Shown here piece after piece: positions 1 through 64,000 of a DNA stretch of 64,000 bases. Origin of the DNA: Teichococcus aerophilus (lineage in GTDB: Bacteria > Pseudomonadota > Alphaproteobacteria > Acetobacterales > Acetobacteraceae); assembly GCF_014490485.1 (NCBI RefSeq), contig NZ_JACTVA010000022.1, positions 1-64,000 of the forward strand, written 5' to 3'. A program made the position numbers and the translations under genes. Position 1 is the stretch's first letter, and each line of letters opens with the position of its first letter. The notes under the pieces are model-generated. The model ran no database searches and was not told where the DNA came from. It saw only the letters and a program-made list of their open reading frames with translations.

Positions 1-1
1 G

Positions 2-94
2 GCGGCGCCGGTGGCGCCTGAGCCCGCCCCTGCGGCGGCGGCTGAGGCACCCGTGCGGCGGCGGCTGTTCGCCCCCCGCGCCATGCCGAATTGA
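2..94 (+). CDS. C-terminal end of an unidentified Ala/Pro-rich protein (partial)
   Basis: An open frame enters from the left edge and ends at a TGA at 92-94. The visible 30 residues are rich in Ala, Pro and Arg and end in Ala-Met-Pro-Asn, like a low-complexity tail. The stop overlaps a possible TTG start of the next gene by four bases, which suggests an operon. No function can be assigned from this fragment. Confidence 0.35.
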   Translation, partial: AAPVAPEPAPAAAAEAPVRRRLFAPRAMPN

Positions 95-102
95 GCGGCC
101 GG

Positions 103-870
103 ATGGCGATGGCGTCCCGCCGTGCGGTGCTGGGCGCGATGGCGTCCGGCTTCGCCTCGCCGGCCCTGGCGGCGCCGGCCTTGCCGCAGTGCCGCGCCGG
201 CACGCTGTACCTGACCATCGACACCGGCTGGGGCCGGGAGGCGGAGATGATCGCCGCCGTGCTGCGGCGGCGCGAGGTGAAGGCCACGCTGTTCCTGGCC
301 GACGAGCCGGATTTCCGCGGCGGCACCACGCTGGGCCCCGCCTGGGCCGGCTTCTGGCGGGAGAGGGCGGCGGAGGGGCACGCCTTCGGCAGCCACACCA
401 CCCGGCACTGGTATTTCACCGGCGATGTGGGCGCGGATAAGGTCCGCTATGCCTCCCGCCGCCGGGGCGAGGGCAGCGAGGTGTTGGACGGGCCGGCGCT
501 GTGCGCCGAGTTGGCACGGCCGATCGCGCTGTTGCGGCAGGTGGCGCCGGAGGCGCAGGTGCTGCCGTTGTGGCGCGCGCCCGGTGGGCGCACAACGCCG
601 AATGCGCTGCGCCTGGCGGCCGCCTGCGGGCTGCGCCACCAGGGGTGGTCCGCCAACGGTTTCCTGGGCGATGAGCTGGACAGCGCCGCCCACCCCAACC
701 AGGCGCTGCTGGCGCAGGCGCTGCGGCGCACGCGGGATGGCGAGGTGCTGTTGATGCACTGGGGCGTCCGCAGCCGGCGGGAGCCGTTCGGGCTGGTGTT
801 CGAGGATGTGGTGAGCGGCCTGCAGGCGCGGGGCTTCTGCTTCGCCACCCTGCCGGCCAGCGGGACATAG
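103..870 (+). CDS. polysaccharide deacetylase-family (NodB-like) exported protein
   Basis: The 255-residue product begins with a twin-arginine-type signal (SRRAVLGAMASG, then a hydrophobic stretch ending PALA), so it is probably exported. The NodB-homology fold is indicated by YLTIDTGWG (Asp40 in the position of the TFDDG motif), KATLFLADE, and the metal-binding H-x3-H in SHTTRH (His98, His102). A later LLMHWG resembles the C-terminal His motif. Members remove acetyl groups from glycans; the substrate is unknown. A TTG at 91 and an ATG at 109 are alternative starts; ATG 103 keeps the whole signal. The next gene follows after 11 bases, and the location beside Kdo and glycosyltransferase genes suits cell-surface polysaccharide work. 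Confidence 0.75.
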   Translation: MAMASRRAVLGAMASGFASPALAAPALPQCRAGTLYLTIDTGWGREAEMIAAVLRRREVKATLFLADEPDFRGGTTLGPAWAGFWRERAAEGHAFGSHTTRHWYFTGDVGADKVRYASRRRGEGSEVLDGPALCAELARPIALLRQVAPEAQVLPLWRAPGGRTTPNALRLAAACGLRHQGWSANGFLGDELDSAAHPNQALLAQALRRTRDGEVLLMHWGVRSRREPFGLVFEDVVSGLQARGFCFATLPASGT

Positions 871-881
871 GAACCGCCGCG

Positions 882-1835
882 ATGTTCGATGCGATTCAGG
901 ATGCCTGGAACGGCTTGAATGGCTGGTTGTTCGAGATAGCGGTGCAGCCGCTGCTCTACGCCACCGGGCTGATGGCCTGGGCGGAGGACTCGTTCGACTG
1001 GATGAACTTCTTCCTGTTCGGGCTGGTGCAGGTGGCGGTGGTCTACCTGATCTGCCGCCCGCTGGAAGCCTGGAAGCCGGTGGAGCGCTGGCCGGACCGC
1101 AAGGATGTCCGCACCGACATCATCTACACCATGCTGACCCGGTTGGGCATCCTGCCGCTGATCGCCTTCGTGGCGTTCTCGGCGATGAATTCCTGGTTCG
1201 CCGGCTGGCTGGCCGATGTGGGGTGGATGCCGCCGACGCTGGAGATGGTGTTCCCGGTGTTGCGGGAGAATGCCTGGCTGGCCTTCCTGGTCTACATCGT
1301 CATCCTGGATTTCGGTGAGTACTGGCGGCACCGGCTGCAGCACGCCCTGCCCTGGTGGTGGGCGCTGCATTCCATCCACCACGCCCAGCAGCAGATGACC
1401 TTCTGGACCGACGACCGCAACCATGTGGTGGACGACATCCTGGGGGCGCTGTGGTTCGGTGGGCTGGCGCTGCTGATCGGCGTGCCGCCGGAGCAGTTCC
1501 CGCTGGCGGTGACGCTGCTGCGGGTGGCGGAGAGCCTGAGCCACGCCAATATCCGCCTTTCCTTCGGCAAGGTGGGGGAGCGGCTGGTGGTCTCCCCGCG
1601 CTTCCACCGGTTGCATCATGGCGTGTTGAACCCAGGGGATGAGGGCCGCAACTTCGCCGTGCTGCTGCCGGTGTGGGACTGGATTTTCCGCACGGCCGAT
1701 TTCCGCCGCGACCACTTCCCGCCCACCGGGGATGCCGAGGCGCCGGACGTGCTGGCCCATGGCGGCTGGTTCCGCCAGCAGGTGGCCGGGCTGCGGCGGA
1801 TGGGGCTGGCTCTGATCGGGCGCTCGGCCAGCTGA
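882..1835 (+). CDS. sterol desaturase / fatty acid hydroxylase family membrane protein
   Basis: This 317-residue protein has hydrophobic segments near residues 40-60, 85-110 and 135-150. It carries the histidine boxes of the di-iron fatty acid hydroxylase superfamily: HRLQH near residue 150, HSIHH near 163, and RFHRLHHG near 240. NHVVDD near 180 is a further conserved piece. Such enzymes hydroxylate or desaturate lipids in the membrane with O2; bacterial substrates vary (carotenoids, fatty acids, hopanoids). The gene follows the deacetylase closely and is likely co-transcribed. The substrate cannot be read from the sequence. Confidence 0.8.
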   Translation: MFDAIQDAWNGLNGWLFEIAVQPLLYATGLMAWAEDSFDWMNFFLFGLVQVAVVYLICRPLEAWKPVERWPDRKDVRTDIIYTMLTRLGILPLIAFVAFSAMNSWFAGWLADVGWMPPTLEMVFPVLRENAWLAFLVYIVILDFGEYWRHRLQHALPWWWALHSIHHAQQQMTFWTDDRNHVVDDILGALWFGGLALLIGVPPEQFPLAVTLLRVAESLSHANIRLSFGKVGERLVVSPRFHRLHHGVLNPGDEGRNFAVLLPVWDWIFRTADFRRDHFPPTGDAEAPDVLAHGGWFRQQVAGLRRMGLALIGRSAS

Positions 1836-2089
1836 ACCTGCGCGCCACCCGCTAGCGCGGATGTGTAGCGGCTTGGGCTTTGCAGTCGCGCTAATGTGGG
1901 GTGGTGGCGCTGCATCGGCCGAATTTTAGCGAAGTAGAATAACGTTCGACGTAAGATCAGTTCGTTCAGGTAAAACACCTGTCGCTCTGTTTGCGCCTGG
2001 ATTGCTGCGCTGCAATATCCGTGTTGCCAACTTGGGGTTGCCATGCGATGCAGGGGCCCTTCAGCCCCATCAAGGCAGGGATTACCGCG

Positions 2090-2956
2090 ATGCTGCCCAA
2101 TTCCATTGTCGAGATCGGTTCCGCGCGCTTCGGCAACCGTCTTCCGATCTCCATCATCGCGGGCCCATGCCAGCTCGAGAGCCGCGCGCATGCGCTGGAA
2201 ATGGCGTCGGCGCTGAAGGAGATCACGCAGCGCCTGGGCATCGGCCTGGTGTTCAAGACGTCCTTCGACAAGGCGAACCGCACCAGCGTGAATGCCGAGC
2301 GCGGCCTGGGCCTGGCGCAGTCCCTGCCCATCTTCGCCGAGATCCGCGAGAGCCTGGGCCTGCCGGTGCTGACCGACGTGCACGATGCCCACCAGTGTGC
2401 CGACGTGGCGCAGGCGGTGGACGTGCTGCAGATCCCCGCCTTCCTGTGCCGGCAGACCGACCTGCTGCTGGCGGCCGCCGCCACCGGCCGGGCGATGAAC
2501 ATCAAGAAGGGCCAGTTCCTGGCGCCGTGGGACATGGCCAACGTGCTGGCCAAGCCGGTGCAGGCCGGCAACCCGAATGTCATGCTGTGCGACCGGGGCA
2601 CCAGCTTCGGCTACAACACGCTGGTCTCCGACTTCCGTGGCCTGCCGATCATGGCGCGCACCGGCGCGCCGGTGATCTTCGACGCCACCCACTCCGTACA
2701 GCAGCCGGGCGGGATGGGCGGCAGCAGCGGCGGCCAGCGCGAATTCGTGCCGGTGCTGGCGCGCGCGGCCGTGGCGGTCGGTGTCGCCGGGTTGTTCATC
2801 GAGACGCATGAGGACCCGGACAAGGCGCCGTCCGACGGCCCCAACATGGTGCCGCTGCGCCAGTTCGAGGGCCTGTTGCGCGACCTGATGGCAATGGACC
2901 AGCTGAGCAAGGCGCAGAGCGCCCGCGCCGAGGCCGAGCTGGAGACGCTGGCATGA
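2090..2956 (+). CDS. kdsA: 3-deoxy-D-manno-octulosonate 8-phosphate synthase (KdsA)
   Basis: KdsA condenses phosphoenolpyruvate with arabinose 5-phosphate to Kdo 8-phosphate, the committed step to Kdo of lipopolysaccharide and some capsules. Seen: [33 protein letters not shown] and the [13 protein letters not shown] segment. Cys27 in the AGPC motif matches the metal-dependent class; E. coli KdsA has Asn there. ATG 2090 gives 288 residues, the usual family length; upstream starts at 1991 and 2048 would add unconserved residues. The stop overlaps the kdsB start (ATGA), so translation is coupled. A 254-base non-coding leader upstream probably holds the operon promoter. Confidence 0.95.
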
Positions 2957-3696
2957 AGCCGGTCGTCATGATCCCGGCGCGGCTGGCGGCGTCCCGCCTG
3001 CCGAACAAGCCGCTGGCCGACCTGAATGGCGAGCCGATGATCGTCGCCGTCTGGCGCCGGGCCATCGAGGCCGATATCGCGCCGGTCTGGATTGCCACCG
3101 ATACCCAGGCGATCGCCGATGCCATCCAGGCGGTGGGCGGCAAGGCGGTGCTGACCCGCGCCGACCATCCCTCCGGCTCCGACCGGGTGTTCGAGGCGTT
3201 GGGCAAGATCGACCCGGATGGCGCCTACGACGCCGTCATCAACGTGCAGGGCGACCTGCCGACCGTGACCCCGGCCACCATCCGTGCCGCGGCCGAGCCT
3301 TTGCGCGACCCTGAGGTGGATATCGGTACCCCGGTGGCCATCATCCACCGCGAGGAAGAGCGTTCCGCCAGCAGCGTGGTCAAGATGGTGGGCACGCCGC
3401 TGGGCGGTGGCCGCTTCCGCGCGTTGTACTTCACCCGCGCCCAGGCGCCGTGGGGCGACGGGCCGCTTTATCACCATATCGGCCTGTACGCGTGGCGCCG
3501 CGCGGCGCTGGCCCGCTTCGTGGGCCTGCCCCCCTCCCCGCTGGAGCTGCGGGAGAAGCTGGAGCAACTGCGCGCGCTGGAGGCCGGCATGCGCATCGAC
3601 GCGATGGAAGTGTCCGAGGTGCCGCTGGGTGTGGATACGCCGGCGGATCTGCTGCGGGCGCGCGAGCTGATGTCGGCGCAGGCCGGCCTCGCTTGA
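2953..3696 (+). CDS. kdsB: 3-deoxy-manno-octulosonate cytidylyltransferase (KdsB)
   Basis: KdsB activates Kdo with CTP to CMP-Kdo, the donor for Kdo transferases. The 247-residue length is typical. The N-terminal nucleotide-binding signature is present ([20 protein letters not shown]), followed by [12 protein letters not shown] and NVQGDLP. The last carries Leu-Pro where E. coli has Glu-Pro; the Asp is retained. It lies between kdsA and kdsD with a four-base overlap to kdsA, giving a continuous Kdo operon. No KdsC phosphatase gene is adjacent, so the Kdo 8-phosphate phosphatase must lie elsewhere. Confidence 0.93.
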
Positions 3697-3725
3697 ACCA
3701 CGTCCCGGAGAACAGGAGCCCCAGC

Positions 3726-4727
3726 ATGGACCTGGCCGAGAGCACGCCTTCGACCCGCGCCGCGCTGGATGCCGCGCGGGGTACGGTGGAACTGGAGGCC
3801 CAGGGCCTGGCCGCACTGCGCGATGCGCTGGACGGCGACCTCGGCTTGGCGTTCGAGCGCGCGGTGGATGCCATCCGTACCGTGCAGGAGAAGAATGGCC
3901 GGCTGATCGTCACCGGCATGGGCAAGTCCGGCCATATCGGCCGCAAGATTGCCGCGACGCTGGCCTCCACCGGGACGCCCGCCTATTTCGTGCACCCGGG
4001 TGAGGCCAGCCATGGCGACCTCGGCATGATCCGCGACGAGGACGCGGTGCTGGCGTTGTCCTGGTCCGGCGAGGCGCCGGAACTGTCGGATATCTGCTCC
4101 TACTGCATCCGCTTCAGCATCCCGCTGGTCGCCATCACCTCTGGCGAGGACAGTGCGCTGGGCCGTGCGGCCACCTTGCCGCTGGTGCTGCCGCGGCAGC
4201 CGGAAGCCTGCCCGAACGGGCTGGCGCCAACCACCTCCACCACCATGCAGCTTGCGATGGGCGATGCGCTGGCGGTGGCCCTGCTCTCCCTCAAGGGATT
4301 CTCGGCGCAGGATTTCCGCCGCTTCCACCCGGGCGGCAAGCTGGGCTCCAAGCTGCGCAAGGCGCGGGATCTGATGCATGCCGCCCCGGGCATTCCGCTG
4401 GTGCGGGACGATGCCAGGTTGTCCGACGCCATCATGGAGATGACGTCCAAGCGCTTCGGCGTGACCGGGGTGGTGGACGGGGCCGGGCATCTGGTCGGCG
4501 TCATTACCGATGGCGATCTACGGCGCACCTTCGCCGGGCGGTTCGAGGACCGGGCGGTGGCCGAGGTGATGACGCGCAAGCCGCGCACCATGCCGCCGGA
4601 GACCATTGCGACGGAGCTGGTGGCCGCGATCAACGATGCCGGCATTACCACGCTGTTCATCGTGGAGGACCGCACGCCGGTGGGCATCGTGCATGTGCAT
4701 GACCTGCTGCGCGCCGGGGTGATCTGA
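3726..4727 (+). CDS. kdsD: arabinose-5-phosphate isomerase (KdsD/KpsF type)
   Basis: This enzyme converts ribulose 5-phosphate to arabinose 5-phosphate, the sugar substrate of KdsA. The 333-residue protein has an N-terminal SIS domain (GMGKSGHIGRKIAATLAST near residue 64, then HPGEASHGDLGMI and LSWSGEAPEL). Two C-terminal CBS domains follow (about 205-333; GVITDGDLRRTF, GIVHVHDLLRAGVI). The ATG at 3726 follows AGGAGCC. The order kdsA-kdsB-kdsD places three Kdo steps in one transcript. The sequence cannot separate a housekeeping KdsD from a capsule-specific KpsF; the glycosyltransferase genes downstream make the capsule option worth keeping. Confidence 0.93.
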   Translation: MDLAESTPSTRAALDAARGTVELEAQGLAALRDALDGDLGLAFERAVDAIRTVQEKNGRLIVTGMGKSGHIGRKIAATLASTGTPAYFVHPGEASHGDLGMIRDEDAVLALSWSGEAPELSDICSYCIRFSIPLVAITSGEDSALGRAATLPLVLPRQPEACPNGLAPTTSTTMQLAMGDALAVALLSLKGFSAQDFRRFHPGGKLGSKLRKARDLMHAAPGIPLVRDDARLSDAIMEMTSKRFGVTGVVDGAGHLVGVITDGDLRRTFAGRFEDRAVAEVMTRKPRTMPPETIATELVAAINDAGITTLFIVEDRTPVGIVHVHDLLRAGVI

Positions 4728-4924
4728 GCGGCGTCCTCGGACGCCTGAGCGCCGGCATCTTGTCCGTGGGAGTGTCGGCGGATCGTCCCGGATTTGGATG
4801 GCGTCACCTTTCCGCCTGAATGAGACATCGGACCGCGCCGTGGCCGGCATGACGGTTGGTACATCTGTTCAGTTGGGAGCTGCGCTGCCGGCGGGTGGCG
4901 CCCTCCCCTATCCACTGGTGTCTG

Positions 4925-5359
4925 TCAGGCCAGGGGTCGCAGGGTGATAGCGGACAGGGCCAGGGACAGGGCGCGGTCATCCATCTGGCCGCGCTGCCGC
5001 GGGCTTTCCGTGCGCAGCGTGTCGATCTCCAGCCGCAGGGTGCCGAGATGCTGCATCTTCCCGGGGCGTGGGCAGGCGCGGAGCTGCGTGGTTCCCCCCT
5101 GCTCCAGCAGCACGGCCTGGGCCCAGGTGCCGCCATCCAGCGCCATGCGGACACGGCCCAGGACATCCGGCACGAAGGCGGAGTGCACGTGCAGGCGGAT
5201 TTCCAGCGGCATGTTCAGGGGCGGCAGGAAGATGGTCGCCAGCGGCGATGGACCGACCCAGCGGAACAATGTGCCGTCCTGCGATTGCTCGGCCGGGTAA
5301 AAGCCGCTCTGGACCAGATCGGCATCGCAGACCAACATCGTTGCCACGTCGTGCGCCAC
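4925..5359 (-). CDS. hypothetical protein, possible beta-sandwich domain
   Basis: The 144-residue product has no motif I recognise. It has alternating hydrophobic strands (MPLEIRLHVHSAF, LGTLRLEIDTL, LSLALSAITLRPL) and aromatic-rich loops, consistent with a small beta-rich accessory or carbohydrate-binding fold. A GTG start at 5359 is preceded on its strand by AAGGCAGG; an ATG at 5338 is the alternative. It is transcribed against both neighbours in the glycan region. The function is unknown, and the gene call rests on protein-like composition and context. Confidence 0.5.
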   Translation of the reverse strand: MAHDVATMLVCDADLVQSGFYPAEQSQDGTLFRWVGPSPLATIFLPPLNMPLEIRLHVHSAFVPDVLGRVRMALDGGTWAQAVLLEQGGTTQLRACPRPGKMQHLGTLRLEIDTLRTESPRQRGQMDDRALSLALSAITLRPLA

Positions 5360-5390
5360 TGCCTGCCTTTCCGGGTGCTCAAGGCGTGAT

Positions 5391-5432
5391 GCTAGAGCGT
5401 CATCGCCCAGGGTGGAACTACCGGAGGCGTGG
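5391..5432. repeat. short dispersed repeat, copy A
   Basis: About 41 bases beginning CTAGAGCGTCATCGCCC match a second copy at 42877-42918 at roughly 35 positions with one insertion. It lies between two divergently oriented genes, just before the GGAGG ribosome-binding site of the gene at 5433. Related CTAGAGC-type intergenic repeats are common in alphaproteobacterial genomes. Confidence 0.5.
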
Positions 5433-6044
5433 ATGACCGGCGGCCGGCGTGCCGAACCGGGTACGTATCAGCTGGCGCGGCGGCGGATGCGGAGCGTGCC
5501 TTTGTCTGCCGAGAGATTCGCGAATGCGCTGGACGTGTATCATGGGGAAAGATCGTTGACGGAGTTGCCAGGCCCGGCGCAGGGGGAGAATTCCGCCCTG
5601 TCCTTCGCGGAGCTAGGGCTGCGGCTGAGGGTGGAACTGTTCCGGTTGCTTTCGCCGGTCGCGGCAAGCTGGGTGGCGGCGCCGCCGTTGGTGATGGAAG
5701 GACGGCCGCCGCGCCTGCCCGCCGCCGATACCGCGCACGAGGTGCCGTGGACCGGACGCGGGCCTCGTGAGTGGCGGATCTACACCAGGCGGCAGATTGA
5801 TCCACGCAAGCCGTTCTCGCTGCGCGCGGTGGTGCCGGATGCGCCGCCTTATGACCGGGCGGTGGATGCCGCCTTCCTGACGTTCCTCAACCGTTTGCCG
5901 GACCCGGCCGGCCGCGCCGACTATGCCCGCTCGATCGAGCGTGGTGCCTTGAGTGTCGAGGTGGTGCTGCGCGCCGTGGCGGCGTCGGCCGAGGCGCGGG
6001 CTCGGGGAGAAGAGGTCAGGCTGGTCTGTGCCGCAATTCCCTGA
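5433..6044 (+). CDS. DUF4214-like domain protein
   Basis: This 203-residue protein has a C-terminal segment (about 148-200) resembling the DUF4214 repeat: YDRAVDAAFLTFLNRLPDP, then AGRADYARSIERGALSVE and a VVLRAVAAS helix. DUF4214 is common in exported or glycan-associated proteins and is sometimes fused to glycosyltransferases. The N-terminal half is Arg-rich and unrecognised. ATG 5433 is preferred over GTG 5412 because GGAGG lies at 5423-5427, and 5412 falls inside a dispersed repeat. The glycosyltransferase gene begins 33 bases downstream, so the two are probably co-transcribed. Confidence 0.65.
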   Translation: MTGGRRAEPGTYQLARRRMRSVPLSAERFANALDVYHGERSLTELPGPAQGENSALSFAELGLRLRVELFRLLSPVAASWVAAPPLVMEGRPPRLPAADTAHEVPWTGRGPREWRIYTRRQIDPRKPFSLRAVVPDAPPYDRAVDAAFLTFLNRLPDPAGRADYARSIERGALSVEVVLRAVAASAEARARGEEVRLVCAAIP

Positions 6045-6077
6045 GCCCCCTCCCCCGCCACCCGGAAGGACCCCGCT

Positions 6078-8747
6078 GTGAGCCTGCCTTCCCTGCTGCT
6101 GCTGGCCGCGCCTGACGATACGGACCTGCAGGCCCTGGCGGCCGCGCTGGCGCCGAACTGGGCCGTGACCGTGTGCGTGCCGCGTGCCCTGTTCCGCTAT
6201 GCCGGTGAGGCGGCGGCGCTGACGGAGCTGCGGCAACGGGCACGGGAGGCGGCGGTGGTGCTGCATCGTTCCGCCGATGGCGCCGCGGCGCTGGCCGGGT
6301 TGGCAGGGCTGGTGGAAGTCTACGCGCCGGCCGAGCTGGCACTGTGCCGCCCTGGCCCGGAGGAGATGGCCGAGGCCGAGGCGTGGGAGGCGCTGTGGCG
6401 GCGGGAGCGCGACCTGGCGCGCAGGTGCCGCCAGCTGCTGGTACCAGACCTCGATATCGCGCTGAAGGCACGTCTGCTCTACGGAGTTGGCGACGACCGG
6501 CTGCGTGTCGCGGCCGCTGGGGCACTGCCGGAGCTGGTGCGGGAGGCGCTGGCGATGAAGCCAGGCGGCCCCTCCCCTGCCCCGGGATTCACGCTGGCCC
6601 TGAACGACTACCTGGTCATCGACCGGCAGATCGGTGGCGCGGTGCGGGTACGCCAGGGGCTGGCGGCGCTGGAGGCGGATACGGTGCTGCTCTCCCTCGG
6701 CATCTACGGCGCGGTGCGCTTCGTGGCGCCACGGGTGTTGCAGGTCTCGGTGCCGAAGAGTGCGGGGCAGCGGGCGCTGGAAGCGGATCTGCGGGCATTG
6801 GCGGGTAGCGGCCTGGAAGATATCGCGTCCGCCACGCATGCGCCGCTGCACGGGCCGCTGGTGGCTGTGGCGGCGGATCTGGCGCGCCGGGCGAATGTGG
6901 CGGTGTTCGAGCATTGCTACCTGGCGCCGCTGCTTGACGTCATCCATGCCGCCGCCCCCGGCCTGCCGGTGGTCTATGACGCCCATAACGTTGAGGCCCG
7001 GCTGAAGCGGGAGTTGCTGGCCGGACATCCCGCCGAAGCGGCACTGTGCGGCTACGTGGACGAGGTGGAGCGACGGTTGGTCGATACCGCCGCATTGGTG
7101 CTGTGTTGCAGCGAGGCCGATGCGGAGGTGTTCCGCGCGCGGGCGCGGCGGGTGGTGCTGATGCCGCATGGCGTCGCCCCGGTGCTGGCACGAGCGGCAC
7201 CGGTGGCAGGCGAGGTGCCCAGAGTAGGCTTCCTGGGCTCGACGCATCCGCCGAACGTGGCGGCCGTGCGCTTCATCCTGGATGAACTGGCGCCGCAATG
7301 CCCCGAGGTGATGTTCGAGATTGTAGGCAGCGTCTGCGCCGGAATGAGTACGGCACTGCCTAATGTCAAGCTGCTGGGCGCGGTGCCGGAGGCGGCGAAG
7401 GAGGCGGCTCTGGCGGGCTGGAGCGTGGCTTTGAACCCGGTGGAAGGCGGCAGCGGGGCGAGCCTGAAGCTGGCGGACTATCTGGCGCATGGCTTACCAA
7501 CCTTGAACACTGTTCACGCGGCGCGGGGTTTCGCGGAGGTACTGGCGGTGGCCGGGTTGGTGACGCCACTCGAGGCGTTTGCGGAGACGCTCCGGCGATT
7601 GCTGGGCGACGCCGCCATGCTGGGCAGGCTGCGGGAAGCGGCCAGGAGGGCCGCCAGCGCCCAGAGCTGGCCGAGCGTGGCACGGGAGGCGCGCCAGGCT
7701 ATCCAGGCCCTGACGGCCGCCTACAGGCCGCCACAGGCAGGCGTGCTGTTGGCGGTAGGCGAGGCGATGGCGCTGAGCGGGCGGTTATATCCGGCCTTTG
7801 CGCGCGTGGATGTGGTGATGGAGGGGGAGACCCCTGCCTTGCCAGCGGTTGCTGACCGGCTGGTGGACTTGCCCGGCGCGCAATGGGACCGCTGGGCCAG
7901 CCATGTTTCACCAACCGTCATTGGTTTGGTATCGAAACGTAGGGGCGGGCCTTCGATTTTCGGCATCGGTGCGGGTGGGGAGGTGCGGGAGCTAGGCTGT
8001 GGCTTCGTGCTGCCAGCCGGTAGCCGCGAATTCTCGATGCGCTGGGAGGTCTCTGGTTGCGCGGCGATACAGCTATTTTGTGGCGGGCTGGACGGCACCC
8101 CCCTGCCCCTGCTGCTGGATACGGTGTTGGAGGGCGCCAGCAACCTGCGTCTGCCGCTTCCGGCACGGGATGGACCGCTGTTGCTGCAGGTGGCGAAGAA
8201 GGGCGGCCAGGCGTGGCTGTTGGAGACGGCTGTGACCGCGCCTGAGTACCGGCCGGTCGGGCTGGACGCAGCGGCGTCCGCCGAGATACCGGATGTGAGC
8301 GCGGAGGCCGGGCGGACTTGGGCGGAGCGCTACATTGCGGTTTTGGGGGCAGCGCCTGCTGGTGCGTCTTACGGTGACCTGCCCCCTGCCGCCGGGCCGC
8401 AGCCCGATGCGGTGCGTTGGTGCGGCGTGGCGGATCTGGTGGCGGAGGCGGCGTCGGCCCGGCGCGGGGGGGCGGCGCGACAGGCCCTGGGGCTGGAGCA
8501 GGCTTTTGTTCTTGTCGTGGAGGACGCATCCTTCGACGGGGCCGTTGGCGTGCCGACGGTACGCTACCGGGATGGCGAGGCCAGTCACCAGGATGCGGAC
8601 GGCCAGTGGCGGAGGATGGCCATGCCGATCGGCTGGCTGTTGCTCTCGTCGGCTCCGGCCTGCCGGTTGCTGGTGGTCGACGCCACGGCGGATATCGCGC
8701 TGGTGGAACTGGCAAAGCTGGCGGACGTGCCGAGCCGCCTGGGCTGA
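6078..8747 (+). CDS. GT4-type glycosyltransferase with long unrecognised C-terminal extension
   Basis: The 889-residue protein contains a GT-B fold core at about 170-560. The acceptor-side half includes DYLVIDRQIGGAVR and VYDAHNVEARLKREL. The donor half has MPHGVAPVL, RVGFLGSTHPPNVAAVRFIL and the donor-binding EGGSGASLKLADYLAHGLP near 458. The N-terminal 165 residues and C-terminal 320 residues match no domain I know; the tail has beta-rich segments that could bind glycan. Start is GTG 6078 after GGAAGGA. Family 4 enzymes are retaining transferases using nucleotide sugars. The Kdo operon upstream and another transferase downstream suggest capsule, exopolysaccharide or glycoprotein synthesis. 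Confidence 0.8.
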   Translation: MSLPSLLLLAAPDDTDLQALAAALAPNWAVTVCVPRALFRYAGEAAALTELRQRAREAAVVLHRSADGAAALAGLAGLVEVYAPAELALCRPGPEEMAEAEAWEALWRRERDLARRCRQLLVPDLDIALKARLLYGVGDDRLRVAAAGALPELVREALAMKPGGPSPAPGFTLALNDYLVIDRQIGGAVRVRQGLAALEADTVLLSLGIYGAVRFVAPRVLQVSVPKSAGQRALEADLRALAGSGLEDIASATHAPLHGPLVAVAADLARRANVAVFEHCYLAPLLDVIHAAAPGLPVVYDAHNVEARLKRELLAGHPAEAALCGYVDEVERRLVDTAALVLCCSEADAEVFRARARRVVLMPHGVAPVLARAAPVAGEVPRVGFLGSTHPPNVAAVRFILDELAPQCPEVMFEIVGSVCAGMSTALPNVKLLGAVPEAAKEAALAGWSVALNPVEGGSGASLKLADYLAHGLPTLNTVHAARGFAEVLAVAGLVTPLEAFAETLRRLLGDAAMLGRLREAARRAASAQSWPSVAREARQAIQALTAAYRPPQAGVLLAVGEAMALSGRLYPAFARVDVVMEGETPALPAVADRLVDLPGAQWDRWASHVSPTVIGLVSKRRGGPSIFGIGAGGEVRELGCGFVLPAGSREFSMRWEVSGCAAIQLFCGGLDGTPLPLLLDTVLEGASNLRLPLPARDGPLLLQVAKKGGQAWLLETAVTAPEYRPVGLDAAASAEIPDVSAEAGRTWAERYIAVLGAAPAGASYGDLPPAAGPQPDAVRWCGVADLVAEAASARRGGAARQALGLEQAFVLVVEDASFDGAVGVPTVRYRDGEASHQDADGQWRRMAMPIGWLLLSSAPACRLLVVDATADIALVELAKLADVPSRLG

Positions 8748-8763
8748 CGCGACGGCGCCGGGG

Positions 8764-9903
8764 TTAGGTCGCCGGGCTGCTGCCTTGGTAGAGTTGGACC
8801 AGGAAGTCAGTCGAGACTTCGTTGAAGCCCCAGAAATTGCCCAGGGACAATCGGAGTGTATTGGGGGGCCGGCGGAAACGGTGGCCTGTTCGCGCCGTGG
8901 TGTTCAGCACCGGTGCGAGCGCGTCGCGCCAGAAATCCGTGCTGAAGCAGGCATCGTAGAGGCTGAGGTGCTGGCCGGGTTCGGCCTGTTCCGCGGTATC
9001 CGGAATGCTGAACGGCAACGCCGACAGGGCGGTGACCTGCTTGCCGAAGTAGTGGGCCTCGACCAGGACGCTGGAGCTGATGCCGATAACGCGGCTCAGA
9101 TTCTCCTGCGGCAGCAGGGTGTAGATGTTGGCCGAGGTGGTGATTGCCGCATCAAAGGGGGCGCCTTGCAAGCCATGCCCGCCCGGGTTGTACGGGTGCG
9201 GCTTGAACATCAGCGGCCCGCCGGGCGGCATTAGGCTACGCAAGGTGTCAGCGTAGTCCGCCAGGCCATGCAGTCGGCCATCGATGATCAGCGAGCGATC
9301 CACGCGGGTCTGGCCGACAAGCAGTGCGGTATCCGGCGCAATGGGGATATGCGGACGCTTGATGGCAGCGGCGGCGAGCAGATCTGCCCAGTCGAAATAG
9401 GTTTCGCTGGGGGTATGGTGGGCGAGCATGGCCTCGAACACCGCCTGGGTGTTGGTCTGCGCGGCGAAGAACACGTCCGGCAGGAAGCGCACCGGGTGGA
9501 TGTTCAGGTCGACGAAGGGGATGCCGAGCTGGGTGAGCGCGCGTTTGATGCTGTCCGCCATTTCAAACGATATGACCAAGCTGCCCTGAAAGACGGCTTC
9601 CAAGCGGTTCATGACGGGACGGTTGAAGGTGGGGGCGGAAAAGGCCTCGACCCAGCCTTCAGTGTCCTGGCCAAGGCCAAGGGCTTGGTACAGCGCGGGC
9701 GTATCGATGCCGCGTCCCCAGGTCCGGATATCGGCGGGCAGGCCAGTCGCTTCCGCCAGTTTGCGGCCGAGAAGGCGGTACAGCCAGACGACGTTCTCAA
9801 GCTGGGAAGAGCGGAAACGCGGCGGCGGGTGGCCTGAGCCGGTTCTTGGCGGGGTATCGCCCGGTCGCAGAAAGTCGCCGGTGAAGAGAATACGCTGGAT
9901 CAC
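8764..9903 (-). CDS. putative capsule-type glycosyltransferase (KpsC/polysialyltransferase-like)
   Basis: The 379-residue product (start at GTG 9903; TTG 9942 is an alternative) has GT-B-like C-terminal signals: MFKPHPYNPGG, then NIYTLLPQENLSRVIGIS and SSVLVEAHYFGKQV. A KPHP motif followed by a Ser-Ser-x3-Glu-Ala-x2-x-Gly-Lys motif recalls capsule Kdo transferases and polysialyltransferase-type enzymes that bind CMP-sugars. This is pattern resemblance, not a firm assignment. Its stop lies 17 bases from that of the GT4 gene, so the two converge. With kdsA, kdsB and kdsD nearby, a CMP-Kdo-using enzyme is plausible. Confidence 0.5.
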   Translation of the reverse strand: MIQRILFTGDFLRPGDTPPRTGSGHPPPRFRSSQLENVVWLYRLLGRKLAEATGLPADIRTWGRGIDTPALYQALGLGQDTEGWVEAFSAPTFNRPVMNRLEAVFQGSLVISFEMADSIKRALTQLGIPFVDLNIHPVRFLPDVFFAAQTNTQAVFEAMLAHHTPSETYFDWADLLAAAAIKRPHIPIAPDTALLVGQTRVDRSLIIDGRLHGLADYADTLRSLMPPGGPLMFKPHPYNPGGHGLQGAPFDAAITTSANIYTLLPQENLSRVIGISSSVLVEAHYFGKQVTALSALPFSIPDTAEQAEPGQHLSLYDACFSTDFWRDALAPVLNTTARTGHRFRRPPNTLRLSLGNFWGFNEVSTDFLVQLYQGSSPAT

Positions 9904-10020
9904 GAGGCCGCCCCGCCTTGCCTGGTTGAAGGTGTCCTTCAACCACCTGCCATGGCAGGGGCGGCTTTCATAGCGGTCATCTGACGCTTCCGTGGCAGCG
10001 CTGGTGGCGCCGCCACGGGG

Positions 10021-10752
10021 TCAGGGGGCTGGGCGTTCCAGGATGGCGTCGATCTGGCGGAGGCGGGATTCGACCTCGCGCATTTCCTCCGCCAGGGCGT
10101 CCTGACGGCGGGCGAGCCGGCGCCGTTCGGCGCGCAGTTCGACCTCGTTGACGCGGCCGCGGGGCGGGAGTGCATCTGCCTTTCCGGCTTCCGGCACCAG
10201 CTCCCGCCGCAGGGTCATGATCTCCCGGCGCGTGACATCGGGCCGAATCAGGCCGCGATCGCGGGCGACCTTGAGCTGGTTATCCGACAGCAGCGTGATC
10301 TGGTAGGCGGTACCGTAGCTGCCCGGGCACTCCTCGCGCGGCAGGCGGCCGGAATCCACGGCGCGGGCGATCTGGCGCAGCTGGGTGGCGGTGGCATCCG
10401 AGAAGGGGAACAGTTTCTCACTACCTTGGCGCAGGCGCTGCCACTCGGTACGTGTGAGAGAGTATTCAAGGCTGAGCAGGGCGCGGCCAATGGCCAGGAA
10501 ACTGTCCCGGACATCGCCCCATTCCTTCTGGATTTCGGAGCGGACACGCAGGATGCGCGAAACCTTGTCCGGGTCATCCAGCAGGCCGGTGCCGGCGAAG
10601 ACGTCGCGAATGGCCTCGATCGCCTCGCCGTCCGCGGCGCCGACGGCCTGCATGGAACGGGCCCGTTGGTCCGGCACGGCCGGGGTGATAATCTCTGGCT
10701 CTTCTTCGAGCAGGAAGTTCTTGAGTGCGCTTCTGGACCGCTTGCCGCTCAT
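10021..10752 (-). CDS. ParA-partner protein, DUF3102-like (possible ParB analogue)
   Basis: The 243-residue protein has no canonical ParB nuclease motif. Its middle (about 75-170) resembles DUF3102-type plasmid and phage proteins: a helix with FLAIGRALLSLE, then TEWQRLRQGSEKLFPFSDAT and TQLRQIARAVDSG. The last 45 residues form a charged coiled coil (ELRAERRRLARRQDALAEEM). Its ATG overlaps the parA stop (ATGA), so it is translationally coupled to the ATPase. By analogy with partition operons it may be the DNA-binding adaptor, with the palindrome at 11488-11511 as its site. That role is inferred. Confidence 0.6.
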   Translation of the reverse strand: MSGKRSRSALKNFLLEEEPEIITPAVPDQRARSMQAVGAADGEAIEAIRDVFAGTGLLDDPDKVSRILRVRSEIQKEWGDVRDSFLAIGRALLSLEYSLTRTEWQRLRQGSEKLFPFSDATATQLRQIARAVDSGRLPREECPGSYGTAYQITLLSDNQLKVARDRGLIRPDVTRREIMTLRRELVPEAGKADALPPRGRVNEVELRAERRRLARRQDALAEEMREVESRLRQIDAILERPAP

Positions 10753-11417
10753 AGCCCGATCTCCCGGCGTACGTAGGTCCAGATTTCCTCGAAGGGCGCG
10801 ATGCCGCGGCTCTTGGAGTAATCCAGCAGCGTCAGCCCTTTGATGGAGGGAACATGGATGTCCTCCAGTTGCGGGATCTCGGTAGGGCAGACTGGGCCTG
10901 CCTTGATGAGCGCGCCGCGCATCCGGGCGAAGGACGAGGTACGGCGGTTGGCGCGGTTCAACACCACCGCGGCGCGAAAACCCTTCTCGGTCAGCATGCG
11001 GATCCAGGGACCCACGGCTTCAACGTCATCCTGCGTGCAGACGGCCGGGACCAGGATCAGATCGGCGGCGACGCCGAGGCCATCGATGGCCGGGAGATGA
11101 TCCTCGACCGAGGGTGGCGTGTCCATGATGGTGAGGTCGTAGCCGTTGCGGCGCTGTAAGGCGCCGCGCCAATTCTGCAGTTCGGCTGCCTCAATCGGCG
11201 TCGCGGCGAAATCTGGGAAGGCCTCCCGGGTTTTGTCCCGCCGCGCGCCCCATTTGGTCAGGGTCTGCTGGCGGTCGAAGTCTAGGCCGAAGGGCTTCAG
11301 CCCGGCCTGGGCCGCACTGACCAACAGGTGCCGCGCCAGGACCGACTTGCCAGAGCCGCCCTTGGGGGACGAAATAAGAATGGTACGGCCCGTTTCGCGC
11401 GTCTTCTTGCCCACCAT
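10749..11417 (-). CDS. ParA/MinD-family ATPase
   Basis: This 222-residue P-loop ATPase has the deviant Walker A typical of ParA (SSPKGGSGKSVLARHL), a Walker B-like MDTPPSVEDH, and FDRQQTLTKWG. It has no N-terminal helix-turn-helix, as in small type Ib-like ParA proteins. The ATG at 11417 is preceded by AGGAGG, though only two bases away; a TTG at 11492 would put the likely promoter inside the gene. It heads a two-gene unit with the DUF3102-like protein. ParA proteins position DNA or protein cargo on the nucleoid; the cargo here is unknown, and a second chromosomal or integrated-plasmid origin is possible. Confidence 0.85.
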   Translation of the reverse strand: MVGKKTRETGRTILISSPKGGSGKSVLARHLLVSAAQAGLKPFGLDFDRQQTLTKWGARRDKTREAFPDFAATPIEAAELQNWRGALQRRNGYDLTIMDTPPSVEDHLPAIDGLGVAADLILVPAVCTQDDVEAVGPWIRMLTEKGFRAAVVLNRANRRTSSFARMRGALIKAGPVCPTEIPQLEDIHVPSIKGLTLLDYSKSRGIAPFEEIWTYVRREIGL

Positions 11418-11441
11418 GGCCTCCTGCACTGTCGGCGAACC

Positions 11442-11469
11442 AGTATAGGAGAAGGCGCTGTCGTGTCTA
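11442..11469 (-). promoter_or_regulatory. predicted sigma70-type promoter of the parA operon
   Basis: On the minus strand TAGACA (11464-11469) and TATACT (11442-11447) are separated by 16 bases and lie 25-52 bases upstream of the parA ATG. In this GC-rich sequence such a match stands out. The -35 element repeats the TAGACA core of the neighbouring palindrome, so the same protein might bind both and autoregulate. Confidence 0.55.
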
Positions 11470-11487
11470 TTCGGCGGGGCCGGAACG

Positions 11488-11511
11488 GCCAATTAGACAT
11501 GTCTAATTGGC
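11488..11511. promoter_or_regulatory. perfect 24-bp AT-rich palindrome (candidate parS/operator)
   Basis: Two exact 12-base arms, GCCAATTAGACA and TGTCTAATTGGC, meet without a spacer. It lies 71 bases upstream of the parA start and 13 bases beyond the stop of the gene at 11525. Palindromes of this size next to parA genes commonly serve as centromere (parS) or autoregulatory operator sites. I saw no second full copy, only a partial half-site overlapping the predicted -35. Confidence 0.65.
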
Positions 11512-11524
11512 GCGCCGTTGCCCC

Positions 11525-12151
11525 TTAGCGCGGCAAGGGGCGCGCTTCCGTGCTGCCGTTTAGTAGCTCGCTCTCGCAATGGGCGATGGCGGTGGAAAGA
11601 TCGCGGGTACGCCAGTGCTGGTGGGTTTGCATACCGCCTTCCTCCGTCTCCAGCGTGCAGATGAAGACGGGCCCCTGGGCGTCGGTGAATTCCCGGATGA
11701 AACAGGTTTGGCTGAAGAGGGCTGGCTCGGCCGATGTGGTGGGGAGGCGCTGATAGAGGGCGGAACAGCCCCACACCCTTGGCGCGTGCGGTACGCGCTG
11801 CAAAGCGATGAAGGCGGGAGCGAGCAGCATCTCCGCACCGCGGCGGGCTGCGATGACCGCGGCGGTGAGTGCCTGGTCAAGGCTTGCGGCCTCACCTTCC
11901 ACGATGCGGGCGACGCCGTTGGGCGCGGTATGCAGCGGCGCGCTCTCCAGCCGCCATTGCACGGGCGGCGCCGGCGATTTGAGATTGATCTCCGTCCAGA
12001 AGTCCCCGCGATGCAGTTGGCCGCTCCCGTCACCGCCGAGAGGTGACGTGGCAGTGGTGAAGGCGAATTGCCAGCGCGCACGGCCGGGAAGCGCCGTGCC
12101 GCCCTCGATCGGGAACAACTGTGGGGAAACGCAATGCGAGAGCAGGCTCAT
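11525..12151 (-). CDS. hypothetical protein upstream of parA
   Basis: A 208-residue soluble protein of unrecognised family. It has balanced composition with well-spread aromatic residues and Cys in the C-terminal half (FSQTCFIREFTD, VFICTLETEEGGMQTHQHW), so it looks genuine. No signal peptide or membrane segment is visible. It lies on the parA strand, separated from parA by the promoter and palindrome, so it may be a third member of the module or simply a neighbour. Confidence 0.55.
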   Translation of the reverse strand: MSLLSHCVSPQLFPIEGGTALPGRARWQFAFTTATSPLGGDGSGQLHRGDFWTEINLKSPAPPVQWRLESAPLHTAPNGVARIVEGEAASLDQALTAAVIAARRGAEMLLAPAFIALQRVPHAPRVWGCSALYQRLPTTSAEPALFSQTCFIREFTDAQGPVFICTLETEEGGMQTHQHWRTRDLSTAIAHCESELLNGSTEARPLPR

Positions 12152-12358
12152 ATCCGGTGTCCTGAAGCGGTGTCGGGGCAGGGCAGGGGTGGCTGCATCG
12201 GGTGGTCCTTTCCTGCCGCACTATCCACGGCGCGCGGACGAAAGCGGTGAACGCTGTGCCTCAAAACGCAATCAGGACTTCGGCCGCGATTCAGCACTTG
12301 CGCGCGTTAAGGAATGGTTCATAAATAAGATAATGATTCATTAAAGAGTTTACGCATC

Positions 12359-12571
12359 ATGAAGAGAGACTCCATCATATCCGCACTATGTCTGGCCATT
12401 GTGCTGGCGTGTGGCGGGCTGGTCCTGGTTGCCGGGATCGGCGCCGAGCGGAACACTGCCGGCGCAGGAGTCGCGGCGTGCCAGACGGCGCAGGGCTGCG
12501 GCGGGACGATGCGTCATGGCTGGATGCAGGGGGAGGCGGCGCGGCGCTTCGCCAGCGTGTTCCGGGAGTAG
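12359..12571 (+). CDS. small single-pass membrane or exported peptide
   Basis: A 70-residue frame begins with MKRDS followed by a hydrophobic stretch (IISALCLAIVLACGGLVLVA) that could be a membrane anchor or signal peptide. It has three Cys in total and a basic tail. The ATG is preceded by AAAGAG within an AT-rich patch (12313-12346), unusual for this genome and promoter-like. No homology is recognised. It may be a small envelope protein, but coding status is uncertain. Confidence 0.4.
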   Translation: MKRDSIISALCLAIVLACGGLVLVAGIGAERNTAGAGVAACQTAQGCGGTMRHGWMQGEAARRFASVFRE

Positions 12572-12793
12572 TCGGGCCAGCCGCTCACAGGATGGTGTAG
12601 TGGGCCCGGCGCGCAGCCTTTGAATGTGGCCCACTCTTCACTTTCGGAGCCGCCATTCTGTTGTAGCCATGCTCAACCTGCCCGGTGATGCGTCGGCTAC
12701 GATGTGCCTTGTTGTCTTGGCCCTTCCCTGAGGGAAGGCGTTTCCGTCGGCGCTTCGCCGGACCGGTCCTGCACCCTGACGCAAGGAACGGTC

Positions 12794-13543
12794 ATGCCTG
12801 CCCTGACGCGACGCCATTTGCTGTCTGCCACAGCATTGGTCGCCTTTTCTTCCTCGGCCCTCGGCCGCAGCCTTACTGGAAGCCTCCCCTGGCAACCGAA
12901 TGAGGCCTATCCCCCCCAACTGGTTCGCCCTGGCGGCTGGTATTTCCTGACGGCCGATGAGGCCGCGATGGTGGATGCCATCGTCACCCGCTTCATCCCG
13001 GCCGACGATCTCAGCCCCAGCGGCAAGGATGCCGGCTGCACGGTGTTCATCGACCGGCAGTTGGCCGGGCCCTATGGCACGTATGAGTGGCTCTATATGA
13101 AGGGCCCGTTCTCGGCCAACCCGCTGCCGACGCAGGGTATCCAATCGCCCCTGGTGCCGCAGCAGCAATATCGGCAGGGCCTGGCGGCGCTGGCCGCGCA
13201 TTGCCGCGACCAGTTCGGCGGCAAGCGGTTCGAGCAGCTGACCGGCGACGAGCAGGACGGCGTGCTGCGCGCGATGGAGAAGAACGAGTTGCAGCTGGGC
13301 CAGCTGAAGCGGCCGTTGCTGGATGCGAAGATGTTCTTCGACCTGTTGCTGCAGAACACGATGGAAGGCTTCTTCGCCGACCCCGTCTATGGCGGCAACC
13401 GCGACATGGTCGGCTGGAAGATGGTCGGCTTCCCAGGCACGCGCTACGACTTCCGCGACGTGCTCGCCAATCCCGGTCAGGTCTACAACAAGCCGCCAGT
13501 CTCGATCATCGGCCGGCCCGCATGGAATGGGAGGCCCGCATGA
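12794..13543 (+). CDS. gluconate 2-dehydrogenase subunit 3-family protein (small subunit of GMC dehydrogenase)
   Basis: This 249-residue protein begins with a Tat signal (TRRHLLSATALVAFSSSALG). The remainder matches the subunit 3 family that co-folds with, and carries through the Tat system, the flavoprotein of membrane-bound gluconate, fructose or 2-ketogluconate dehydrogenases (FLTADEAAMVDAIVTRFIPA, DPVYGGNRDMVGWKMVGFPG). ATG 12794 follows AAGGA. The stop overlaps the start of the flavoprotein gene. The order small subunit, flavoprotein, cytochrome matches known three-component periplasmic dehydrogenases. Confidence 0.88.
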   Translation: MPALTRRHLLSATALVAFSSSALGRSLTGSLPWQPNEAYPPQLVRPGGWYFLTADEAAMVDAIVTRFIPADDLSPSGKDAGCTVFIDRQLAGPYGTYEWLYMKGPFSANPLPTQGIQSPLVPQQQYRQGLAALAAHCRDQFGGKRFEQLTGDEQDGVLRAMEKNELQLGQLKRPLLDAKMFFDLLLQNTMEGFFADPVYGGNRDMVGWKMVGFPGTRYDFRDVLANPGQVYNKPPVSIIGRPAWNGRPA

Positions 13544-15309
13544 GCCGCTTGCCGAAGAAAGACGTCGTCATCATCGGGCTCGGCTGGACCGGCTCGATCA
13601 TGGCGCATGAGCTGGCGCAGGCCGGGCTGGATGTCGTGGCGATCGAGCGTGGGCCGTGGCGGGATACCGCCAGCGACTACAATATCGGCACCGCGCCGGA
13701 CGAGCTGCGCTACGCCATCCGCCAGGATATCTTCCTGCGCCCGGCGCAGGAGACGCTGACGGCACGCAACACGCCGGATCAGGTGGCGCTGCCGATCCGC
13801 AAATACGGCTCCTTCCTGCCAGGCAACGGCGTGGGCGGCGCCGGCGTGCACTGGAATGGCCATACCTGGCGTTTCATGCCGACGGATTTCAACCTGCGGT
13901 CCCACCTCGTCGGCCGCTATGGCGAGGGCTTCCTGCCGGAGCACAGCACCATCCAGGACTGGCCCGTCAGCTATGACGAGCTGGAACCGCATTACGATTT
14001 CTTCGAGAAGGTGTGCGGCATCTCCGGCAAGGCCGGCAATCTGCGCGGCGCGACGCAGGCGGGCGGCAACCCCTTCGAGGGCTGGCGCTCCGACGAATAT
14101 CCGACGCCGCCGCTGAAGCCGAACCTGGCGCAGAACCTGTTCCACAAGGCGGCCACCGAGCTTGGCCTGCATCCGTTCCCGCTTCCGGGCGCCAACGTGT
14201 CCACCGCCTATACCAATCCCTATGGGGTGCGGATGGCGCCTTGCACCTATTGCGGCTTCTGCGAGTGGTTCGGCTGCGCCAACTATTCCAAGTCCAGCCC
14301 GCAGACCTGCGTGCTGCCGGTGCTGATGCGCCAGACGAACTTCGAGGCGCGCACTCTGTCTGAGGTCACGAAGATCAACCTGGCGCCGGACGGTAAGACC
14401 GCGACGGGCGTGACCTATGTCGACTCCGCTGGGCGGGAATGGGAGCAGCCGGCGGACCTGGTGCTGCTCTGCGCCTATTCGTTGTTCAACGTGCGGCTGC
14501 TGATGCTGTCCGGCATCGGCACGCAGTACGACCCGGCGACGGGGAAGGGCACGCTGGGCCGCAACTACGCCTACCAGACCAATGCGGGCAGCCTCGGCTA
14601 TTTCGACAAGGACACGCATTTCAACCATTTCGCCGGTGCGGGTTCGCTCGGCATGATGGCGGACGACTTCAACGGCGATGTGTTCGACCACGGGCCGCAC
14701 GGCTTCATCGGCGGTGCCAACCTGGCCTGCAACAGCACCAATGCCCGGCCGATTTCCAGCCGCGTGGTGCCGCCCGGCACGCCGCGCTGGGGCGCGCAGT
14801 GGAAAAAGGCGACCGTCGAGACCGCCAATCACACGGCGAATGTCGGCTCTCAGGGCAGCTCCTATTCTTACCGCGACTGCTACCTGGACCTTGACCCCAC
14901 CTACAAGGACCCGCTGGGCCGGCCGCTGATGCGGATGACCTTCGACTTCAAGGAGAACGAGTTGAAGATGTCGCGCTTCATCGTCGACCGGACGGCGGAG
15001 GTGATGCAGGCCATGGGCGCGAAGCAGGTCGTCAAGAACTACAAGCGCGGGCCATGGGACGTGGTGCCCTACCAGACCACGCACAACACCGGCGGCGCCG
15101 TCATGGGCAACACGCCGGAGGACAGCGTCGTCAACCGCTACACCCAGCATTGGGACGTGCCGAACGTGTTCGTCTCCGGCGCCTGCCTGTTCCCGCAGAA
15201 TGCCGGCTACAACCCGACCGGCACGGTTGGCGCCCTGACCTACTGGGCGCTGGACGCGATCAAGAACCGCTACCTGAAGAACCCCGGCCAGCCGATGGTG
15301 CAGGCGTGA
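13540..15309 (+). CDS. GMC-family FAD dehydrogenase large subunit (gluconate/sugar dehydrogenase type)
   Basis: The 589-residue flavoprotein has the N-terminal FAD-binding motif (VVIIGLGWTGSIMAHELAQA). Its C-terminal segment holds the catalytic His (THNTGG) and Asn (GYNPTGTVGAL) of GMC oxidoreductases. A four-Cys cluster near residues 235-246 (CTYCGFCEWFGC) matches the region that carries a 3Fe-4S cluster in related FAD-dependent glucose and fructose dehydrogenases. It has no signal of its own and would be exported bound to the Tat-targeted small subunit. It oxidises a sugar, sugar acid or polyol in the periplasm and passes electrons to the cytochrome encoded next. The substrate is not determined. 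Confidence 0.88.
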   Translation: MSRLPKKDVVIIGLGWTGSIMAHELAQAGLDVVAIERGPWRDTASDYNIGTAPDELRYAIRQDIFLRPAQETLTARNTPDQVALPIRKYGSFLPGNGVGGAGVHWNGHTWRFMPTDFNLRSHLVGRYGEGFLPEHSTIQDWPVSYDELEPHYDFFEKVCGISGKAGNLRGATQAGGNPFEGWRSDEYPTPPLKPNLAQNLFHKAATELGLHPFPLPGANVSTAYTNPYGVRMAPCTYCGFCEWFGCANYSKSSPQTCVLPVLMRQTNFEARTLSEVTKINLAPDGKTATGVTYVDSAGREWEQPADLVLLCAYSLFNVRLLMLSGIGTQYDPATGKGTLGRNYAYQTNAGSLGYFDKDTHFNHFAGAGSLGMMADDFNGDVFDHGPHGFIGGANLACNSTNARPISSRVVPPGTPRWGAQWKKATVETANHTANVGSQGSSYSYRDCYLDLDPTYKDPLGRPLMRMTFDFKENELKMSRFIVDRTAEVMQAMGAKQVVKNYKRGPWDVVPYQTTHNTGGAVMGNTPEDSVVNRYTQHWDVPNVFVSGACLFPQNAGYNPTGTVGALTYWALDAIKNRYLKNPGQPMVQA

Positions 15310-16544
15310 TGCGGCGCGCGGCACTTCTCGCGGCCACGCTGGTGGCTGCCTCCATGGCCGGCGGCACCGCGCGCGCCGAGCCGGATAACTATACCGAGGC
15401 CGCCCGTGGCCGTTACCTGACGGTGCTGGGCGACTGCATGGCCTGCCATATCGGCCCTGACGGGCAGTCCCTGGCCGGTGGGCATCTGCTGGAAACGCCG
15501 TTCGGCAAGATCTCCGTGCCGAACATCACGCCGGACAACGACACCGGCATCGGCCGCTGGACGGCGGATGATTTCCACAACGCCATGCATAACGGCAAGC
15601 GGCCGGATGGCACGCATCTGTATCCGGCGTTCCCCTATACGTCCTTCACCCGGATGTCGCGGGCGGATAATGACGCGGTCCTGGCCTATCTCCGCTCCCG
15701 CCCCGCGGTGGAGAACCGGGTGGACCGGGACACGCTGCCCTTCCCGTTCAACATCCGCCTGCTGATGGCCGGCTGGAACTGGCTGAACTTCACCCCGGGC
15801 GAGTTTCGCCCGGACCCGCAGCGCTCCGCCGAGTTCAACCGCGGTGCCTATCTGGTGGAGGGGCCGGGCCATTGCGGGCTGTGCCACACGCCCCGCAACC
15901 TGATCGGCGGTGACCGCGACAGCGAGCACCTGCAGGGTGGTGCGTTGCAGGGCTGGTTCGCGCCCAACATCACCGCCGACGCACGCCTGGGCATCGGCGA
16001 CTGGTCGCAGGAGGAGATCGTCGCCTATCTCCGCACCGGCCACACCGACCGCACCGCCGCCAGCGGCCCGATGGCGGAGGTGGTGGCGTATTCCACCAGC
16101 CAGATGACGGAGGAAGACCTCAAGGCCATCGCCATCTATCTGCGGGAGCGTGGCGCGGCGGCACCACCGGCGCCCCCGGCCGTCTCCGCGGAGGACCCGC
16201 GCATGCGGGCGGGCGAGGCTGTCTATGCCGATACCTGCGCCGCCTGCCATGTCGGCAATGGCAGCGGTGTCGCCGGCATGTTCCCGCGGCTGGCCAACAA
16301 CCAGCTGGTGCGGCAGGACGACCCGACCGGCATCCTGCGCGTGGTGCTGCAGGGGTCGCGTTCGGTCGCGACGCCGGAGGCGCCGACCGCGCCGGCGATG
16401 CCTTCCCTCGGCTGGCGGCTGAACGACCAGCAGGCGGCGGATGTCGCCACCTATATCCGCAACAGCTGGGGCAACGCGGCGCCGCCGGTGACGCCGGATC
16501 AGGTGCGGAAGATGCGGGAGGTGGTGGCCGACCGTCCCGGCTAG
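15309..16544 (+). CDS. triheme cytochrome c subunit of the GMC dehydrogenase
   Basis: The 411-residue protein has a Sec signal ending ARA and three CxxCH heme sites: CMACH near residue 43, CGLCH near 189 and CAACH near 310. It takes electrons from the flavoprotein subunit and reduces ubiquinone at the membrane, as in gluconate and alcohol dehydrogenases of acetic acid bacteria. Its start overlaps the flavoprotein stop (TGATG). A C-terminal membrane anchor is not obvious; the protein ends in a charged segment. This completes a three-gene direct-oxidation operon. Confidence 0.9.
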   Translation: MRRAALLAATLVAASMAGGTARAEPDNYTEAARGRYLTVLGDCMACHIGPDGQSLAGGHLLETPFGKISVPNITPDNDTGIGRWTADDFHNAMHNGKRPDGTHLYPAFPYTSFTRMSRADNDAVLAYLRSRPAVENRVDRDTLPFPFNIRLLMAGWNWLNFTPGEFRPDPQRSAEFNRGAYLVEGPGHCGLCHTPRNLIGGDRDSEHLQGGALQGWFAPNITADARLGIGDWSQEEIVAYLRTGHTDRTAASGPMAEVVAYSTSQMTEEDLKAIAIYLRERGAAAPPAPPAVSAEDPRMRAGEAVYADTCAACHVGNGSGVAGMFPRLANNQLVRQDDPTGILRVVLQGSRSVATPEAPTAPAMPSLGWRLNDQQAADVATYIRNSWGNAAPPVTPDQVRKMREVVADRPG

Positions 16545-16751
16545 CGCATGGCCTCGGGGCAGGGGCGGGACCCGCCGCCTGCCCGCGCTTGCGGGCGTCG
16601 GGCAAGGCCGGAGGCGGGTTTGTAGGGCCTGGCGGACGGCGAACGGTCCAGAATGACCGATTCGTCGTTAACGCTTTGCGTATGAACTTGAAAAAATCAA
16701 GTTCCTCATGCATGTCCTTGCGAACAAGAAGGGGGCACCGCCCGCAACGCC

Positions 16752-17129
16752 ATGCTCGAGACATTCATCGAATTCACGTTCGAAGCCGCGCATACGACGC
16801 CGCCGTATCCGCACCCGCACGGCCACACCTTCAAGGCGCAGGTTGTGCTGACCGGGACGCCGGACCCGTATTACGGGTGGTCGCATGATTTCCGGGATGT
16901 CGAGCCGGTGGTGGAAGCGGTCCGCCAGGAGCTGGACCACAAATACCTGAACGACATCAAAGGCCTGGAGATGCCCACGCTGGAGAATGTCACCCGCTGG
17001 ATCTGGCACCGTCTGGACGGGAAGATCGAGGGGCTGGACCGCGTCGTGGTTCGCCGTGGCGCCGAAGGGCATGCCGAGGGCTGTTCCTACCGCGGCACCG
17101 GGCAATCCATGCCCGCCATGGCACTCTAA
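16752..17129 (+). CDS. 6-pyruvoyl tetrahydropterin synthase/QueD-family protein lacking the catalytic Cys
   Basis: The 125-residue protein is colinear with E. coli QueD: FTFEAAH, HPHGHTFKAQ, LDHKYLNDIKGLEMPTLENV, and a C-terminal GCSYRG. His14, His23 and His25 can form the zinc site. The loop between the first His and the HGH motif is about six residues shorter than in QueD, and the catalytic Cys four residues before HGH is replaced by Tyr19. Classical 6-carboxytetrahydropterin synthase activity for queuosine is therefore doubtful; it could be a PTPS paralogue of other specificity. It stands alone, with no queC or queE nearby, and is followed by a hairpin. Confidence 0.8.
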   Translation: MLETFIEFTFEAAHTTPPYPHPHGHTFKAQVVLTGTPDPYYGWSHDFRDVEPVVEAVRQELDHKYLNDIKGLEMPTLENVTRWIWHRLDGKIEGLDRVVVRRGAEGHAEGCSYRGTGQSMPAMAL

Positions 17130-17146
17130 CCACTCCCGCATGCCAC

Positions 17147-17167
17147 CCCACCGCCATCGGCGGTGGG
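17147..17167 (+). terminator. stem-loop after the PTPS-family gene
   Basis: CCCACCGCC and GGCGGTGGG pair perfectly over nine bases around the loop ATC, 17 bases after the stop codon at 17129. There is no clear U-run, so it may be a weak intrinsic terminator or an mRNA 3' stabiliser. Confidence 0.4.
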
Positions 17168-17340
17168 CGGGCTGCCCTAATTTGCTGTAAAGGCACCAGA
17201 TGCCGTGCAAACGGGGTGGCGGGGTGATCGGCAGTTCGGCATCCTGTCATGCCACCCCTGCCGGGGCGGACCGTCATGCGCCTGGAGCGCGTCGGCCGGT
17301 ACTCCATGCCTCCAGCGACCGCGTTTGGGACCTATCGTAC

Positions 17341-17874
17341 ATGACACAGCCGTTTGGCCGTCGCGCCTTCCACACCCTGCTTCTGGGCGGTGCGGCCGCT
17401 GGCAGCTCCGTGCTGGCCTCTCCGGCCCGTGCCGCCCTGGCCGCGCCGAGCGGCCCGGTCATCCTCAGTATCTCCGGCAAGATCAGCCAGACCAATACGC
17501 CGACGGGCGAGGCGGAGTTCGACCGCGAGGCTCTGGAAGCGCTGGGGCAGGTGACCTTCACCACCCAGACCCCCTGGTATCCGAAGCCCGTGACGTTCGA
17601 GGGCGTGCCCGCCGCGAAGATCATGGAAGCCGTCGGCGCCCAGGGCAACCTGGCCACCGCCGTCGCCCTGAACGACTACTCGACCGAGATCCCGATCTCC
17701 GACTTCGCGCGCTACGGCGTCATCTTCGCGCTGAAGCGCGATGGTGCGTACATGCCGGTGCGGGACAAGGGCCCGATCTTTATCGTCTACCCCTACGACA
17801 CCGACCCGATTCTCCATAGCCGCAGCTATTACGGCCGCTCCGCTTGGCAGGTCACCCGCCTGGTTATCGGCTGA
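17341..17874 (+). CDS. periplasmic molybdopterin-binding-fold protein without cofactor Cys, partner of the GGDEF-EAL protein
   Basis: The 177-residue product has a Tat-like signal (GRRAFHTLLLGGAAAG, cleavage after ARA). The mature part resembles the small oxidoreductase molybdopterin-binding-fold proteins often encoded beside diguanylate cyclases (VILSISGKISQ, PVTFEGVPAAKIMEAVGAQG, KGPIFIVYPYD). There is no Cys in the whole protein, so the Mo-ligating Cys of sulfite-oxidase-type enzymes is missing. Redox catalysis is unlikely; ligand binding or sensing is more plausible. The GGDEF-EAL gene starts ten bases after its stop, pointing to a periplasmic input for that regulator. Confidence 0.65.
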   Translation: MTQPFGRRAFHTLLLGGAAAGSSVLASPARAALAAPSGPVILSISGKISQTNTPTGEAEFDREALEALGQVTFTTQTPWYPKPVTFEGVPAAKIMEAVGAQGNLATAVALNDYSTEIPISDFARYGVIFALKRDGAYMPVRDKGPIFIVYPYDTDPILHSRSYYGRSAWQVTRLVIG

Positions 17875-17884
17875 ACCGGAACAC

Positions 17885-20353
17885 ATGAAGAAAGGCGTGC
17901 TTGGTAAGGGCAGTAAGGGCAGCGTCGTGCGCCGCCGGCTGGCCTTTACCCGCACGCTGCTCGTGCTGCTGGTGGCGGTGCTGGCCACCACCTCGGTCTA
18001 TGTCTCCACGCTGATCGTGCAGCGCAACGAAGCGCTGCAGCAGACCTCCCGCTACAATATCAGCTTCACCATCGGGCAGGCGGCGGTGGAGATCGCGCGG
18101 CTGCAGACCGTGATTGCAGCCTATGTGGTGCAGCCGGGTCCCGATGCGGCCGACACCGTGAAGCTGTGGCACGACATCGTCGCCGGCCGCATCTCGGTGC
18201 TGGAAAGCAGCGAGGTGGGCGAGTTCATCCAGAACGACCCTCGCCGGGGCGAGGTGATCTCCAGCTTCCGGGCGACGTTGCAGGCATCCGAGGCGCTGCT
18301 GCCGCAGATTGCGGAACCGGGCGTGGCGATGCGGCTGATGGCCATGTGGGGGCGGCTGAACGTGCCGCTGACGCGGCTGACTTCCTCGGCGCATGGCGAG
18401 GGGGGCAACCAGGTTACCAGCGACCTGCAGCAACTCAGCCGCCTGCACTGGAGCTTCTCTTACCTCCTGATCGGTATGATCGTCGCCAGCTTCGGCCTGA
18501 TCATCGTGCTGGGCTGGAATAACCAGTTGCTCAGCCGCGCCAATGACGAGGTGCAGCAGCTGTTGCGGGACCTGCGCTCCACCAGCGGGGAGCTGGAGGC
18601 GGCGCATGTGCGGCTGGGCCAGGCGATGCTGGAGGCGCAGGACCAGAATTCGGTGCTGCGCCGCCGTGACCTGGAGCTGAATACCCAGAACACCCGCTTC
18701 GATGCCGCGCTGACCAACATGTCCCAGGCCCTGTGCATGGCGGACGGGCAGGGGCAGGTGATCGTCTGCAACAGCCGCTTCCTCAGCCTGTTCGAGGTGG
18801 ATGGCAGCGCGACCGAGGCGGGTACGCCGACGGACAAGCTGTATGACGTCGTGGAGAAGAGCCGCGCCTACGGCTTCGCCGCGCTGCGTCGGGTGCGGGA
18901 GGCGCAGCTGGCCTGGATCGCCGGGCATTCCGCCGGCACCGTGGTGGTGGAGGACGATGACGGGCGCGCCCTTGCCGTGTCGCACCGCCCGATGGAGGGT
19001 GGTGGCTGGGTCGCCACCTATGAGGACGTCACCGCGCAGCGCAGCGCCGAGGCACGCATCCGCTTCCTGGCGCTGCACGATGCGCTGACCTCGCTGCCGA
19101 ACCGGACGCTGTTCCGCGAACGGCTGGAGGGCGCACTGGCGCGGCGCGACGGAAACGGCATCCCGGCACTGCTGTGCCTGGACCTGGATAACTTCAAGAT
19201 CGTCAACGACACGATGGGCCATCCCATCGGCGACGCCTTGCTGAAGGCGGTGGGCGAGCGGCTGAGCAGTTGTGTGCGCGGCGCCGACGTCGTCGCCCGG
19301 CTGGGCGGCGACGAGTTTGCGGTGCTGCACGATGCCGCGTCGTTGGAGGATGCGCTGGCGCTGGCGCGGCGCATCACCGAGGTGGTCGGCCAGCCGTACC
19401 ATATCGATGGGCGGCGGGTGATCACCGGCGTCAGCATCGGCATCGCCCTGGCCGACCGGCCCGGGCTGACGGCCGACTTGCTGCACCAGAATGCCGACCT
19501 GGCGCTGTACCGGGCCAAGGCGGCTGGCCGTGGCACCTGGCGCGTCTTCGCGGCGGAGATGGAGGCCGAGGTGCAGGCGCGCCTGGCCATCGAGCTGGAT
19601 CTGCGCGAGGCCATGGGGCGCGGCGAGCTGGAGCTGTTCTACCAGCCGCAGATCGACCTGCTGAGCGGGCGCCTGGTCGGGTGCGAGGCGCTGATGCGCT
19701 GGCGCCACCCGGAGCGCGGGCTGGTGCCGCCCAGCCGCTTCATCCCGATCGCCGAGGATCTTGGCCTGATCACCGCCATGGGGCAGTGGGCGCTGCACCG
19801 CGCCTGCGCCGACGCGGCGCAGTGGGAAGACGGGGTAAAGGTGGCGGTCAACCTCTCCCCAGTGCAGTTCACCACCGGGGACGTGGTGCTGGTGGTGTCC
19901 GAGGCGCTGCGGCATTCCGGGCTGGCGCCCTACCGGCTGGAACTGGAAATCACCGAATCGGTGCTGTTGCAGGACAACCCGGCGACGCTGAGGACCTTGC
20001 AGGATCTGCGCGCGCTTGGCGTGCGGATCGCGCTGGACGATTTCGGCACCGGCTATTCGTCGCTGAGCTATCTGCGGCACTACCCGTTCGACAAGATCAA
20101 GATCGACCGCTCCTTCGTCAGCGAGATCGAGACGCGGCCGGATTGCGCCGCCATCGTCGATTCGATCGCCATCCTGGCGCGGACGCTGGGCATGACCACC
20201 ACGGCCGAGGGGGTCGAGACCGAGGAGCAGCTGCGCCTGGTCACCCTGGCGGGTTGCACGGAGGGGCAGGGCTATTACTTCGGCCGACCGCTGCCGCTGA
20301 ACGAGATGACGCTGCTGCACCACCCCGGCAACAATGCCGTGGGGGGAGCGTAG
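17885..20353 (+). CDS. membrane-anchored PAS-GGDEF-EAL cyclic-di-GMP protein
   Basis: This 822-residue protein has TM segments at about 18-40 and 190-212 flanking a periplasmic sensor region. A coiled linker and a PAS-like domain (about 255-375) follow. The GGDEF motif is intact near residue 474 (ARLGGDEFAVL). The EAL domain is intact from about 600 (GCEALMRWRHPERG, EITESVLLQ, DDFGTGYSSLSYLRHYPFDK, TAEGVETEEQ). It can in principle both make and break c-di-GMP. It sits directly after the Tat-exported Cys-less protein, which may bind its periplasmic domain. ATG 17885 is chosen because it starts immediately before the first TM segment. Confidence 0.92.
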   Translation: MKKGVLGKGSKGSVVRRRLAFTRTLLVLLVAVLATTSVYVSTLIVQRNEALQQTSRYNISFTIGQAAVEIARLQTVIAAYVVQPGPDAADTVKLWHDIVAGRISVLESSEVGEFIQNDPRRGEVISSFRATLQASEALLPQIAEPGVAMRLMAMWGRLNVPLTRLTSSAHGEGGNQVTSDLQQLSRLHWSFSYLLIGMIVASFGLIIVLGWNNQLLSRANDEVQQLLRDLRSTSGELEAAHVRLGQAMLEAQDQNSVLRRRDLELNTQNTRFDAALTNMSQALCMADGQGQVIVCNSRFLSLFEVDGSATEAGTPTDKLYDVVEKSRAYGFAALRRVREAQLAWIAGHSAGTVVVEDDDGRALAVSHRPMEGGGWVATYEDVTAQRSAEARIRFLALHDALTSLPNRTLFRERLEGALARRDGNGIPALLCLDLDNFKIVNDTMGHPIGDALLKAVGERLSSCVRGADVVARLGGDEFAVLHDAASLEDALALARRITEVVGQPYHIDGRRVITGVSIGIALADRPGLTADLLHQNADLALYRAKAAGRGTWRVFAAEMEAEVQARLAIELDLREAMGRGELELFYQPQIDLLSGRLVGCEALMRWRHPERGLVPPSRFIPIAEDLGLITAMGQWALHRACADAAQWEDGVKVAVNLSPVQFTTGDVVLVVSEALRHSGLAPYRLELEITESVLLQDNPATLRTLQDLRALGVRIALDDFGTGYSSLSYLRHYPFDKIKIDRSFVSEIETRPDCAAIVDSIAILARTLGMTTTAEGVETEEQLRLVTLAGCTEGQGYYFGRPLPLNEMTLLHHPGNNAVGGA

Positions 20354-20370
20354 GAAAAGGACCGCCCGCC

Positions 20371-21138
20371 ATGAGCACCGCGACCGATACACTGCCAGGC
20401 CAGCTGGCCGGCGACCTGGATTTCGGCCTGCGGGGCCGCCGCGCCATCGTCACCGGCCACAAAGGCGGCATCGGCGGCGCCACGGCGGCGTTGCTGGCGC
20501 GGCAGGGCGTCGAGGTGATCGGCCTGGACCTGCCGGAATTCGACCTTTCGGACACCGCGGCGATCGAGCCGGCGATGGCGCGGTTGATCGAGCGGCATGG
20601 CGCGCCGGATATCCTGGTGAACAATGCCGGCGTGACGGTGCTGGGCAGCGTGCTGGAGACGACGGTGACGGAGATGGAGGACGTCTTCCGCGTCAACTTC
20701 ACCGCGCCCTATGCGCTGATCCGCGCCGTACTGCCGTCCATGATCGCGCGCGGACGCGGCGTGGTGGTCAATGTCGCCAGTGACCAGGCGCTGATCGGCA
20801 AGCCGCTGAGCGCCGCCTATGGCGCCAGCAAGGCCGCCATCGCGCAGCTGACGCGCAGCGCGGCGCTGGACTGGGCGAAGCAGGGCATCCGGTTCAACTG
20901 CATCGCCCCCGGCAGCACCGACACGGCGATGCTGGGGCATGTCATCGCCCAGCTTTCCGCTCGCTTCCCGCAGCGGCTGCAAGGGCCGGCCGAGGAGGTC
21001 TATACCCAGGGCGTGCCGCTGGGCCGCTTCGCCGACCCGTCCGAAATCGCCGCCGTCATCGCCTTCCTGGCGTCGGACGCGGCGTCCTTCATCACCGGTG
21101 CGATCATCCCGGTCGATGGCGGGGGGACGGCGCAGTGA
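20371..21138 (+). CDS. short-chain dehydrogenase/reductase
   Basis: A 255-residue classical SDR with a Rossmann motif (TGHKGGIGGATAALLA), NNAGVTV, and the active-site YGASKAAIAQLTR with Tyr and Lys four residues apart. The first acidic strand end (GLDLPEFD) suggests NAD(H) preference. It begins 17 bases after the GGDEF-EAL stop and overlaps the second SDR gene by four bases (GTGA). The pair could perform successive oxidations or act on two epimers; the substrate is unknown. Confidence 0.85.
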   Translation: MSTATDTLPGQLAGDLDFGLRGRRAIVTGHKGGIGGATAALLARQGVEVIGLDLPEFDLSDTAAIEPAMARLIERHGAPDILVNNAGVTVLGSVLETTVTEMEDVFRVNFTAPYALIRAVLPSMIARGRGVVVNVASDQALIGKPLSAAYGASKAAIAQLTRSAALDWAKQGIRFNCIAPGSTDTAMLGHVIAQLSARFPQRLQGPAEEVYTQGVPLGRFADPSEIAAVIAFLASDAASFITGAIIPVDGGGTAQ

Positions 21139-21863
21139 CGGAGCGGCGCGTCGCGCTGGTCACCGGCGCCACGCGCGGCATCGGCCGCGCCATCGCGACG
21201 AAGCTGGTGGCGGAGGGCTTCCACACCATCGCCGTCGCCCGGCAGGTGCCGGAGGAGGCGCCGCCGGCCGGCATCGAGTATGCGGCCTGCGACGTGGCGG
21301 ATGGCACGGCCGTGCGCGCGCTGTTCGCCGAATTGGGGCAACGCCACGGAAGGCTGGACCTGCTGGTGAACAATGCCGGCGTCGCCGGCGCGGATACGAT
21401 GGAGGCCGGGGCGGATGACGCGCTGTGGCACAGCATCATCGGCGTCAACCTGCACGGCACCTACCATTGCTGCAAGGCGGCGCTGCCCTGGCTGCCGGAC
21501 CATGCTGGGCGCATCGTCAATATCGCTTCCACCCTCGGGCTACGCGGCGTGCCGGACCAGGCGGCCTATTGCGCGGCCAAGCATGGCGTGGTCGGGCTGA
21601 CGCGTGCGCTGGCACTGCGGCTGGCGCCGCGCGGCATCACCGTGAATGCCGTCTGCCCCGGTTGGGTGGAGACGGAGATGGCGGCCGGGCGCTTCCGCGA
21701 GCTCGGCGTCGGCATCGCCGATATCCGTGCCACCGTGCCGACCGGGCAATTGGTGCAACCGGATGAGGTGGCGGAGCTGGTGGCCTTCCTGACCCGCCCG
21801 GCGGCGTCCAGCATCACCGGCCAGGCCCTGGTGGTCGATGGTGGCGGGCTGGCCTCAGCTTAA
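21135..21863 (+). CDS. short-chain dehydrogenase/reductase, FabG-like
   Basis: The 242-residue SDR has TGATRGIGRAIATKLVAEGF, NNAGVAGADTM, the catalytic YCAAKHGVVGLTRALAL, and the C-terminal ITGQALVVDGGGLAS. The GTG start overlaps the stop of the upstream SDR, so the two are co-translated. Resemblance to FabG or hydroxybutyrate dehydrogenases is general to the family and does not define a substrate. A 266-base non-coding stretch (21864-22129) follows; I see nothing definite in it beyond a likely promoter for the transporter operon. Confidence 0.85.
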   Translation: MTERRVALVTGATRGIGRAIATKLVAEGFHTIAVARQVPEEAPPAGIEYAACDVADGTAVRALFAELGQRHGRLDLLVNNAGVAGADTMEAGADDALWHSIIGVNLHGTYHCCKAALPWLPDHAGRIVNIASTLGLRGVPDQAAYCAAKHGVVGLTRALALRLAPRGITVNAVCPGWVETEMAAGRFRELGVGIADIRATVPTGQLVQPDEVAELVAFLTRPAASSITGQALVVDGGGLASA

Positions 21864-22129
21864 GCGCTGCCGAGCGCGGTAAGCCGCGCGTTTCTTAAAT
21901 TCAAGGAACTGCACAGCCAGCATGCGCGCGCGTGGTCATTGTGACTGCGCGGCGTGCAGCGCTGGTCGGGAGAGGTGCGGCATTCCGCTTCCACCGGGTT
22001 GACGGGACAGCCCGCTGCTGGTGACATCCCTGCAATCAAAAATCCAGGGGAGCCGGTCATGCATGTTGCAACCTCGTTGAGGCCTTTCCGCCCCGCTGCG
22101 GGCACAGGCCTCGGGCGGAGCTACGAAGC

Positions 22130-23791
22130 ATGACAGCGGACCTGCTGATTTCTGGCGGGCGTATCTTCCTTGGATTGGACAAGGGATTTGCCGAGGCGAT
22201 GGTGGTGCGGGACGGCCGCGTGGCGGCTGTCGGGTCATCCGACGACGTCGCGCATCTGGTCGGTGCCGGGACGCGCAAGGTGGACCTTGCGGGCCGGCTG
22301 GCCACCCCGGCGCTGAACGAAGCGCATATGCACCTGCTGCCCTTCGGCCTGGGGTTGAGCCAGGTGAATTTGCGCGCCGAGGAGGTGCGCAGCCTGGACG
22401 AGATTCTCGGCAGGATCGCTGCGGCGGCCAAGAAGATTCCAAAGGGGCAGTGGATTCTCGGGCGTGGTTACGACCACGGCGAGCTCGATATCGGGCGGCA
22501 TCCGCTGGCCGAGGAATTGGATCGTGCGGCCCCCGATCATCCGGTTTTCATAGTGCGCACCTGTGGACATGTAGCGGTGGCCAATACAGCGGCGCTGCGA
22601 CTCGCAGGCGTCAGCCACAACACGCCGGACCCGGAAGGCGGCGCGATCGAGCGCAAGAACGGCAAGCTGACCGGCCTGTTCCAGGAACGCGCGATGCGGC
22701 TGGTGCGGGATGTGATGCCGCCGCCATCCGAGGCACGCATGGTCGATGCGATCGAGGCGGCGGGGCGCGAACTGGCCAGCATGGGCTTCGCCAGCGCCAG
22801 CGACATGAATGTGGGCATGACGGCAGGCCTTGCCGAGATTGAGGCCTACCGGCGTGCCGAGGCCGATGGGCGGCTGCTGCAGCGCATGTGGCAGGTGCTG
22901 GCCGGCAACCCGGAAGGCATCGCCAAGAGCGCCTGGGAGGCCGGGCTGCGCCCTGGCGTGGCCGCGGGGCCGACCGCCGAGGCGATGCTCGCCTGGGGCG
23001 CTGTGAAGGTGTTCGGCGATGGCTCCGCCGGTGGGCTGACCGCCGCCTTCTTCGACCCCTATCTGGAAAGCGCCGGCGGCGGCACCGGCATCTTCTGTTT
23101 CCCCGATGCGGCGATGCAGCAGATGCTGGGGCACTACCATCGCCAGGGCTGGCAGCTGGACATCCACGCCATCGGCGACGCCGCGATCGAGCAGGTGCTG
23201 GTAGGCATGGAGATGGCGGACAGCGCGGAGGCGCCGATCGGCGGCCGCCGGCACCGCATCGAGCATTGCGGCTTCCTCAATGCCAACCAGCGGCGGCGGA
23301 TGCTGCGGCACGGCATCATCCCGATTCCGCAGCCGCTGTTCATGTATGAGTTCGGCGACCTCTACGTGCGCAACCTGGGGCTGGAGCGGGCCGAGGCCGC
23401 CTACCCGATGCGCACCTGGCTGCTGGAAGGCCACCACCCGGCCGCGTCCTCCGATAGCCCGGTCTGCACGGTCAACCCGTTCCAGAACCTCTATACGATG
23501 ATCACCCGCAAGACGAACAAGGGCACCGTGCTGGGCGCCGAGGAGACGCTGACGCCGGAGCAGGCGCTGCATTGCTACACTTGGTGCGGTGCCTATTCGC
23601 AGTTCGCCGAAGGCGACCGCGGCACGCTGGAGGTGGGCATGCAGGCGGATATCACCGTCTTCTCCCGCGACCTGCTCTCCATCGCGCCGGAGGAGATCCT
23701 GACGACGCAGGCGGACCTGACCTTCCGTGGCGGCGTGCCGATCTTCGACCGTCATGGGGAGGCCGGCACGCTGGCCGGCGTCGCGGACTGA
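22130..23791 (+). CDS. amidohydrolase family 3 (YtcJ-like) metal-dependent hydrolase
   Basis: The 553-residue protein belongs to the amidohydrolase superfamily: an N-terminal beta-sandwich strand (LLISGGRIFLG), the metal-binding HxH in NEAHMHL (about residues 66-68), later His in DIHAIGDAAIEQ and RIEHCG, and SSDSPVCTVNPFQ near the C-terminal metal Asp. YtcJ-like enzymes hydrolyse amide or N-substituted bonds, but few substrates are known. It is the first gene of a likely operon with an ABC importer; the permease gene starts four bases after its stop. Import followed by hydrolysis of an amide or ureide nutrient is the natural reading. Confidence 0.82.
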   Translation: MTADLLISGGRIFLGLDKGFAEAMVVRDGRVAAVGSSDDVAHLVGAGTRKVDLAGRLATPALNEAHMHLLPFGLGLSQVNLRAEEVRSLDEILGRIAAAAKKIPKGQWILGRGYDHGELDIGRHPLAEELDRAAPDHPVFIVRTCGHVAVANTAALRLAGVSHNTPDPEGGAIERKNGKLTGLFQERAMRLVRDVMPPPSEARMVDAIEAAGRELASMGFASASDMNVGMTAGLAEIEAYRRAEADGRLLQRMWQVLAGNPEGIAKSAWEAGLRPGVAAGPTAEAMLAWGAVKVFGDGSAGGLTAAFFDPYLESAGGGTGIFCFPDAAMQQMLGHYHRQGWQLDIHAIGDAAIEQVLVGMEMADSAEAPIGGRRHRIEHCGFLNANQRRRMLRHGIIPIPQPLFMYEFGDLYVRNLGLERAEAAYPMRTWLLEGHHPAASSDSPVCTVNPFQNLYTMITRKTNKGTVLGAEETLTPEQALHCYTWCGAYSQFAEGDRGTLEVGMQADITVFSRDLLSIAPEEILTTQADLTFRGGVPIFDRHGEAGTLAGVAD

Positions 23792-23795
23792 CATC

Positions 23796-24737
23796 ATGCT
23801 GCGCCATGTCCTGCAACGCGTGTTAATGGCCGTCCCGGTTCTGCTGGGCGTGCTGCTGATTGGCTTCCTGTTGATGCAGGTCGTGCCGACCGACCCGGCG
23901 ACGGTGCGGGCCGGCCCGACGGCGACGGCCGAGGTGGTGGCGCAGATCCGCGCCGATATGGGGCTGGACCAGCCACTCTACATGCAGTTCGGCCTGTATA
24001 TGTGGCGGCTGCTGCATGGGGATCTCGGCGTCTCCATCATCAACAACGTGCCGGTGACGCAGGAGCTTGGTGCCACGATCGGCCCGACGCTGGAACTGAT
24101 GTTCGCTTCGTTGTTCTGGTCCATCCCCATCGGCATCGCGCTGGGCACCGTGGCCGCCTATTGGCGCGGGTCGCTGCTGGACCGCTTCGTCACGGCGCTG
24201 TCGGTGGCCGGCGGTTCGGTGCCGGTGTTCTTCCTCGGGCTGATGTTGATCTGGTTCGTGGGCTTCCAGTGGCAGTGGCTGCCCTTCACCGGGCGCGGCG
24301 GTCCGTTGTGGAGCCTGGAGGGGTGGCAATCCCTGGCGCTGCCGGCACTGACCCTCGGCGGCACCTTCATCGCCCCCGTGGCGCGCATGACGCGCACCGC
24401 GGTGTTGGAGGTGCTGGGCGCCGAGCATGTGCGGACGGCGCGCGCTAAGGGCCTCGGCGAATTCGCCGTGGTGCTGCACCACGCGCTGCGCAACGCGCTG
24501 ATTCCGGTGGTGACGCTGATCGGCCTGCAGATCGGCTTCCTGCTGGGCGGCGCGGTGGTGACGGAGACGGTGTTCTCCTGGCCCGGGGTCGGGCGGCTGG
24601 CCGTGGGTGCCATCCTGTCTTCCGACTTCCCGATGGCGCAGGGTACTATCCTGATCCTGTCCCTGGGCTTCATCGTGGTGAACCTGCTGGTGGACATTCT
24701 CTATGTGGCGCTCGATCCGCGCATGCGGGGGGCCTGA
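23796..24737 (+). CDS. ABC transporter permease, DppB/OppB family
   Basis: The 313-residue integral membrane protein has the N-terminal TM plus LMQVVPTDPATVRAGPTAT typical of DppB, a large periplasmic loop, and four or five further TM segments. The coupling EAA-type motif is present (RTARAKGLGEFAVVLHHALRN). It pairs with the DppC-type protein two bases downstream to form the channel of a dipeptide, oligopeptide or nickel-class importer. The surrounding amidohydrolases suggest a small amide or peptide-like substrate. Confidence 0.9.
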   Translation: MLRHVLQRVLMAVPVLLGVLLIGFLLMQVVPTDPATVRAGPTATAEVVAQIRADMGLDQPLYMQFGLYMWRLLHGDLGVSIINNVPVTQELGATIGPTLELMFASLFWSIPIGIALGTVAAYWRGSLLDRFVTALSVAGGSVPVFFLGLMLIWFVGFQWQWLPFTGRGGPLWSLEGWQSLALPALTLGGTFIAPVARMTRTAVLEVLGAEHVRTARAKGLGEFAVVLHHALRNALIPVVTLIGLQIGFLLGGAVVTETVFSWPGVGRLAVGAILSSDFPMAQGTILILSLGFIVVNLLVDILYVALDPRMRGA

Positions 24738-24739
24738 GC

Positions 24740-25633
24740 ATGGCTGACATCGGAGCCTCCGCCGCTGCCGTGGTCGCCCCCGTTCCCGCCTCCATGCCCA
24801 AGCGGCCGGGCATGCTGAGGCGGCTGGTGCGGGAGCCCGTGGCGGCGATCGCGCTGGCCATCGTTGTGCTGCTGGTGCTGGTGGCGCTGCTGGCGCCCTG
24901 GCTGGCGCCGACGGGGCCGTTCGACAACGACCTCTCCGTCGCGCTCTCCGTGCCTGGTACGGAAGGGCTGATGCTGGGCGCGGACGGGCAGGGTCGGAAC
25001 ATGATCACCCGCCTGCTCTACGGCCTGCGCGCCACGCTGATGATGGGCGTGGCCTCCGTGCTGCTGGGCGGCGTTGTCGGCGCGCTGGTCGGCTTCGCCG
25101 CCGCCTTCTACCGCCGCATCGACGGGCTGCTGATGCGGTTGATGGACATGCTGCTGTCCTTCCCCGCCATCCTGTTCGGGCTGGCGATCGCCGCCATTCT
25201 TGGCCCGGGGATCTCGACCATCATCCTGGCGCTCTCCGTCGCCACGGTGCCGCTGATGGCGCGCATCGTGCGTGGCAGCGCCATGGTGGTGATGCGGCAG
25301 GACTATATCGAGGCCGCGCGGGCCACCGGCATGAGCGACGCCCGGCTGATCCTGCGGCACCTGGCGCCCAACTGCCTCTCGCCGTTGTTCGTCTTCGCGA
25401 CGCTGCGCTTCGGCCAGGTCATCCTGCTGGGCTCGGCGCTGTCCTTCCTCGGCCTCGGCGCGCAGGCGCCGATGGCGGAGCTGGGCGCGATGGCCTCCGA
25501 AGGGCGGGACTTCCTGTTCTTCGCCCCGCATATCGCGGTGATCCCGTGCTTGCTGATCTTCACGATCGTGCTGGCCTTCAACCTGCTGGGCGACGCGCTG
25601 CGTGATGCGCTGGACCCGAGGCTGCGTGTCTGA
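24740..25633 (+). CDS. ABC transporter permease, DppC/OppC family
   Basis: A 297-residue membrane protein with the OppC N-terminal domain (LVREPVAAIALAIVVLLVLV, then the LGADGQGRNMITRLLYGLR signature) and the EAA loop (DYIEAARATGMSDARLILR). It forms a heterodimer with the DppB-type permease immediately upstream and is energised by the two ATPases encoded at 28725 and 29723. A Pro/Ala-rich cytoplasmic N-terminus precedes the first TM segment. Confidence 0.9.
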   Translation: MADIGASAAAVVAPVPASMPKRPGMLRRLVREPVAAIALAIVVLLVLVALLAPWLAPTGPFDNDLSVALSVPGTEGLMLGADGQGRNMITRLLYGLRATLMMGVASVLLGGVVGALVGFAAAFYRRIDGLLMRLMDMLLSFPAILFGLAIAAILGPGISTIILALSVATVPLMARIVRGSAMVVMRQDYIEAARATGMSDARLILRHLAPNCLSPLFVFATLRFGQVILLGSALSFLGLGAQAPMAELGAMASEGRDFLFFAPHIAVIPCLLIFTIVLAFNLLGDALRDALDPRLRV

Positions 25634-25673
25634 ACATAACAGGCCCGCACAGGGCCGTTGGGAGACTGGTGAG

Positions 25674-27269
25674 ATGAAGAAGACCCTGGGTGCCGCCATG
25701 CTGGCGCTCACCGCCGCCGCCTTGCCGGCCAGCGGCGCCTTCGCGCAGGCCGCGCCGCGCGACACGCTGGTGGCGCTGCGCTCTATCGACGCGGACAACT
25801 ACGACCCGCATCGCTCCACCGCGCGCAGCAATGGCGAGGTGATGTACATGATGGCGGACACGCTGGTGTCGCTGGATTGGGATATGAAGACCGTGCGGCC
25901 CGGCCTGGCCGAGAGCTGGTCGGTCAGCGAGGATGGCAAGACCTACACCTTCCGCCTGCGCCGCGACGTCACCTTCTGCAACGGCAAGAAGATGACCGCC
26001 GCCGACGTAGCCTATTCCATCAACCGCTGGGTGGACCCGGCGACGCGCAGCCCGGTGCGCTGGCGCGCCGGCAACGTCAAGGAAGTGCGCGCGGTCGACG
26101 ACTACACGGTCGAGTACGAGCTGAACGAGCCGTTCGGTGAGTTGCTGTACCAGCTGACGCTGTTCTTCGCCTCGATCATCGACAAGGAGAATGTCGAGGC
26201 CCTGGGCGCCAATTTCGGCGTGCAGGGCTTCAACGGCACCGGGCCGTATTGCTGGGAATCCTGGACGCCGCGCCAGCAGCTGACGCTGCGCCGCCACCCC
26301 ACCTACACCTGGGGCCCACCGATCTACCAGAACCCCTCGCCGCAGGTGGAGCGGGTGATCTGGCGCGTAATCCCGGAATCCAACACCCGCCTCGCCGCGC
26401 TGCAATCCGGCCAGGGTGATGTGACGCAGTACATCCCGCACATCGCCGTGGCGCAGCTGCAGCGCCTGCCGACGGTGCAGGTGACGACGCAGCCGAACTA
26501 CCTGTGGGATTACTTTTTCGGGTTCAAGGTGGACAAGCCGGTGGTCAGCGACCCCGCCATCCGCCGTGCCGCCAACATGGCGGTGAACCGGGAAGCGGTG
26601 ACCAAGGCGGCCTTCTTCACCGCCGCGCAGCCGATGAACGGCTACATCAACCCGGCGGCGCTGGGCTACAGTGCCGAGGCATCCGGCCTGTTGCCGGGCC
26701 ATGACCCGGAAGCGGCGCGCAAGCTGCTGGAGGAAGCCGGCTGGCGGGCGGGTTCCGATGGTATCCGCGTGAAGGATGGCCTGCGCGCCAGCTTCACCCT
26801 GTATGGCATCCAGGACCAGGTGAATCGGCAGATCGCCGAGGCCATCCAGGCGGATCTCCGCCGCGTCGGTATCGAGATGAAGATCCAGCTGTGGGATGCC
26901 ACGGTTGCCTGGGGCAAGCTGGCCACGCAGGAATTCGACAGCTTCATCATGTCCTACCCCTACGTCTCCGCCACGGACGGGCTGGCGCTGTATTTCGACG
27001 GCGCCAACCGGCCGACGCCCAACCGCATGAACTGGAACGACGACGCGACCAACGCGGCGCTGCGCCAGGCCCGCGGCGGCCTGACGCAGGAGGAGCGCAA
27101 CACCGCCATCGGCCAGGTGCAGCGCATCGTGACCGAGGCGAATACCTGGATCCCGGTGGCGCATGAGAACCTGTATCTTGCCGCCTCCCAGCGTGTGCAG
27201 GGCGCCCGGGCGCACGGCATCTATGGTGTCGCGCTCTACAAGGGCCTCGACATCCGCTTGACTCGCTAA
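25674..27269 (+). CDS. extracellular solute-binding protein family 5 (DppA/OppA type)
   Basis: This 531-residue periplasmic protein has a Sec signal (MKKTLGAAMLALTAAALPAS, cleavage after AFA). Family features follow: DADNYDPHRSTARSNGEV, LAESWSVSEDGKTYTFRLR, VTFCNGKKMTAADVAYSI, FNGTGPYCWESWTP, and the C-terminal IVTEANTWIPVAHENLYLA. It delivers substrate to the DppB/C permease. Family 5 proteins bind peptides, nickel complexes, opines, glutathione or oligosaccharides; the pocket residues here do not tell me which. The start at 25674 follows GGTGAG. Confidence 0.9.
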   Translation: MKKTLGAAMLALTAAALPASGAFAQAAPRDTLVALRSIDADNYDPHRSTARSNGEVMYMMADTLVSLDWDMKTVRPGLAESWSVSEDGKTYTFRLRRDVTFCNGKKMTAADVAYSINRWVDPATRSPVRWRAGNVKEVRAVDDYTVEYELNEPFGELLYQLTLFFASIIDKENVEALGANFGVQGFNGTGPYCWESWTPRQQLTLRRHPTYTWGPPIYQNPSPQVERVIWRVIPESNTRLAALQSGQGDVTQYIPHIAVAQLQRLPTVQVTTQPNYLWDYFFGFKVDKPVVSDPAIRRAANMAVNREAVTKAAFFTAAQPMNGYINPAALGYSAEASGLLPGHDPEAARKLLEEAGWRAGSDGIRVKDGLRASFTLYGIQDQVNRQIAEAIQADLRRVGIEMKIQLWDATVAWGKLATQEFDSFIMSYPYVSATDGLALYFDGANRPTPNRMNWNDDATNAALRQARGGLTQEERNTAIGQVQRIVTEANTWIPVAHENLYLAASQRVQGARAHGIYGVALYKGLDIRLTR

Positions 27270-27291
27270 CGAACAAGAAGGGGCAGGGACG

Positions 27292-28725
27292 ATGACCACC
27301 ACCGTGATCCGCAACGCCGATCTCGTCATCGCATGGGACGCGTCGGCCAAGCAGCATGTCTACATGACGGATGCGGAGGTGGCCTATCGTGACGGCCAGA
27401 TCACCTTCGTCGGCCGCGGCTATGATGGGCCGGCGGAGGAGATCATTGACGGCAAGGGCATGATGGTCATGCCCGGCCTCGTCAACATCCACTGCCACCC
27501 TTCCAGCGAGCCGATGAACAAGGGGCTGATCGACGAGATCGGCTCCCCCGGCCTGTATAATTCGTCGCTCTACGAATACATGCCGATCTTCCGTGCCGAT
27601 GCGGAAGCAGTGCCGTCCTGCGTGCGGGTCGCGTTGTCGGAGCTGCTGCTCTCCGGCGTCACCACCGTGGCGGATCTTTCCATGGCGCATCCGGCCTGGC
27701 TGGACCTGCTGGCGGAGAGCGGCATGCGGGTGTGCATCGCGCCGATGTTCCGCTCGGCGCGCTGGTTCACCAAGAACGGCCACGTCGTCGAATATGAGTG
27801 GGACGAGGCGGCCGGTGAGAAATCCATGGGCGAGGCGCTGAAGCTGATCGAGCGCGCCGAGCAGCATGAATCCGGCCGCCTGTTCGGCATGGTCGTCCCC
27901 GCGCAGATCGACACCTGCTCGGAGACGCTGCTGCGCGAAAGCTTCCAGGAGGCCGAGAAGCGTGGTCTCTCCTGGCAGATCCACGCGGCGCAGAGCGTGG
28001 TGGAGTTCCACGAGATCACCCGCCGCAGCGGCCATACGCCGATCGGCTGGCTGGACAGCATGGGGCTGTTGTCGGACCGCTCCATCATCGGCCACGGTAT
28101 CTTCCTCGACGACCATCCCAGCACTCGCTGGCATACCGAGAACGATCTGGACCGCCTGGCGGACACCGGCACCACGGTCGCGCATTGCCCGACGGTGTTC
28201 GCCCGGCGCGGCATCGCCATGCGGTCCTTTGGCCGTTACCGCAAGCGCGGCGTGAACATGGGTGTCGGCACCGATACCTATCCGCACAACATGTTGGATG
28301 AGCTGCGGCTGGTGTCCTACCTCGCCCGCACGCAATCCGGCGACCCGCGCAGCCTGACCTCCACCGACCTGTTCGACGCCGCGACCATCGGCGGCGCGCA
28401 GGCGCTGAACCGCGAGGATATCGGCCGCCTCGCCCCCGGTTGCCGGGCCGACTTCGTCATGGTGGACGTGACGCACCCGCAGATGCGCCCGGCACGCGAC
28501 CCGATGCGCAGCCTGATCTACGCCGCCGGCGACCGCGCCATCCGCTCCGTCCATGTCGAGGGCCAGCAGGTGGTCAAGGACGGGAAGGTGCTGACCATGG
28601 ATTACGAAGGTGCGGCGGCGCATTTGGATGAAGCGCAGAAGCGCATCCTCGACCGTGCGCCTTCGCAGGACTGGGCGCACCGGCCGGTGGAGAAGATCTC
28701 GCCGCCGACCTTCCGGTGGGCCTGA
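27292..28725 (+). CDS. amidohydrolase (TRZ/ATZ-cytosine deaminase-like)
   Basis: The 477-residue metal-dependent hydrolase has [18 protein letters not shown] with the HxH pair near residue 67, [18 protein letters not shown], and [15 protein letters not shown] with the catalytic Asp. This pattern fits the ATZ/TRZ branch, which deaminates or dechlorinates N-heterocycles or hydrolyses related C-N bonds. It lies between the binding protein and the ATPase genes of the importer, an unusual placement that ties its substrate to the transporter. Its stop overlaps the next start (TGATG). Confidence 0.85.
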
Positions 28726-29726
28726 TGCAGCAGGAGCTGTTGCGCGTCGAGGGGCTGAGGACGGTCTTCCAGACCTCCTCCGGCCTCGTGCGGGCGGTCG
28801 ATGGGGTGGACCTGTCCGTGGCGCGCGGGCGTACGCTGGGCATCGTGGGGGAGAGCGGCTGCGGCAAGTCGATGCTCTCGCTCTCCATCATGCGCCTGGT
28901 GCCGCAGCCGGGGCGAACGGTGGACGGCAAGGTGCTGCTGGAAGGCCGCAACCTGCTGGATATCCCGACCGGGGATATGCGGCAGGTGCGCGGAGGGCAG
29001 ATCGCCATGATCTTCCAGGAGCCGATGACCAGCCTGAACCCGGTGCACACGGTCGGGCGGCAGATCGTCGAGGCGATGAAGGTGCACTCCCCGAAGGATA
29101 GTGCGGCCGCGCTGAAGGAACAGGCTATCGCGGCGCTGAAGCGGGTGCGCATCCCGTCGCCTGAGCGGCGCTTCGACGAGTATCCGCACCAGCTTTCCGG
29201 CGGCATGCGGCAGCGGGTGATGATCGCCATGGCGCTGGCCTGCCGGCCGCGCCTGTTGATCGCCGATGAGCCGACCACGGCGCTGGACGTGACGGTGCAG
29301 GCGCAGATCCTCGACCTGTTGCGGGAGTTGCAGGCCGAGACGGGGATGTCGATCATCCTGATCACCCATGATCTTGGCGTGGTGGCGGAGATGGCCGACG
29401 ACGTGGCGGTGATGTATGCCGGCAAGGTGGTGGAGCGCACCAGCGCCCGCGCGTTGTTCGAGGACCCGCAGCACCCCTACACGCTCGGCCTGCTGGGCTC
29501 TGTCCCCCGGCTGGACGAGGATCGGGACCGCCTGCTGGCGATCGAGGGCGCCGTGCCGCCGCCCTTCGCCTTCCCCGATGGCTGCCGCTTCAATCCGCGC
29601 TGCCCCTTCGCCATCGCCCGCTGCCGGACGGAGATGCCGCCGCTGCGGCTGGTGGAGGATGGGCATGAGGTGGCCTGCCACCGTGCGCCGATCGAGAAGG
29701 CCCTGGCCATGGAGAGCGCGGCATGA
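28725..29726 (+). CDS. ABC transporter ATP-binding protein, DppD/OppD family
   Basis: A 333-residue ATPase with Walker [15 protein letters not shown], signature [16 protein letters not shown], Walker [14 protein letters not shown] and switch His in [11 protein letters not shown]. The C-terminal OppD/F domain has the Cys-containing [17 protein letters not shown], which in related proteins can carry an iron-sulfur cluster. ATG 28725 overlaps the amidohydrolase stop; a GTG at 28716 is an alternative. It pairs with the DppF-type ATPase, whose start overlaps by four bases. Confidence 0.92.
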
Positions 29727-30787
29727 GCGTGTTGCTGGAAGTCTCGGACCTGGCCAAGCACTATCCGGTCAAGAAAGGCATCATCCGGCAGAAGCAGGTC
29801 GGCGCGGTGCGCGCGGTGGATGGCGTGTCCTTCAGCCTCCGCCGGGGTGAGACGCTGGCGTTGGTGGGGGAATCCGGCTGCGGCAAGTCCACCACCGCCC
29901 GGCTGGTGCTGCGGTTGATCGAGCCTTCTGCCGGCAGCATCCGCTTCGACGGCCAGGACGTGACCGGGCTGGATGATGGCGGCATGCGCGGACTGCGCCG
30001 CCGCATGCAGATCGTGTTCCAGGACCCTTATGCCAGCCTCAACCCGCGGCTGACGGTCGGCGATGCCATTGCCGAGCCGATGGTGGTGCACGGCATCGGC
30101 AACGATGCAAGCCGCCGCGCCAAGGTACAGGAATTGCTGGCGCTGGTCGGGCTGCGGCCGTTCCATGCGGACCGCTACCCGCATGAATTCTCCGGCGGGC
30201 AGCGGCAGCGCATCGGTATCGCCCGCGCTCTGGCGGTGGAGCCGGACCTAGTTGTGTGCGACGAGCCGGTCTCGGCGCTGGACGTGTCCATCCAGGCGCA
30301 GGTGGTCAACCTGATGAAGGACCTGCAGGCACGGCTCGGCCTGTCCTACCTGTTCATCGCGCATGACCTGGCGGTGGTGAAGCACATGGCGGACCGCATT
30401 GCCGTCATGTATCTCGGCGCCATGATGGAAGTGGGCGGCAAGGGGGAACTGTTCGCGCGTCCGCGCCACCCGTACACGCGGGCTTTGCTCTCCGCCATTC
30501 CGCACCCCGATCCGTCCCGGCGCGGCAGCGTCACGCCGCTTGGCGGCGACGTGCCGAGCCCGATGGCGGTGCCGCCCGGCTGCCGCTTCCACACCCGCTG
30601 CCCCTACGCGCAGGAGCGGTGCCGGAGCGAGGTGCCGCGGATGCGTGAGATCGCCCCCGGCCAGCAGGTGGCCTGCCACTTCTCCGAGACCTTGCCGGAT
30701 GTGCCGGCAGCGCAGTCCAACGGCCTGACGGCCATCGCGGCGCACCGCCTCGCCCTGTACGACGCGGCTCGCCACAAGGTGGGGTGA
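29723..30787 (+). CDS. ABC transporter ATP-binding protein, DppF/OppF family
   Basis: The 354-residue ATPase has [31 protein letters not shown], the signature [29 protein letters not shown], and the Cys-containing C-terminal [17 protein letters not shown]. It is the last gene of the importer operon. Together with the four other components it completes a full Dpp/Opp-type system, so the operon is self-sufficient for import plus two hydrolysis steps. Confidence 0.92.
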
Positions 30788-30886
30788 GGCGCGGCGCCGC
30801 TTCGGCGGAACGTGATGACGCGGCCGATTGCCGAAGCCGTGCAGGTGGAGCTAGCTGCCGTCCGAAGTGATCAGCGGACGAAGCAC

Positions 30887-32512
30887 ATGGCACGGAATAC
30901 GGGCACCGCATTTCCCGGCAGGCGGGCAGGGTTGCTGCTGGCGACGGCAGCCACTCTGGCGCTGGCCTGGCCCGCCGGGGCGGCGCTGGCACAGCGGGGT
31001 GGTCCCCAGCCAAGGGCGGAGCAGGGCCCGTCGAAGAGCCCCGGCGGCAATCCGGGGGGCGGCAACCAGGGCGGTGCCTGCCGGCCAAACCCGGATTTGC
31101 GCATTGCCTTGCAGGCGGCCGATGCGGCTTCCGCGCCACCCTTGCAGCCGGGCCGCGCTGTGTGCCTGACGCTGCGGCGCGGCCAGTCGGCCTATTTCCG
31201 CGTCGCGGCCGAGGCGGGCAGCCACTACACCGTCACCACGCGGCGCCTTTCTGGCGAGACCGACACCGTGCTCGCGCTGCTGAACCGCGCCGGACGCACC
31301 GTCAGCGGCGATGACGATGGCGGGCGGGAGCCTCTGTCCTCCCTGCTGGAGGTGGGGCCGGAACTGGAACCCGGGCTGGTGCGCGCGGGGACGTTGCAGA
31401 GCCAGGGCGGCACGTTCGAAGTCATCGTGACGCGCTCCGCCGCGGTGCCGCCGCCCGACTTCCCGGTGACGCTGGATGGGGCACGGGCCGGCCAGCCGCT
31501 CGCGGCCGGCGAGACACGGCACCTGCGCCTGCGGCGGCAGCAGGCGGCCTTCTTCGCGCTGCCGGAGGAGTTGGGAAGCCTGGCCGCCACCACCACCAAC
31601 CTGCGGGGCGATACCGATACGGTGCTGGCCGTGGTCGACGCGGATGGGCGGGTGCTGGCCGAAGATGACGATGGCGGCGAGGGCTTCGCTTCCGACCTGC
31701 CGCTGGCAGGCCTGGCGGCCGGGCCGCTGTTCCTGCGCGTGACGACGCTGGATGGCAGTGCCGGCGAGTTCGACCTGACCCTGCGGCGGGAAGCACCGCA
31801 GGCGGTACCGGACTTCCCCACAAGCCTGAGCGCGGCGCGGGAGCGGCCGCCGCTGGCGGCGGATTCCACCACCCATCTGGTGCTGCGGCGGCGGCAGGCG
31901 GCGTTCTTCGCCTTGCCGCCGGGGCAGGATCTGATCGCGCTGACACGCAATCTGCGGCGCCAGACGGATACGGTGCTGGCGTTGCTGGATGCCGATGGCG
32001 CCGTGCTGCTGGAGGATGACGATGGCGGCGGCGGCTTCGCCTCCCGCCTCGCGACGCGCAGCGCCGGCGGCCATGCGGCGTTCCTGCGCGTGCAGACGCT
32101 GGATGGCTCCGGCGGCGGCGAGTTCGATCTCGTCCTGCGCTCGGTCGGCGCCCGGTCCGGCCAGGCGGGCGGCGTGGCCGGGACGATCGAGCAGGCGCGG
32201 CAGCGGCCCTCCCCCGTGGTGGGCGAGGCGGTCGCGGTGACGCTGGAAGCGGGGGAGGCGGGCGTGTTCAGCCTGCCCTATGACGGGCGCCCCCTGGTCG
32301 CCATGACCTTCGGCCTGGGCCAGGGCACCGATACGGTGCTGGAGTTGCTTGATGCCGATGGCGGCGTACTGGACACCAACGACGACATCGAGACCAGCCT
32401 GGCCTCGCGGTTGGAGATCGGCGCCGAGCCGCGCCCGGCCTTCCTGCGCGTCCGGCAAGTGGGCAATGGGCCGGCGGAGTTCCAGCTGGTGCTGATCCGT
32501 CCGTCACGCTGA
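30887..32512 (+). CDS. exported protein with four PPC-like repeats
   Basis: The 541-residue product starts with a Sec signal (GRRAGLLLATAATLALA, cleavage after ALAQ) and a Gly/Pro/Gln-rich linker. Four tandem beta-domains of about 105-115 residues follow, each resembling bacterial pre-peptidase C-terminal (PPC) domains. Each unit holds a TDTVLAL or TDTVLEL strand followed by an acidic turn (GDDDGG, EDDDGG, EDDDGG, NDDIET) and a FLRVxTLDG-type strand. PPC domains usually trail secreted proteases, but no protease domain is present here, so it may be a surface or matrix protein. Acidic turns might bind calcium. The ATG at 30887 is chosen for the signal peptide. Confidence 0.7.
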   Translation: MARNTGTAFPGRRAGLLLATAATLALAWPAGAALAQRGGPQPRAEQGPSKSPGGNPGGGNQGGACRPNPDLRIALQAADAASAPPLQPGRAVCLTLRRGQSAYFRVAAEAGSHYTVTTRRLSGETDTVLALLNRAGRTVSGDDDGGREPLSSLLEVGPELEPGLVRAGTLQSQGGTFEVIVTRSAAVPPPDFPVTLDGARAGQPLAAGETRHLRLRRQQAAFFALPEELGSLAATTTNLRGDTDTVLAVVDADGRVLAEDDDGGEGFASDLPLAGLAAGPLFLRVTTLDGSAGEFDLTLRREAPQAVPDFPTSLSAARERPPLAADSTTHLVLRRRQAAFFALPPGQDLIALTRNLRRQTDTVLALLDADGAVLLEDDDGGGGFASRLATRSAGGHAAFLRVQTLDGSGGGEFDLVLRSVGARSGQAGGVAGTIEQARQRPSPVVGEAVAVTLEAGEAGVFSLPYDGRPLVAMTFGLGQGTDTVLELLDADGGVLDTNDDIETSLASRLEIGAEPRPAFLRVRQVGNGPAEFQLVLIRPSR

Positions 32513-32520
32513 GGTGCCGG

Positions 32521-32551
32521 GTGACCAGGGGCGGTGAATGCCCCTGGTCAC
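32521..32551. terminator. strong stem-loop after the PPC-repeat gene
   Basis: GTGACCAGGGGC and GCCCCTGGTCAC pair perfectly over 12 bases around a seven-base loop, eight bases after the stop at 32512. No U-run follows. It lies in a 118-base gap between convergent genes and could act in both directions. Confidence 0.5.
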
Positions 32552-32599
32552 GTCAGGCGAGATGGCCTGCCGGCAGGCGAGGGGTGCAACAAGCCGCGA

Positions 32600-32624
32600 G
32601 CCCCGGGGGCGATGCCCCCGGGGC
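32600..32624. terminator. stem-loop after the aldehyde dehydrogenase gene
   Basis: An 11-base perfect stem (GCCCCGGGGGC with GCCCCCGGGGC) and three-base loop GAT lie just beyond the stop of the minus-strand aldehyde dehydrogenase. No T-tract is seen, so it may be a factor-dependent or weak terminator. Confidence 0.45.
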
Positions 32625-32630
32625 CCAGCC

Positions 32631-34058
32631 TCAGGCGGCGGCGTAGCCGATGATGGCCTTGGTCTCCAGGAACTCTTCCAGGCCGAAGGCGCTGTACTCG
32701 CGCCCATTGCCGGATTGCTTGTAGCCGCCGAAGGGCGCACCCCAATCCCAGGCCGGGTAGTTGATGCGCACGTCGCCCGCCCGCATCTGTGCCGCCACTT
32801 TGCGCGCCTGCTCCAGATCCGCTGACTGCACGTAGGAGGACAGGCCGTAGACGGTGTCGTTGGCCATGCGCACGACATCCTCGACGCTGTCATAAGGCAG
32901 GATGGTGAGGACGGGGCCGAAGATCTCCTCGCGCGCGATCCGCATGTCGTGGCGGACATTGGCGAAGATGGTGGGGCGGACGAAGTAGCCGCGGTTCAGC
33001 CCCTCGGGCCGTCCGGTACCGCCGGTGACCAGCTCTGCCCCTTCGTCGATGCCAGCCTGGATCAGGTCCTGGATCTTGTCGAACTGCACCTGGCTGACCA
33101 CCGGGCCGAGCTTGGTATCGGCGGCGCGCGGGTCGCCAACCTTGAAGGTCTCGGCGGCGGCCTTGGCGTAGCCCTTCACCTCGTCCATCCGCGCGGCGGG
33201 GACGAACATGCGGGTGGGCGCGTTGCAGGACTGGCCGCTATTGCCGAAGCAGCCAGCGACGCCCTTGGTCACGGCCTGCCTGAAGTCCACGTCCGGTAGC
33301 AGGATGTTGGCGGACTTGCCGCCGAGTTCCTGCGACACGCGCTTGACGGTATCCGCCGCCGCCTTGGCGACCTGGATGCCGGCACGGGTGGAGCCGGTGA
33401 AGGACATCATGTCCACGTCCGGGTGGGCGGAGAGCGCGGCGCCGACGGTGGGGCCGTCGCCATTCACCAGGTTGAAGACACCCTTGGGCACGCCGGCCTC
33501 GTGCAGCACCTCGGCGAAGAGCAGGGCGTCGATCGGGGCGATCTCGCTGGGCTTCAGCACCATGGTGCAGCCGGCGGCGAGGGCCGGGCCGACCTTGCAG
33601 GCGATCTGGTTGATCGGCCAGTTCCACGGCGTGATGAGGCCGCAGACGCCGATCGGCTCCCGCACGATCAGGGTGGAGCCGCGCAGCTCCTCAAATTCGT
33701 AGGTTTCCAGCGTCTTGATCAGCTCCCGCAGATGGCCGGGGCCCATGGCGGCCTGGGCGTCGCGGGCGAGGGAGAGCGGCGCGCCCATTTCCTGGCTGAT
33801 GGCGTGGACGAATTCCTCGTAGCGGCGCTCATAGATCTCCACGATCTTGCGCAGGAGCGCGATGCGGGAGGCGCGGCTGGAGGTGGAGAAGGCGGGGAAG
33901 GCGGCCCTGGCAGCGGCGACGGCCTTGTCGACATCGGCGGCGCTGCCGAGGGCGATGCGGGTAAAGGCTTCCTCGGTCGACGGGTCGATGACGTCGATGA
34001 ATGCGGGGGACACCGGCGCGACCCAGGCGCCGTCGATGTAAAATTTGTCGTTGTTCAA
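32631..34058 (-). CDS. NAD(P)-dependent aldehyde dehydrogenase
   Basis: A 475-residue aldehyde dehydrogenase with all core motifs: the NAD-binding PWNWPINQIACKVGPALAAG, FTGSTRAG, the general-base Glu in SQELGGKSANIL, the catalytic Cys in GNSGQSCNAPTR, and EEIFGPVL. The start is TTG 34058: AGGAGG (34067-34072) lies eight bases upstream, and the protein then has normal family length; the longer in-frame N-terminus is unconserved. It resembles broad-range 3-succinoylsemialdehyde or betaine aldehyde dehydrogenase-type enzymes. A role with the LacI/HisD-like catabolic cluster nearby is possible but unproven. A 299-base gap (34059-34357) separates it from the divergent ompA-type gene and must hold both promoters. 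Confidence 0.92.
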   Translation of the reverse strand: MNNDKFYIDGAWVAPVSPAFIDVIDPSTEEAFTRIALGSAADVDKAVAAARAAFPAFSTSSRASRIALLRKIVEIYERRYEEFVHAISQEMGAPLSLARDAQAAMGPGHLRELIKTLETYEFEELRGSTLIVREPIGVCGLITPWNWPINQIACKVGPALAAGCTMVLKPSEIAPIDALLFAEVLHEAGVPKGVFNLVNGDGPTVGAALSAHPDVDMMSFTGSTRAGIQVAKAAADTVKRVSQELGGKSANILLPDVDFRQAVTKGVAGCFGNSGQSCNAPTRMFVPAARMDEVKGYAKAAAETFKVGDPRAADTKLGPVVSQVQFDKIQDLIQAGIDEGAELVTGGTGRPEGLNRGYFVRPTIFANVRHDMRIAREEIFGPVLTILPYDSVEDVVRMANDTVYGLSSYVQSADLEQARKVAAQMRAGDVRINYPAWDWGAPFGGYKQSGNGREYSAFGLEEFLETKAIIGYAAA

Positions 34059-34066
34059 GCCGTGGT

Positions 34067-34072
34067 CCTCCT
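34067..34072 (-). promoter_or_regulatory. ribosome-binding site deciding a TTG start
   Basis: A perfect AGGAGG on the minus strand sits eight bases before TTG 34058, and there is no competing ATG nearby. This fixes the aldehyde dehydrogenase start at an unusual codon. Confidence 0.7.
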
Positions 34073-34357
34073 GCGGGCGAGGCGAGACGCTGTGCCTTCT
34101 GCCGTCGCCACGTTGTTGCAAGTCACTCGCAAGTGTGGCCTTCGGCCGGTGGCTCGTAAAGGCCCCGGCCGGAGCTGTCTGGCCAAGTGGACCCAGTGCC
34201 AGGGATGGCGCGGTGCATCATGACGGCATCGTGATGCCGCTGCGTCCGGCGAAAATCCGCCACCTGGCGAAGAGGCTGTGGCTTGGCGCTTCCTCCGCGC
34301 GCGGTTCTTTCGCTATCATTACGGCGGCTGATGTATTTCCTCGGAGGGGTGAGGATC

Positions 34358-35467
34358 ATGAGACTCAGGACAGGGCTGCTGGCCGCGACGCTGCTGGCAT
34401 CGCCATGGGCGGTGCAGGCGCAACCGGTGACCGGGGTGTATTTCGGCGCGGGCGCCGGCGTGAACTTCTTGCAGGAGACGGATGTCAACCTGCGCGGCGG
34501 TGCCGCCGGCTTCCTTGGCGCCAACGGCGTCAATCCATCCGGTACCGCGGAATTCGATGTCGGCTTCGCCGGAGTCCTTGCGGTGGGCTACGGCTTCGGC
34601 AACGGCTTCCGGATCGAGGCGGAAGGCAATTTCCGCACCAACGATGTCGACAAGCTCTCCGGCTATCGTGGCTTCGGGCCGTTGCAGAGCAGCGGCACGG
34701 TGCGGTCCTATGGCGCCATGGCCAACACCTATTACGACTTCCATCTCGGCTGGCCCGTGGTGCCCTATGTAGGCGTCGGCGCCGGCTATGTCTGGAACGA
34801 ATACGACGACGTGCGCGCCACGGCGGCCAATGGCGGCAATGTGCGCATCGATGGCAGCGACGGCCAGTTCGCCTACCAGGGCATTGCCGGCCTCGCCTTC
34901 CCGATCGACGCCGTGCCGGGCCTGGCGATCACCGCCGAGTATCGCTTCCTCGGCACGCTGCAATCGGATGTCGACGCGCATATCCGCCTCGGCAGCACCA
35001 CGGTCGCGCGCGGCAAGGCGGAAGTGGACAGCTACAACCATTCCGCCCTGCTGGGCCTGCGCTACGCCCTGTACACGCCGCCACCGCCGGCCCCGCCGAT
35101 GGAAGCCACCCCGGCGCCGGCCGCGGCACCGCAGGTGGCCCGCACCTACCTGGTATTCTTCGATTGGGACCGCGCCGACCTGACCGACCGGGCACGGCAG
35201 ATCATCGCCGAGGCGGCGCAGAATTCCGCGCGGGTGCAGACCACGCGGATCGAAGTGGCCGGCCATGCGGACCGCTCGGGCTCGCCGCAATACAACCAGC
35301 GCCTGTCCCAGCGCCGGGCGGATGCCGTGGCGGCGGAGCTGGGCCGGCTGGGCGTGGCGCGTTCCGCCATGGTCATCCAGGCCTTCGGCGAAAGCCGGCC
35401 GCTGGTGCCGACGGCGGACGGGGTGCGGGAGCCGCAGAACCGCCGGGTGGAAATCGTCCTGCGCTGA
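34358..35467 (+). CDS. OmpA-family outer membrane protein
   Basis: The 369-residue protein has a Sec signal (MRLRTGLLAATLLASPWAV, cleavage after QAQ) and an eight-stranded-type beta-barrel (residues 25-225) with alternating strands such as GVYFGAGAGVNFL and WPVVPYVGVGAGYVWNEY. A Pro/Ala-rich linker precedes the C-terminal OmpA peptidoglycan-binding domain (YLVFFDWDRADLTDRA, IEVAGHADRSGSPQYNQRLS, RRADAVAAELGRLG, PQNRRVEIVLR). It anchors outer membrane to peptidoglycan. ATG 34358 follows GGAGGGG. A perfect hairpin after the stop suggests monocistronic transcription. Confidence 0.92.
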   Translation: MRLRTGLLAATLLASPWAVQAQPVTGVYFGAGAGVNFLQETDVNLRGGAAGFLGANGVNPSGTAEFDVGFAGVLAVGYGFGNGFRIEAEGNFRTNDVDKLSGYRGFGPLQSSGTVRSYGAMANTYYDFHLGWPVVPYVGVGAGYVWNEYDDVRATAANGGNVRIDGSDGQFAYQGIAGLAFPIDAVPGLAITAEYRFLGTLQSDVDAHIRLGSTTVARGKAEVDSYNHSALLGLRYALYTPPPPAPPMEATPAPAAAPQVARTYLVFFDWDRADLTDRARQIIAEAAQNSARVQTTRIEVAGHADRSGSPQYNQRLSQRRADAVAAELGRLGVARSAMVIQAFGESRPLVPTADGVREPQNRRVEIVLR

Positions 35468-35476
35468 AGGCAGTCG

Positions 35477-35501
35477 GGCCGGGCGGGTACACCGCCCGGC
35501 C
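35477..35501 (+). terminator. stem-loop after the ompA-type gene
   Basis: GGCCGGGCGG and CCGCCCGGCC form a ten-base perfect stem with loop GTACA, ten bases after the stop. The following bases have no U-run, so intrinsic termination is likely but may be inefficient. Confidence 0.5.
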
Positions 35502-35565
35502 TGCCACCAGTGCCCGCACCGGTGCCCGTGACAGCCCGGAACCGTCTGGTTATGGTTCCCGACCC

Positions 35566-36657
35566 ATGGCACCCCGATCCATTTCCCGCGCCGCCGAAGC
35601 AGGGCCGCGCATCGCCACGGCGCATGATGTGGCGCGGCTGGCCGGTGTCTCCCAATCCGCCGTCTCGCGCGCCTTCACCGCCGGCGCCAGCATCTCGCCC
35701 GAGACGCGGGACAAGGTGGCGGAGGCGGCGCGCAAGCTGGGCTACCGGCCGAATCTGGTGGCGCGATCGCTCATCACCCGCCGCTCGCACGTCATCGGCG
35801 TCGCCATGGCCTACCTGGAAAACCAGTTCTATCCGCGCGCGCTGGAAGCGCTGTCCCAGGCCTTCAGCACGCGTGGCTATCAGGTGATGCTGTTCACCGG
35901 CAAGCCGGGCGCGAGCTCTGACCCGATGCTGGAGGAAATGCTGCGGCACAAGGTGGATGCGCTGGTGATGGCCTCCGCCAGCCTGTCCTCCCGCTTCGAT
36001 GTGGAGTGCCAGAATGCCGGCATTCCGGTGGTGCTGATGAACCGGCGGACGGAAAGCCGCAGCATCTCCAGCATCACCAGCGACAACCGCCAGGGCGGGG
36101 CCCTGATCGCCGCCTTCCTCGCGGCTGGCGGTCACCGGCATCTGGCTTTCATGGCCGGGTCGGAGAACTCCTCCACCAGCCAGGATCGCGAGGAAGGCTT
36201 CACCCATGCCCTGGCGGCGCATGGGCTGGGCACGCCGCGGCGCGTGGTGGGGCTGTACGATTTCGACCAGGCGGCGGCGGCGATGCGAAGCCTGCTGTCG
36301 GCGCCGGAGCGGCCGGATGCGGTGTTCTGCGCCAACGACCACATGGCCCTGGCGGCCATCAACGTGGCCCGCGCCGAGTTCGGGCTGGAAGTGGGGCGCG
36401 AGATCTCCATCGTCGGCTTCGACGATGCCGGGCCGGCGGCCTGGCCGGTCTTTGGCCTGACGACCTATGCGCAGCCGCTGCGGGCCATGGTGGAGGAGGT
36501 GGTGGCCGCCACCTGCGCCCGCCTGTCTGACCCCACCAGCCAGGCGGTTCGGACCATTGTGCCGGGCTGGCTGGCGGTCCGCAGTTCGGCGCGCCTGCCG
36601 CCTGTTGGCCTGACGGTGCGGGACGGCCTGACCACCTGGATGCCGCCCGAAGTATGA
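35566..36657 (+). CDS. LacI-family transcriptional regulator
   Basis: The 363-residue regulator has an N-terminal LacI helix-turn-helix (TAHDVARLAGVSQSAVSRAF, then the hinge NLVARSLITRRS) and a periplasmic-binding-protein-type effector domain (VIGVAMAYLENQFYPRALEA, PDAVFCANDHMALAAIN, EISIVGFDDAGPAAWP). It precedes the catabolic cluster at 36880-41732. Two near-identical TGCATxCGTATGCA sites, typical of LacI-family operators with a central CG, lie ahead of the genes at 36880 and 38496, so it probably represses them until an inducer is present. The inducer is unknown. Confidence 0.9.
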   Translation: MAPRSISRAAEAGPRIATAHDVARLAGVSQSAVSRAFTAGASISPETRDKVAEAARKLGYRPNLVARSLITRRSHVIGVAMAYLENQFYPRALEALSQAFSTRGYQVMLFTGKPGASSDPMLEEMLRHKVDALVMASASLSSRFDVECQNAGIPVVLMNRRTESRSISSITSDNRQGGALIAAFLAAGGHRHLAFMAGSENSSTSQDREEGFTHALAAHGLGTPRRVVGLYDFDQAAAAMRSLLSAPERPDAVFCANDHMALAAINVARAEFGLEVGREISIVGFDDAGPAAWPVFGLTTYAQPLRAMVEEVVAATCARLSDPTSQAVRTIVPGWLAVRSSARLPPVGLTVRDGLTTWMPPEV

Positions 36658-36766
36658 TCCTTGCAGCGCGGTCAACCGGAAGCCTGGAACCTCCCTGCCA
36701 CATGGATCCGCGGTGGAGACGCGCTGTGTGACAACGGCGTGGATGCGGTTGCCTCTGGACAGGTGT

Positions 36767-36780
36767 TGCATACGTATGCA
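36767..36780. promoter_or_regulatory. LacI-family operator, site 1
   Basis: TGCATACGTATGCA is a perfect 14-base palindrome with a central CG, the hallmark of LacI-family sites. It lies 100 bases upstream of the HisD-family gene and about 110 bases after the lacI-type gene. A near copy occurs at 38247-38260. Confidence 0.65.
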
Positions 36781-36879
36781 TTGTGGAGAGACAGGCGCGC
36801 CGGGGAACCGGGTGCCAGGGGCGTGACCGCTGCCGTTCCGGCGGTGCCGCGCCCGCAATGACCAGGGAGAACGCAGATA

Positions 36880-38187
36880 ATGGCAACATGGTTGAAGCGC
36901 GGCGCCGAGAGCGAAGCCGTCAAGAGCGCCGACAAGCAGGTGCGCGAGACGGTGGAGGGTATCCTCGCCGATATCGAGACCCGCGGCGACGCCGCCGTAC
37001 GCGAGCTCTCCGTCAAGTTCGACAAGTGGGACCGCCCGGATTACCGGCTGTCCGACAGCGAAATCCGCGATTGCATGGCGCAGCTCACCGACCGTGACCT
37101 GCAGGACATTGAGTTCGCGCAGACCCAGGTGCGCAACTTCGCGCAGCACCAGCGGGACGCGCTGAAGGATATCGAGGTCGAGACGCTGCCGGGCGTCGTC
37201 CTTGGCCACAAGAACATCCCGGTGAATGCCGCAGGCTGCTACGTGCCGGGCGGCAAGTATCCGCTGCTGGCGTCGGCACATATGTCGGTCATCACGGCCA
37301 AGGTGGCGGGCGTACCGCGCGTCGTTACCTGCGCGCCGCCCTTCCATGGCAAGCCGGCGCCGGCCATCGTCGCCGCGCAGCACATGGCCGGCGCGGATGA
37401 AATCTACTGCCTCGGCGGCATCCAGGCCATTGGCGCCATGGCGCTGGGCACGCAGTCGATGCAGGCGGTGGACATGCTCATCGGCCCCGGCAACGCTTTC
37501 GTTGCCGAAGCCAAGCGGCAGCTCTACGGCCGTGTCGGCATCGATCTGTTCGCCGGGCCGACCGAGACGCTGGTGATCGCCGACGAGACCGTCGATGGCG
37601 AGATGTGCGCCACCGACCTGCTGGGCCAGGCGGAGCATGGGCCGGATTCGCCTGCCGTGCTGCTCACCACCTCCGAGAAGCTGGCGCGCGACACGATGGC
37701 CGAGATCGAGCGGCTGCTGCAGATCCTGCCGACCGCCGCCGTCGCCAGCAAGGCATGGGCGCAGTATGGCGAGGTGATCGTCGCCGAAAGCGAGGAGGAG
37801 ATGGTGGCGATCGCCGACCAGATCGCTTCCGAGCACGTGCAGGTGATGACGCGGGACCCGGACTACTTCCTGAAGAACATGACCAACTACGGCGCGTTGT
37901 TCCTCGGCCCGCGTACCAACGTCGCCTTCGGCGATAAGGTGATCGGCACCAACCACACGCTGCCGACCAAGAAGGCGGCGCGCTACACCGGTGGCCTGTG
38001 GGTGGGCAAGTTCCTCAAGACCTGCACCTACCAGAAGGTCCTGACGGACGAGGCCTCGGCGATGATCGGCGAATACTGCTCGCGCCTCTGCGCGCTGGAG
38101 GGCTTCGTCGGCCATGGCGAGCAGGCGAATCTCCGCGTGCGCCGCTATGGCGGCAAGAACATTCCCTACGGCGCCGCAGCAGAGTGA
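36880..38187 (+). CDS. HisD-family dehydrogenase, sulfopropanediol 3-dehydrogenase (HpsN)-like
   Basis: The 435-residue protein belongs to the histidinol dehydrogenase family. Zinc-ligand positions are kept (Gln and His in [13 protein letters not shown], Asp in [15 protein letters not shown], His in [12 protein letters not shown]), as is the catalytic Glu-His pair in ASEHVQVMT. No other histidine biosynthesis gene is near. The N-terminus (MATWLKRG, then [20 protein letters not shown]) and the LacI/transporter setting resemble catabolic homologues such as HpsN, which oxidises dihydroxypropanesulfonate to sulfolactate with two NAD+. A four-electron oxidation of some diol or amino alcohol to an acid is the cautious call; the sulfonate substrate is inference. 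Confidence 0.8.
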
Positions 38188-38246
38188 CCACCATGCCGCA
38201 GGGTGGCCGTGAGGCTGCCATGCGGCACTGCGTCATTCCTGCCCTT

Positions 38247-38260
38247 TGCATCCGTATGCA
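38247..38260. promoter_or_regulatory. LacI-family operator, site 2, in a 308-base intergenic gap
   Basis: TGCATCCGTATGCA matches operator site 1 at 13 of 14 bases. It lies in the non-coding stretch 38188-38495, 236 bases before the 3-hydroxyacid dehydrogenase start. The rest of that gap shows no gene or obvious RNA, so a second promoter under the same repressor is likely. Confidence 0.6.
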
Positions 38261-38495
38261 TTTTCGCTAGCCTGCAGCCGGCCGCCCTGGGTGGCCGGCT
38301 GTATCGGCCACGCTGGCAGCCGGCATCCATGCCTGTGCCCGTGGCCCAACAGGTGCGTTCGCGCGCCAGAACGTCGTCCGCCAGTCCCTGGCCGAGAAAC
38401 GACGCGTCCCCATGATGGAGAAACGTGATGTTGCCTCGCGCGTCGGCGCCCCTCGATCTTTGCCGGAACGGTCGCTCCCTGCGGGATGCGCGCTC

Positions 38496-39446
38496 ATGAG
38501 CGGCAAAGTGGCTGTCATCGGCACCGGCCTTGTCGGTAGTGGCTGGGCCATCGTCTTCGCCCGCAGCGGCTGCGAGGTCGTGTTGTTCGACAGCGGACCG
38601 GGCGCGGCCGAACATGCACGCACGGTCATTGCCGAACGGCTGGAAGAGCTGGCGGGCTTCGACCTGCTGAAGGACACGCCGGCGGAGGTGCTGGCACGCG
38701 TCAGCGTCGCGCCGAGCCTGGCGGCAGCGCTGGATGGCGCGGTCTACGCGCAGGAAAGCGTGTTGGAGCGGGTAGACGTCAAGCGGCAGCTGTTTGCCGA
38801 TATCGACGCCGTCATCGGTCCGCAGACGCTGGTGGGCAGTTCTTCCTCCGGCATCCCGGCCTCGCTCTACACCGATCACATTGCCTGCCGCGACCGCTGC
38901 CTGGTCGCGCATCCGGTGAACCCGCCCTATCTCGCACCGATTGTCGAGCTGGTGCCCGCGCCCTGGACCGCACCCGCCACCGTGCAGGCAGTGCGCGCCC
39001 TGATGGAGCGCGTCGGTCAGGCGCCGGTGGAAGCGACGCGGGAGATCGAGGGCTTCATCCTCAACCGCCTGCAGGGCGTGCTGTTGATGGAGGCGTGGCG
39101 GCTGGTCGAGGACGGGCTGGTCAGCGCGCGGGACCTGGATACCACCATGTCGCAGGGCCTCGGCCTCCGCTGGGCCTTCATGGGGCCGCTGGAGACCATC
39201 GACCTCAACGCACCGGGCGGCATCGCCGATTATGCCCGCCGCCTGGGCCCGTTGTACCAGAGCATCGCCGCCTCCACCGCCGAGCATCGCGTCTGGGACG
39301 ATACGCTGATCGCGAAGCTGGAGGCGCAGCGCCGGGAGGACCTGCCGGCGGAGGCGCTGGCCGAGCGGCGCGCCTGGCGCGACCGGCGACTGATGGCGCT
39401 GGCCCGCCACAAGCAGGATATGCAGCAGGCCGAAAGCGGCGAATAG
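38496..39446 (+). CDS. 3-hydroxyacyl-CoA dehydrogenase-family NAD enzyme (L-gulonate dehydrogenase/lambda-crystallin-like)
   Basis: The 316-residue protein has the Rossmann GxGxxG at its very start (KVAVIGTGLVGSGWAIVFAR) and the SSSSGIPASLYTDH and HPVNPPYLAPIVELVPAP segments of the family, with the catalytic His in AHPVNPP. EGFILNRLQGVLLMEAWRLV is the C-terminal domain signature. This subgroup without a hydratase domain includes L-gulonate 3-dehydrogenase and carnitine dehydrogenase. ATG 38496 leaves the nucleotide motif at the N-terminus; ATG 38412 would add an unconserved tail. It likely oxidises a hydroxy acid from the cluster's substrate. Confidence 0.85.
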   Translation: MSGKVAVIGTGLVGSGWAIVFARSGCEVVLFDSGPGAAEHARTVIAERLEELAGFDLLKDTPAEVLARVSVAPSLAAALDGAVYAQESVLERVDVKRQLFADIDAVIGPQTLVGSSSSGIPASLYTDHIACRDRCLVAHPVNPPYLAPIVELVPAPWTAPATVQAVRALMERVGQAPVEATREIEGFILNRLQGVLLMEAWRLVEDGLVSARDLDTTMSQGLGLRWAFMGPLETIDLNAPGGIADYARRLGPLYQSIAASTAEHRVWDDTLIAKLEAQRREDLPAEALAERRAWRDRRLMALARHKQDMQQAESGE

Positions 39447-39486
39447 CCGCCGGGCCCATCCCGCCGTCGACAAGGAAAACCACGCC

Positions 39487-40266
39487 ATGACTGAGACGGA
39501 GCTGAAGCTGCCGCGGACCCCGAGTTTCCGGCTGGAGGGCCAGCGCGCCCTGGTGACCGGGGCAGGGCGCGGCATCGGGTTGGCCTGTGCCGCCGCGCTG
39601 GCGGAAGCCGGCGCCGACGTAACCCTGCTGGCCCGCAGCGCCGGCGAGATCGAACAGGCGGCCGGGGCCATCCGCGCCGCCGGCGGCAAGGCGGAGACGC
39701 TGTGCCTGGACGTGAACGACCCGGTGCAGGTCAAGGCCGCGCTGGCGCAGCGCGCACCCTACCATGTGCTGGTCAACAATGCCGGCACCAACCGCCCCGC
39801 CAGCTTCGCCGAGGTGACGGTGGAGGATTTTGACGCGGTGTTCGGGCTGAATGTCCGCGCCGCGTTCTTCGTGGCGCAGGCCGTGGCGCAGCGGCTGATC
39901 GAGGCGGGGGAACCCGGCTCGATCATCCAGATGTCGTCGCAGATGGGACATGTCGGCGGCGCGCGGCGCACCGTGTATTGCGCCAGCAAGCACGCGATGG
40001 AGGGCATGACCAAGGCCATGGCCATCGACCTCGCGCCCCACCGCATCCGCGTCAACACGGTATGCCCCACCTTCATCGAGACGCCGCTGACAAAGCCGTT
40101 CTTCGAGGACCCCACCTTCCGCGACAGCGTGCTCAGCAAGATCAAGCTGGGGCGCCTCGGGCAGGTCGAGGACCTGATGGGGGCGGTGGTCTTCCTGGCC
40201 TCCGGCGCGGCTGGGCTGATGACCGGCTCCTCGCTGGTGGTCGATGGCGGCTGGACAGCCGACTGA
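39487..40266 (+). CDS. short-chain dehydrogenase/reductase (catabolic cluster)
   Basis: The 259-residue SDR has TGAGRGIGLACAAALAEAG, NNAGTNRPASF, the active-site Ser and Tyr in SSQMGHVGG and YCASKHAMEGMTKAMA, and MTGSSLVVDGG. Its sequence style resembles gluconate 5-dehydrogenase-type SDRs acting on sugar acids. It lies 40 bases after the 3-hydroxyacid dehydrogenase and before the GntP permease, so all probably work on one imported acid or its derivatives. Confidence 0.85.
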   Translation: MTETELKLPRTPSFRLEGQRALVTGAGRGIGLACAAALAEAGADVTLLARSAGEIEQAAGAIRAAGGKAETLCLDVNDPVQVKAALAQRAPYHVLVNNAGTNRPASFAEVTVEDFDAVFGLNVRAAFFVAQAVAQRLIEAGEPGSIIQMSSQMGHVGGARRTVYCASKHAMEGMTKAMAIDLAPHRIRVNTVCPTFIETPLTKPFFEDPTFRDSVLSKIKLGRLGQVEDLMGAVVFLASGAAGLMTGSSLVVDGGWTAD

Positions 40267-40346
40267 CGCCACCACCACCCAGGTTTCCTTCCAGAACACG
40301 ATAAGACAACGCCGCCCGGGGAGGGCGCGCGCCGAGGAGAGATGGC

Positions 40347-41732
40347 TTGATCGGTATTGCCGCGATCGTCCTATCGCTGATGGGACTGATGTATTTTGCT
40401 TATCGGGGCATGAACGTCCTGATTCTGGCCCCTATCATGGCGACCTTCGCCGTGCTGATGGCGCAGGGTGGCCCGGTCATGGCCACCTATACCCAGGTCT
40501 TCATGACCAGCCTGGGCCGCTACGTCGTGCTGTTCTTCCCGATCTTCATGCTGGGCGCGATCTTCGGCAAGCTGATGGCCGATAGCGGCGCCTCCACCAC
40601 CATCGCGCACAGCATCATCGGCCGTCTCGGTCCCAAGCACGCCATCACCGCCGTGACGCTGGCCTGCGCGCTGCTGACCTTTGGCGGCGTCTCGCTGTTC
40701 GTCGTCGCCTTCGCGATCTACCCGATCGCGGCGGCCCTGTTCCGGCAGGCGCAGATTCCGAAGCGGCTGATCGCCGGCGCCATCGCGCTGGGCAGCTTCA
40801 CCTTTACCATGACGGCGCTGCCCGGCACGCCCGCCATCCAGAACGCCATTCCCACGCGCTTCTTCGGCACCACCACCTTCGCCGCACCCGGGCTCGGCAT
40901 CATCGCCGCGATCATCATGTTCGCCGGCGGCATCGCCTGGCTGACCTACCGGCAGCGCAACGCCGCGCTGGCCGGCGAGGGCTACGGCAACCACGACGAC
41001 AAGCTGCAGAGCTTCGACGAGAATGAGCGTTCCGGCTTCATGCTGGCCGTACTGCCGATCGTCGTCGTCATCGGCCTGAACGCAGTGTTCTCGCTCATCG
41101 TGTTCCCGCGCATGGACCTGACCTACCTGTCGCAGCAGCTCTACGGCAACGTGGCACCGGCGACCGTGATCGGCACCTGGTCGCTGATCATCTCGCTGAT
41201 CTGCGCCATCCTCAGCGTGCTGGTGCTGCATCGCCGTTACCTGCGCGATGCACAGAAGACGCTGAACGAAGGCACGATGGGCGCGCTGCTGCCGATCTTC
41301 AACACGGCCAGCGAAGTCGGCTACGGCGCCGTCATCGCCTCCCTCGCCGCCTTCGCGCTGATCCGGGATTCGGTGCTGTCCATCGCTCCGGACAATCCCA
41401 CCGTGTCGCTGGCCATTGCGGTCAATGCGCTGGCGGGTATCACCGGCTCCTCCTCCGGCGGCCTGTCCATCGCGCTGGATACGTTGGGCGCCACCTATCT
41501 GGAACGGGCGACGGCGCTGGGCATCAACCCGGAACTGCTGCACCGGGTGGCCACCATCGCCTCGGGCGGCTTCGACAGCCTGCCGCACAACGGCGCGGTC
41601 ATCTCTCTGCTGGCGATCACCGGGCTGACGCACCGCAGTTCCTATTCGGACATCTTCGTCGTCAACCTGCTGGTGCCGGTCTTCGCGGGCATCGTGATTG
41701 TCGTGCTGGGTTCGACGCTCGGCAGCTTCTGA
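40347..41732 (+). CDS. GntP-family permease
   Basis: The 461-residue polytopic protein (about 12 TM segments) has GntP-family features: the repeated hydrophobic halves, AIFGKLMADSGASTTIAHSI, FTMTALPGTPAIQNAIPT, and the C-terminal IASGGFDSLPHNGAVISLL. Family members carry gluconate and other hydroxy acids by proton symport. Start is TTG 40347 with GAGGAGA six bases upstream. As the last gene of the LacI-controlled cluster it probably imports the cluster's substrate, which favours a small hydroxy acid or similar anion. Confidence 0.88.
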   Translation: MIGIAAIVLSLMGLMYFAYRGMNVLILAPIMATFAVLMAQGGPVMATYTQVFMTSLGRYVVLFFPIFMLGAIFGKLMADSGASTTIAHSIIGRLGPKHAITAVTLACALLTFGGVSLFVVAFAIYPIAAALFRQAQIPKRLIAGAIALGSFTFTMTALPGTPAIQNAIPTRFFGTTTFAAPGLGIIAAIIMFAGGIAWLTYRQRNAALAGEGYGNHDDKLQSFDENERSGFMLAVLPIVVVIGLNAVFSLIVFPRMDLTYLSQQLYGNVAPATVIGTWSLIISLICAILSVLVLHRRYLRDAQKTLNEGTMGALLPIFNTASEVGYGAVIASLAAFALIRDSVLSIAPDNPTVSLAIAVNALAGITGSSSGGLSIALDTLGATYLERATALGINPELLHRVATIASGGFDSLPHNGAVISLLAITGLTHRSSYSDIFVVNLLVPVFAGIVIVVLGSTLGSF

Positions 41733-41738
41733 GGGAGA

Positions 41739-41761
41739 GGCCGGGGTGGAATGCCCCGGCC
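41739..41761 (+). terminator. stem-loop ending the GntP cluster
   Basis: GGCCGGGG and CCCCGGCC pair over eight bases around TGGAATG, six bases after the stop at 41732. CCGTTCCGGTTTTCCC follows, a weak T-tract. The remaining gap to the convergent LysR gene (to 41928) shows nothing else. Confidence 0.6.
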
Positions 41762-41928
41762 CCGTTCCGGTTTTCCCTGCTCTTCACGCCGCCGCGTCCG
41801 TGCCACGGGCGCGGCGGCGTTGCTGTTTGCGGCGTGCCCTGCATCGCGGCCACCCGGCGCACCATCGCCGGAGGCAGGACTGGCGCGATCGAGCCGGAGA
41901 CGCGCCCTTTTCGACGCGTGGGGACGGA

Positions 41929-42837
41929 TCACCCTCCGGGCACCACCCTGCCAGCCTGGCCTTCGATCAGCTCCCGCCGCGCGCCGATGGCCTCCGCCAG
42001 ATAGTCCATGACGGCCCGGATGCGTGGCGTCTGCCGCAGGTCCGGGTGGGTCAGCAGCCACAGGGTTCCCGCCAGTTCCGGCACCGGGTCGGACAGCCGT
42101 TCCAGCCCCGGACGGGCATCGCCGGCGAAGCAGGGCAGGTGCCCGACGCCCAGCCCGGCCTCCACCGCGCCCGTCAGCCCCAGCACGCCGTCGAACCGCC
42201 CGGCGATCCGCTCGGGCGGCAGGTGCTGGTGGTGGCGGTGCAGGCCGCGCCCTACCGGCAGGCTTTCCCCTGGCACCACCCAGGGCGAGGCATCGGCCGT
42301 CATGCCGCTGCCCGTTGGGCCATACAGCGCCCAAGCGATGCCGCCGACCCGGCGCCCCACCAGCGTGTCCGGCGGTGCATCGCTGGCCCGCAGCGCGATG
42401 TCGGCGTCACGACGAGAGAGGTTGAGCGGCGTATTCCCGGTCACGATGTCCAGCCGTATGGCCGGCTGCGCCTGCCGCAGCCCCGCCAGCATCGGCAGCA
42501 GCAGGTCCGCCAGCAGGCTGTCACTGGTGGCCAGCCGCACCTCGCCCTGCGGTGCCGGGATCTGGCCGGACAGGCGGCGGGTGACGGCGGTTATGTCCTC
42601 GTCCACCCGTCCTGCCAGGGCCACGACCTCCTCGCCTGCCTGCGTGGGCACGTAGCCGGTGCGGTGCCGCTCGAATAACGGGCAGCCCAGCATGGCCTCG
42701 ATCTGCCCCAGGCGGCGGAACGCGGTGGAATGATGCACGCCCAGCAGCGCCGCCGCCGCCGGCAGGCTACCCGCCCGGGCGATGGCGTCGATCAGGCGGA
42801 AATCGTCCCAGGCAATGGTGCGGGCGGAATCAGGCAA
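41929..42837 (-). CDS. LysR-family transcriptional regulator
   Basis: The 302-residue regulator has an N-terminal winged helix (WDDFRLIDAIARAGSLPAAA, ALLGVHHSTAFRRLGQIEAM) and a substrate-binding domain (GEVRLATSDSLLADLLLPML, DADIALRAS). It starts at TTG 42837 after GAGG; no nearby in-frame ATG exists. It is convergent with the GntP gene, and its target is not evident: the upstream side holds only repeats and an insertion sequence, so any divergent target may have been separated from it. Confidence 0.88.
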   Translation of the reverse strand: MPDSARTIAWDDFRLIDAIARAGSLPAAAALLGVHHSTAFRRLGQIEAMLGCPLFERHRTGYVPTQAGEEVVALAGRVDEDITAVTRRLSGQIPAPQGEVRLATSDSLLADLLLPMLAGLRQAQPAIRLDIVTGNTPLNLSRRDADIALRASDAPPDTLVGRRVGGIAWALYGPTGSGMTADASPWVVPGESLPVGRGLHRHHQHLPPERIAGRFDGVLGLTGAVEAGLGVGHLPCFAGDARPGLERLSDPVPELAGTLWLLTHPDLRQTPRIRAVMDYLAEAIGARRELIEGQAGRVVPGG

Positions 42838-42876
42838 GGCGGAACCTCACACGGTAAGCGGCAGAGTGCGGGGAGC

Positions 42877-42918
42877 CTAGAGCGTGATCGCCCGCGGTGG
42901 AATCACCGGAAGCGTTGG
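42877..42918. repeat. short dispersed repeat, copy B
   Basis: CTAGAGCGTGATCGCCCGC and the following bases match the element at 5391-5432 at about 35 of 41 positions. It lies just upstream of the LysR gene and next to the larger repeated element. Confidence 0.5.
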
Positions 42919-42960
42919 CTCATGCGAGCGAGCAAAGCGGTCCGGGGGGGGGAAGCAAGG

Positions 42961-42996
42961 CCGGGGAAGGAATTCCCCGGACCCCTTCTTTTTCTG
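42961..42996 (+). terminator. intrinsic terminator in the left end of repeat copy 1
   Basis: CCGGGGAA-GGAA-TTCCCCGG is followed by ACCCCTTCTTTTTCT, a hairpin plus T-rich tract reading rightward. No rightward gene ends just upstream, so here it may be only a part of the mobile or repeated element. Confidence 0.5.
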
Positions 42997-43051
42997 TGAG
43001 TTTGGCGTCACGCCTCAGGACTGGGAGCGGACGCCTGCTGATAATTTTAAA

Positions 43052-43795
43052 GGGTCTGGTCCAGATTAGGTGGCGAGCGGGTTACGTCGTGAGGACGTCA
43101 GCATGAGACGGTAGAGGTCATCATGCCGATGGTTGAAGCGGAATTCGCACTCCTTGAGGAAGAGCGGAAAGCTGGCGGGCGGCACGCCGTTGAACCTGAC
43201 CAAGCGGCGTTTCGAGAAGCTCCAGAAGCTTTCGATGCCATTGATGTGGACGCCATCCTGGGCGAACTGGTCGTCCTGATGCCGGATCCTGTGGTGCTTG
43301 GCGAAGCCGGCCTCGACCAGGCCGTTGTAGCCTTTCCAGCCGTCGGAATGGATGCTGGCGGAGAGGTCGACCTTGCCCTGGATGATGGCATGCAGCGTTG
43401 ATTTGGAACAGTTTCTGACGATCTGGGTATGCACCCGGCCGCCGCGTTCGAGGATGCCGAAGACACGGGTCTTGCGGCCGGCGCCCCGGCCGCGTTTGCC
43501 GCGGACGCGGGCTGCACCGAAGAAGCTTTCATCGACTTCCACCTCGCCGGCGAAGGGGCAGTCGCGGGTGGCGATCTCGGCCATGCGGGCCCGGAAGAGG
43601 GTGAAGAGGCGAGGGTGGTCTTGCGGTCGAGGCCGGCAAGTTCGGTGGCCTGGGAGGCGGTGAGATCGGCGCAGAAGAAGCGCAGGATCTGACGGAATTT
43701 GGCCTCTGAAATGCGCGCGTGGCGCAAATAGCGATTTCTCTGAGCCATCACAGCACCTTAGCAGCTGCTCAGACCCCCTAATCTGGACCAGACCC
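43052..43795 (-). mobile_element. IS1595-family insertion sequence
   Basis: Terminal inverted repeats GGGTCTGGTCCAGATTAGG lie at 43052-43070 and, inverted, at 43777-43795. They are flanked by the direct repeat AATTTTAAA (43043-43051 and 43796-43804), a target duplication of eight to nine bases; eight is usual for IS1595. The 744-base element encodes one ISXO2-type transposase, here frameshifted, and sits inside repeat copy 1, so insertion came after that repeat was in place. Confidence 0.88.
43066..43748 (-). pseudogene. IS1595 (ISXO2-like) transposase, frameshifted
   Basis: The N-terminal part (MAQRNRYLRHARISEAKF, then ATELAGLDRKTT) reads in one frame from ATG 43748. The remainder (RLFTLFRARMAEIATRD, EVEVDESFFGA, SIHSDGWKGYNGLV, INGIESFWSFSKRRL) reads in the next frame, with the break near 43605-43622 explained by one missing base. 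The catalytic Asp, Asp and Asn/Glu region are all present downstream of the break. No classic slippery heptamer is seen there, so a disabling mutation or sequencing error is likelier than programmed frameshifting. Confidence 0.8.
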
Positions 43796-43904
43796 AATTT
43801 TAAATATGGGCCACGCGGACTGAACCGTCAGTCGCCGGAGGTCCAGGACCTCCGGCGCACGCAGCCGTGTCTCAGACCCAACCAATCAACAGCCCCGCGC
43901 TGAA

Positions 43905-43950
43905 AACTCAAAAAAGAAAAGAAGGGGCCCGGGGAATTCCTTCCCCGGCC
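43905..43950 (-). terminator. intrinsic terminator in the right end of repeat copy 1, serving trkH
   Basis: Read on the minus strand, CCGGGGAA-GGAA-TTCCCCGG is followed by GGGCCCCTTCTTTTCTTTTT, a textbook hairpin plus U-tract, about 50 bases after the trkH stop. It probably ends the trkA-trkH transcript. Confidence 0.7.
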
Positions 43951-43998
43951 TTCTCCCCGCCATGCCGCACCGGGAACCCGGCAGCCAGCGCTGTAGGA

Positions 43999-45498
43999 TC
44001 AACCGCGCCAGAAGCGGGGCATGAACAGGATGAGGATGGTGAACAGCTCCAGCCGGCCCAGCAGCATGGCGCCGCAGAGCAGCCATTTCGCCCCCTCGGG
44101 CAGGGCACTGAAATTGCCGGAGGGACCGATCAACGGCCCGAGCCCCGGGCCGATATTGGAGAGCATGCTGACCGCGGCGCTGGCGCTGGTCAGGAAGTCC
44201 AGGTCCATGGCCATCAGCAGGATGGTCAAGGCGCCGTAGCAGGCGAAGTACAGCGTGAAGAAGGCGACGACGGAGCCGACCACATCGTCCGGCAGGGGCT
44301 TGCCGCCATAGACGCGGGGGAAGACGCCGCGGGGGTAGAGCAGGCGCAGGAACTGCCCGCGCAGCATGATCGCCATCACCTGGAAGCGGAAGATCTTGAT
44401 GCCGCCGGCGGTGGAGCCGGTGCAGCCACCGACGAACATCAGCGCGAAGAACAGCCCGGTCGCCGCCCCGCCCCAGCCGGTATAGTCGGTGGAGGCGAAG
44501 CCGGTGGTGGTCATGATCGACACGACGCTGAGTGCCGCGTGGCGCAGCGCATCCGCCACGCCGTAGCGGCCGGCGCTGACCAGCCAGGCGGCCAACAGCA
44601 CCGTTGCCACCAGGGTCACGGCCAGGAAGGCGCGGACCTGGCTGTCCCGCAGGATGGAGGTGTCCCGCCGCAACAGGCGCACATACAGGACGAAGGGCAG
44701 CGCCCCCGCCAGCATGCCGATGATGGCGACCCAGTGGATGGCAGGCGATTCCCATTGGGCGAGCGAGGCATCGGCGGTGGAGAAGCCGGCGGTGGAAATG
44801 GTGCTCAGCGCGTGGGCGGCGGCGTTTAGCGGGCCCATTCCGGCCAGCATGTAAGCCACGGCGCAGACCAGCGTCAGCCCCGCATAGGTCATGACGATGG
44901 CGGCGGTGATCTGCCGGATGCGCGGCATGACCTTTTCCGAGCGGTCGGAGCTCTCCGTGCGGAACAACTGCATGCCACCGACTCCGAGCGCCGGCAGGAT
45001 GGCCAGCGCCGTGGCGATGATGCCGATGCCGCCCAGCCATTGCAGCAGCGCCCGCCAGAGCAGGATGCCCGGCGGCGCGGTATCCAGCCCCACCACCACC
45101 GTCGCCCCGGTGGTCGTCAGGCCAGAGACGGCCTCGAACACCGCGTGGGTGATGCTGCCGCCCAGCCCGGCATGCTGGGAGAAGTAGAAGGGGATGGCGG
45201 CGCAGAGGCAGACCGCCAGCCAGGAGAGCGGGGTGAGCAGGAAGGCCTGCCGGATGGTCAGCCCGCCGGACATGTCGCACCGCGTGGCGCGGAACAGCAG
45301 CGCCGCGATGGCGGCGAGGCCGAGGGCGGAGGCAGCGAAGGGCCGCCAGTCCGGGTGGCCATGCGCCAGGTCCACCGCCGCCGGCACCAGCATGAAGCCG
45401 GCCAGCCCCAGCAGCACGCGGCTGACCAGATGGAACAGCGGCCGCAGCCGGGGCAGGGCGGAACTGCGCGGCGGGGCCTTGCCGGCCACCTCACGCAT
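43999..45498 (-). CDS. trkH: potassium uptake protein TrkH
   Basis: The 499-residue integral membrane protein belongs to the TrkH/KtrB superfamily with four M1-P-M2 repeats. Selectivity-filter-like segments are SGLTTTGATVV, STISTAGFSTAD, SIMTTTGFASTD and SMLSNIGPGLGP. The gating-loop GGCTGSTAGGIKIFRFQ is intact. It moves potassium across the inner membrane with TrkA as the regulatory subunit. It overlaps trkA by eight bases and is followed by an intrinsic terminator in the repeated element. Confidence 0.93.
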   Translation of the reverse strand: MREVAGKAPPRSSALPRLRPLFHLVSRVLLGLAGFMLVPAAVDLAHGHPDWRPFAASALGLAAIAALLFRATRCDMSGGLTIRQAFLLTPLSWLAVCLCAAIPFYFSQHAGLGGSITHAVFEAVSGLTTTGATVVVGLDTAPPGILLWRALLQWLGGIGIIATALAILPALGVGGMQLFRTESSDRSEKVMPRIRQITAAIVMTYAGLTLVCAVAYMLAGMGPLNAAAHALSTISTAGFSTADASLAQWESPAIHWVAIIGMLAGALPFVLYVRLLRRDTSILRDSQVRAFLAVTLVATVLLAAWLVSAGRYGVADALRHAALSVVSIMTTTGFASTDYTGWGGAATGLFFALMFVGGCTGSTAGGIKIFRFQVMAIMLRGQFLRLLYPRGVFPRVYGGKPLPDDVVGSVVAFFTLYFACYGALTILLMAMDLDFLTSASAAVSMLSNIGPGLGPLIGPSGNFSALPEGAKWLLCGAMLLGRLELFTILILFMPRFWRG

Positions 45499-46876
45499 GG
45501 GCGTCGGCCTCCGGCAGGGCCAGCAGCGCCTCGGCCTGCTTCAGCGCGGTGCCGGCGATGGCGGCGACCACGCTATCCCCCGGCTGCAGTTGGGTGGTGG
45601 CGTCGGGGGTAATGATCTCCTCGCCGCGGATCACGGCGCCGATCAGCATGCCCTCCGGCAGGCCGATGCGGCCGAGCGGGGCGGAGACGAGGCGGGAGCC
45701 GGCCAGGGCCCGCGCCTCCACCACCTCCGTCTCGTCCCCCGGCAGCTGGTAGACCTGGGCGATGGCGCCCTTCCGCACATGCCGCAGGATGGAAGAGATG
45801 GTGATGCTGCTGGGGCTGACCACGGTATCGATGCCCAGTGAGCCCACCACAGGCGTGTAGGAGGATTTGTTGACCAGGGTGATCACCCGCGCGCAGCCGG
45901 CCCGCCGGGCGAGCACGGAGGTGAAGATGTTGGTCTCGTCGTCATTGGTCACCGCCACCAGCGTGTCGGCGGCGCCGGTATTGGCCTCCTCCAGCATCTC
46001 CCGCTCCAGCGCATCGCCCTGCAGCACGACAACGGAGGCGCCGAGCGTCTGCGCCACCATCTCCGCCCGCTGCGGGCTGTGCTCGATCACCTTCAGGGAG
46101 ATCAGGTTCTCCTGGGACAGCGTCAGGGCCAGCTGCAACCCGATATTGCCGCCGCCGACGATGACGATGCGGCGCGCCAGCCGCTCCCGGTGGCCGAATG
46201 CGGCCAGCACCCGCTCGATCTGGTCGGAGGGCGTCACGACGTAGACGCCGTCCCCGGCCTCGATGCGGTCCTCCGGGCGGGGGACGAAGGTGGTGCCCTG
46301 GCGGGACAGCGCCACGGCGACGAAGCCATGTTCGGCCGCCTTCTGCCGCAGCGCCGCGATGGTGGTGCCGACCGGGGTGCAGGCCGCGCTCTCACACTGG
46401 ATGCCGAGCAGCTGCAGCCGGCCGCCGGCCAGGGTCACCATGTCGAATGCCCCGGGCGTGCGCAGCCGGCGGGCGATGCCGGCTGCGACCTCCACCTCCG
46501 GCGAGATGATGACATCGACCGGCATCTGGTCGTCGGCATAGAGGCCGCTCCAGATCGATTCCAGGTAGCCGTGGTGGCGCAGCCGGGCGATGCGGCGCTT
46601 CACCTTGAACAGGGAGTGGGCAACCTGGCAGGCCACCATGTTCACCTCGTCCGAGCGGGTGACGGCGATCAGCAGGTCCGCATCCTTGGCCCCGGCCTCC
46701 CGCAACGTGCCAGGGTGGGAGGCGAAGCCGACCATGCCGCGGATGTCGTGGCTCTCATCGGCGCGCCGCGCCGCCTCGTGCGAGGCGTCGATGACGGTGA
46801 CGTCGTTGCCCTCATGCGCCAGGTGCCGGGCGATGGTGGTGCCGACCTGCCCGGCGCCGCAGATGATGATCTTCAT
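45491..46876 (-). CDS. trkA: Trk system potassium uptake regulator TrkA
   Basis: The 461-residue cytoplasmic protein has two RCK units, each with an N-terminal Rossmann (TrkA-N) and a C-terminal (TrkA-C) part. The first nucleotide motif is IIICGAGQVGTTIARHLAHE and the second IVIVGGGNIGLQLALTLSQE. It binds NAD(H) or ATP and gates TrkH. It is first in the two-gene operon, with the trkH start inside its end. A 176-base gap upstream separates it from the divergent MFS gene and must hold both promoters. Confidence 0.93.
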   Translation of the reverse strand: MKIIICGAGQVGTTIARHLAHEGNDVTVIDASHEAARRADESHDIRGMVGFASHPGTLREAGAKDADLLIAVTRSDEVNMVACQVAHSLFKVKRRIARLRHHGYLESIWSGLYADDQMPVDVIISPEVEVAAGIARRLRTPGAFDMVTLAGGRLQLLGIQCESAACTPVGTTIAALRQKAAEHGFVAVALSRQGTTFVPRPEDRIEAGDGVYVVTPSDQIERVLAAFGHRERLARRIVIVGGGNIGLQLALTLSQENLISLKVIEHSPQRAEMVAQTLGASVVVLQGDALEREMLEEANTGAADTLVAVTNDDETNIFTSVLARRAGCARVITLVNKSSYTPVVGSLGIDTVVSPSSITISSILRHVRKGAIAQVYQLPGDETEVVEARALAGSRLVSAPLGRIGLPEGMLIGAVIRGEEIITPDATTQLQPGDSVVAAIAGTALKQAEALLALPEADAHA

Positions 46877-47052
46877 GGCGGTACTCCCGGCTGCCGCGAC
46901 AGGTTTGGGCCGGGCTGCAAGGCCTTACAAGGGGCGTGCTGGCCGGGCGGTTGCACCGCACGCAACACCGTTGAGGAGATCGTAACGCTCCACTTCACAC
47001 GCCCTTGTCCCGGCCTTAGCTTCAGCGCTCGCTCGGAAACCATGGGGTCATC

Positions 47053-48255
47053 GTGTCAGTCAGCGGTCATCAGGCGGCATCGGCCCCTTCAGCTTCCCCT
47101 CCATCCCAGGCCCGCCTGCTGTTCTCCCTGGCCGTGGTGATCGGCGCCGCGACCATCTTTGGGCTGACCTACAGCCTGACGGCACCGCTGGTGGCCATCA
47201 ACCTGGCGGCAGCGGGGCTGAGCGAGACGGTCATCGGCCTGAACGCCGCCATGCATGCCGTGGGCGTGCTGCTGGTGGCGCCCATCCTGCCCCGGCTGGC
47301 CGGCCGCTTTGGCGCCCGCCCGCTGATCCTGGCGGCGCTGGTGCTGACCGGGGTGCTGCTGTTGCTGTTCCCCGCCGTGCCCAGCGTCTGGCTGTGGTTC
47401 CCGCTGCGCATTGGCCTCGGCATCGGTGCCGAGATCCTGTTCGTGCTGACCGAGACCTGGACCAGCGAGCTGAGCAGCGACGCGACGCGCGGCCGGGTGA
47501 TGGCCGCCTATACCGCGCTGCTCTCCCTCGGCTTCGCCGGCGGACCGTTGATCCTTTCCTTCACCGGGCCAGAGGGGATGCTGCCCTTCGCCATCGGCGC
47601 CGGGGTGTGCCTGCTGGCGCTGCTGCTGGTGGCGCAGCCGCGGGTGATCCAGCCGGCGATGCAGGCCCATGACCACAGCAACCTGCTGCGCTTCATGCGG
47701 CTGGCGCCGATCGCCATGTCCACCACCGCGCTGAACGCGGCGGTGGAGACGGCCGGGCTCTCCTTCCTCACGCTCTACGCCGTGCGGCTGGGGTGGCAGG
47801 AGCAGGCGGGCACCCAGCTGATCACCACGCTGATGGTGGGCGCCATCCTGCTGCAGCTGCCGGTCGGCTGGCTGTGCGACAAGATGGACCGACAGCGCCT
47901 GATGCTGTGGCTGGGCGTGCTCTCCACCGTGGGCGCGCTGGCCTGGCCGCTGATGCTGCAGCACCCCTGGGTGGCCTATCCGGCGCTGTTCCTGTGGGGC
48001 GGCGTCTTCGTCGGCATCTACACCACCATGCTGGCCATCATCGGCTCCCGCTTCCGCGGCACCGACCTCGTCGGCGTCTATGCGGCCATGGGGTTGCTCT
48101 GGGGCGGCGGCGCCCTGCTGGGCCCCAGCCTGGCCGGCCTGGCGCTGGACGTGACCACCCACGGCCTGCCGCTGTTCGTCGCGCTTGCCTGCGGCGGCTT
48201 CGTGCTCTTCCTGCTGATGTTGCGCCGCTCTGGCGCCGGGGACGCCAGACGATGA
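47053..48255 (+). CDS. major facilitator superfamily transporter (YcaD-like)
   Basis: The 400-residue carrier has 12 predicted TM segments in two halves, the loop motif RLAGRFGARPLILAALV after TM2, and WLCDKMDRQRLMLWLGVL at the matching place in the second half. It resembles YcaD-type permeases; the substrate is unknown. Start is GTG 47053. The next gene overlaps its stop by four bases, so carrier and HdeD-papain fusion are co-translated. Confidence 0.82.
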   Translation: MSVSGHQAASAPSASPPSQARLLFSLAVVIGAATIFGLTYSLTAPLVAINLAAAGLSETVIGLNAAMHAVGVLLVAPILPRLAGRFGARPLILAALVLTGVLLLLFPAVPSVWLWFPLRIGLGIGAEILFVLTETWTSELSSDATRGRVMAAYTALLSLGFAGGPLILSFTGPEGMLPFAIGAGVCLLALLLVAQPRVIQPAMQAHDHSNLLRFMRLAPIAMSTTALNAAVETAGLSFLTLYAVRLGWQEQAGTQLITTLMVGAILLQLPVGWLCDKMDRQRLMLWLGVLSTVGALAWPLMLQHPWVAYPALFLWGGVFVGIYTTMLAIIGSRFRGTDLVGVYAAMGLLWGGGALLGPSLAGLALDVTTHGLPLFVALACGGFVLFLLMLRRSGAGDARR

Positions 48256-49535
48256 TCCGCGTGATGCTGCTGCTGCTGGGGCGGGAAGCCATCCAGCGGC
48301 GCTGGGGCGTGCTGATGGCCTCCGGCCTGTTCTGGACCGCCTTCGGCCTGTTCATCTTTATCGACGCGCTGGATGGCAAGACCCTCATCCCGCCCCACGT
48401 CTTCGGCTACTTCATCCTGCCGGAGGCCGCCGTCAGCCTGCTGGCCGCGGCCGGCAGCCAGGGCACCGCGCGGCGGCTGCGCCTGGTCAAGGGCATCGCC
48501 CTGCTGGCGACAGCCTTCCTGATCGTCAGCTCCTATCCCGGCGCCTACTTCACCCTGGCGATGGTGTTCGGCCTTGGCTTCCTGCTGGATGGCACGGTCC
48601 GCATCGCCAGCGCCCATATCGTGCGCTTCCCCGGCTGGCGCACCGCCATGGCGGGCGGCATCGTCGAGATCATCCTGGCCATTGCCACCCTGCAGCCCTG
48701 GCCGACCTGGTACGCCGGCACTGTCGGCTGCAACGTGGGTGCGGTGATGATGCTCTCGGGCGTCGCCATCATCCGCATCGCACGGCGCATCCGCAGCCTG
48801 CCGCCGGGGGCGTCCATCTCCTCCCTGTTCTCCCACAGCCTGCTGCGGCCGGCGCTGCTGGAGCCACTGGCACAGCCGGAAGCCCGCAAGGGCGACATGA
48901 TTATCCATGTCTGGACGCCAACCGGCACCGCCACCACGCCGCTGCACCAGCGCGCCATCAACCGCTACATCGCGGCGGTGGACGGCAGCGGCGTCATCTC
49001 CACCGGGCACGCCGCGATGGAAATGGCGCCGGACCTGTATATCAGCCACTACCCGGGCGTGGAGATCGACCGCTCCCCCGGCGACTTCACCCGTATCCTG
49101 CGCGCGACGGCGGATAACGACGTGCCCGGCCGCTTCCAGCCCAGCTATGCCGAGGAAGCCGCCGGCTGGTGCCCCTCCACCGTGCAGGTGGTGTTCAAGG
49201 ACTTCAACGCGGAACGGCTGCGCGCCTTCTGGGCCTCCTACCGGCAGGACAGCACCTACAACCTGACCAACCGCAACTGCTCCAGCGTCGTCGCCAACGC
49301 GCTGGACGCCTCGCTGGAAGGCGCCTTCCTGGGCAAGCGATGGCCGGTGCTCTCCGTCCTCGGCGCCATCACCAACCCGGAACTCTGGGCCGCAGGCCTG
49401 ATGCGGGAACGGGCGGAAAGCATGGCCTGGACGCCCGGCCTGCTGCTGGACTACGCCCGGGCGATGAGCGCCGTGATCGAACCACCGCCCAGCCTCTGGC
49501 GCCGCCTCGTCTCGCGTGAGCGCAAGGCGGCTTGA
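48252..49535 (+). CDS. HdeD-like (DUF308) membrane domain fused to a papain-like cysteine domain
   Basis: The 427-residue protein has an N-terminal six-TM DUF308/HdeD region (about 15-185; GVLMASGLFWTAFGLFIFID, AMVFGLGFLLDGTVRI). A soluble C-terminal domain (about 215-400) follows, with STGHAAMEMAPD and later YNLTNRNCSSVVANALDA. The order His then Cys fits a permuted papain-like (NlpC/P60, PPPDE or DUF4105-type) fold, with Cys in NCSS as candidate nucleophile. HdeD relates to acid stress in enterobacteria, but this fusion is not familiar to me. It overlaps the MFS gene and ends at an intrinsic terminator. Peptidase activity is inferred. Confidence 0.65.
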   Translation: MIRVMLLLLGREAIQRRWGVLMASGLFWTAFGLFIFIDALDGKTLIPPHVFGYFILPEAAVSLLAAAGSQGTARRLRLVKGIALLATAFLIVSSYPGAYFTLAMVFGLGFLLDGTVRIASAHIVRFPGWRTAMAGGIVEIILAIATLQPWPTWYAGTVGCNVGAVMMLSGVAIIRIARRIRSLPPGASISSLFSHSLLRPALLEPLAQPEARKGDMIIHVWTPTGTATTPLHQRAINRYIAAVDGSGVISTGHAAMEMAPDLYISHYPGVEIDRSPGDFTRILRATADNDVPGRFQPSYAEEAAGWCPSTVQVVFKDFNAERLRAFWASYRQDSTYNLTNRNCSSVVANALDASLEGAFLGKRWPVLSVLGAITNPELWAAGLMRERAESMAWTPGLLLDYARAMSAVIEPPPSLWRRLVSRERKAA

Positions 49536-49564
49536 GAAGGGGAAGAGGAAGGTGAAGGTGAAGG

Positions 49565-49600
49565 CTGGGGAAGAATTCCCCAGGCCCCTTCTTTTTTCTG
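49565..49600 (+). terminator. intrinsic terminator ending the MFS/HdeD-fusion operon
   Basis: CTGGGGAA-GAA-TTCCCCAG followed by GCCCCTTCTTTTTTCTG, 30 bases after the stop at 49535. It forms the left end of repeat copy 2. Confidence 0.72.
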
Positions 49601-49753
49601 CAAGTCTGGCGTCACGCTTCAGACTTTGAGCGGACGCTCCTGATGATATTTGAAATGGGCCGCGCGGGCTGAACCCTTAGTCGCCGGAGGTCTAGGACCT
49701 CTGGCGCACCCAGCCGTCTCTCAAGACCGCGCCAGCCGCCACGCCCGAAAAAC

Positions 49754-49795
49754 TCGAAAAAAGAAGAGAAGGGGCCCGGGGAATTCCTTCCCCGG
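49754..49795 (-). terminator. intrinsic terminator ending the DUF4105 gene
   Basis: On the minus strand CCGGGGAA-GGAA-TTCCCCGG is followed by GGGCCCCTTCTCTTCTTTTT, about 30 bases after the stop at 49826. It forms the right end of repeat copy 2. Confidence 0.72.
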
Positions 49796-49825
49796 CCTTC
49801 TACCCTTCATCCCATTCGAGCAGCA

Positions 49826-50833
49826 TCATTCCTCCAAGGGCACCGGCCGCCCGGCCGCGTCGTAGCCCGGCACACCCTGCCGGATACGCGCCGAGAAATC
49901 CGTGGCGTCCCCGGCGGTGCGGGCACGGTCGGTGATGCGGCCGGCGGCGCGCAGTTCGTCCAGCGTGTGGCCGGGGACCAGGCCTTCCACTTTCAGCAGG
50001 TAATCGGGCAGGTAGCCGGAGGCCAGCAGGCGGTAATCCAGCGGCAGCCCGTCGATGATCCGGCGCACCATCTCGTAGACCACGGTGGTGCAGTTGGCGG
50101 TGAAGGTGTTGTAGAAGCGGGGCGCGTGCGCCAGTTCGTCCGCCTTGGCTACATAGGCCAGGAACAGCGACCGCATGGCCGCCTGCGGCATGGCGACACG
50201 GTAGAGATAGACGTCCTCCCCCCGCTGGTTGGTGCGTACGGCGAGGATGTCGCGCTCATCGGCGGCGACGAGGCTGGCTTCGAACTGCCGGAACAGCCCG
50301 CCGATGGCGGAGAACTTCTCCCCGTGCTTCTTGCGGATCTCGATGGAGAAGGCCAGGTGCTCGCCATTGGTGAAGCCGAAGCAGACCAGCGTGTGGGCGA
50401 TGGCGGGGCCCATCCAGTAGGACAGGGCGACATCGACGCTGGCCAGCGTATCCAGGTCGTAGTCCCGGCTTTCCCAGCGCGGCGTGCTGGCGGAAGGGCC
50501 GTGCCAGCGGAAGTTGCGCAGGTTGTGCAGCGTCACCGTGCTGCCGTGCACCTCGCCGCGCAGCAGGCAGGCGACGTCTTCGGCCCAGGCACGGTCCTGG
50601 GACGGGCGGAGGGAGAACCACCAGCCCAGCACCACTGCCAGCGCCACAGCATAGGCGGCGAAGGCGAGGGCGGAACCGGTGATCCAGAGCAGCGCGATGG
50701 CCACGAGGCCGAACCCGCCCCAGGCAGCGGCGAGGCCCTGGCGCACACGCTCCCGCGGCGGGGCACGGATGGCCAGGGCCGGGCAGACCCACAGCATCGA
50801 CAGCAGGATGAGCAGCGTCCCCGCGACGATCAT
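49826..50833 (-). CDS. DUF4105 (Lnb N-terminal-type) membrane protein
   Basis: The 335-residue protein has two N-terminal TM segments (about 3-22 and 38-72). A DUF4105-like domain follows: LHNLRNFRWHG, LDTLASVDVALSYWMGP, AHTLVCFGFTNGEHLAFSIE, and YNTFTANCTTVVYEMV. The NCTT Cys and upstream His suggest a papain-like fold, related to the C-terminal domain of the HdeD fusion that converges on it (NCSS). The substrate is unknown. The gene starts 45 bases after the divergent-side boundary of the MipA-like gene, whose stop lies at 50879; both read leftward and are probably adjacent in one operon. Confidence 0.75.
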   Translation of the reverse strand: MIVAGTLLILLSMLWVCPALAIRAPPRERVRQGLAAAWGGFGLVAIALLWITGSALAFAAYAVALAVVLGWWFSLRPSQDRAWAEDVACLLRGEVHGSTVTLHNLRNFRWHGPSASTPRWESRDYDLDTLASVDVALSYWMGPAIAHTLVCFGFTNGEHLAFSIEIRKKHGEKFSAIGGLFRQFEASLVAADERDILAVRTNQRGEDVYLYRVAMPQAAMRSLFLAYVAKADELAHAPRFYNTFTANCTTVVYEMVRRIIDGLPLDYRLLASGYLPDYLLKVEGLVPGHTLDELRAAGRITDRARTAGDATDFSARIRQGVPGYDAAGRPVPLEE

Positions 50834-50878
50834 GCCTCCGGCCGCCCGTAGCGCGCCGAACCGAACCGGGCCAAGGCG

Positions 50879-51682
50879 TCAGTACAGCCGGTAGGACAGG
50901 AACAGGGCGGATTGCACCTGGTCGCGTGAGCCGCCGGGGCCGGTGACCAGCGGTGAGTCGGCGGCGTCCCCCTGCAGGCGGCCATACTCGACGAAGCCTT
51001 GCAGGCTCCAGCGATCCGTCATCCGCCACTGTGCCGCCACCAGCGCGCCGACGCGCTCGATGCCGCTGCCGGGGCGGTAGGCGGCGTAGCCGCTGCGCAA
51101 CGCCTCGGCATCGCTGATGCCGTAGAAGGAGCGTGCGTATTCGCGGCTGGCCGCGCGCAGCTGCGGCCCGGCGGTGAAGGCGACGCGGCCGACGGGCACG
51201 GAGAGCAGCAGCCGCGCTTCCATCGCCGCGCCGCCATGGCTGCGTGCCACGTCCTGGGTGAGCGTGACATCGGCGTAGAGCGGGCCGGCGGTGTAGGCGA
51301 TGAAGCCGCCGGCCTCCACCGTGTCCGAGAAGCTGCGCAGGCCGGTCAGGTAGCGGCGGCTATCCTCGGTGGCACGGCCTTCGCGCAGCCGCAGCATCGG
51401 GCCCATCGAGAAGCCGGCCGCTTGCAGCGCCGAGATACGGGCGCCGTCCAGCAGGTCGAAATCCAGCCACTCGCCATAGCCGCCAGCGATCAAGGGGAAG
51501 GGGCGCAGCTGCGTGCTGGAACTGCCGGCATAGGACGGGCTGGCGAAGGGGCCCGCGCCGAGATTGAGCTCGAAGCCGTCGCGCGGCTGGCCGAACAGCT
51601 TGTCCTCGGGGATTTCCTGCGCCTGGGCGGCCGATGCCAGCAGGAGGGACGCGGCCATCGCGATGGCGGGAAGACGGGACAT
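50879..51682 (-). CDS. MipA/OmpV-family outer membrane protein
   Basis: The 267-residue protein has a Sec signal (AIAMAASLLLASAAQAQ). The mature part has the pattern of the MipA/OmpV family: GFELNLGAGPFASPSYAGSS, LRPFPLIAGGYG, GARISALQAAGFSMGPMLRL, and the C-terminal FLSYRLY ending in an aromatic residue, as outer membrane barrels do. The family includes scaffolds for murein hydrolases and outer membrane channels. Start ATG 51682 gives a good signal; ATG 51709 is an alternative. It may be co-transcribed with the DUF4105 gene, which would suit an envelope role for both. Confidence 0.82.
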   Translation of the reverse strand: MSRLPAIAMAASLLLASAAQAQEIPEDKLFGQPRDGFELNLGAGPFASPSYAGSSSTQLRPFPLIAGGYGEWLDFDLLDGARISALQAAGFSMGPMLRLREGRATEDSRRYLTGLRSFSDTVEAGGFIAYTAGPLYADVTLTQDVARSHGGAAMEARLLLSVPVGRVAFTAGPQLRAASREYARSFYGISDAEALRSGYAAYRPGSGIERVGALVAAQWRMTDRWSLQGFVEYGRLQGDAADSPLVTGPGGSRDQVQSALFLSYRLY

Positions 51683-51846
51683 CAAGCTGCTGCACTCGTA
51701 CCAGGTCATGAAAGCACAAGCATGGCATATCATGCCGGCGTCCCGACAGCCCCGGCGTGCCGCTTTCGTCAAGCAACCGGGATTTGCCGCCCGCGCCGCT
51801 TCTGCCGCATGCTGAGGCGAGGGAAACAGGCAGGAGCAGCAGCGCC

Positions 51847-52518
51847 GTGAGCGAGACAGAGCCAGCCGGAACACCCCTGCGCCTCGTCTTCGACGGCCAT
51901 GCCCTGCAGGCCCGGCCGGGCGTGTCGTTGCTGCAGGCCTGGATCGCCGCCGGGTTGCCGCTGACGGAGAATGTCGGGTGCATGGGGCAAGGCGTCTGCG
52001 GTGCCTGCCGCGTGCTGGTGCGGCGCCCGGGCGAGCGCATCGCCGGCACCGCCCTGGCCTGCGAGATGCCGGCCGAGGAAGGGATGCAGGTCTCCTTCAT
52101 CGACCATTTCCCGGCGCGGCGGCCGCATGCCTATGACCTCTCCGCCCTGACCGATAGCTGGTCCATCCCCGACCAGATCGACGCGGTGTTCCCCGAGGCG
52201 AAGCACTGCCGGCATTGCAGCGGCTGCGACCGTGCCTGCCCGAAGGGGATTCCGGTGCAGCGTATGGTCAACCTGGCGGCGGAGGGCCAGGTCTTCGCCG
52301 CGGCCGAGCTGTTCGATGCCTGCGTCATGTGCAACCTCTGCGTTGCCGCCTGCCCGGAACATATCGACCCGGCGCATCTGGGCCAGTTCACCCGGCGGAT
52401 GCACGCGGCGCTGACCCTGCGCCCGGCCGACCTGATGCAGCGCCTGCGGCAGATCGAGGCTGGCGAGCAGCCGATCGACCTCGACGCCCCGGGCGCCAGC
52501 CCGCCGGTGCAGACATGA
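51847..52518 (+). CDS. iron-sulfur protein: 2Fe-2S ferredoxin domain plus two 4Fe-4S motifs (SdhB/FrdB-like)
   Basis: The 223-residue protein has an N-terminal plant-type 2Fe-2S domain (CMGQGVCGAC, later ALAC). A C-terminal ferredoxin half has CRHCSGCDRACPKG and CVMCNLCVAACPEH. This layout resembles the Fe-S subunit of fumarate reductases and succinate dehydrogenases, though the second half is closer to a two-4Fe-4S ferredoxin. No membrane segment is present. It is followed with four-base overlaps by an FrdA-like flavoprotein and a NuoF-like protein, so it would wire electrons between NADH and the flavin active site. Start GTG 51847 follows AGGAG. Confidence 0.85.
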   Translation: MSETEPAGTPLRLVFDGHALQARPGVSLLQAWIAAGLPLTENVGCMGQGVCGACRVLVRRPGERIAGTALACEMPAEEGMQVSFIDHFPARRPHAYDLSALTDSWSIPDQIDAVFPEAKHCRHCSGCDRACPKGIPVQRMVNLAAEGQVFAAAELFDACVMCNLCVAACPEHIDPAHLGQFTRRMHAALTLRPADLMQRLRQIEAGEQPIDLDAPGASPPVQT

Positions 52519-54164
52519 GCGACGCGGGAATGACCGATGGGGGGATGAGCGGCGGCATCGGCTTCGCTGCCGCGCTGGCCGCCTGGGATGCGGCCGCGCC
52601 GGCGCCGGCCCGCGCCTGCGGCCTGAAGGTGGCGGACCTGCTGCGCGGCTTCCACCCGGACCACCGCCCTGGTGGCATGGTGCAACTGGTGGCGGGGCCG
52701 AATGAAGGCGCGCCGTGCCCGGCGCAGCTGGCGGCGCTGCTGCAATCGGACTCGTTGCTGGAGGATGTGGACCTCGCCGGGGCCACGATCCTGGACGCAG
52801 ATGTGCTGGTGCTGGGCGGCGGGGGCGCCGGCTGCGTCGCCGCGCTGGCCGCCGCGCGGGCGGGGGCACGCGTGTTGATGGCGACCAAGCTGCGCATGGG
52901 CGACGGCAATACCGTGATGGCCGAGGGCGGCATCCAGGCCGCCATCGGTGCCGAGGACAGCCTGCAACGGCATTTCGAGGATACGCTGCGCGCCGGCCAT
53001 TTCGCCGCCGACAAGGCGTTGGTCGCGGCGCTGGTGGGGGATGGGCCGGACGCCATACGCTGGTTGGTCCGCGAAGGCATGAGCTTCGACCTGGCGGATG
53101 AGCGGCAGCGGATGGGGGGCGCCCTGCTGCGCAAGAAGCCCGGCGGCGCCACGGCGGCGCGCCTGCTCTCCTACCGCGACTTCACCGGTCTGGAGTTGAT
53201 GCGGGCGTTGCGGGAGGCGGTGCTGCTGCAGCCCGGCATCAGCGTGCTGGACGGCCACCCGGCGCTGGAGCTGCTGACGGATGACCGCGGCCGTTGCGGC
53301 GGCGCGGCGTTGCAGGATCTGGGGCAGCGGCGGCTGGTGCTGGCGCGGGCCGGTGCCACCATCATGGCCACAGGCGGTGCCGGGCGGCTGCACCTGGCGG
53401 GCTTCCCCACCTCCAACCACTATGGCGCCACGGCGGATGGGCTGGTGCTGGCCTACCGTGCCGGCGCCCGGTTGCGGGAGATGGACAGCTTCCAGTTCCA
53501 CCCGACCGGCATTGCCTGGCCGCCGCATCTGGAAGGCACGCTGATCAGCGAGGCCGCGCGCTCCGCCGGGGCGCGGCTGGTCAATGGCCGGGGGGAGCGC
53601 TTCGTCGAGGAACTGGCGCCGCGCGATGTCGTCGCCTCCGCCATGTTGCGCGAACTGGCGGAAGGGCGCGGCGTCGGCCGCGACGGCAAGCTGGGCCTGT
53701 TCCTGGATACGCCGAGCCTGGAGCGCGAGCAGCCTGGCATTCTGGCGCAGCGGTTGCAGACGCTGTCGCACCTGGCCCACCGCGCGGGTTTCGACCCGGC
53801 GCGGGAACCTTTCCTGGTGCGGCCGACGCTGCATTACCAGAATGGCGGCATGGCCATCGATACCGATGGCCGCAGTGCCTTGCCCGGCCTGCTGGCGGCG
53901 GGCGAGGTGACTGGCGGCCTGCATGGCCGCAACCGCATGATGGGCAATGCGCTGCTGGAGCTGGTGGTGTTCGGCCGCCGCGCCGGTGCCAGCGCCGCCG
54001 CCGATGCGCGGCAGGAGCGCCCGCGCAACCTAGGGCTCAACCACCTGGCCGGCTGGCGGCGCGGTTTGCTGGCGGCGGGGCTAGGGCTGGAGGCCAAGGG
54101 CCCGCTGCTGTTCCCGCCCTATGGCAACGTCACACCCCAGGATCTGCGGAGGCACGCGGCATGA
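52515..54164 (+). CDS. FAD-binding flavoprotein of fumarate reductase/aspartate oxidase family
   Basis: The 549-residue protein has an unconserved N-terminal 90 residues, then the FAD motif DADVLVLGGGGAGCVAALAA and AEGGIQAAIG. Next come catalytic-domain signatures: MDSFQFHPTGIAWP, LISEAARSAGARLVNGRGER, LAPRDVVASAM, LHYQNGGMAIDTDG, and LAAGEVTGGLHGRNRMMGNA. The HPTG and PRDVV motifs mark the dicarboxylate site of FrdA, SdhA and NadB. No membrane anchor subunits are encoded, so this is not an ordinary respiratory complex II. Fumarate, a related enoate, or a reverse oxidation are all possible substrates. Confidence 0.85.
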   Translation: MSDAGMTDGGMSGGIGFAAALAAWDAAAPAPARACGLKVADLLRGFHPDHRPGGMVQLVAGPNEGAPCPAQLAALLQSDSLLEDVDLAGATILDADVLVLGGGGAGCVAALAAARAGARVLMATKLRMGDGNTVMAEGGIQAAIGAEDSLQRHFEDTLRAGHFAADKALVAALVGDGPDAIRWLVREGMSFDLADERQRMGGALLRKKPGGATAARLLSYRDFTGLELMRALREAVLLQPGISVLDGHPALELLTDDRGRCGGAALQDLGQRRLVLARAGATIMATGGAGRLHLAGFPTSNHYGATADGLVLAYRAGARLREMDSFQFHPTGIAWPPHLEGTLISEAARSAGARLVNGRGERFVEELAPRDVVASAMLRELAEGRGVGRDGKLGLFLDTPSLEREQPGILAQRLQTLSHLAHRAGFDPAREPFLVRPTLHYQNGGMAIDTDGRSALPGLLAAGEVTGGLHGRNRMMGNALLELVVFGRRAGASAAADARQERPRNLGLNHLAGWRRGLLAAGLGLEAKGPLLFPPYGNVTPQDLRRHAA

Positions 54165-55396
54165 AGGTGCTGACCGACCCCGCCCTGTGCGTCGGCGCCG
54201 ACCTGGCGGCCTGGATGGCACGCGGCGGCGGCGAGGGGCTGTCGCGCGCGCTGGCGGAGCCGGCTTCCATCATCCCGGTGCTGGAGGCCGCCGGGCTGCG
54301 CGGCCTGGGCGGCGCCGGCTTTCCCACCCACCGCAAGTGGTCAGCCGTGGCGGCTCAGCCGGGGCCGGAACGCTGGATCATCTGCAACGGCAACGAGGAT
54401 GAGCCCGGCACCTTCAAGGACCGTTTCCTACTGGCCGAGACGCCGCATCAGGTGATCGAGGGCGCGCTGATCGCTGCCGTGGCGACCGGGGCGGCGCAGG
54501 TGGTGCTCTACGTCAATCCGCGCGAGGCGGCGGGGGTGTTGGCCTGCCACGCGGCAGTGGCGGCGTGGCAGGCGCATCCGCTGGCCGCCGCCGTCTCCGC
54601 TGCCATCGGGCAGGCGCTGTGCCTGCGCGTGGTGGAAAGCTCCGGCCACTATATCGGTGGGGAGGAGACGGGCGCCGTCTCCAGCGTTATGGGCGGGTTC
54701 CCGTTCCCCCGCCTGAAGCCGCCCTTTCCGTTCGAGCAAGGGGTGAACGACCGGCCAACGCTGATCAACAACGTCGAGACTCTGGCGCATGTGGCCCACA
54801 TCCTCCGCCATGGCGCCGCATGGTACCGGGCGCTGGGGCTGGGCGACGCCGCCGGGACCAAGCTGTACTCGCTCTCCGGCGACGTGCTGCGGCCCGGGCT
54901 GCATGAGTTGCCGATGGGCACGCCGCTGCGTGAGCTGGTGTTCGTGCATGGCGGCGGCATGCTGGCGGGCAAGGCGTTCAAGGCGGTGTTCACCGGCGGC
55001 CCTTCCAATACCTTGCTGACCGGGGCGGACCTGGACGTGGCGCTGGATTTCGAGAGCGTACGCGCCCGGGGTTCCCGCCTCGGCACCGGGGCGATGATCG
55101 TGGTGGGGGAGGGCACCAGTATCCTGCGCAAGACCGCGGAATACGTGGCCTTCTTCGCCGCCAATTCCTGCGGCCAGTGCCCGCCCTGCAAGATCGGCAC
55201 CCACCAGGTCTCCCGCATTCTGGAGCGGCTGGACACTGGCGCTGGGCGGATTGGCGATCTGGAGGCGCTGGAGAACCTGTCCCACATGCTGCCGGGCAGC
55301 GGGCGCTGTGGCCTGGTGGATGGCGCGGCGACGGTGCTGGCCAGTTCGCTGGAGACCTTCCGGGCGGAATACGAGGCGGCCTTGCCGAGAGGCTGA
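54161..55396 (+). CDS. NuoF-like NADH-binding flavo-iron-sulfur protein
   Basis: The 411-residue protein resembles the 51-kDa (NuoF/HoxF) family: RGLGGAGFPTHRKWSAVA, ICNGNEDEPGTFKDRFLL, HYIGGEETGAVSSVMGGFPF, NNVETLAHVAHIL, and the 4Fe-4S motif CGQCPPCKIGTHQ with a later Cys (GSGRCGLVDG). These bind FMN, NADH and one 4Fe-4S cluster. It overlaps the flavoprotein gene by four bases and no other complex I gene is nearby, so it is a dedicated NAD(H) module for the FrdA-like enzyme. The direction of electron flow cannot be read from sequence. Confidence 0.88.
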   Translation: MKVLTDPALCVGADLAAWMARGGGEGLSRALAEPASIIPVLEAAGLRGLGGAGFPTHRKWSAVAAQPGPERWIICNGNEDEPGTFKDRFLLAETPHQVIEGALIAAVATGAAQVVLYVNPREAAGVLACHAAVAAWQAHPLAAAVSAAIGQALCLRVVESSGHYIGGEETGAVSSVMGGFPFPRLKPPFPFEQGVNDRPTLINNVETLAHVAHILRHGAAWYRALGLGDAAGTKLYSLSGDVLRPGLHELPMGTPLRELVFVHGGGMLAGKAFKAVFTGGPSNTLLTGADLDVALDFESVRARGSRLGTGAMIVVGEGTSILRKTAEYVAFFAANSCGQCPPCKIGTHQVSRILERLDTGAGRIGDLEALENLSHMLPGSGRCGLVDGAATVLASSLETFRAEYEAALPRG

Positions 55397-55416
55397 CCCA
55401 TGCCGGGGCTTTAAAC

Positions 55417-55450
55417 TCTGGACTTCGTCCTGATATAGGCATAGTCCAGA
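55417..55450. promoter_or_regulatory. inverted repeat upstream of the toxin-antitoxin pair
   Basis: TCTGGACT and AGTCCAGA, eight bases each, are separated by 18 bases containing TGATATAGGC, in a 74-base gap before the antitoxin start at 55471. Toxin-antitoxin operons are usually repressed through such sites by the antitoxin, so this is a probable operator with the promoter between its arms. Confidence 0.5.
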
Positions 55451-55470
55451 TCCGGACATGGGAGGCTCTG

Positions 55471-55995
55471 ATGCCCCAGACTGTTGCCACTGCCAGCCAG
55501 GACAACGCCGCCGAGCCGCGCCTGGACCCCGCCCGCTTCGCGCCGGAGAACCGGCGGCGGTTGAGCGCGCCGGGGCTGCGCACCTTCCTGGCCATAGCGG
55601 ATCTCTGGGGCCTGGACGAGACGCAGCGGCGGCTGGTGCTGGGCTATCCCTCCCGCTCCACCTTCCACAGCTGGGCCCGGACGGCGCGGGAGCATGGCAG
55701 CCTGACGCTGGATGTGGATGTATTGACGCGGATCTCCGCGCTGCTGGGCATCCATCAGGCGCTGGGCGTGCTGCACGACATTGAGCAGGAGGCGGTGGCC
55801 TGGCTGCGCATGCCGCACGACGCCACCGTTTTCGGCGGCCGCCCGCCGCTGGAGTTGCTGACCAACGGCACGCAGGACGGGCTGATGACGGTGCGGCGCT
55901 TCCTCGATGCCGCGCGGGGTGGGCTGTACATGCCGCCAAACGCCATCGACCGAGACTTCCGGCCGGCGACCGACGCGGATCTGGTCATCTCTTGA
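55471..55995 (+). CDS. Xre/MbcA/ParS-type antitoxin
   Basis: The 174-residue protein has an N-terminal Xre-like helix region (about 35-110; LRTFLAIADLWGLDETQRRL, LTRISALLGIHQALGVL). The C-terminal MbcA/ParS toxin-binding segment is GGRPPLELLTNGTQDGLMTV, then FLDAARGG. It neutralises the RES toxin encoded next and likely autoregulates the operon. The toxin start TTG overlaps its stop (TTGA), the usual antitoxin-first coupled order. Confidence 0.85.
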   Translation: MPQTVATASQDNAAEPRLDPARFAPENRRRLSAPGLRTFLAIADLWGLDETQRRLVLGYPSRSTFHSWARTAREHGSLTLDVDVLTRISALLGIHQALGVLHDIEQEAVAWLRMPHDATVFGGRPPLELLTNGTQDGLMTVRRFLDAARGGLYMPPNAIDRDFRPATDADLVIS

Positions 55996-56663
55996 CCGAG
56001 GCCTTCGCGCCGGCACCGGCGCCCAGCTACCGGCTCATCCCCTCCCGCTTCCCGCCGATCGGCCTGTTCGACACGGTGGCGACGGCGGCGGATGCGGCGG
56101 CGGTCATGGAACTGGCCGGCTGGACCAATGACCGACTGGTGGCCGACCGCATCTGGCGCCTGCCGGCCGACGAGTGGGTGTATGGGCGTGCCAATGCCAG
56201 CGTGGTCATGGCAACCTTCCTGCACGTGCCGCCCGGTGGTGCCCGCTTCAACGGGCCGGAGTTGGGCGCCTGGTACGCCGCCGCGGCATTGCCGACCGCG
56301 GCCTTCGAGGTCGCGCACCATCTGCGGCGGGAAGCGGTGGCGCGCCGGCTGCCCAGCCTGCGCCGCACCTACCGCACCTACCGGGCGGAACTGGCCGGCG
56401 ACTACCTGGACATACGCGGCCAGCAGGCACGGCGCGCCGACCTCTATGCGCCGGACAGCTACGCCGCGTCCCAACCCTGGGGAGAGGGGGTGCGCGCGGG
56501 TGGTGGCGCCGGCATCCTGTTCGACAGCATCAGGCATGTCGGTGGCCTCTGCGCCGTGGCCTACCGGCCGCGCAACATCCGCGACGTGATGCAGGCCGAC
56601 CACTGGGAGCTTTCGGTGGAGGCCGCCACGCGGCGGGTTGGGTTGCGACGGCTGACGGCCTGA
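55992..56663 (+). CDS. RES-domain toxin
   Basis: The 223-residue protein belongs to the RES family, ADP-ribosyltransferase-like toxins (such as MbcT) that consume NAD+. Seen are YRLIPSRFPPIGLFD with the N-terminal Arg, GGARFNGPELGAWYAAAALP, TAAFEVAHH with the Glu, and LFDSIRHVGGLCAVAYRP near the end. Arg, Tyr and Glu positions expected for catalysis are present. It is translated by coupling from the antitoxin. Start is TTG 55992. Confidence 0.85.
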   Translation: MTEAFAPAPAPSYRLIPSRFPPIGLFDTVATAADAAAVMELAGWTNDRLVADRIWRLPADEWVYGRANASVVMATFLHVPPGGARFNGPELGAWYAAAALPTAAFEVAHHLRREAVARRLPSLRRTYRTYRAELAGDYLDIRGQQARRADLYAPDSYAASQPWGEGVRAGGGAGILFDSIRHVGGLCAVAYRPRNIRDVMQADHWELSVEAATRRVGLRRLTA

Positions 56664-56825
56664 GCGACCTGTGCGTGCCCCGCCCTTGGGGGCCTGGATC
56701 ACCCGGGCACAATCTGCCATTGCTGGTTCAGGAGATCCGCGAGAGATCCAGGATCAAGGCCGCCCGTGCCGCGAGCCGGCCCGCCGCGCCCGCCCTGGCG
56801 CGGCCAGACAGTAGAGGACGCCGCC

Positions 56826-57776
56826 ATGTCGCCCGTGATCACGACCCTGACGCTCAACCCGACCATCGACCTGGCGAGTGAGGCGAAGGCCGTGCAGCCG
56901 GTCCGCAAGGTGCGGACCTTCAATGAGCGGCAGGACCCGGGCGGCGGCGGGGTCAATGTCTCCCGCGTCGTGCGGGAATTCGGTGGTGAGACGCTGGCGC
57001 TGATCCTGGCCGGCGGCGTGACCGGCCGGTTCCTGGAGGAGTTGCTGGACGAGGCCGGCGTGCCCCGCCGCAGCATCCCCATCGCCGGGCAGACGCGGAT
57101 CAGCCACACCGTGCTGGACCAGGAGAGTGGGCTGGAATACCGCTTCGTCGCCCAGGGTCCGGAGGTCAGCGCGGCGGAATGGGGCGCGGCATTGCAGGCA
57201 CTGGAGGAGATCGATCGCGGCTGGCTGGTAGCCAGCGGCAGCCTGCCCGCCGGCGCACCGGCCGATTTCTATGCACGTGCCGCGGCCATCGCGCAGCGGC
57301 GCGGCCTGCACCTGGTGCTGGATACGTCCGGCGATGCGTTCCGCGCGGCGATGGAGCATGGCGGCATCGAAGTCGCCAAGCCCAGCCTGGGGGAATTCGA
57401 AGCCTTCATCGGCCGCGAGCTGCGCGAGACGGCGGCGCTGGAGCAGGCGGCGATGGAGTTGGTGCGGTCCGGCCGCGTCCGCCACCTGGCGGTGACGCTG
57501 GGCCATAACGGCGCCTTGCTGGCCAGTGGCGAGACGACGTTGCGGCTGCCGGCGCTGGATGTGGAGGTGAAGGGCGCGGTTGGGGCCGGTGACAGCTTCC
57601 TGGCCGCGATGACCATGGCGCTGGCGCGCGGGCGCGATGTGAAGGATGCTTTCGCCTGGGGCATGGCGGCCGGCGCCGCGGCGGTGTCCAGCCCCGGCAC
57701 CGCGCACCCGGCGCGCGAGACGGTGGTGGAGTTGCGCCGGCGCATCACGCAGGTACCGTTCGTCGACGTTGCCTAG
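56826..57776 (+). CDS. pfkB: 6-phosphofructokinase II (PfkB family)
   Basis: The 316-residue kinase is colinear with E. coli PfkB: TLTLNPTIDLASEA, the substrate-side DPGGGGVNVSRVVREFGGET, LILAGGVTGRFLEELL, ASGSLPAGAPADFY, and the ATP/catalytic-base motif GAVGAGDSFLAAMTMALA. It phosphorylates fructose 6-phosphate, or tagatose 6-phosphate in some homologues. ATG 56826 is preferred over 56766 because family similarity begins there. It is separated from neighbours by more than 100 bases on each side, so it is likely monocistronic. The 162-base gap upstream shows no other feature. Confidence 0.85.
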   Translation: MSPVITTLTLNPTIDLASEAKAVQPVRKVRTFNERQDPGGGGVNVSRVVREFGGETLALILAGGVTGRFLEELLDEAGVPRRSIPIAGQTRISHTVLDQESGLEYRFVAQGPEVSAAEWGAALQALEEIDRGWLVASGSLPAGAPADFYARAAAIAQRRGLHLVLDTSGDAFRAAMEHGGIEVAKPSLGEFEAFIGRELRETAALEQAAMELVRSGRVRHLAVTLGHNGALLASGETTLRLPALDVEVKGAVGAGDSFLAAMTMALARGRDVKDAFAWGMAAGAAAVSSPGTAHPARETVVELRRRITQVPFVDVA

Positions 57777-57895
57777 GCTGTCTATGGCCGCCATGGCGGA
57801 TGGCGGCATGGGCAAACTCCGGCGGTGACGCTGCGCCGCGGATTGGGCAGACTGGTTCCTATCGGCCCGCGAGAGGCCGGCGAGGAGACCTATCC

Positions 57896-58894
57896 ATGCT
57901 CACCCGACGCCATCTTGGCAGCCGAACCGCCACGCTTGCCCTTGCCACGACCGGGCTTGTGCTGGCCCGCCCGGCCCTGGCCGCGTTCCCGGACCGGCCG
58001 ATCACCGTCATCGTCCCCTTCGCCCCTGGCGGTGCGAACGATCTGGCCGGGCGCCTGCTGGCCGACCGCATCGGCCCGCTGCTGACCCCTGAGGGACGAG
58101 CCCTGGTGGAGAACCGGCCGGGTGGCGGCAGCGCGATCGGGGCGGATTACGTTCGCCGCGCCCGCCCGGACGGCTACACACTGCTGGTGGGTTCCGCTTC
58201 CACCCTGGCCGTCGCGCCGGCCTCCGGCGCCAGCGCCGCGCGCTATCATCCGACGCAGGATTTCACGCCGATCACCGTCGTCGGTACCAGCCCGCTTGGC
58301 GTGGTGGTGCCGGTCAATTCCGGCATTACCACGCTGCAGCAACTGGTCGACCGGCTGCGGGCCGAACCCGGGCGGATTGCCTATGCCAGCTCCGGCGTTG
58401 GCGGCGTTTCCCATCTCGGCGCCGATTACCTGGCGAATCTGGCTGGCACCAGCGCGCAGCACATTCCTTATCGTGGTGGCTCGCAAACGGCGGAATCGCT
58501 GATGAAGGGGGAGACGCTGTACGCCGTCGATCAGCTCGGTTCCGTCGTCGGCCAGATCCGCGATGGCGCGCTGCGGCTGCTGGCCGTCACCACCAAGCAG
58601 CGTGACCCGAACTTCCCGGATGTGCCGACCGTCGCGGAAGCCGTGTTGCCGGATTACGAGCTGACCACCTGGACGGTCATGGTCGGCCCCAAGGACATGC
58701 CGGCCGACATTGCCGATGCGCTCAGCAAGGCCGCCAACGCGGCGCTCACCGAGCCGCGCGTGCGCGAGCGGTTGGAGAGCACCGGCACCACCCCGGTGCC
58801 GGACAGCACGCCTGCCTCCACCCGCGCGTTTCTGGACCGCGAATTCGCGCTGTACCAGAACATCGTCCAGCGCATCGGCTTGAAGCTGGATTAG
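57896..58894 (+). CDS. TctC/Bug-family periplasmic solute-binding protein
   Basis: The 332-residue protein has a signal with twin Arg (TRRHLGSRTATLALATTG, cleavage after ALA). It carries the Bug signatures FPDRPITVIVPFAPGGANDL, ENRPGGGSAIGADYV, DGYTLLVGSAST, and IPYRGGSQTAESLMKGETLY. Bug proteins bind carboxylates or amides for tripartite tricarboxylate transport or sensing. No TctA or TctB gene is nearby, so it is an orphan, as is common in this group. Start follows GAGGAGA. The ligand is unknown. Confidence 0.88.
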   Translation: MLTRRHLGSRTATLALATTGLVLARPALAAFPDRPITVIVPFAPGGANDLAGRLLADRIGPLLTPEGRALVENRPGGGSAIGADYVRRARPDGYTLLVGSASTLAVAPASGASAARYHPTQDFTPITVVGTSPLGVVVPVNSGITTLQQLVDRLRAEPGRIAYASSGVGGVSHLGADYLANLAGTSAQHIPYRGGSQTAESLMKGETLYAVDQLGSVVGQIRDGALRLLAVTTKQRDPNFPDVPTVAEAVLPDYELTTWTVMVGPKDMPADIADALSKAANAALTEPRVRERLESTGTTPVPDSTPASTRAFLDREFALYQNIVQRIGLKLD

Positions 58895-59004
58895 GCCGGG
58901 CCTTTGGTGATGGCAGTGGCGAGGCGCGCTTTACCCGGCCGACATGCGCGTGTCGCCGCAGCTGGAGGACGCGCGCAGCGGCACCGTCTTCCTGCCATCA
59001 GTCC

Positions 59005-59370
59005 TCAAGGTTTCGCCTCTGCCCATGTCAGCAGCGCGTCGAGTACCGGGCACAGGGACTGGCCCCATTCGGTCAGTTGATATTCGACCTTGGGCGGCAC
59101 TTGATGATGCACGATGCGGGTGACGATGCCGTCCGTCTCCATCTGCCGCAGTTGCTGGATCAGCATCTTCTGCGAGATCGTGGGAATCGCCCGCTCGAGA
59201 TCAGAGAACCGTAAGAGTTTGCCGCCGAAGAGATGGAACAGGATGACCAGTTTCCACCGGCCCTCCAGCATTCGGATGACATGCTCCACGCCGGATGCAG
59301 CCGTCGCTGGCGTGTACTCCACCCGCTTACCTTCAGGTAAGTACCCTACTTTCTGGTGCGTACTTGTCAT
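59005..59370 (-). CDS. HxlR-family transcriptional regulator
   Basis: The 121-residue winged-helix protein has the HxlR core: VIRMLEGRWKLVILFHLFGG, LRFSDLERAIPTISQKML, QLRQMETDGIVTRIVH and VEYQLTEWGQSLCPVLDAL. The Cys usual near the first helix in redox-sensing HxlR members is absent; one Cys remains near the C-terminus. It is divergent from the SnoaL-like/SDR pair across a 52-base gap, so it most likely controls them. ATG 59370 leaves a normal family length. Confidence 0.88.
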   Translation of the reverse strand: MTSTHQKVGYLPEGKRVEYTPATAASGVEHVIRMLEGRWKLVILFHLFGGKLLRFSDLERAIPTISQKMLIQQLRQMETDGIVTRIVHHQVPPKVEYQLTEWGQSLCPVLDALLTWAEAKP

Positions 59371-59422
59371 GTTGCCCAGGTAAGGCGATCTCATCGGCAC
59401 ACGCAACCGTGGAGCTGAGCCG

Positions 59423-59752
59423 ATGAATGTGCTGCGTCTTCCCGAGCTGGTCGCCACCTATTTCGCACTTCCATCTGCTGCCGATCTGACGTCTCTGGAA
59501 GCCGTCTTCGCGGACGATGCCGTGGTCCGGGACGAACGGCACGAACATCGGGGCGTTGCGGCCATCCAGGCCTGGCGTGCCGACACTATGGCCCGCACGC
59601 CGTTTACGGCCCGGCCGCTCTCGGCGGAGGAGAAGCAGGGCGTCCTGGCCGTCCCCGCCGAGGTGACAGGCTCTTTCCCCGGGAGTCCGCTGGTGCTGGT
59701 GCACCGCTTCACGGTTCGTGATGGCCGTGTCGCTAGACTGGAGATCGGCTGA
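59423..59752 (+). CDS. SnoaL-like (NTF2-fold) protein
   Basis: The 109-residue protein fits the SnoaL/NTF2-like cone fold: [56 protein letters not shown], and a last strand [16 protein letters not shown]. Such proteins are isomerases, cyclases or binding partners of small molecules. Its stop overlaps the SDR start (TGATG). With HxlR opposite, it is a small inducible detoxification or metabolite-handling unit of unknown substrate. Confidence 0.75.
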
Positions 59753-60537
59753 TGGGCGCGCGTTGGATCGACCTTGCCGGCCAGCGTGCGGTCGTGACCG
59801 GTGGCACCAAAGGGGTAGGGCAGGCGGTGGTGGCGGCGCTGGCGGCGGCGGGTGCCCGTGTCGTGACCAGTGCACGCGCGAGGCCGGCGACGTTGCCGGA
59901 CGGTATCGGCTTCGTCGCGGCGGACCTGATGTCGTCGGATGGCTGTGCCGCGCTGGCACGCTTCGTGGAGGCCGAGCTTGGTGGCGTCGACATCCTGGTC
60001 AACGTGCTCGGTGGATCGAGCGCGCCGGGCGGCGGGTTCGCGGCGCTCGACGACGCCCTGTGGATGAGCGAGCTGAACCAGAACCTGATGGGCGCCGTAC
60101 GGCTCGATCGGGCGCTGGTGCCCGGCATGGTGGAACGCCGCTCCGGCGTCGTGATCCACGTGACGTCGATCCAGCATGAACTTCCGCTGCCTGAATCGAC
60201 CATGGCCTACGCGGCGGCCAAGGCGGCGTTGGCGACATACAGTAAAGCGCTGTCGAAGGAAGTGACGCCGAAGGGCGTGCGCGTGGTGCGGGTCTCGCCC
60301 GGGTGGGTCGAGACAGAGGCCGCCGTGCGGCTGGCGGAACGCATCGCGCAGCAGGCCGGCACGGATTACGAGGGCGGAAAGGCCATCATCATGCAGAGCC
60401 TGGGCGGCATTCCCCTTGGCCGCCCGGTACAGCCGCAGGAAGTCGCGGACCTCATCGCCTTTCTCGTCTCGCCGCGTGCCGGCGCGATCAGCGGCACGGA
60501 ATACGTCATCGATGGCGGCACCGTGCCGACGGCCTAG
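59752..60537 (+). CDS. short-chain dehydrogenase/reductase under HxlR control
   Basis: The 261-residue SDR has [33 protein letters not shown] in place of the usual NNAG, Ser in [13 protein letters not shown], the catalytic [15 protein letters not shown], and [16 protein letters not shown]. The VLGG variant occurs in a subgroup of SDRs. It is co-translated with the SnoaL-like protein. A 132-base gap separates its end from the convergent deoR-type gene. Confidence 0.85.
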
Positions 60538-60669
60538 GCGGGAGGGCGAACTATCGCCACCTTGCGCTCCTTCGGCGGAAAGCGGCCGTTGAAACCGGGC
60601 ACCCATACGAAGCGGCCTGGAACGCGAGGGCCGTTGTTCGAAGCATCCCGACTTGGCCCTGTGCCGGGG

Positions 60670-61440
60670 TCAACGGTCCGCAAAGACCAGTTCGGCGATG
60701 CCTGCTTCGCGCCACTGCGCCGCATCGGCCGGGGTCCCGGCCTCCGTCACCAGCGTATGGATGTCCCGGCAGGGGCAGATCTGCGCGCGGCCGATCTGGC
60801 CCAGCTTGGCGCCGACCACCATGGCGATGGCCCGGTTGCTGCGGCGGATCATCAGCCGGGCAATCTCGGCCTCCGGTACCAGGTGGTTCGTGGCGCCTTC
60901 CGCCGGGTGCAGCGCCATGGGCGCGACCAACGCGACATCGGCGGTGAAGCGGAGGATCTCCGCCATCGTCGTCTCGCCCACCAGGCCCGGGATGTCGGGC
61001 CGCAGCCAGCCGCCCAGCAGCATCACCTCATGCCGCGCGCCGGCGGTGTGCAGGGTACGGGCCACGTCGGGCGCGTTGGTCAGGATGGTAAGCCCCTCCA
61101 TCCGGCATAGTTCGGCGGCCAGAAGGGCGGTGGTGCTGCCGGCGTCGATGAAGCAGGTCTGCCCGGGCCGCAGCAGCTTCACCGTGGCGCGGGCAATCGC
61201 CTCCTTCTCCGCCCGGTGCAGTTGCAGGCGGCGGGCCATCGGCGGCTCCGCTCGCATCTCGGCCGTCAGCACCGCGCCGCCATGCACGCGGCGCAGCACG
61301 CCGCTGGCCTCCAGCGCCAGCAGGTCCCGCCGCACCGTCTCCCGCGAAACCCCCATGGCCTCGGCCAGCCCTTCGGCGGCCATGCCTTGTTGTTCGCGCA
61401 GTTTCTCGACAATCAGGCGCCGGCGTTCCTCGGACCACAT
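60670..61440 (-). CDS. DeoR/GlpR-family transcriptional regulator
   Basis: The 256-residue repressor has an N-terminal helix-turn-helix (ERRRLIVEKLREQQGMAAEG, AMGVSRETVRRDLLALE, GVLRRVHGGAVL). A DeoR C-terminal sensor follows with IDAGSTTALLAAEL, LTILTNAPDVARTL and VMLLGGWLRP. Such proteins respond to phosphorylated sugars. It is divergent from the large phosphoesterase gene across 160 bases of AT-richer DNA (61441-61600) and may control it. ATG 61440 is chosen because upstream residues are not family-like. Confidence 0.9.
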   Translation of the reverse strand: MWSEERRRLIVEKLREQQGMAAEGLAEAMGVSRETVRRDLLALEASGVLRRVHGGAVLTAEMRAEPPMARRLQLHRAEKEAIARATVKLLRPGQTCFIDAGSTTALLAAELCRMEGLTILTNAPDVARTLHTAGARHEVMLLGGWLRPDIPGLVGETTMAEILRFTADVALVAPMALHPAEGATNHLVPEAEIARLMIRRSNRAIAMVVGAKLGQIGRAQICPCRDIHTLVTEAGTPADAAQWREAGIAELVFADR

Positions 61441-61600
61441 GGCGCAGCATCCTTCTGACGTAAGCTGGGGTATTTGTGGATTTACGAGGAAATCATGCGA
61501 ATTGAAGCTGCCAAAGCAACCTAAACCAATTTTCTCCAAATTTGTCATGAAGCTGTAGCCAGATCTGGCGATGGTGCGCCGCCGGAAAGGAAGCGCCCCC

Positions 61601-64000
61601 ATGAGCACCACCACCTCAGTCTTCGACACCATCATCGGCCGGACTCTACCGGCCATGCCGGGGGGCGGCAGCAACGCGCTGGCCTTCCCGGCTGCCGATG
61701 CCGGCGGCGGCTACCGCGTCTCGCCCGGTTTGGGCGGCAGCATCACCAGCTACACGCTGGTCTATGACCTGCTGCTGCCGCCCGGCGATGGCTCGGACTA
61801 CGCGGCGCTGCTGCAGACCGACATTGGCAATGGCGGCGATGCCGACCTGTTCGTCCGCCGCGGCGGCGAGGCCGGCGGCATCGGCATCGGCGGCGTCTAT
61901 GAGGGCGAGGTCAGCTACGGCGCCTGGCACCGCCTGGCCTTCAGCTTCGAGGATCTGGGCAACGGCAAGAGCCTGCTGGCCAAGTATATCGACGGCGCCC
62001 TGGCCGGGAAGCAGGAGGTGGACACCGCCCGCTATACCATCGACGGCCAGCAAGGCTTCCTGATCCTGGCGGATGAGGACGGCGAGACGCGTGCCGGTGC
62101 CCTAGGCGGCTTCCTGTTCGACCCGACGGCGATGACCGCGGCGCAGGTCGCGGCGCTGGGCGGCCCGGCGGGCGGCGGCATCCTGCCCGCCCCCCGGCCC
62201 GACGCCACGCAGTTCGACTTCGTCCAGAGTGACCTGGGCGCCAGCTTCGGTCCCGGCAGCCTGGCGGCGCGGGACCCGGCCCAGGCCGGGGAGGTGGGCG
62301 AGTTGTCCGCGCTGGCGCTGCCGCCGCTGCCGGACGCGGCGGAGGGCGTGCTGCGCTACCCGGCCGCCGGCGGCAATGAGGGCTTCCTGGTCAAGACGGG
62401 CCTCGCTGGTGCCATGAGCACCTACACCCTGGTCTACGACCTGCAGATCCGCCCGGAGACGATGGCCACGTTCGGTGCCTTGCTGCAGACCGACACCGGC
62501 AACGGCAATGACGGCGAGCTGTTCCTGCGCTGGACGGACGACAACAAGACCGTCTACGGCACCGGCATCTCCGGCCAATACGAAGGCAGCGCCAGTGGCG
62601 GCGGCTGGCACCGCGTCGGCTTCACCGTCACCGATCAGGGCAATGGTACCGCGACGCTGGTGAAGTTCATCGATGGCATCGTCGTTGGTACGCAATCGGT
62701 CGATTCCAGCCGCTTCACGCTGAACGGCGAGACCGGCTTCCTGATCATGACGGACGAGGATGGCGAGGTGGCCAGCGGCTACCTGGCGAGCTTCGCCGTC
62801 ACCGACGTGGCGCTCTCCCCCGCCGAGATGGCGGCGCTGGGCGGCGTGCGGGCCGGCGGCATCTTCGGCGCGGCCACGGCACCCGGCCGCGCCACACAGT
62901 TCGATTTCGAGGCCGGTACCTTCGCCCCCAGCTTCGGTGACGGCAGCATGAACCGCCGCGCCCAGGATGGCAGCGCCATCGGTGACGCCGCCGAACTGGG
63001 CGCGACGCCGCTGCCCGGCAGCCAGAACGAGGGCGTGCTGGGCTTCCCGGCGACCGAGCCGGGCGACGGCTATACGATCAACCCCGGCACCGCCGACACG
63101 CTGGCCAGCTACACCCTGGTGCTGGACCTGCTGATCCCCGAGGGCCAGGAGAGCGACTACGGCGCGCTGCTGCAGACCGGGGAGGGCGACGCCGAGCTGT
63201 TCCTGAAGCGGCTTGACGACGGCAGCATCGGCCTCGGCATCAGCGGCCAGTATGACGCGACGACGATGGAGTTTGGTGGCTGGCACCGCATCGCCATCAC
63301 CGTTGCCGATGCCGGCAACGGCACCGCCCTGCTGACCAAGTTCGTCGATGGCATCAAGGTCGGCAGCCAGAGCGTCGATGCGGCGCGCTTCTCCATCGAC
63401 GGCGCCAAGGGCTTCATGGTGCTGTCCGACGACGATGGCGAGAGCTGGAGCGGCTGGCTGAACAGTCTGCATATCGCCGATCGTGCCATGGCGGATGCCG
63501 AGGTCGCGGCGCTGGGCGAGGCGTCGGCGGGTGGGATCATCCCCACCGCGCCGGCCGGCGGCACCGCCACGCAGTTCGATTTCAACAGCGGCAGCCTGGC
63601 CGCCACCTACGGCCCCGGCACGATGGCCGAGATCGGGCTGTCGGCCGGGCCGGTACTGCTGGCGGCCCTGGCCGACCACCGCGTTACGCCGGCGCAGGAG
63701 AGCCTGACGATCGACCTCGCCGGGGTTTTCGAAGGCGAGGGCCTGACCTATGCCGTGACGACATCGGAGGGAAAGACCGTTACCGGCGCCTCGGTTGTGG
63801 ACGGCAAGCTGGTGCTGGCCCTGGGCGGCATCGGCTTTGATGACGTCACTATCACGGCGACGGACACGCACGGCCTGACCGCGTCCGACAATTTCCGCCT
63901 GCGCATGGCGGGGGAGAACGCCTACACCATCGCCGTGCTGCCCGATACGCAGGACTATGTCTTCGCCGGACAGGGGCAGAAGATCCTGAATGGCATGACG
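61601..64000 (+). CDS. large repeat protein with C-terminal calcineurin-like phosphoesterase domain (partial, runs off the window)
   Basis: An uninterrupted frame of 800 codons runs to the window edge without a stop. It has three LamG/concanavalin-like units of about 225 residues. Their junctions are marked by ATQFDF at about residues 202, 431 and 656, and each unit has a YTLVYDL or YTLVLDL strand, GWHRV/GWHRI, a KFIDG or KFVDG turn and a GFLIMTDEDGE-type turn. A Cadherin/Ig-like linker (about 710-775) leads to YTIAVLPDTQDYV, the start of a metallophosphoesterase domain. No N-terminal signal peptide is seen, so type I or another non-classical secretion is possible. GGAAAGGAAG precedes ATG 61601. 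Confidence 0.8.
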   Translation, partial: MSTTTSVFDTIIGRTLPAMPGGGSNALAFPAADAGGGYRVSPGLGGSITSYTLVYDLLLPPGDGSDYAALLQTDIGNGGDADLFVRRGGEAGGIGIGGVYEGEVSYGAWHRLAFSFEDLGNGKSLLAKYIDGALAGKQEVDTARYTIDGQQGFLILADEDGETRAGALGGFLFDPTAMTAAQVAALGGPAGGGILPAPRPDATQFDFVQSDLGASFGPGSLAARDPAQAGEVGELSALALPPLPDAAEGVLRYPAAGGNEGFLVKTGLAGAMSTYTLVYDLQIRPETMATFGALLQTDTGNGNDGELFLRWTDDNKTVYGTGISGQYEGSASGGGWHRVGFTVTDQGNGTATLVKFIDGIVVGTQSVDSSRFTLNGETGFLIMTDEDGEVASGYLASFAVTDVALSPAEMAALGGVRAGGIFGAATAPGRATQFDFEAGTFAPSFGDGSMNRRAQDGSAIGDAAELGATPLPGSQNEGVLGFPATEPGDGYTINPGTADTLASYTLVLDLLIPEGQESDYGALLQTGEGDAELFLKRLDDGSIGLGISGQYDATTMEFGGWHRIAITVADAGNGTALLTKFVDGIKVGSQSVDAARFSIDGAKGFMVLSDDDGESWSGWLNSLHIADRAMADAEVAALGEASAGGIIPTAPAGGTATQFDFNSGSLAATYGPGTMAEIGLSAGPVLLAALADHRVTPAQESLTIDLAGVFEGEGLTYAVTTSEGKTVTGASVVDGKLVLALGGIGFDDVTITATDTHGLTASDNFRLRMAGENAYTIAVLPDTQDYVFAGQGQKILNGMT

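Follow-up and report, generated by a model that had tools for sequence, protein, structure and literature searches.

A three-gene operon in Teichococcus aerophilus that probably encodes a soluble NADH:fumarate oxidoreductase

The DNA analysed here, referred to as the window, comprises 64,000 nucleotides from Teichococcus aerophilus and carries a compact cluster of three genes, termed A, B and C, with the following features:

51832..51836, forward strand: AGGAG, ten bases ahead of the GTG and likely the ribosome-binding site for gene A, read from the sequence
51847..52518, forward strand: gene A, GTG start at 51847, stop at 52518, 223 amino acids, iron-sulfur subunit
52515..54164, forward strand: gene B, ATG start at 52515, stop at 54164, 549 amino acids, FAD flavoprotein and putative catalytic subunit
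52638..52790, forward strand: N-terminal module of B, residues about 42-92, pattern LL..HPD.......L..G.N.G.......A......., no Pfam match
54148..54152, forward strand: GGAGG within gene B, likely ribosome-binding site of gene C, read from the sequence
54161..55396, forward strand: gene C, ATG start at 54161, stop at 55396, 411 amino acids, NuoF-like, putative NADH-oxidising subunit

The A/B and B/C junctions each consist of a four-base ATGA overlap. Pfam assigns 2Fe-2S and 4Fe-4S dicluster domains to A, FAD_binding_2 (237 bits) to B, and Complex1_51K together with NADH_4Fe-4S to C. Coordinates and domains are thus in agreement with the initial annotation, which had described an operon with four-base overlaps for a protein with one 2Fe-2S and two 4Fe-4S clusters, an FrdA/NadB-type flavoprotein and a NuoF-like module. 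Its statement that no anchor and no other complex I or II gene lies nearby applies to the whole set of ten genes scanned from 49.8 to 59.5 kb, seven of them besides A, B and C; within this range, neither the operon nor its surroundings contain a NuoE-like gene. The neighbours are MipA, Xre/RES, PfkB and TctC. Genome-wide searches found the sole Sdh_cyt matches and the sole other NuoF-like match on one other contig (C13), where an SdhA match adjoining two Sdh_cyt genes represents complex II and the NuoF-like gene has complex I-like motifs.

The motifs of gene A suggest a plant-type [2Fe-2S] cluster bound by C45, C51, C54 and C72 and two [4Fe-4S] clusters bound by C121/124/127/131 and C159/162/165/169. 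Among 65 A proteins drawn from 66 A-B-C loci, the window included, Cys 45 is kept in 64 and the remaining eleven cysteines in all; the 12 cysteines are also invariant in an alignment of 30 A proteins that includes A-B-type loci (29 of the best 80 loci entered). The last motif is complete for [4Fe-4S], whereas FrdB carries [3Fe-4S] at this position. Foldseek searches with a model of A returned partial matches only (RnfC, FrdB and NuoG-like chains, TM to query 0.20-0.31), and a CCG cysteine-rich domain was not matched by Pfam in gene A.

When gene B is aligned to FrdA, SdhA and NadB, a putative fumarate site formed by H329, S345, E346, R370, H440 and R474 becomes apparent. The HPTG and PRDVV motifs are intact, as noted initially, and correspond to residues 329-332 and 369-373. 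The absence of the dicarboxylate-binding arginine and histidine had been named as an argument that would overturn the assignment; these residues are present, as H329, E346, R370, H440 and R474 occur in 41 of 41 aligned B proteins (40 of the best 80 loci entered the alignment; all counts for B are given over these 41 proteins). The position equivalent to FrdA T244 is occupied by Ser in the window and by Thr in 26 and Ser in 15 of the 41 proteins. At the position of the histidyl-FAD of FrdA all 41 sequences have Asn (N132 in the window); with the covalent-FAD histidine replaced in this way, the FAD is predicted to be bound non-covalently. Structural modelling, initially suggested as a check, gave E. 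coli FrdA (1kf6, E 2.3e-36) as best fold match for B. With NCBIfam models, B scores best with TfrA among the matches listed, at 324 bits against a cut-off of 718, and it stays below the cut-off of all 25 families listed, of 48 matched. Family matches to B stop close to residue 501 of its 549.

It is very improbable that A-B-C is an SdhA- or NadB-like enzyme that oxidises succinate or aspartate and reduces NAD. B does belong to the same superfamily and reaches 286 bits with the NadB model, but in addition to the Asn at the covalent-FAD position and the NCBIfam scores below cut-off, the position aligned with Glu121, which in NadB serves the substrate amino group, is occupied by A, G, P or V in every one of the 41 proteins. 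Moreover, electron transfer from succinate to NAD+ would be strongly uphill (about +30 mV on the succinate side versus -320 mV on the NAD+ side).

The N-terminus of B, some 90 residues, had been considered unconserved, and this view has to be corrected. Residues of about 42-92 form a module whose conservation reaches from Nitrospirota to the Clostridia and the Pseudomonadota, with P48, D49 and G61 present in 41, G65 in 40, H47 in 39 and N63 in 36 of the 41 proteins, while the residues ahead of it vary. In the PDB chains listed, 60 out of 93, the alignment starts no earlier than profile position 58, past most of the module. The module is specific to the family, and we expect it to lie at the interface of A and B.

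Gene C features a predicted FMN/NADH site and an N3-type [4Fe-4S] cluster with C337, C340, C343 and C383 as ligands (signature NGNEDEPGTFKD), and these four cysteines are kept in 64-65 of 66 A-B-C loci. The protein shares the FMN plus N3-type cluster core with NuoF of complex I and with other NuoF-like chains, is not a complex I equivalog according to TIGR01959 (364.7 bits, cut-off 558.65), and scores with complex I chains and NuoF-type chains of bifurcating hydrogenases and transhydrogenases alike. Nine C-type chains compared contain N-G/A-NEDEPGT, GLGG or GMGG, and YIGGEE, whereas eleven other NuoF-like chains have, for example, NADESEPGT, GRGG and YICGEE. In four Nitrospirota genomes searched, the best matches to C are just 39-43% identical. 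The Cupriavidus metallidurans CH34 genome paper names an orphan NuoF homologue, Rmet_4300, in a passage that assigns no role to it.

The same three-gene order, which the initial annotation had proposed to look for in other genomes, occurs in 53 of 80 homologous loci found with B alone; these 80 are the top-ranking ones among 583 confirmed matches, so that the proportion leans toward near relatives. In a plasmid collection, seven records contain a B match above 60%, and it is these seven and no others that have a C match above 60%. Since the loci had been found by B alone and the plasmid records coincide, the association of A, B and C exceeds chance. The distances of A, B and C correlate as well (r 0.90-0.94, 65 loci), but common ancestry yields the same result and the correlation is not used as evidence. 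Matches in 34 phage records all have less than 60% identity and in no case cover 80% of B.

The window's B, with its HPD...GxNxG module and A directly upstream, belongs by these two features to an A-B family, as grouped here, that spans loci of Nitrospirota, Bacillota, Fusobacteriota and Pseudomonadota. On the B tree, A-B-C versus A-B requires one change. In Ilyobacter and Clostridia the A-B pair sits in Hdr/Flx-like operons, the clostridial loci comprising fumarase, Flx-Hdr, a two-gene fumarate reductase and a putative exporter. The A-B catalytic pair thus occurs with different electron-donor modules. Further loci have the order A-B-SucC-SucD-KorA-KorB (L135, SucC to KorB scored; L137 and L139, by eye) or Mdh-FumAB-A-B-SucC-SucD-KorA-KorB (L138, Mdh and fumarase scored, the remainder by eye).

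Within 3.5 kb of A-B-C, a DASS anion symporter is encoded in 17 and KorA (2-oxoacid oxidoreductase) in 14 of 54 loci; neither was found in the outer, longer part of these loci, for which a positive control worked. None of DASS, DctA, FumC, KorA, KorB and SucC lies within this distance in 21 of the 54 loci, eight of them on contigs with shorter flanks. A DctA-like SDF symporter is present in one locus (L008), and FumC in two (L009, L044). In a genome of the window's own family (L144), A-B-C is located between a DASS symporter beside C (83% to the DASS of L020) and a succinyl-CoA:acetate CoA-transferase divergent from A (833.9 bits, cut-off 500). FNR-type sites with at most one mismatch were found in 6 of 67 upstream stretches versus 1.25 expected, and with at most two in 19 of 67 versus 9.5 expected, the rows being related; because of this relatedness, and because the window itself has no FNR-like site upstream (four mismatches in the best candidate), nothing is concluded on FNR for the window.

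The KorA-type genes invite a reading in which A-B-C is a three-subunit bifurcating NADH:fumarate/ferredoxin reductase that couples NADH oxidation by fumarate to ferredoxin reduction, feeds the neighbouring 2-oxoglutarate:ferredoxin oxidoreductase in rTCA-type bacteria and was passed as a cassette into heterotrophs. The Hdr/Flx-like operons of Ilyobacter and Clostridia and the scores of C with bifurcating NuoF-type chains are in line with such flavin-based bifurcation, which has been proposed in print for such a context (PMC7282089, PMC6315080). We nevertheless regard it as unlikely: C is a bare core of 411 residues, while bifurcating-type chains have 470-630, most of them at least 584, and the operon is devoid of a NuoE-like subunit. 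In addition, the window genome gave no full-length match to a 2-oxoacid:acceptor oxidoreductase, its POR_N match covering just 75 of 231 positions, and therefore offers no clear ferredoxin consumer of that kind; nor does the role that the relatives have in the reductive TCA cycle extend to this genome.

Slightly less likely still is the same electron chain with another substrate, e.g., mesaconate, maleate or aconitate, in the heterotrophic A-B-C lineage. FrdA-like flavoproteins differ in substrate and include reductases of other enoates, 15 of the 41 proteins carry Ser in place of Thr where FrdA has T244, and the neighbouring transporter classes DASS and TctC cover several di- and tricarboxylates. 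On the other hand, the five charged or imidazole residues of the site are the same in rTCA-type, fermentative and heterotrophic lineages, and FumC, DctA-like and ScpC proteins are found among the neighbours.

The best reading of site residues and gene context is that A-B-C forms a soluble NADH:fumarate oxidoreductase, to which we assign a probability of roughly 0.8. This agrees with the initial proposal of a soluble NADH-linked dicarboxylate or enoate oxidoreductase, possibly an NADH:fumarate reductase, and the gene context of relatives narrows the substrate to fumarate/succinate, although the window's own neighbours are uninformative on fumarate. Solubility is predicted from the lack of an anchor in the operon and NADH oxidation from the presence of the NuoF-like C. 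C would oxidise NADH at FMN and pass single electrons via its [4Fe-4S] cluster to A, whose [2Fe-2S] and two [4Fe-4S] clusters would conduct them on to B. At the non-covalent FAD there, fumarate would be reduced to succinate, Arg370 donating the proton. As no membrane anchor is involved, this step itself would conserve no energy; A-B-C may serve as an NADH sink or succinate source alongside the complex II of the genome.

Several known systems are related to A-B-C. One is the soluble NADH-dependent fumarate reductase of Hydrogenobacter thermophilus TK-6 (Miura and co-workers, 2008, J Bacteriol 190:7170). This enzyme is reported to have an FrdA-like catalytic subunit and to work for the reductive TCA cycle. 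By description for Hydrogenobacter and by prediction from the genes for A-B-C, both enzymes are soluble, use NADH as donor and have an FrdA-like subunit, but the Hydrogenobacter enzyme is said to consist of five subunits with scattered genes, in contrast to three genes in one overlapping operon. Complex II (FrdABCD, SdhABCD) shares the catalytic fold and residues with B; membership was rejected because the operon lacks an anchor and B the covalent-FAD histidine, and B has its own N-terminal module. The thiol:fumarate reductase TfrAB of methanogens, the top NCBIfam score among the matches listed, was rejected on the 324 of 718 bits and the missing CCG match in A, NadB on the replacement of Glu121, and complex I on the score of C and the absence of other complex I genes in the scanned 49.8-59.5 kb. 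Bifurcating HydABC/StnABC have a NuoF-like chain with additional Fe-S domains and a NuoE-like chain, and were rejected on the length of C and the lack of a NuoE-like gene in the operon or next to it. PMC7282089, citing a 2019 preprint of Koendjbiharie and van Kranenburg, describes a putative fumarate reductase encoded next to Flx-Hdr in Pseudoclostridium thermosuccinogenes, and PMC6315080 a fumarate reductase of tubeworm symbionts, 'tfrAB', that resembles the A-B pair. The operon layout matches that of the clostridial A-B loci, so these genes very probably belong to the same A-B family, with Flx-Hdr as donor module instead of the NuoF-like subunit of A-B-C. While A-B-like fumarate reductases have accordingly been proposed already, neither a characterised family that has precisely these three genes, which the initial annotation had named as a refuting finding, nor an assay of the three-gene form was found in a search of largely open literature; the compact A-B-C with its own NADH subunit, very probably a soluble NADH:fumarate enzyme, was not found described there.

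As a rule, the reduction of fumarate depends on membrane quinols. If our reading is correct, a compact soluble NADH-fed unit of three genes has spread through heterotrophs and chemolithoautotrophs, reductive-TCA bacteria would gain an NADH-fed route to reduce fumarate, orphan NuoF homologues such as Rmet_4300 would acquire a function, and a small soluble enzyme would be available for succinate production.

The operon comprises three genes of the window:

51847-52518, + strand: gene A, iron-sulfur subunit of 223 aa with 2Fe-2S and 4Fe-4S dicluster domains (Pfam)
52515-54164, + strand: gene B, FrdA/NadB-superfamily FAD flavoprotein of 549 aa with an FAD_binding_2 domain (Pfam)
54161-55396, + strand: gene C, NuoF-like NADH subunit of 411 aa with Complex1_51K and NADH_4Fe-4S domains (Pfam)

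Both junctions within the stretch 51847-55396 (+ strand) are four-base ATGA overlaps, and coordinates, junctions and Pfam domains together confirm the three-gene operon with four-base overlaps proposed in the initial annotation. Its flanks encode, according to Pfam, a MipA-like protein (divergent), a PfkB kinase, a TctC-type binding protein and, immediately 3' of the operon, an Xre/MbcA antitoxin and RES toxin pair (window 55177-56663). In the window genome (5.66 Mb, 140 contigs), another contig, C13, carries both complex II, represented by an SdhA match with two Sdh_cyt genes, and the sole other NuoF-like match, so that A-B-C is additional to them.

The reading that fits catalytic residues, predicted cofactors and gene neighbours is that of a soluble NADH:fumarate reductase, by which the earlier proposal of a soluble NADH-linked dicarboxylate or enoate oxidoreductase is supported and narrowed to fumarate. 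Alignment to FrdA, SdhA and NadB chains places H329, S345, E346, R370, H440 and R474 of B in the dicarboxylate site; their FrdA counterparts are, in this order, H232, T244, E245, R287, H355 and R390. In an alignment of 41 B proteins (that of the window plus those of 40 of the 80 collected loci), H329, E346, R370, H440 and R474 are each present in 41/41, while the position of FrdA T244 is occupied by Thr in 26 and Ser in 15, and that of NadB Glu121 is never Glu. The position of the histidyl-FAD of FrdA is N132 in all 41, and the FAD of B should therefore be bound non-covalently. Work on E. coli FrdA indicates that non-covalent FAD favours reduction over oxidation.

B matches 48 NCBIfam families and stays below the cut-off in all 25 shown (TfrA highest, 324 vs 718 bits). 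Its AlphaFold2 model (mean pLDDT 86) has E. coli FrdA as top match. Since the NCBIfam matches stop near residue 501 of 549, most of the FrdA/SdhA C-terminal domain appears to be missing. The first 90 residues of B, initially described as unconserved, proved otherwise: residues about 42-92 are conserved over the sampled phyla (P48, D49 and G61 in 41/41, G65 in 40/41, H47 in 39/41, N63 in 36/41), match no Pfam family and are mostly passed over by the PDB chains listed (60 of 93), which start aligning at profile position 58 at the earliest. The location of this module directly before the FAD domain suggests that it serves in docking of A.

With regard to A, eleven of its 12 cysteines are found in 65/65 proteins and C45 in 64/65 (from 66 A-B-C loci, window counted, some genomes contributing twice), and all 12 occur in each of the 30 A proteins of a second set that includes A-B types. 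Neither of the four-cysteine motifs lacks a ligand, and the last cluster is therefore expected to be a [4Fe-4S] cluster, in contrast to the [3Fe-4S] cluster of quinone-linked FrdB. For the model of A, a fold search gave no clear match. In C, the four N3-type cysteines are retained in 64-65 of 66 proteins, some sequences being truncated where their contig ends. When nine C-type chains were compared with eleven other NuoF-like chains (own genome, Nitrospirota, Clostridia), the former were set apart by N-G/A-NEDEPGT, GLGG or GMGG, and YIGGEE; C (window 54161-55396) has NGNEDEPGTFKD in place of the NADESEPGTFKD of complex I-like chains. At the position of the Asn in this signature, the eleven non-C-type chains have Asp, Gly or Ala, and the signature could mark further such operons. 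In a Gallionella MAG, about 46 residues rich in Ser are inserted into C ahead of the FPFPR motif. The cofactor sites of the three proteins suggest a route from NADH to FMN and [4Fe-4S], all within C, from there to the clusters of A, in an inferred order, and via the FAD of B to fumarate.

A profile-guided scan of genome contigs yielded 583 confirmed matches, the best 80 of which, a sample leaning to near relatives, comprise 53 A-B-C, 21 A-B, one B-C and five B-alone loci. In the B-C locus, a contig end cuts off A. "B alone" follows from an 800-base rule for neighbour genes: in two of these five loci A lies 822 and 973 bases away, two are near contig ends, and the fifth, from Thiomargarita, has a 61% identical C on a different contig. 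A-B-C occurs in Roseomonas-like bacteria, Burkholderiales, Pseudomonas, Neisseria, Gallionella and other Nitrosomonadales, sulfur-oxidising symbionts and one record each of Chloroflexota, Actinomycetota and Myxococcota; A-B occurs in Nitrospirota, Bacillota, one Bacteroidota MAG and Ilyobacter (Fusobacteriota). B at >60% identity is present in seven plasmid records (tblastn), the same seven that carry C at >60%, the next C match reaching only 41% (E limit 1e-60). Within the window's family, B was detected at E <1e-90 in 10/150 genomes, window counted (nine A-B-C, one A-B), and in a phylum-wide draw at E <1e-110 in 31/398, window counted, where, of the 19 other loci retrieved, 18 were A-B and the last was a B at the edge of its contig. 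Locus L136, in genome G143 of the window's family, is of the A-B rather than the A-B-C type and, judged by eye, lies in an Hdr-like cluster.

On a quick maximum-likelihood tree of B (102 rows: 67 A-B-C, two of them B-C, 28 A-B, seven unlabelled), a single change suffices to explain the A-B-C and A-B labels, the dividing branch having an SH-aLRT of 87 with long branches flagged. The nearest named relatives of the window are Roseicella and Roseomonas (labelled Roseomonadaceae); a Pseudoroseomonas record carries the label Acetobacteraceae.

Neighbours were scored for 54 loci (53 A-B-C, one B-C) within 3.5 kb, 333 kb in all. These related and hence not independent loci feature a DASS symporter in 17, KorA in 14, KorB in 13, malate dehydrogenase in 4, DctA and TctC in 2 each, and FumC and SucC in 1 each. 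None of these eight turned up in the other 367 kb that the loci span, where a query known from that part was recovered as positive control. DASS, DctA, FumC, KorA, KorB and SucC are all absent within 3.5 kb in 21/54 loci, and the flank is shorter in 8 of the 21. The DASS gene is found upstream, downstream and divergent, so inheritance of a single arrangement does not account for it. Locus L144 belongs to the window's own family; there, a DASS gene sharing 83% identity with that of L020 follows C, and the gene divergent from A encodes succinyl-CoA:acetate CoA-transferase ScpC (833.9 bits vs a cut-off of 500). A tautomerase-like ORF of 131 aa was noted by eye 3' of A-B-C in Paraburkholderia caribensis (L007, 12906-13301).

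Among loci of the same phylum, L138 has the gene order malate dehydrogenase, fumarase alpha, fumarase beta (these three scored), A, B, SucC, SucD, KorA, KorB (the last four by eye); the stretch from A to KorB recurs in this order in L135 (SucC to KorB scored) and in L137 and L139 (by eye). In Nitrospirota, A-B adjoins SucC, SucD or ATP-citrate-synthase-like proteins, aconitase and monomeric isocitrate dehydrogenase, and four genomes with B, A and reductive-TCA-type genes (L075, L080, L083, L092) yielded no close C homologue (best 39-43%). In Ilyobacter and Clostridia, A-B is accompanied by Hdr/Flx-like genes together with either aspartate ammonia-lyase or FumC, and some of the loci add an Asp-Al_Ex permease. 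The boldest alternative, flavin-based electron bifurcation by the complex, would accord with A-B in Hdr/Flx-like operons and with A-B-C adjoining KorAB, but C lacks the extra length of bifurcating chains and the window genome yielded only a partial POR_N match.

In the accessible parts of the literature searched, most subscription papers and bioRxiv preprints lying outside its scope, we found no description of the A-B-C operon as such. Related genes surface in several papers: tfrAB, thought there to encode a thiol:fumarate reductase and scattered among flx-hdr and korABCD genes of tubeworm symbionts and their relatives (PMC6315080); frdA with korAB in Thiomargarita, as well as an fdrA/sdhA gene near hdrA (PMC4914600); and Rmet_4300 of C. 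metallidurans CH34, listed as NuoF homologue apart from complex I (PMC2864759). The CH34 megaplasmid carries A-B-C (L008), and Rmet_4300 may be its gene C. A Nitrospira model assigns fumarate reduction to succinate dehydrogenase (PMC8407350); the Nitrospirota A-B genes beside SucCD are another candidate for that step.

For the window's organism, a soluble NADH:fumarate reductase might, at a guess, act as NADH sink or succinate source under oxygen limitation; an FNR-like site supporting such a role was not found in the window. In bacteria of the reductive-TCA type, the enzyme would feed succinate to SucCD and KorAB.
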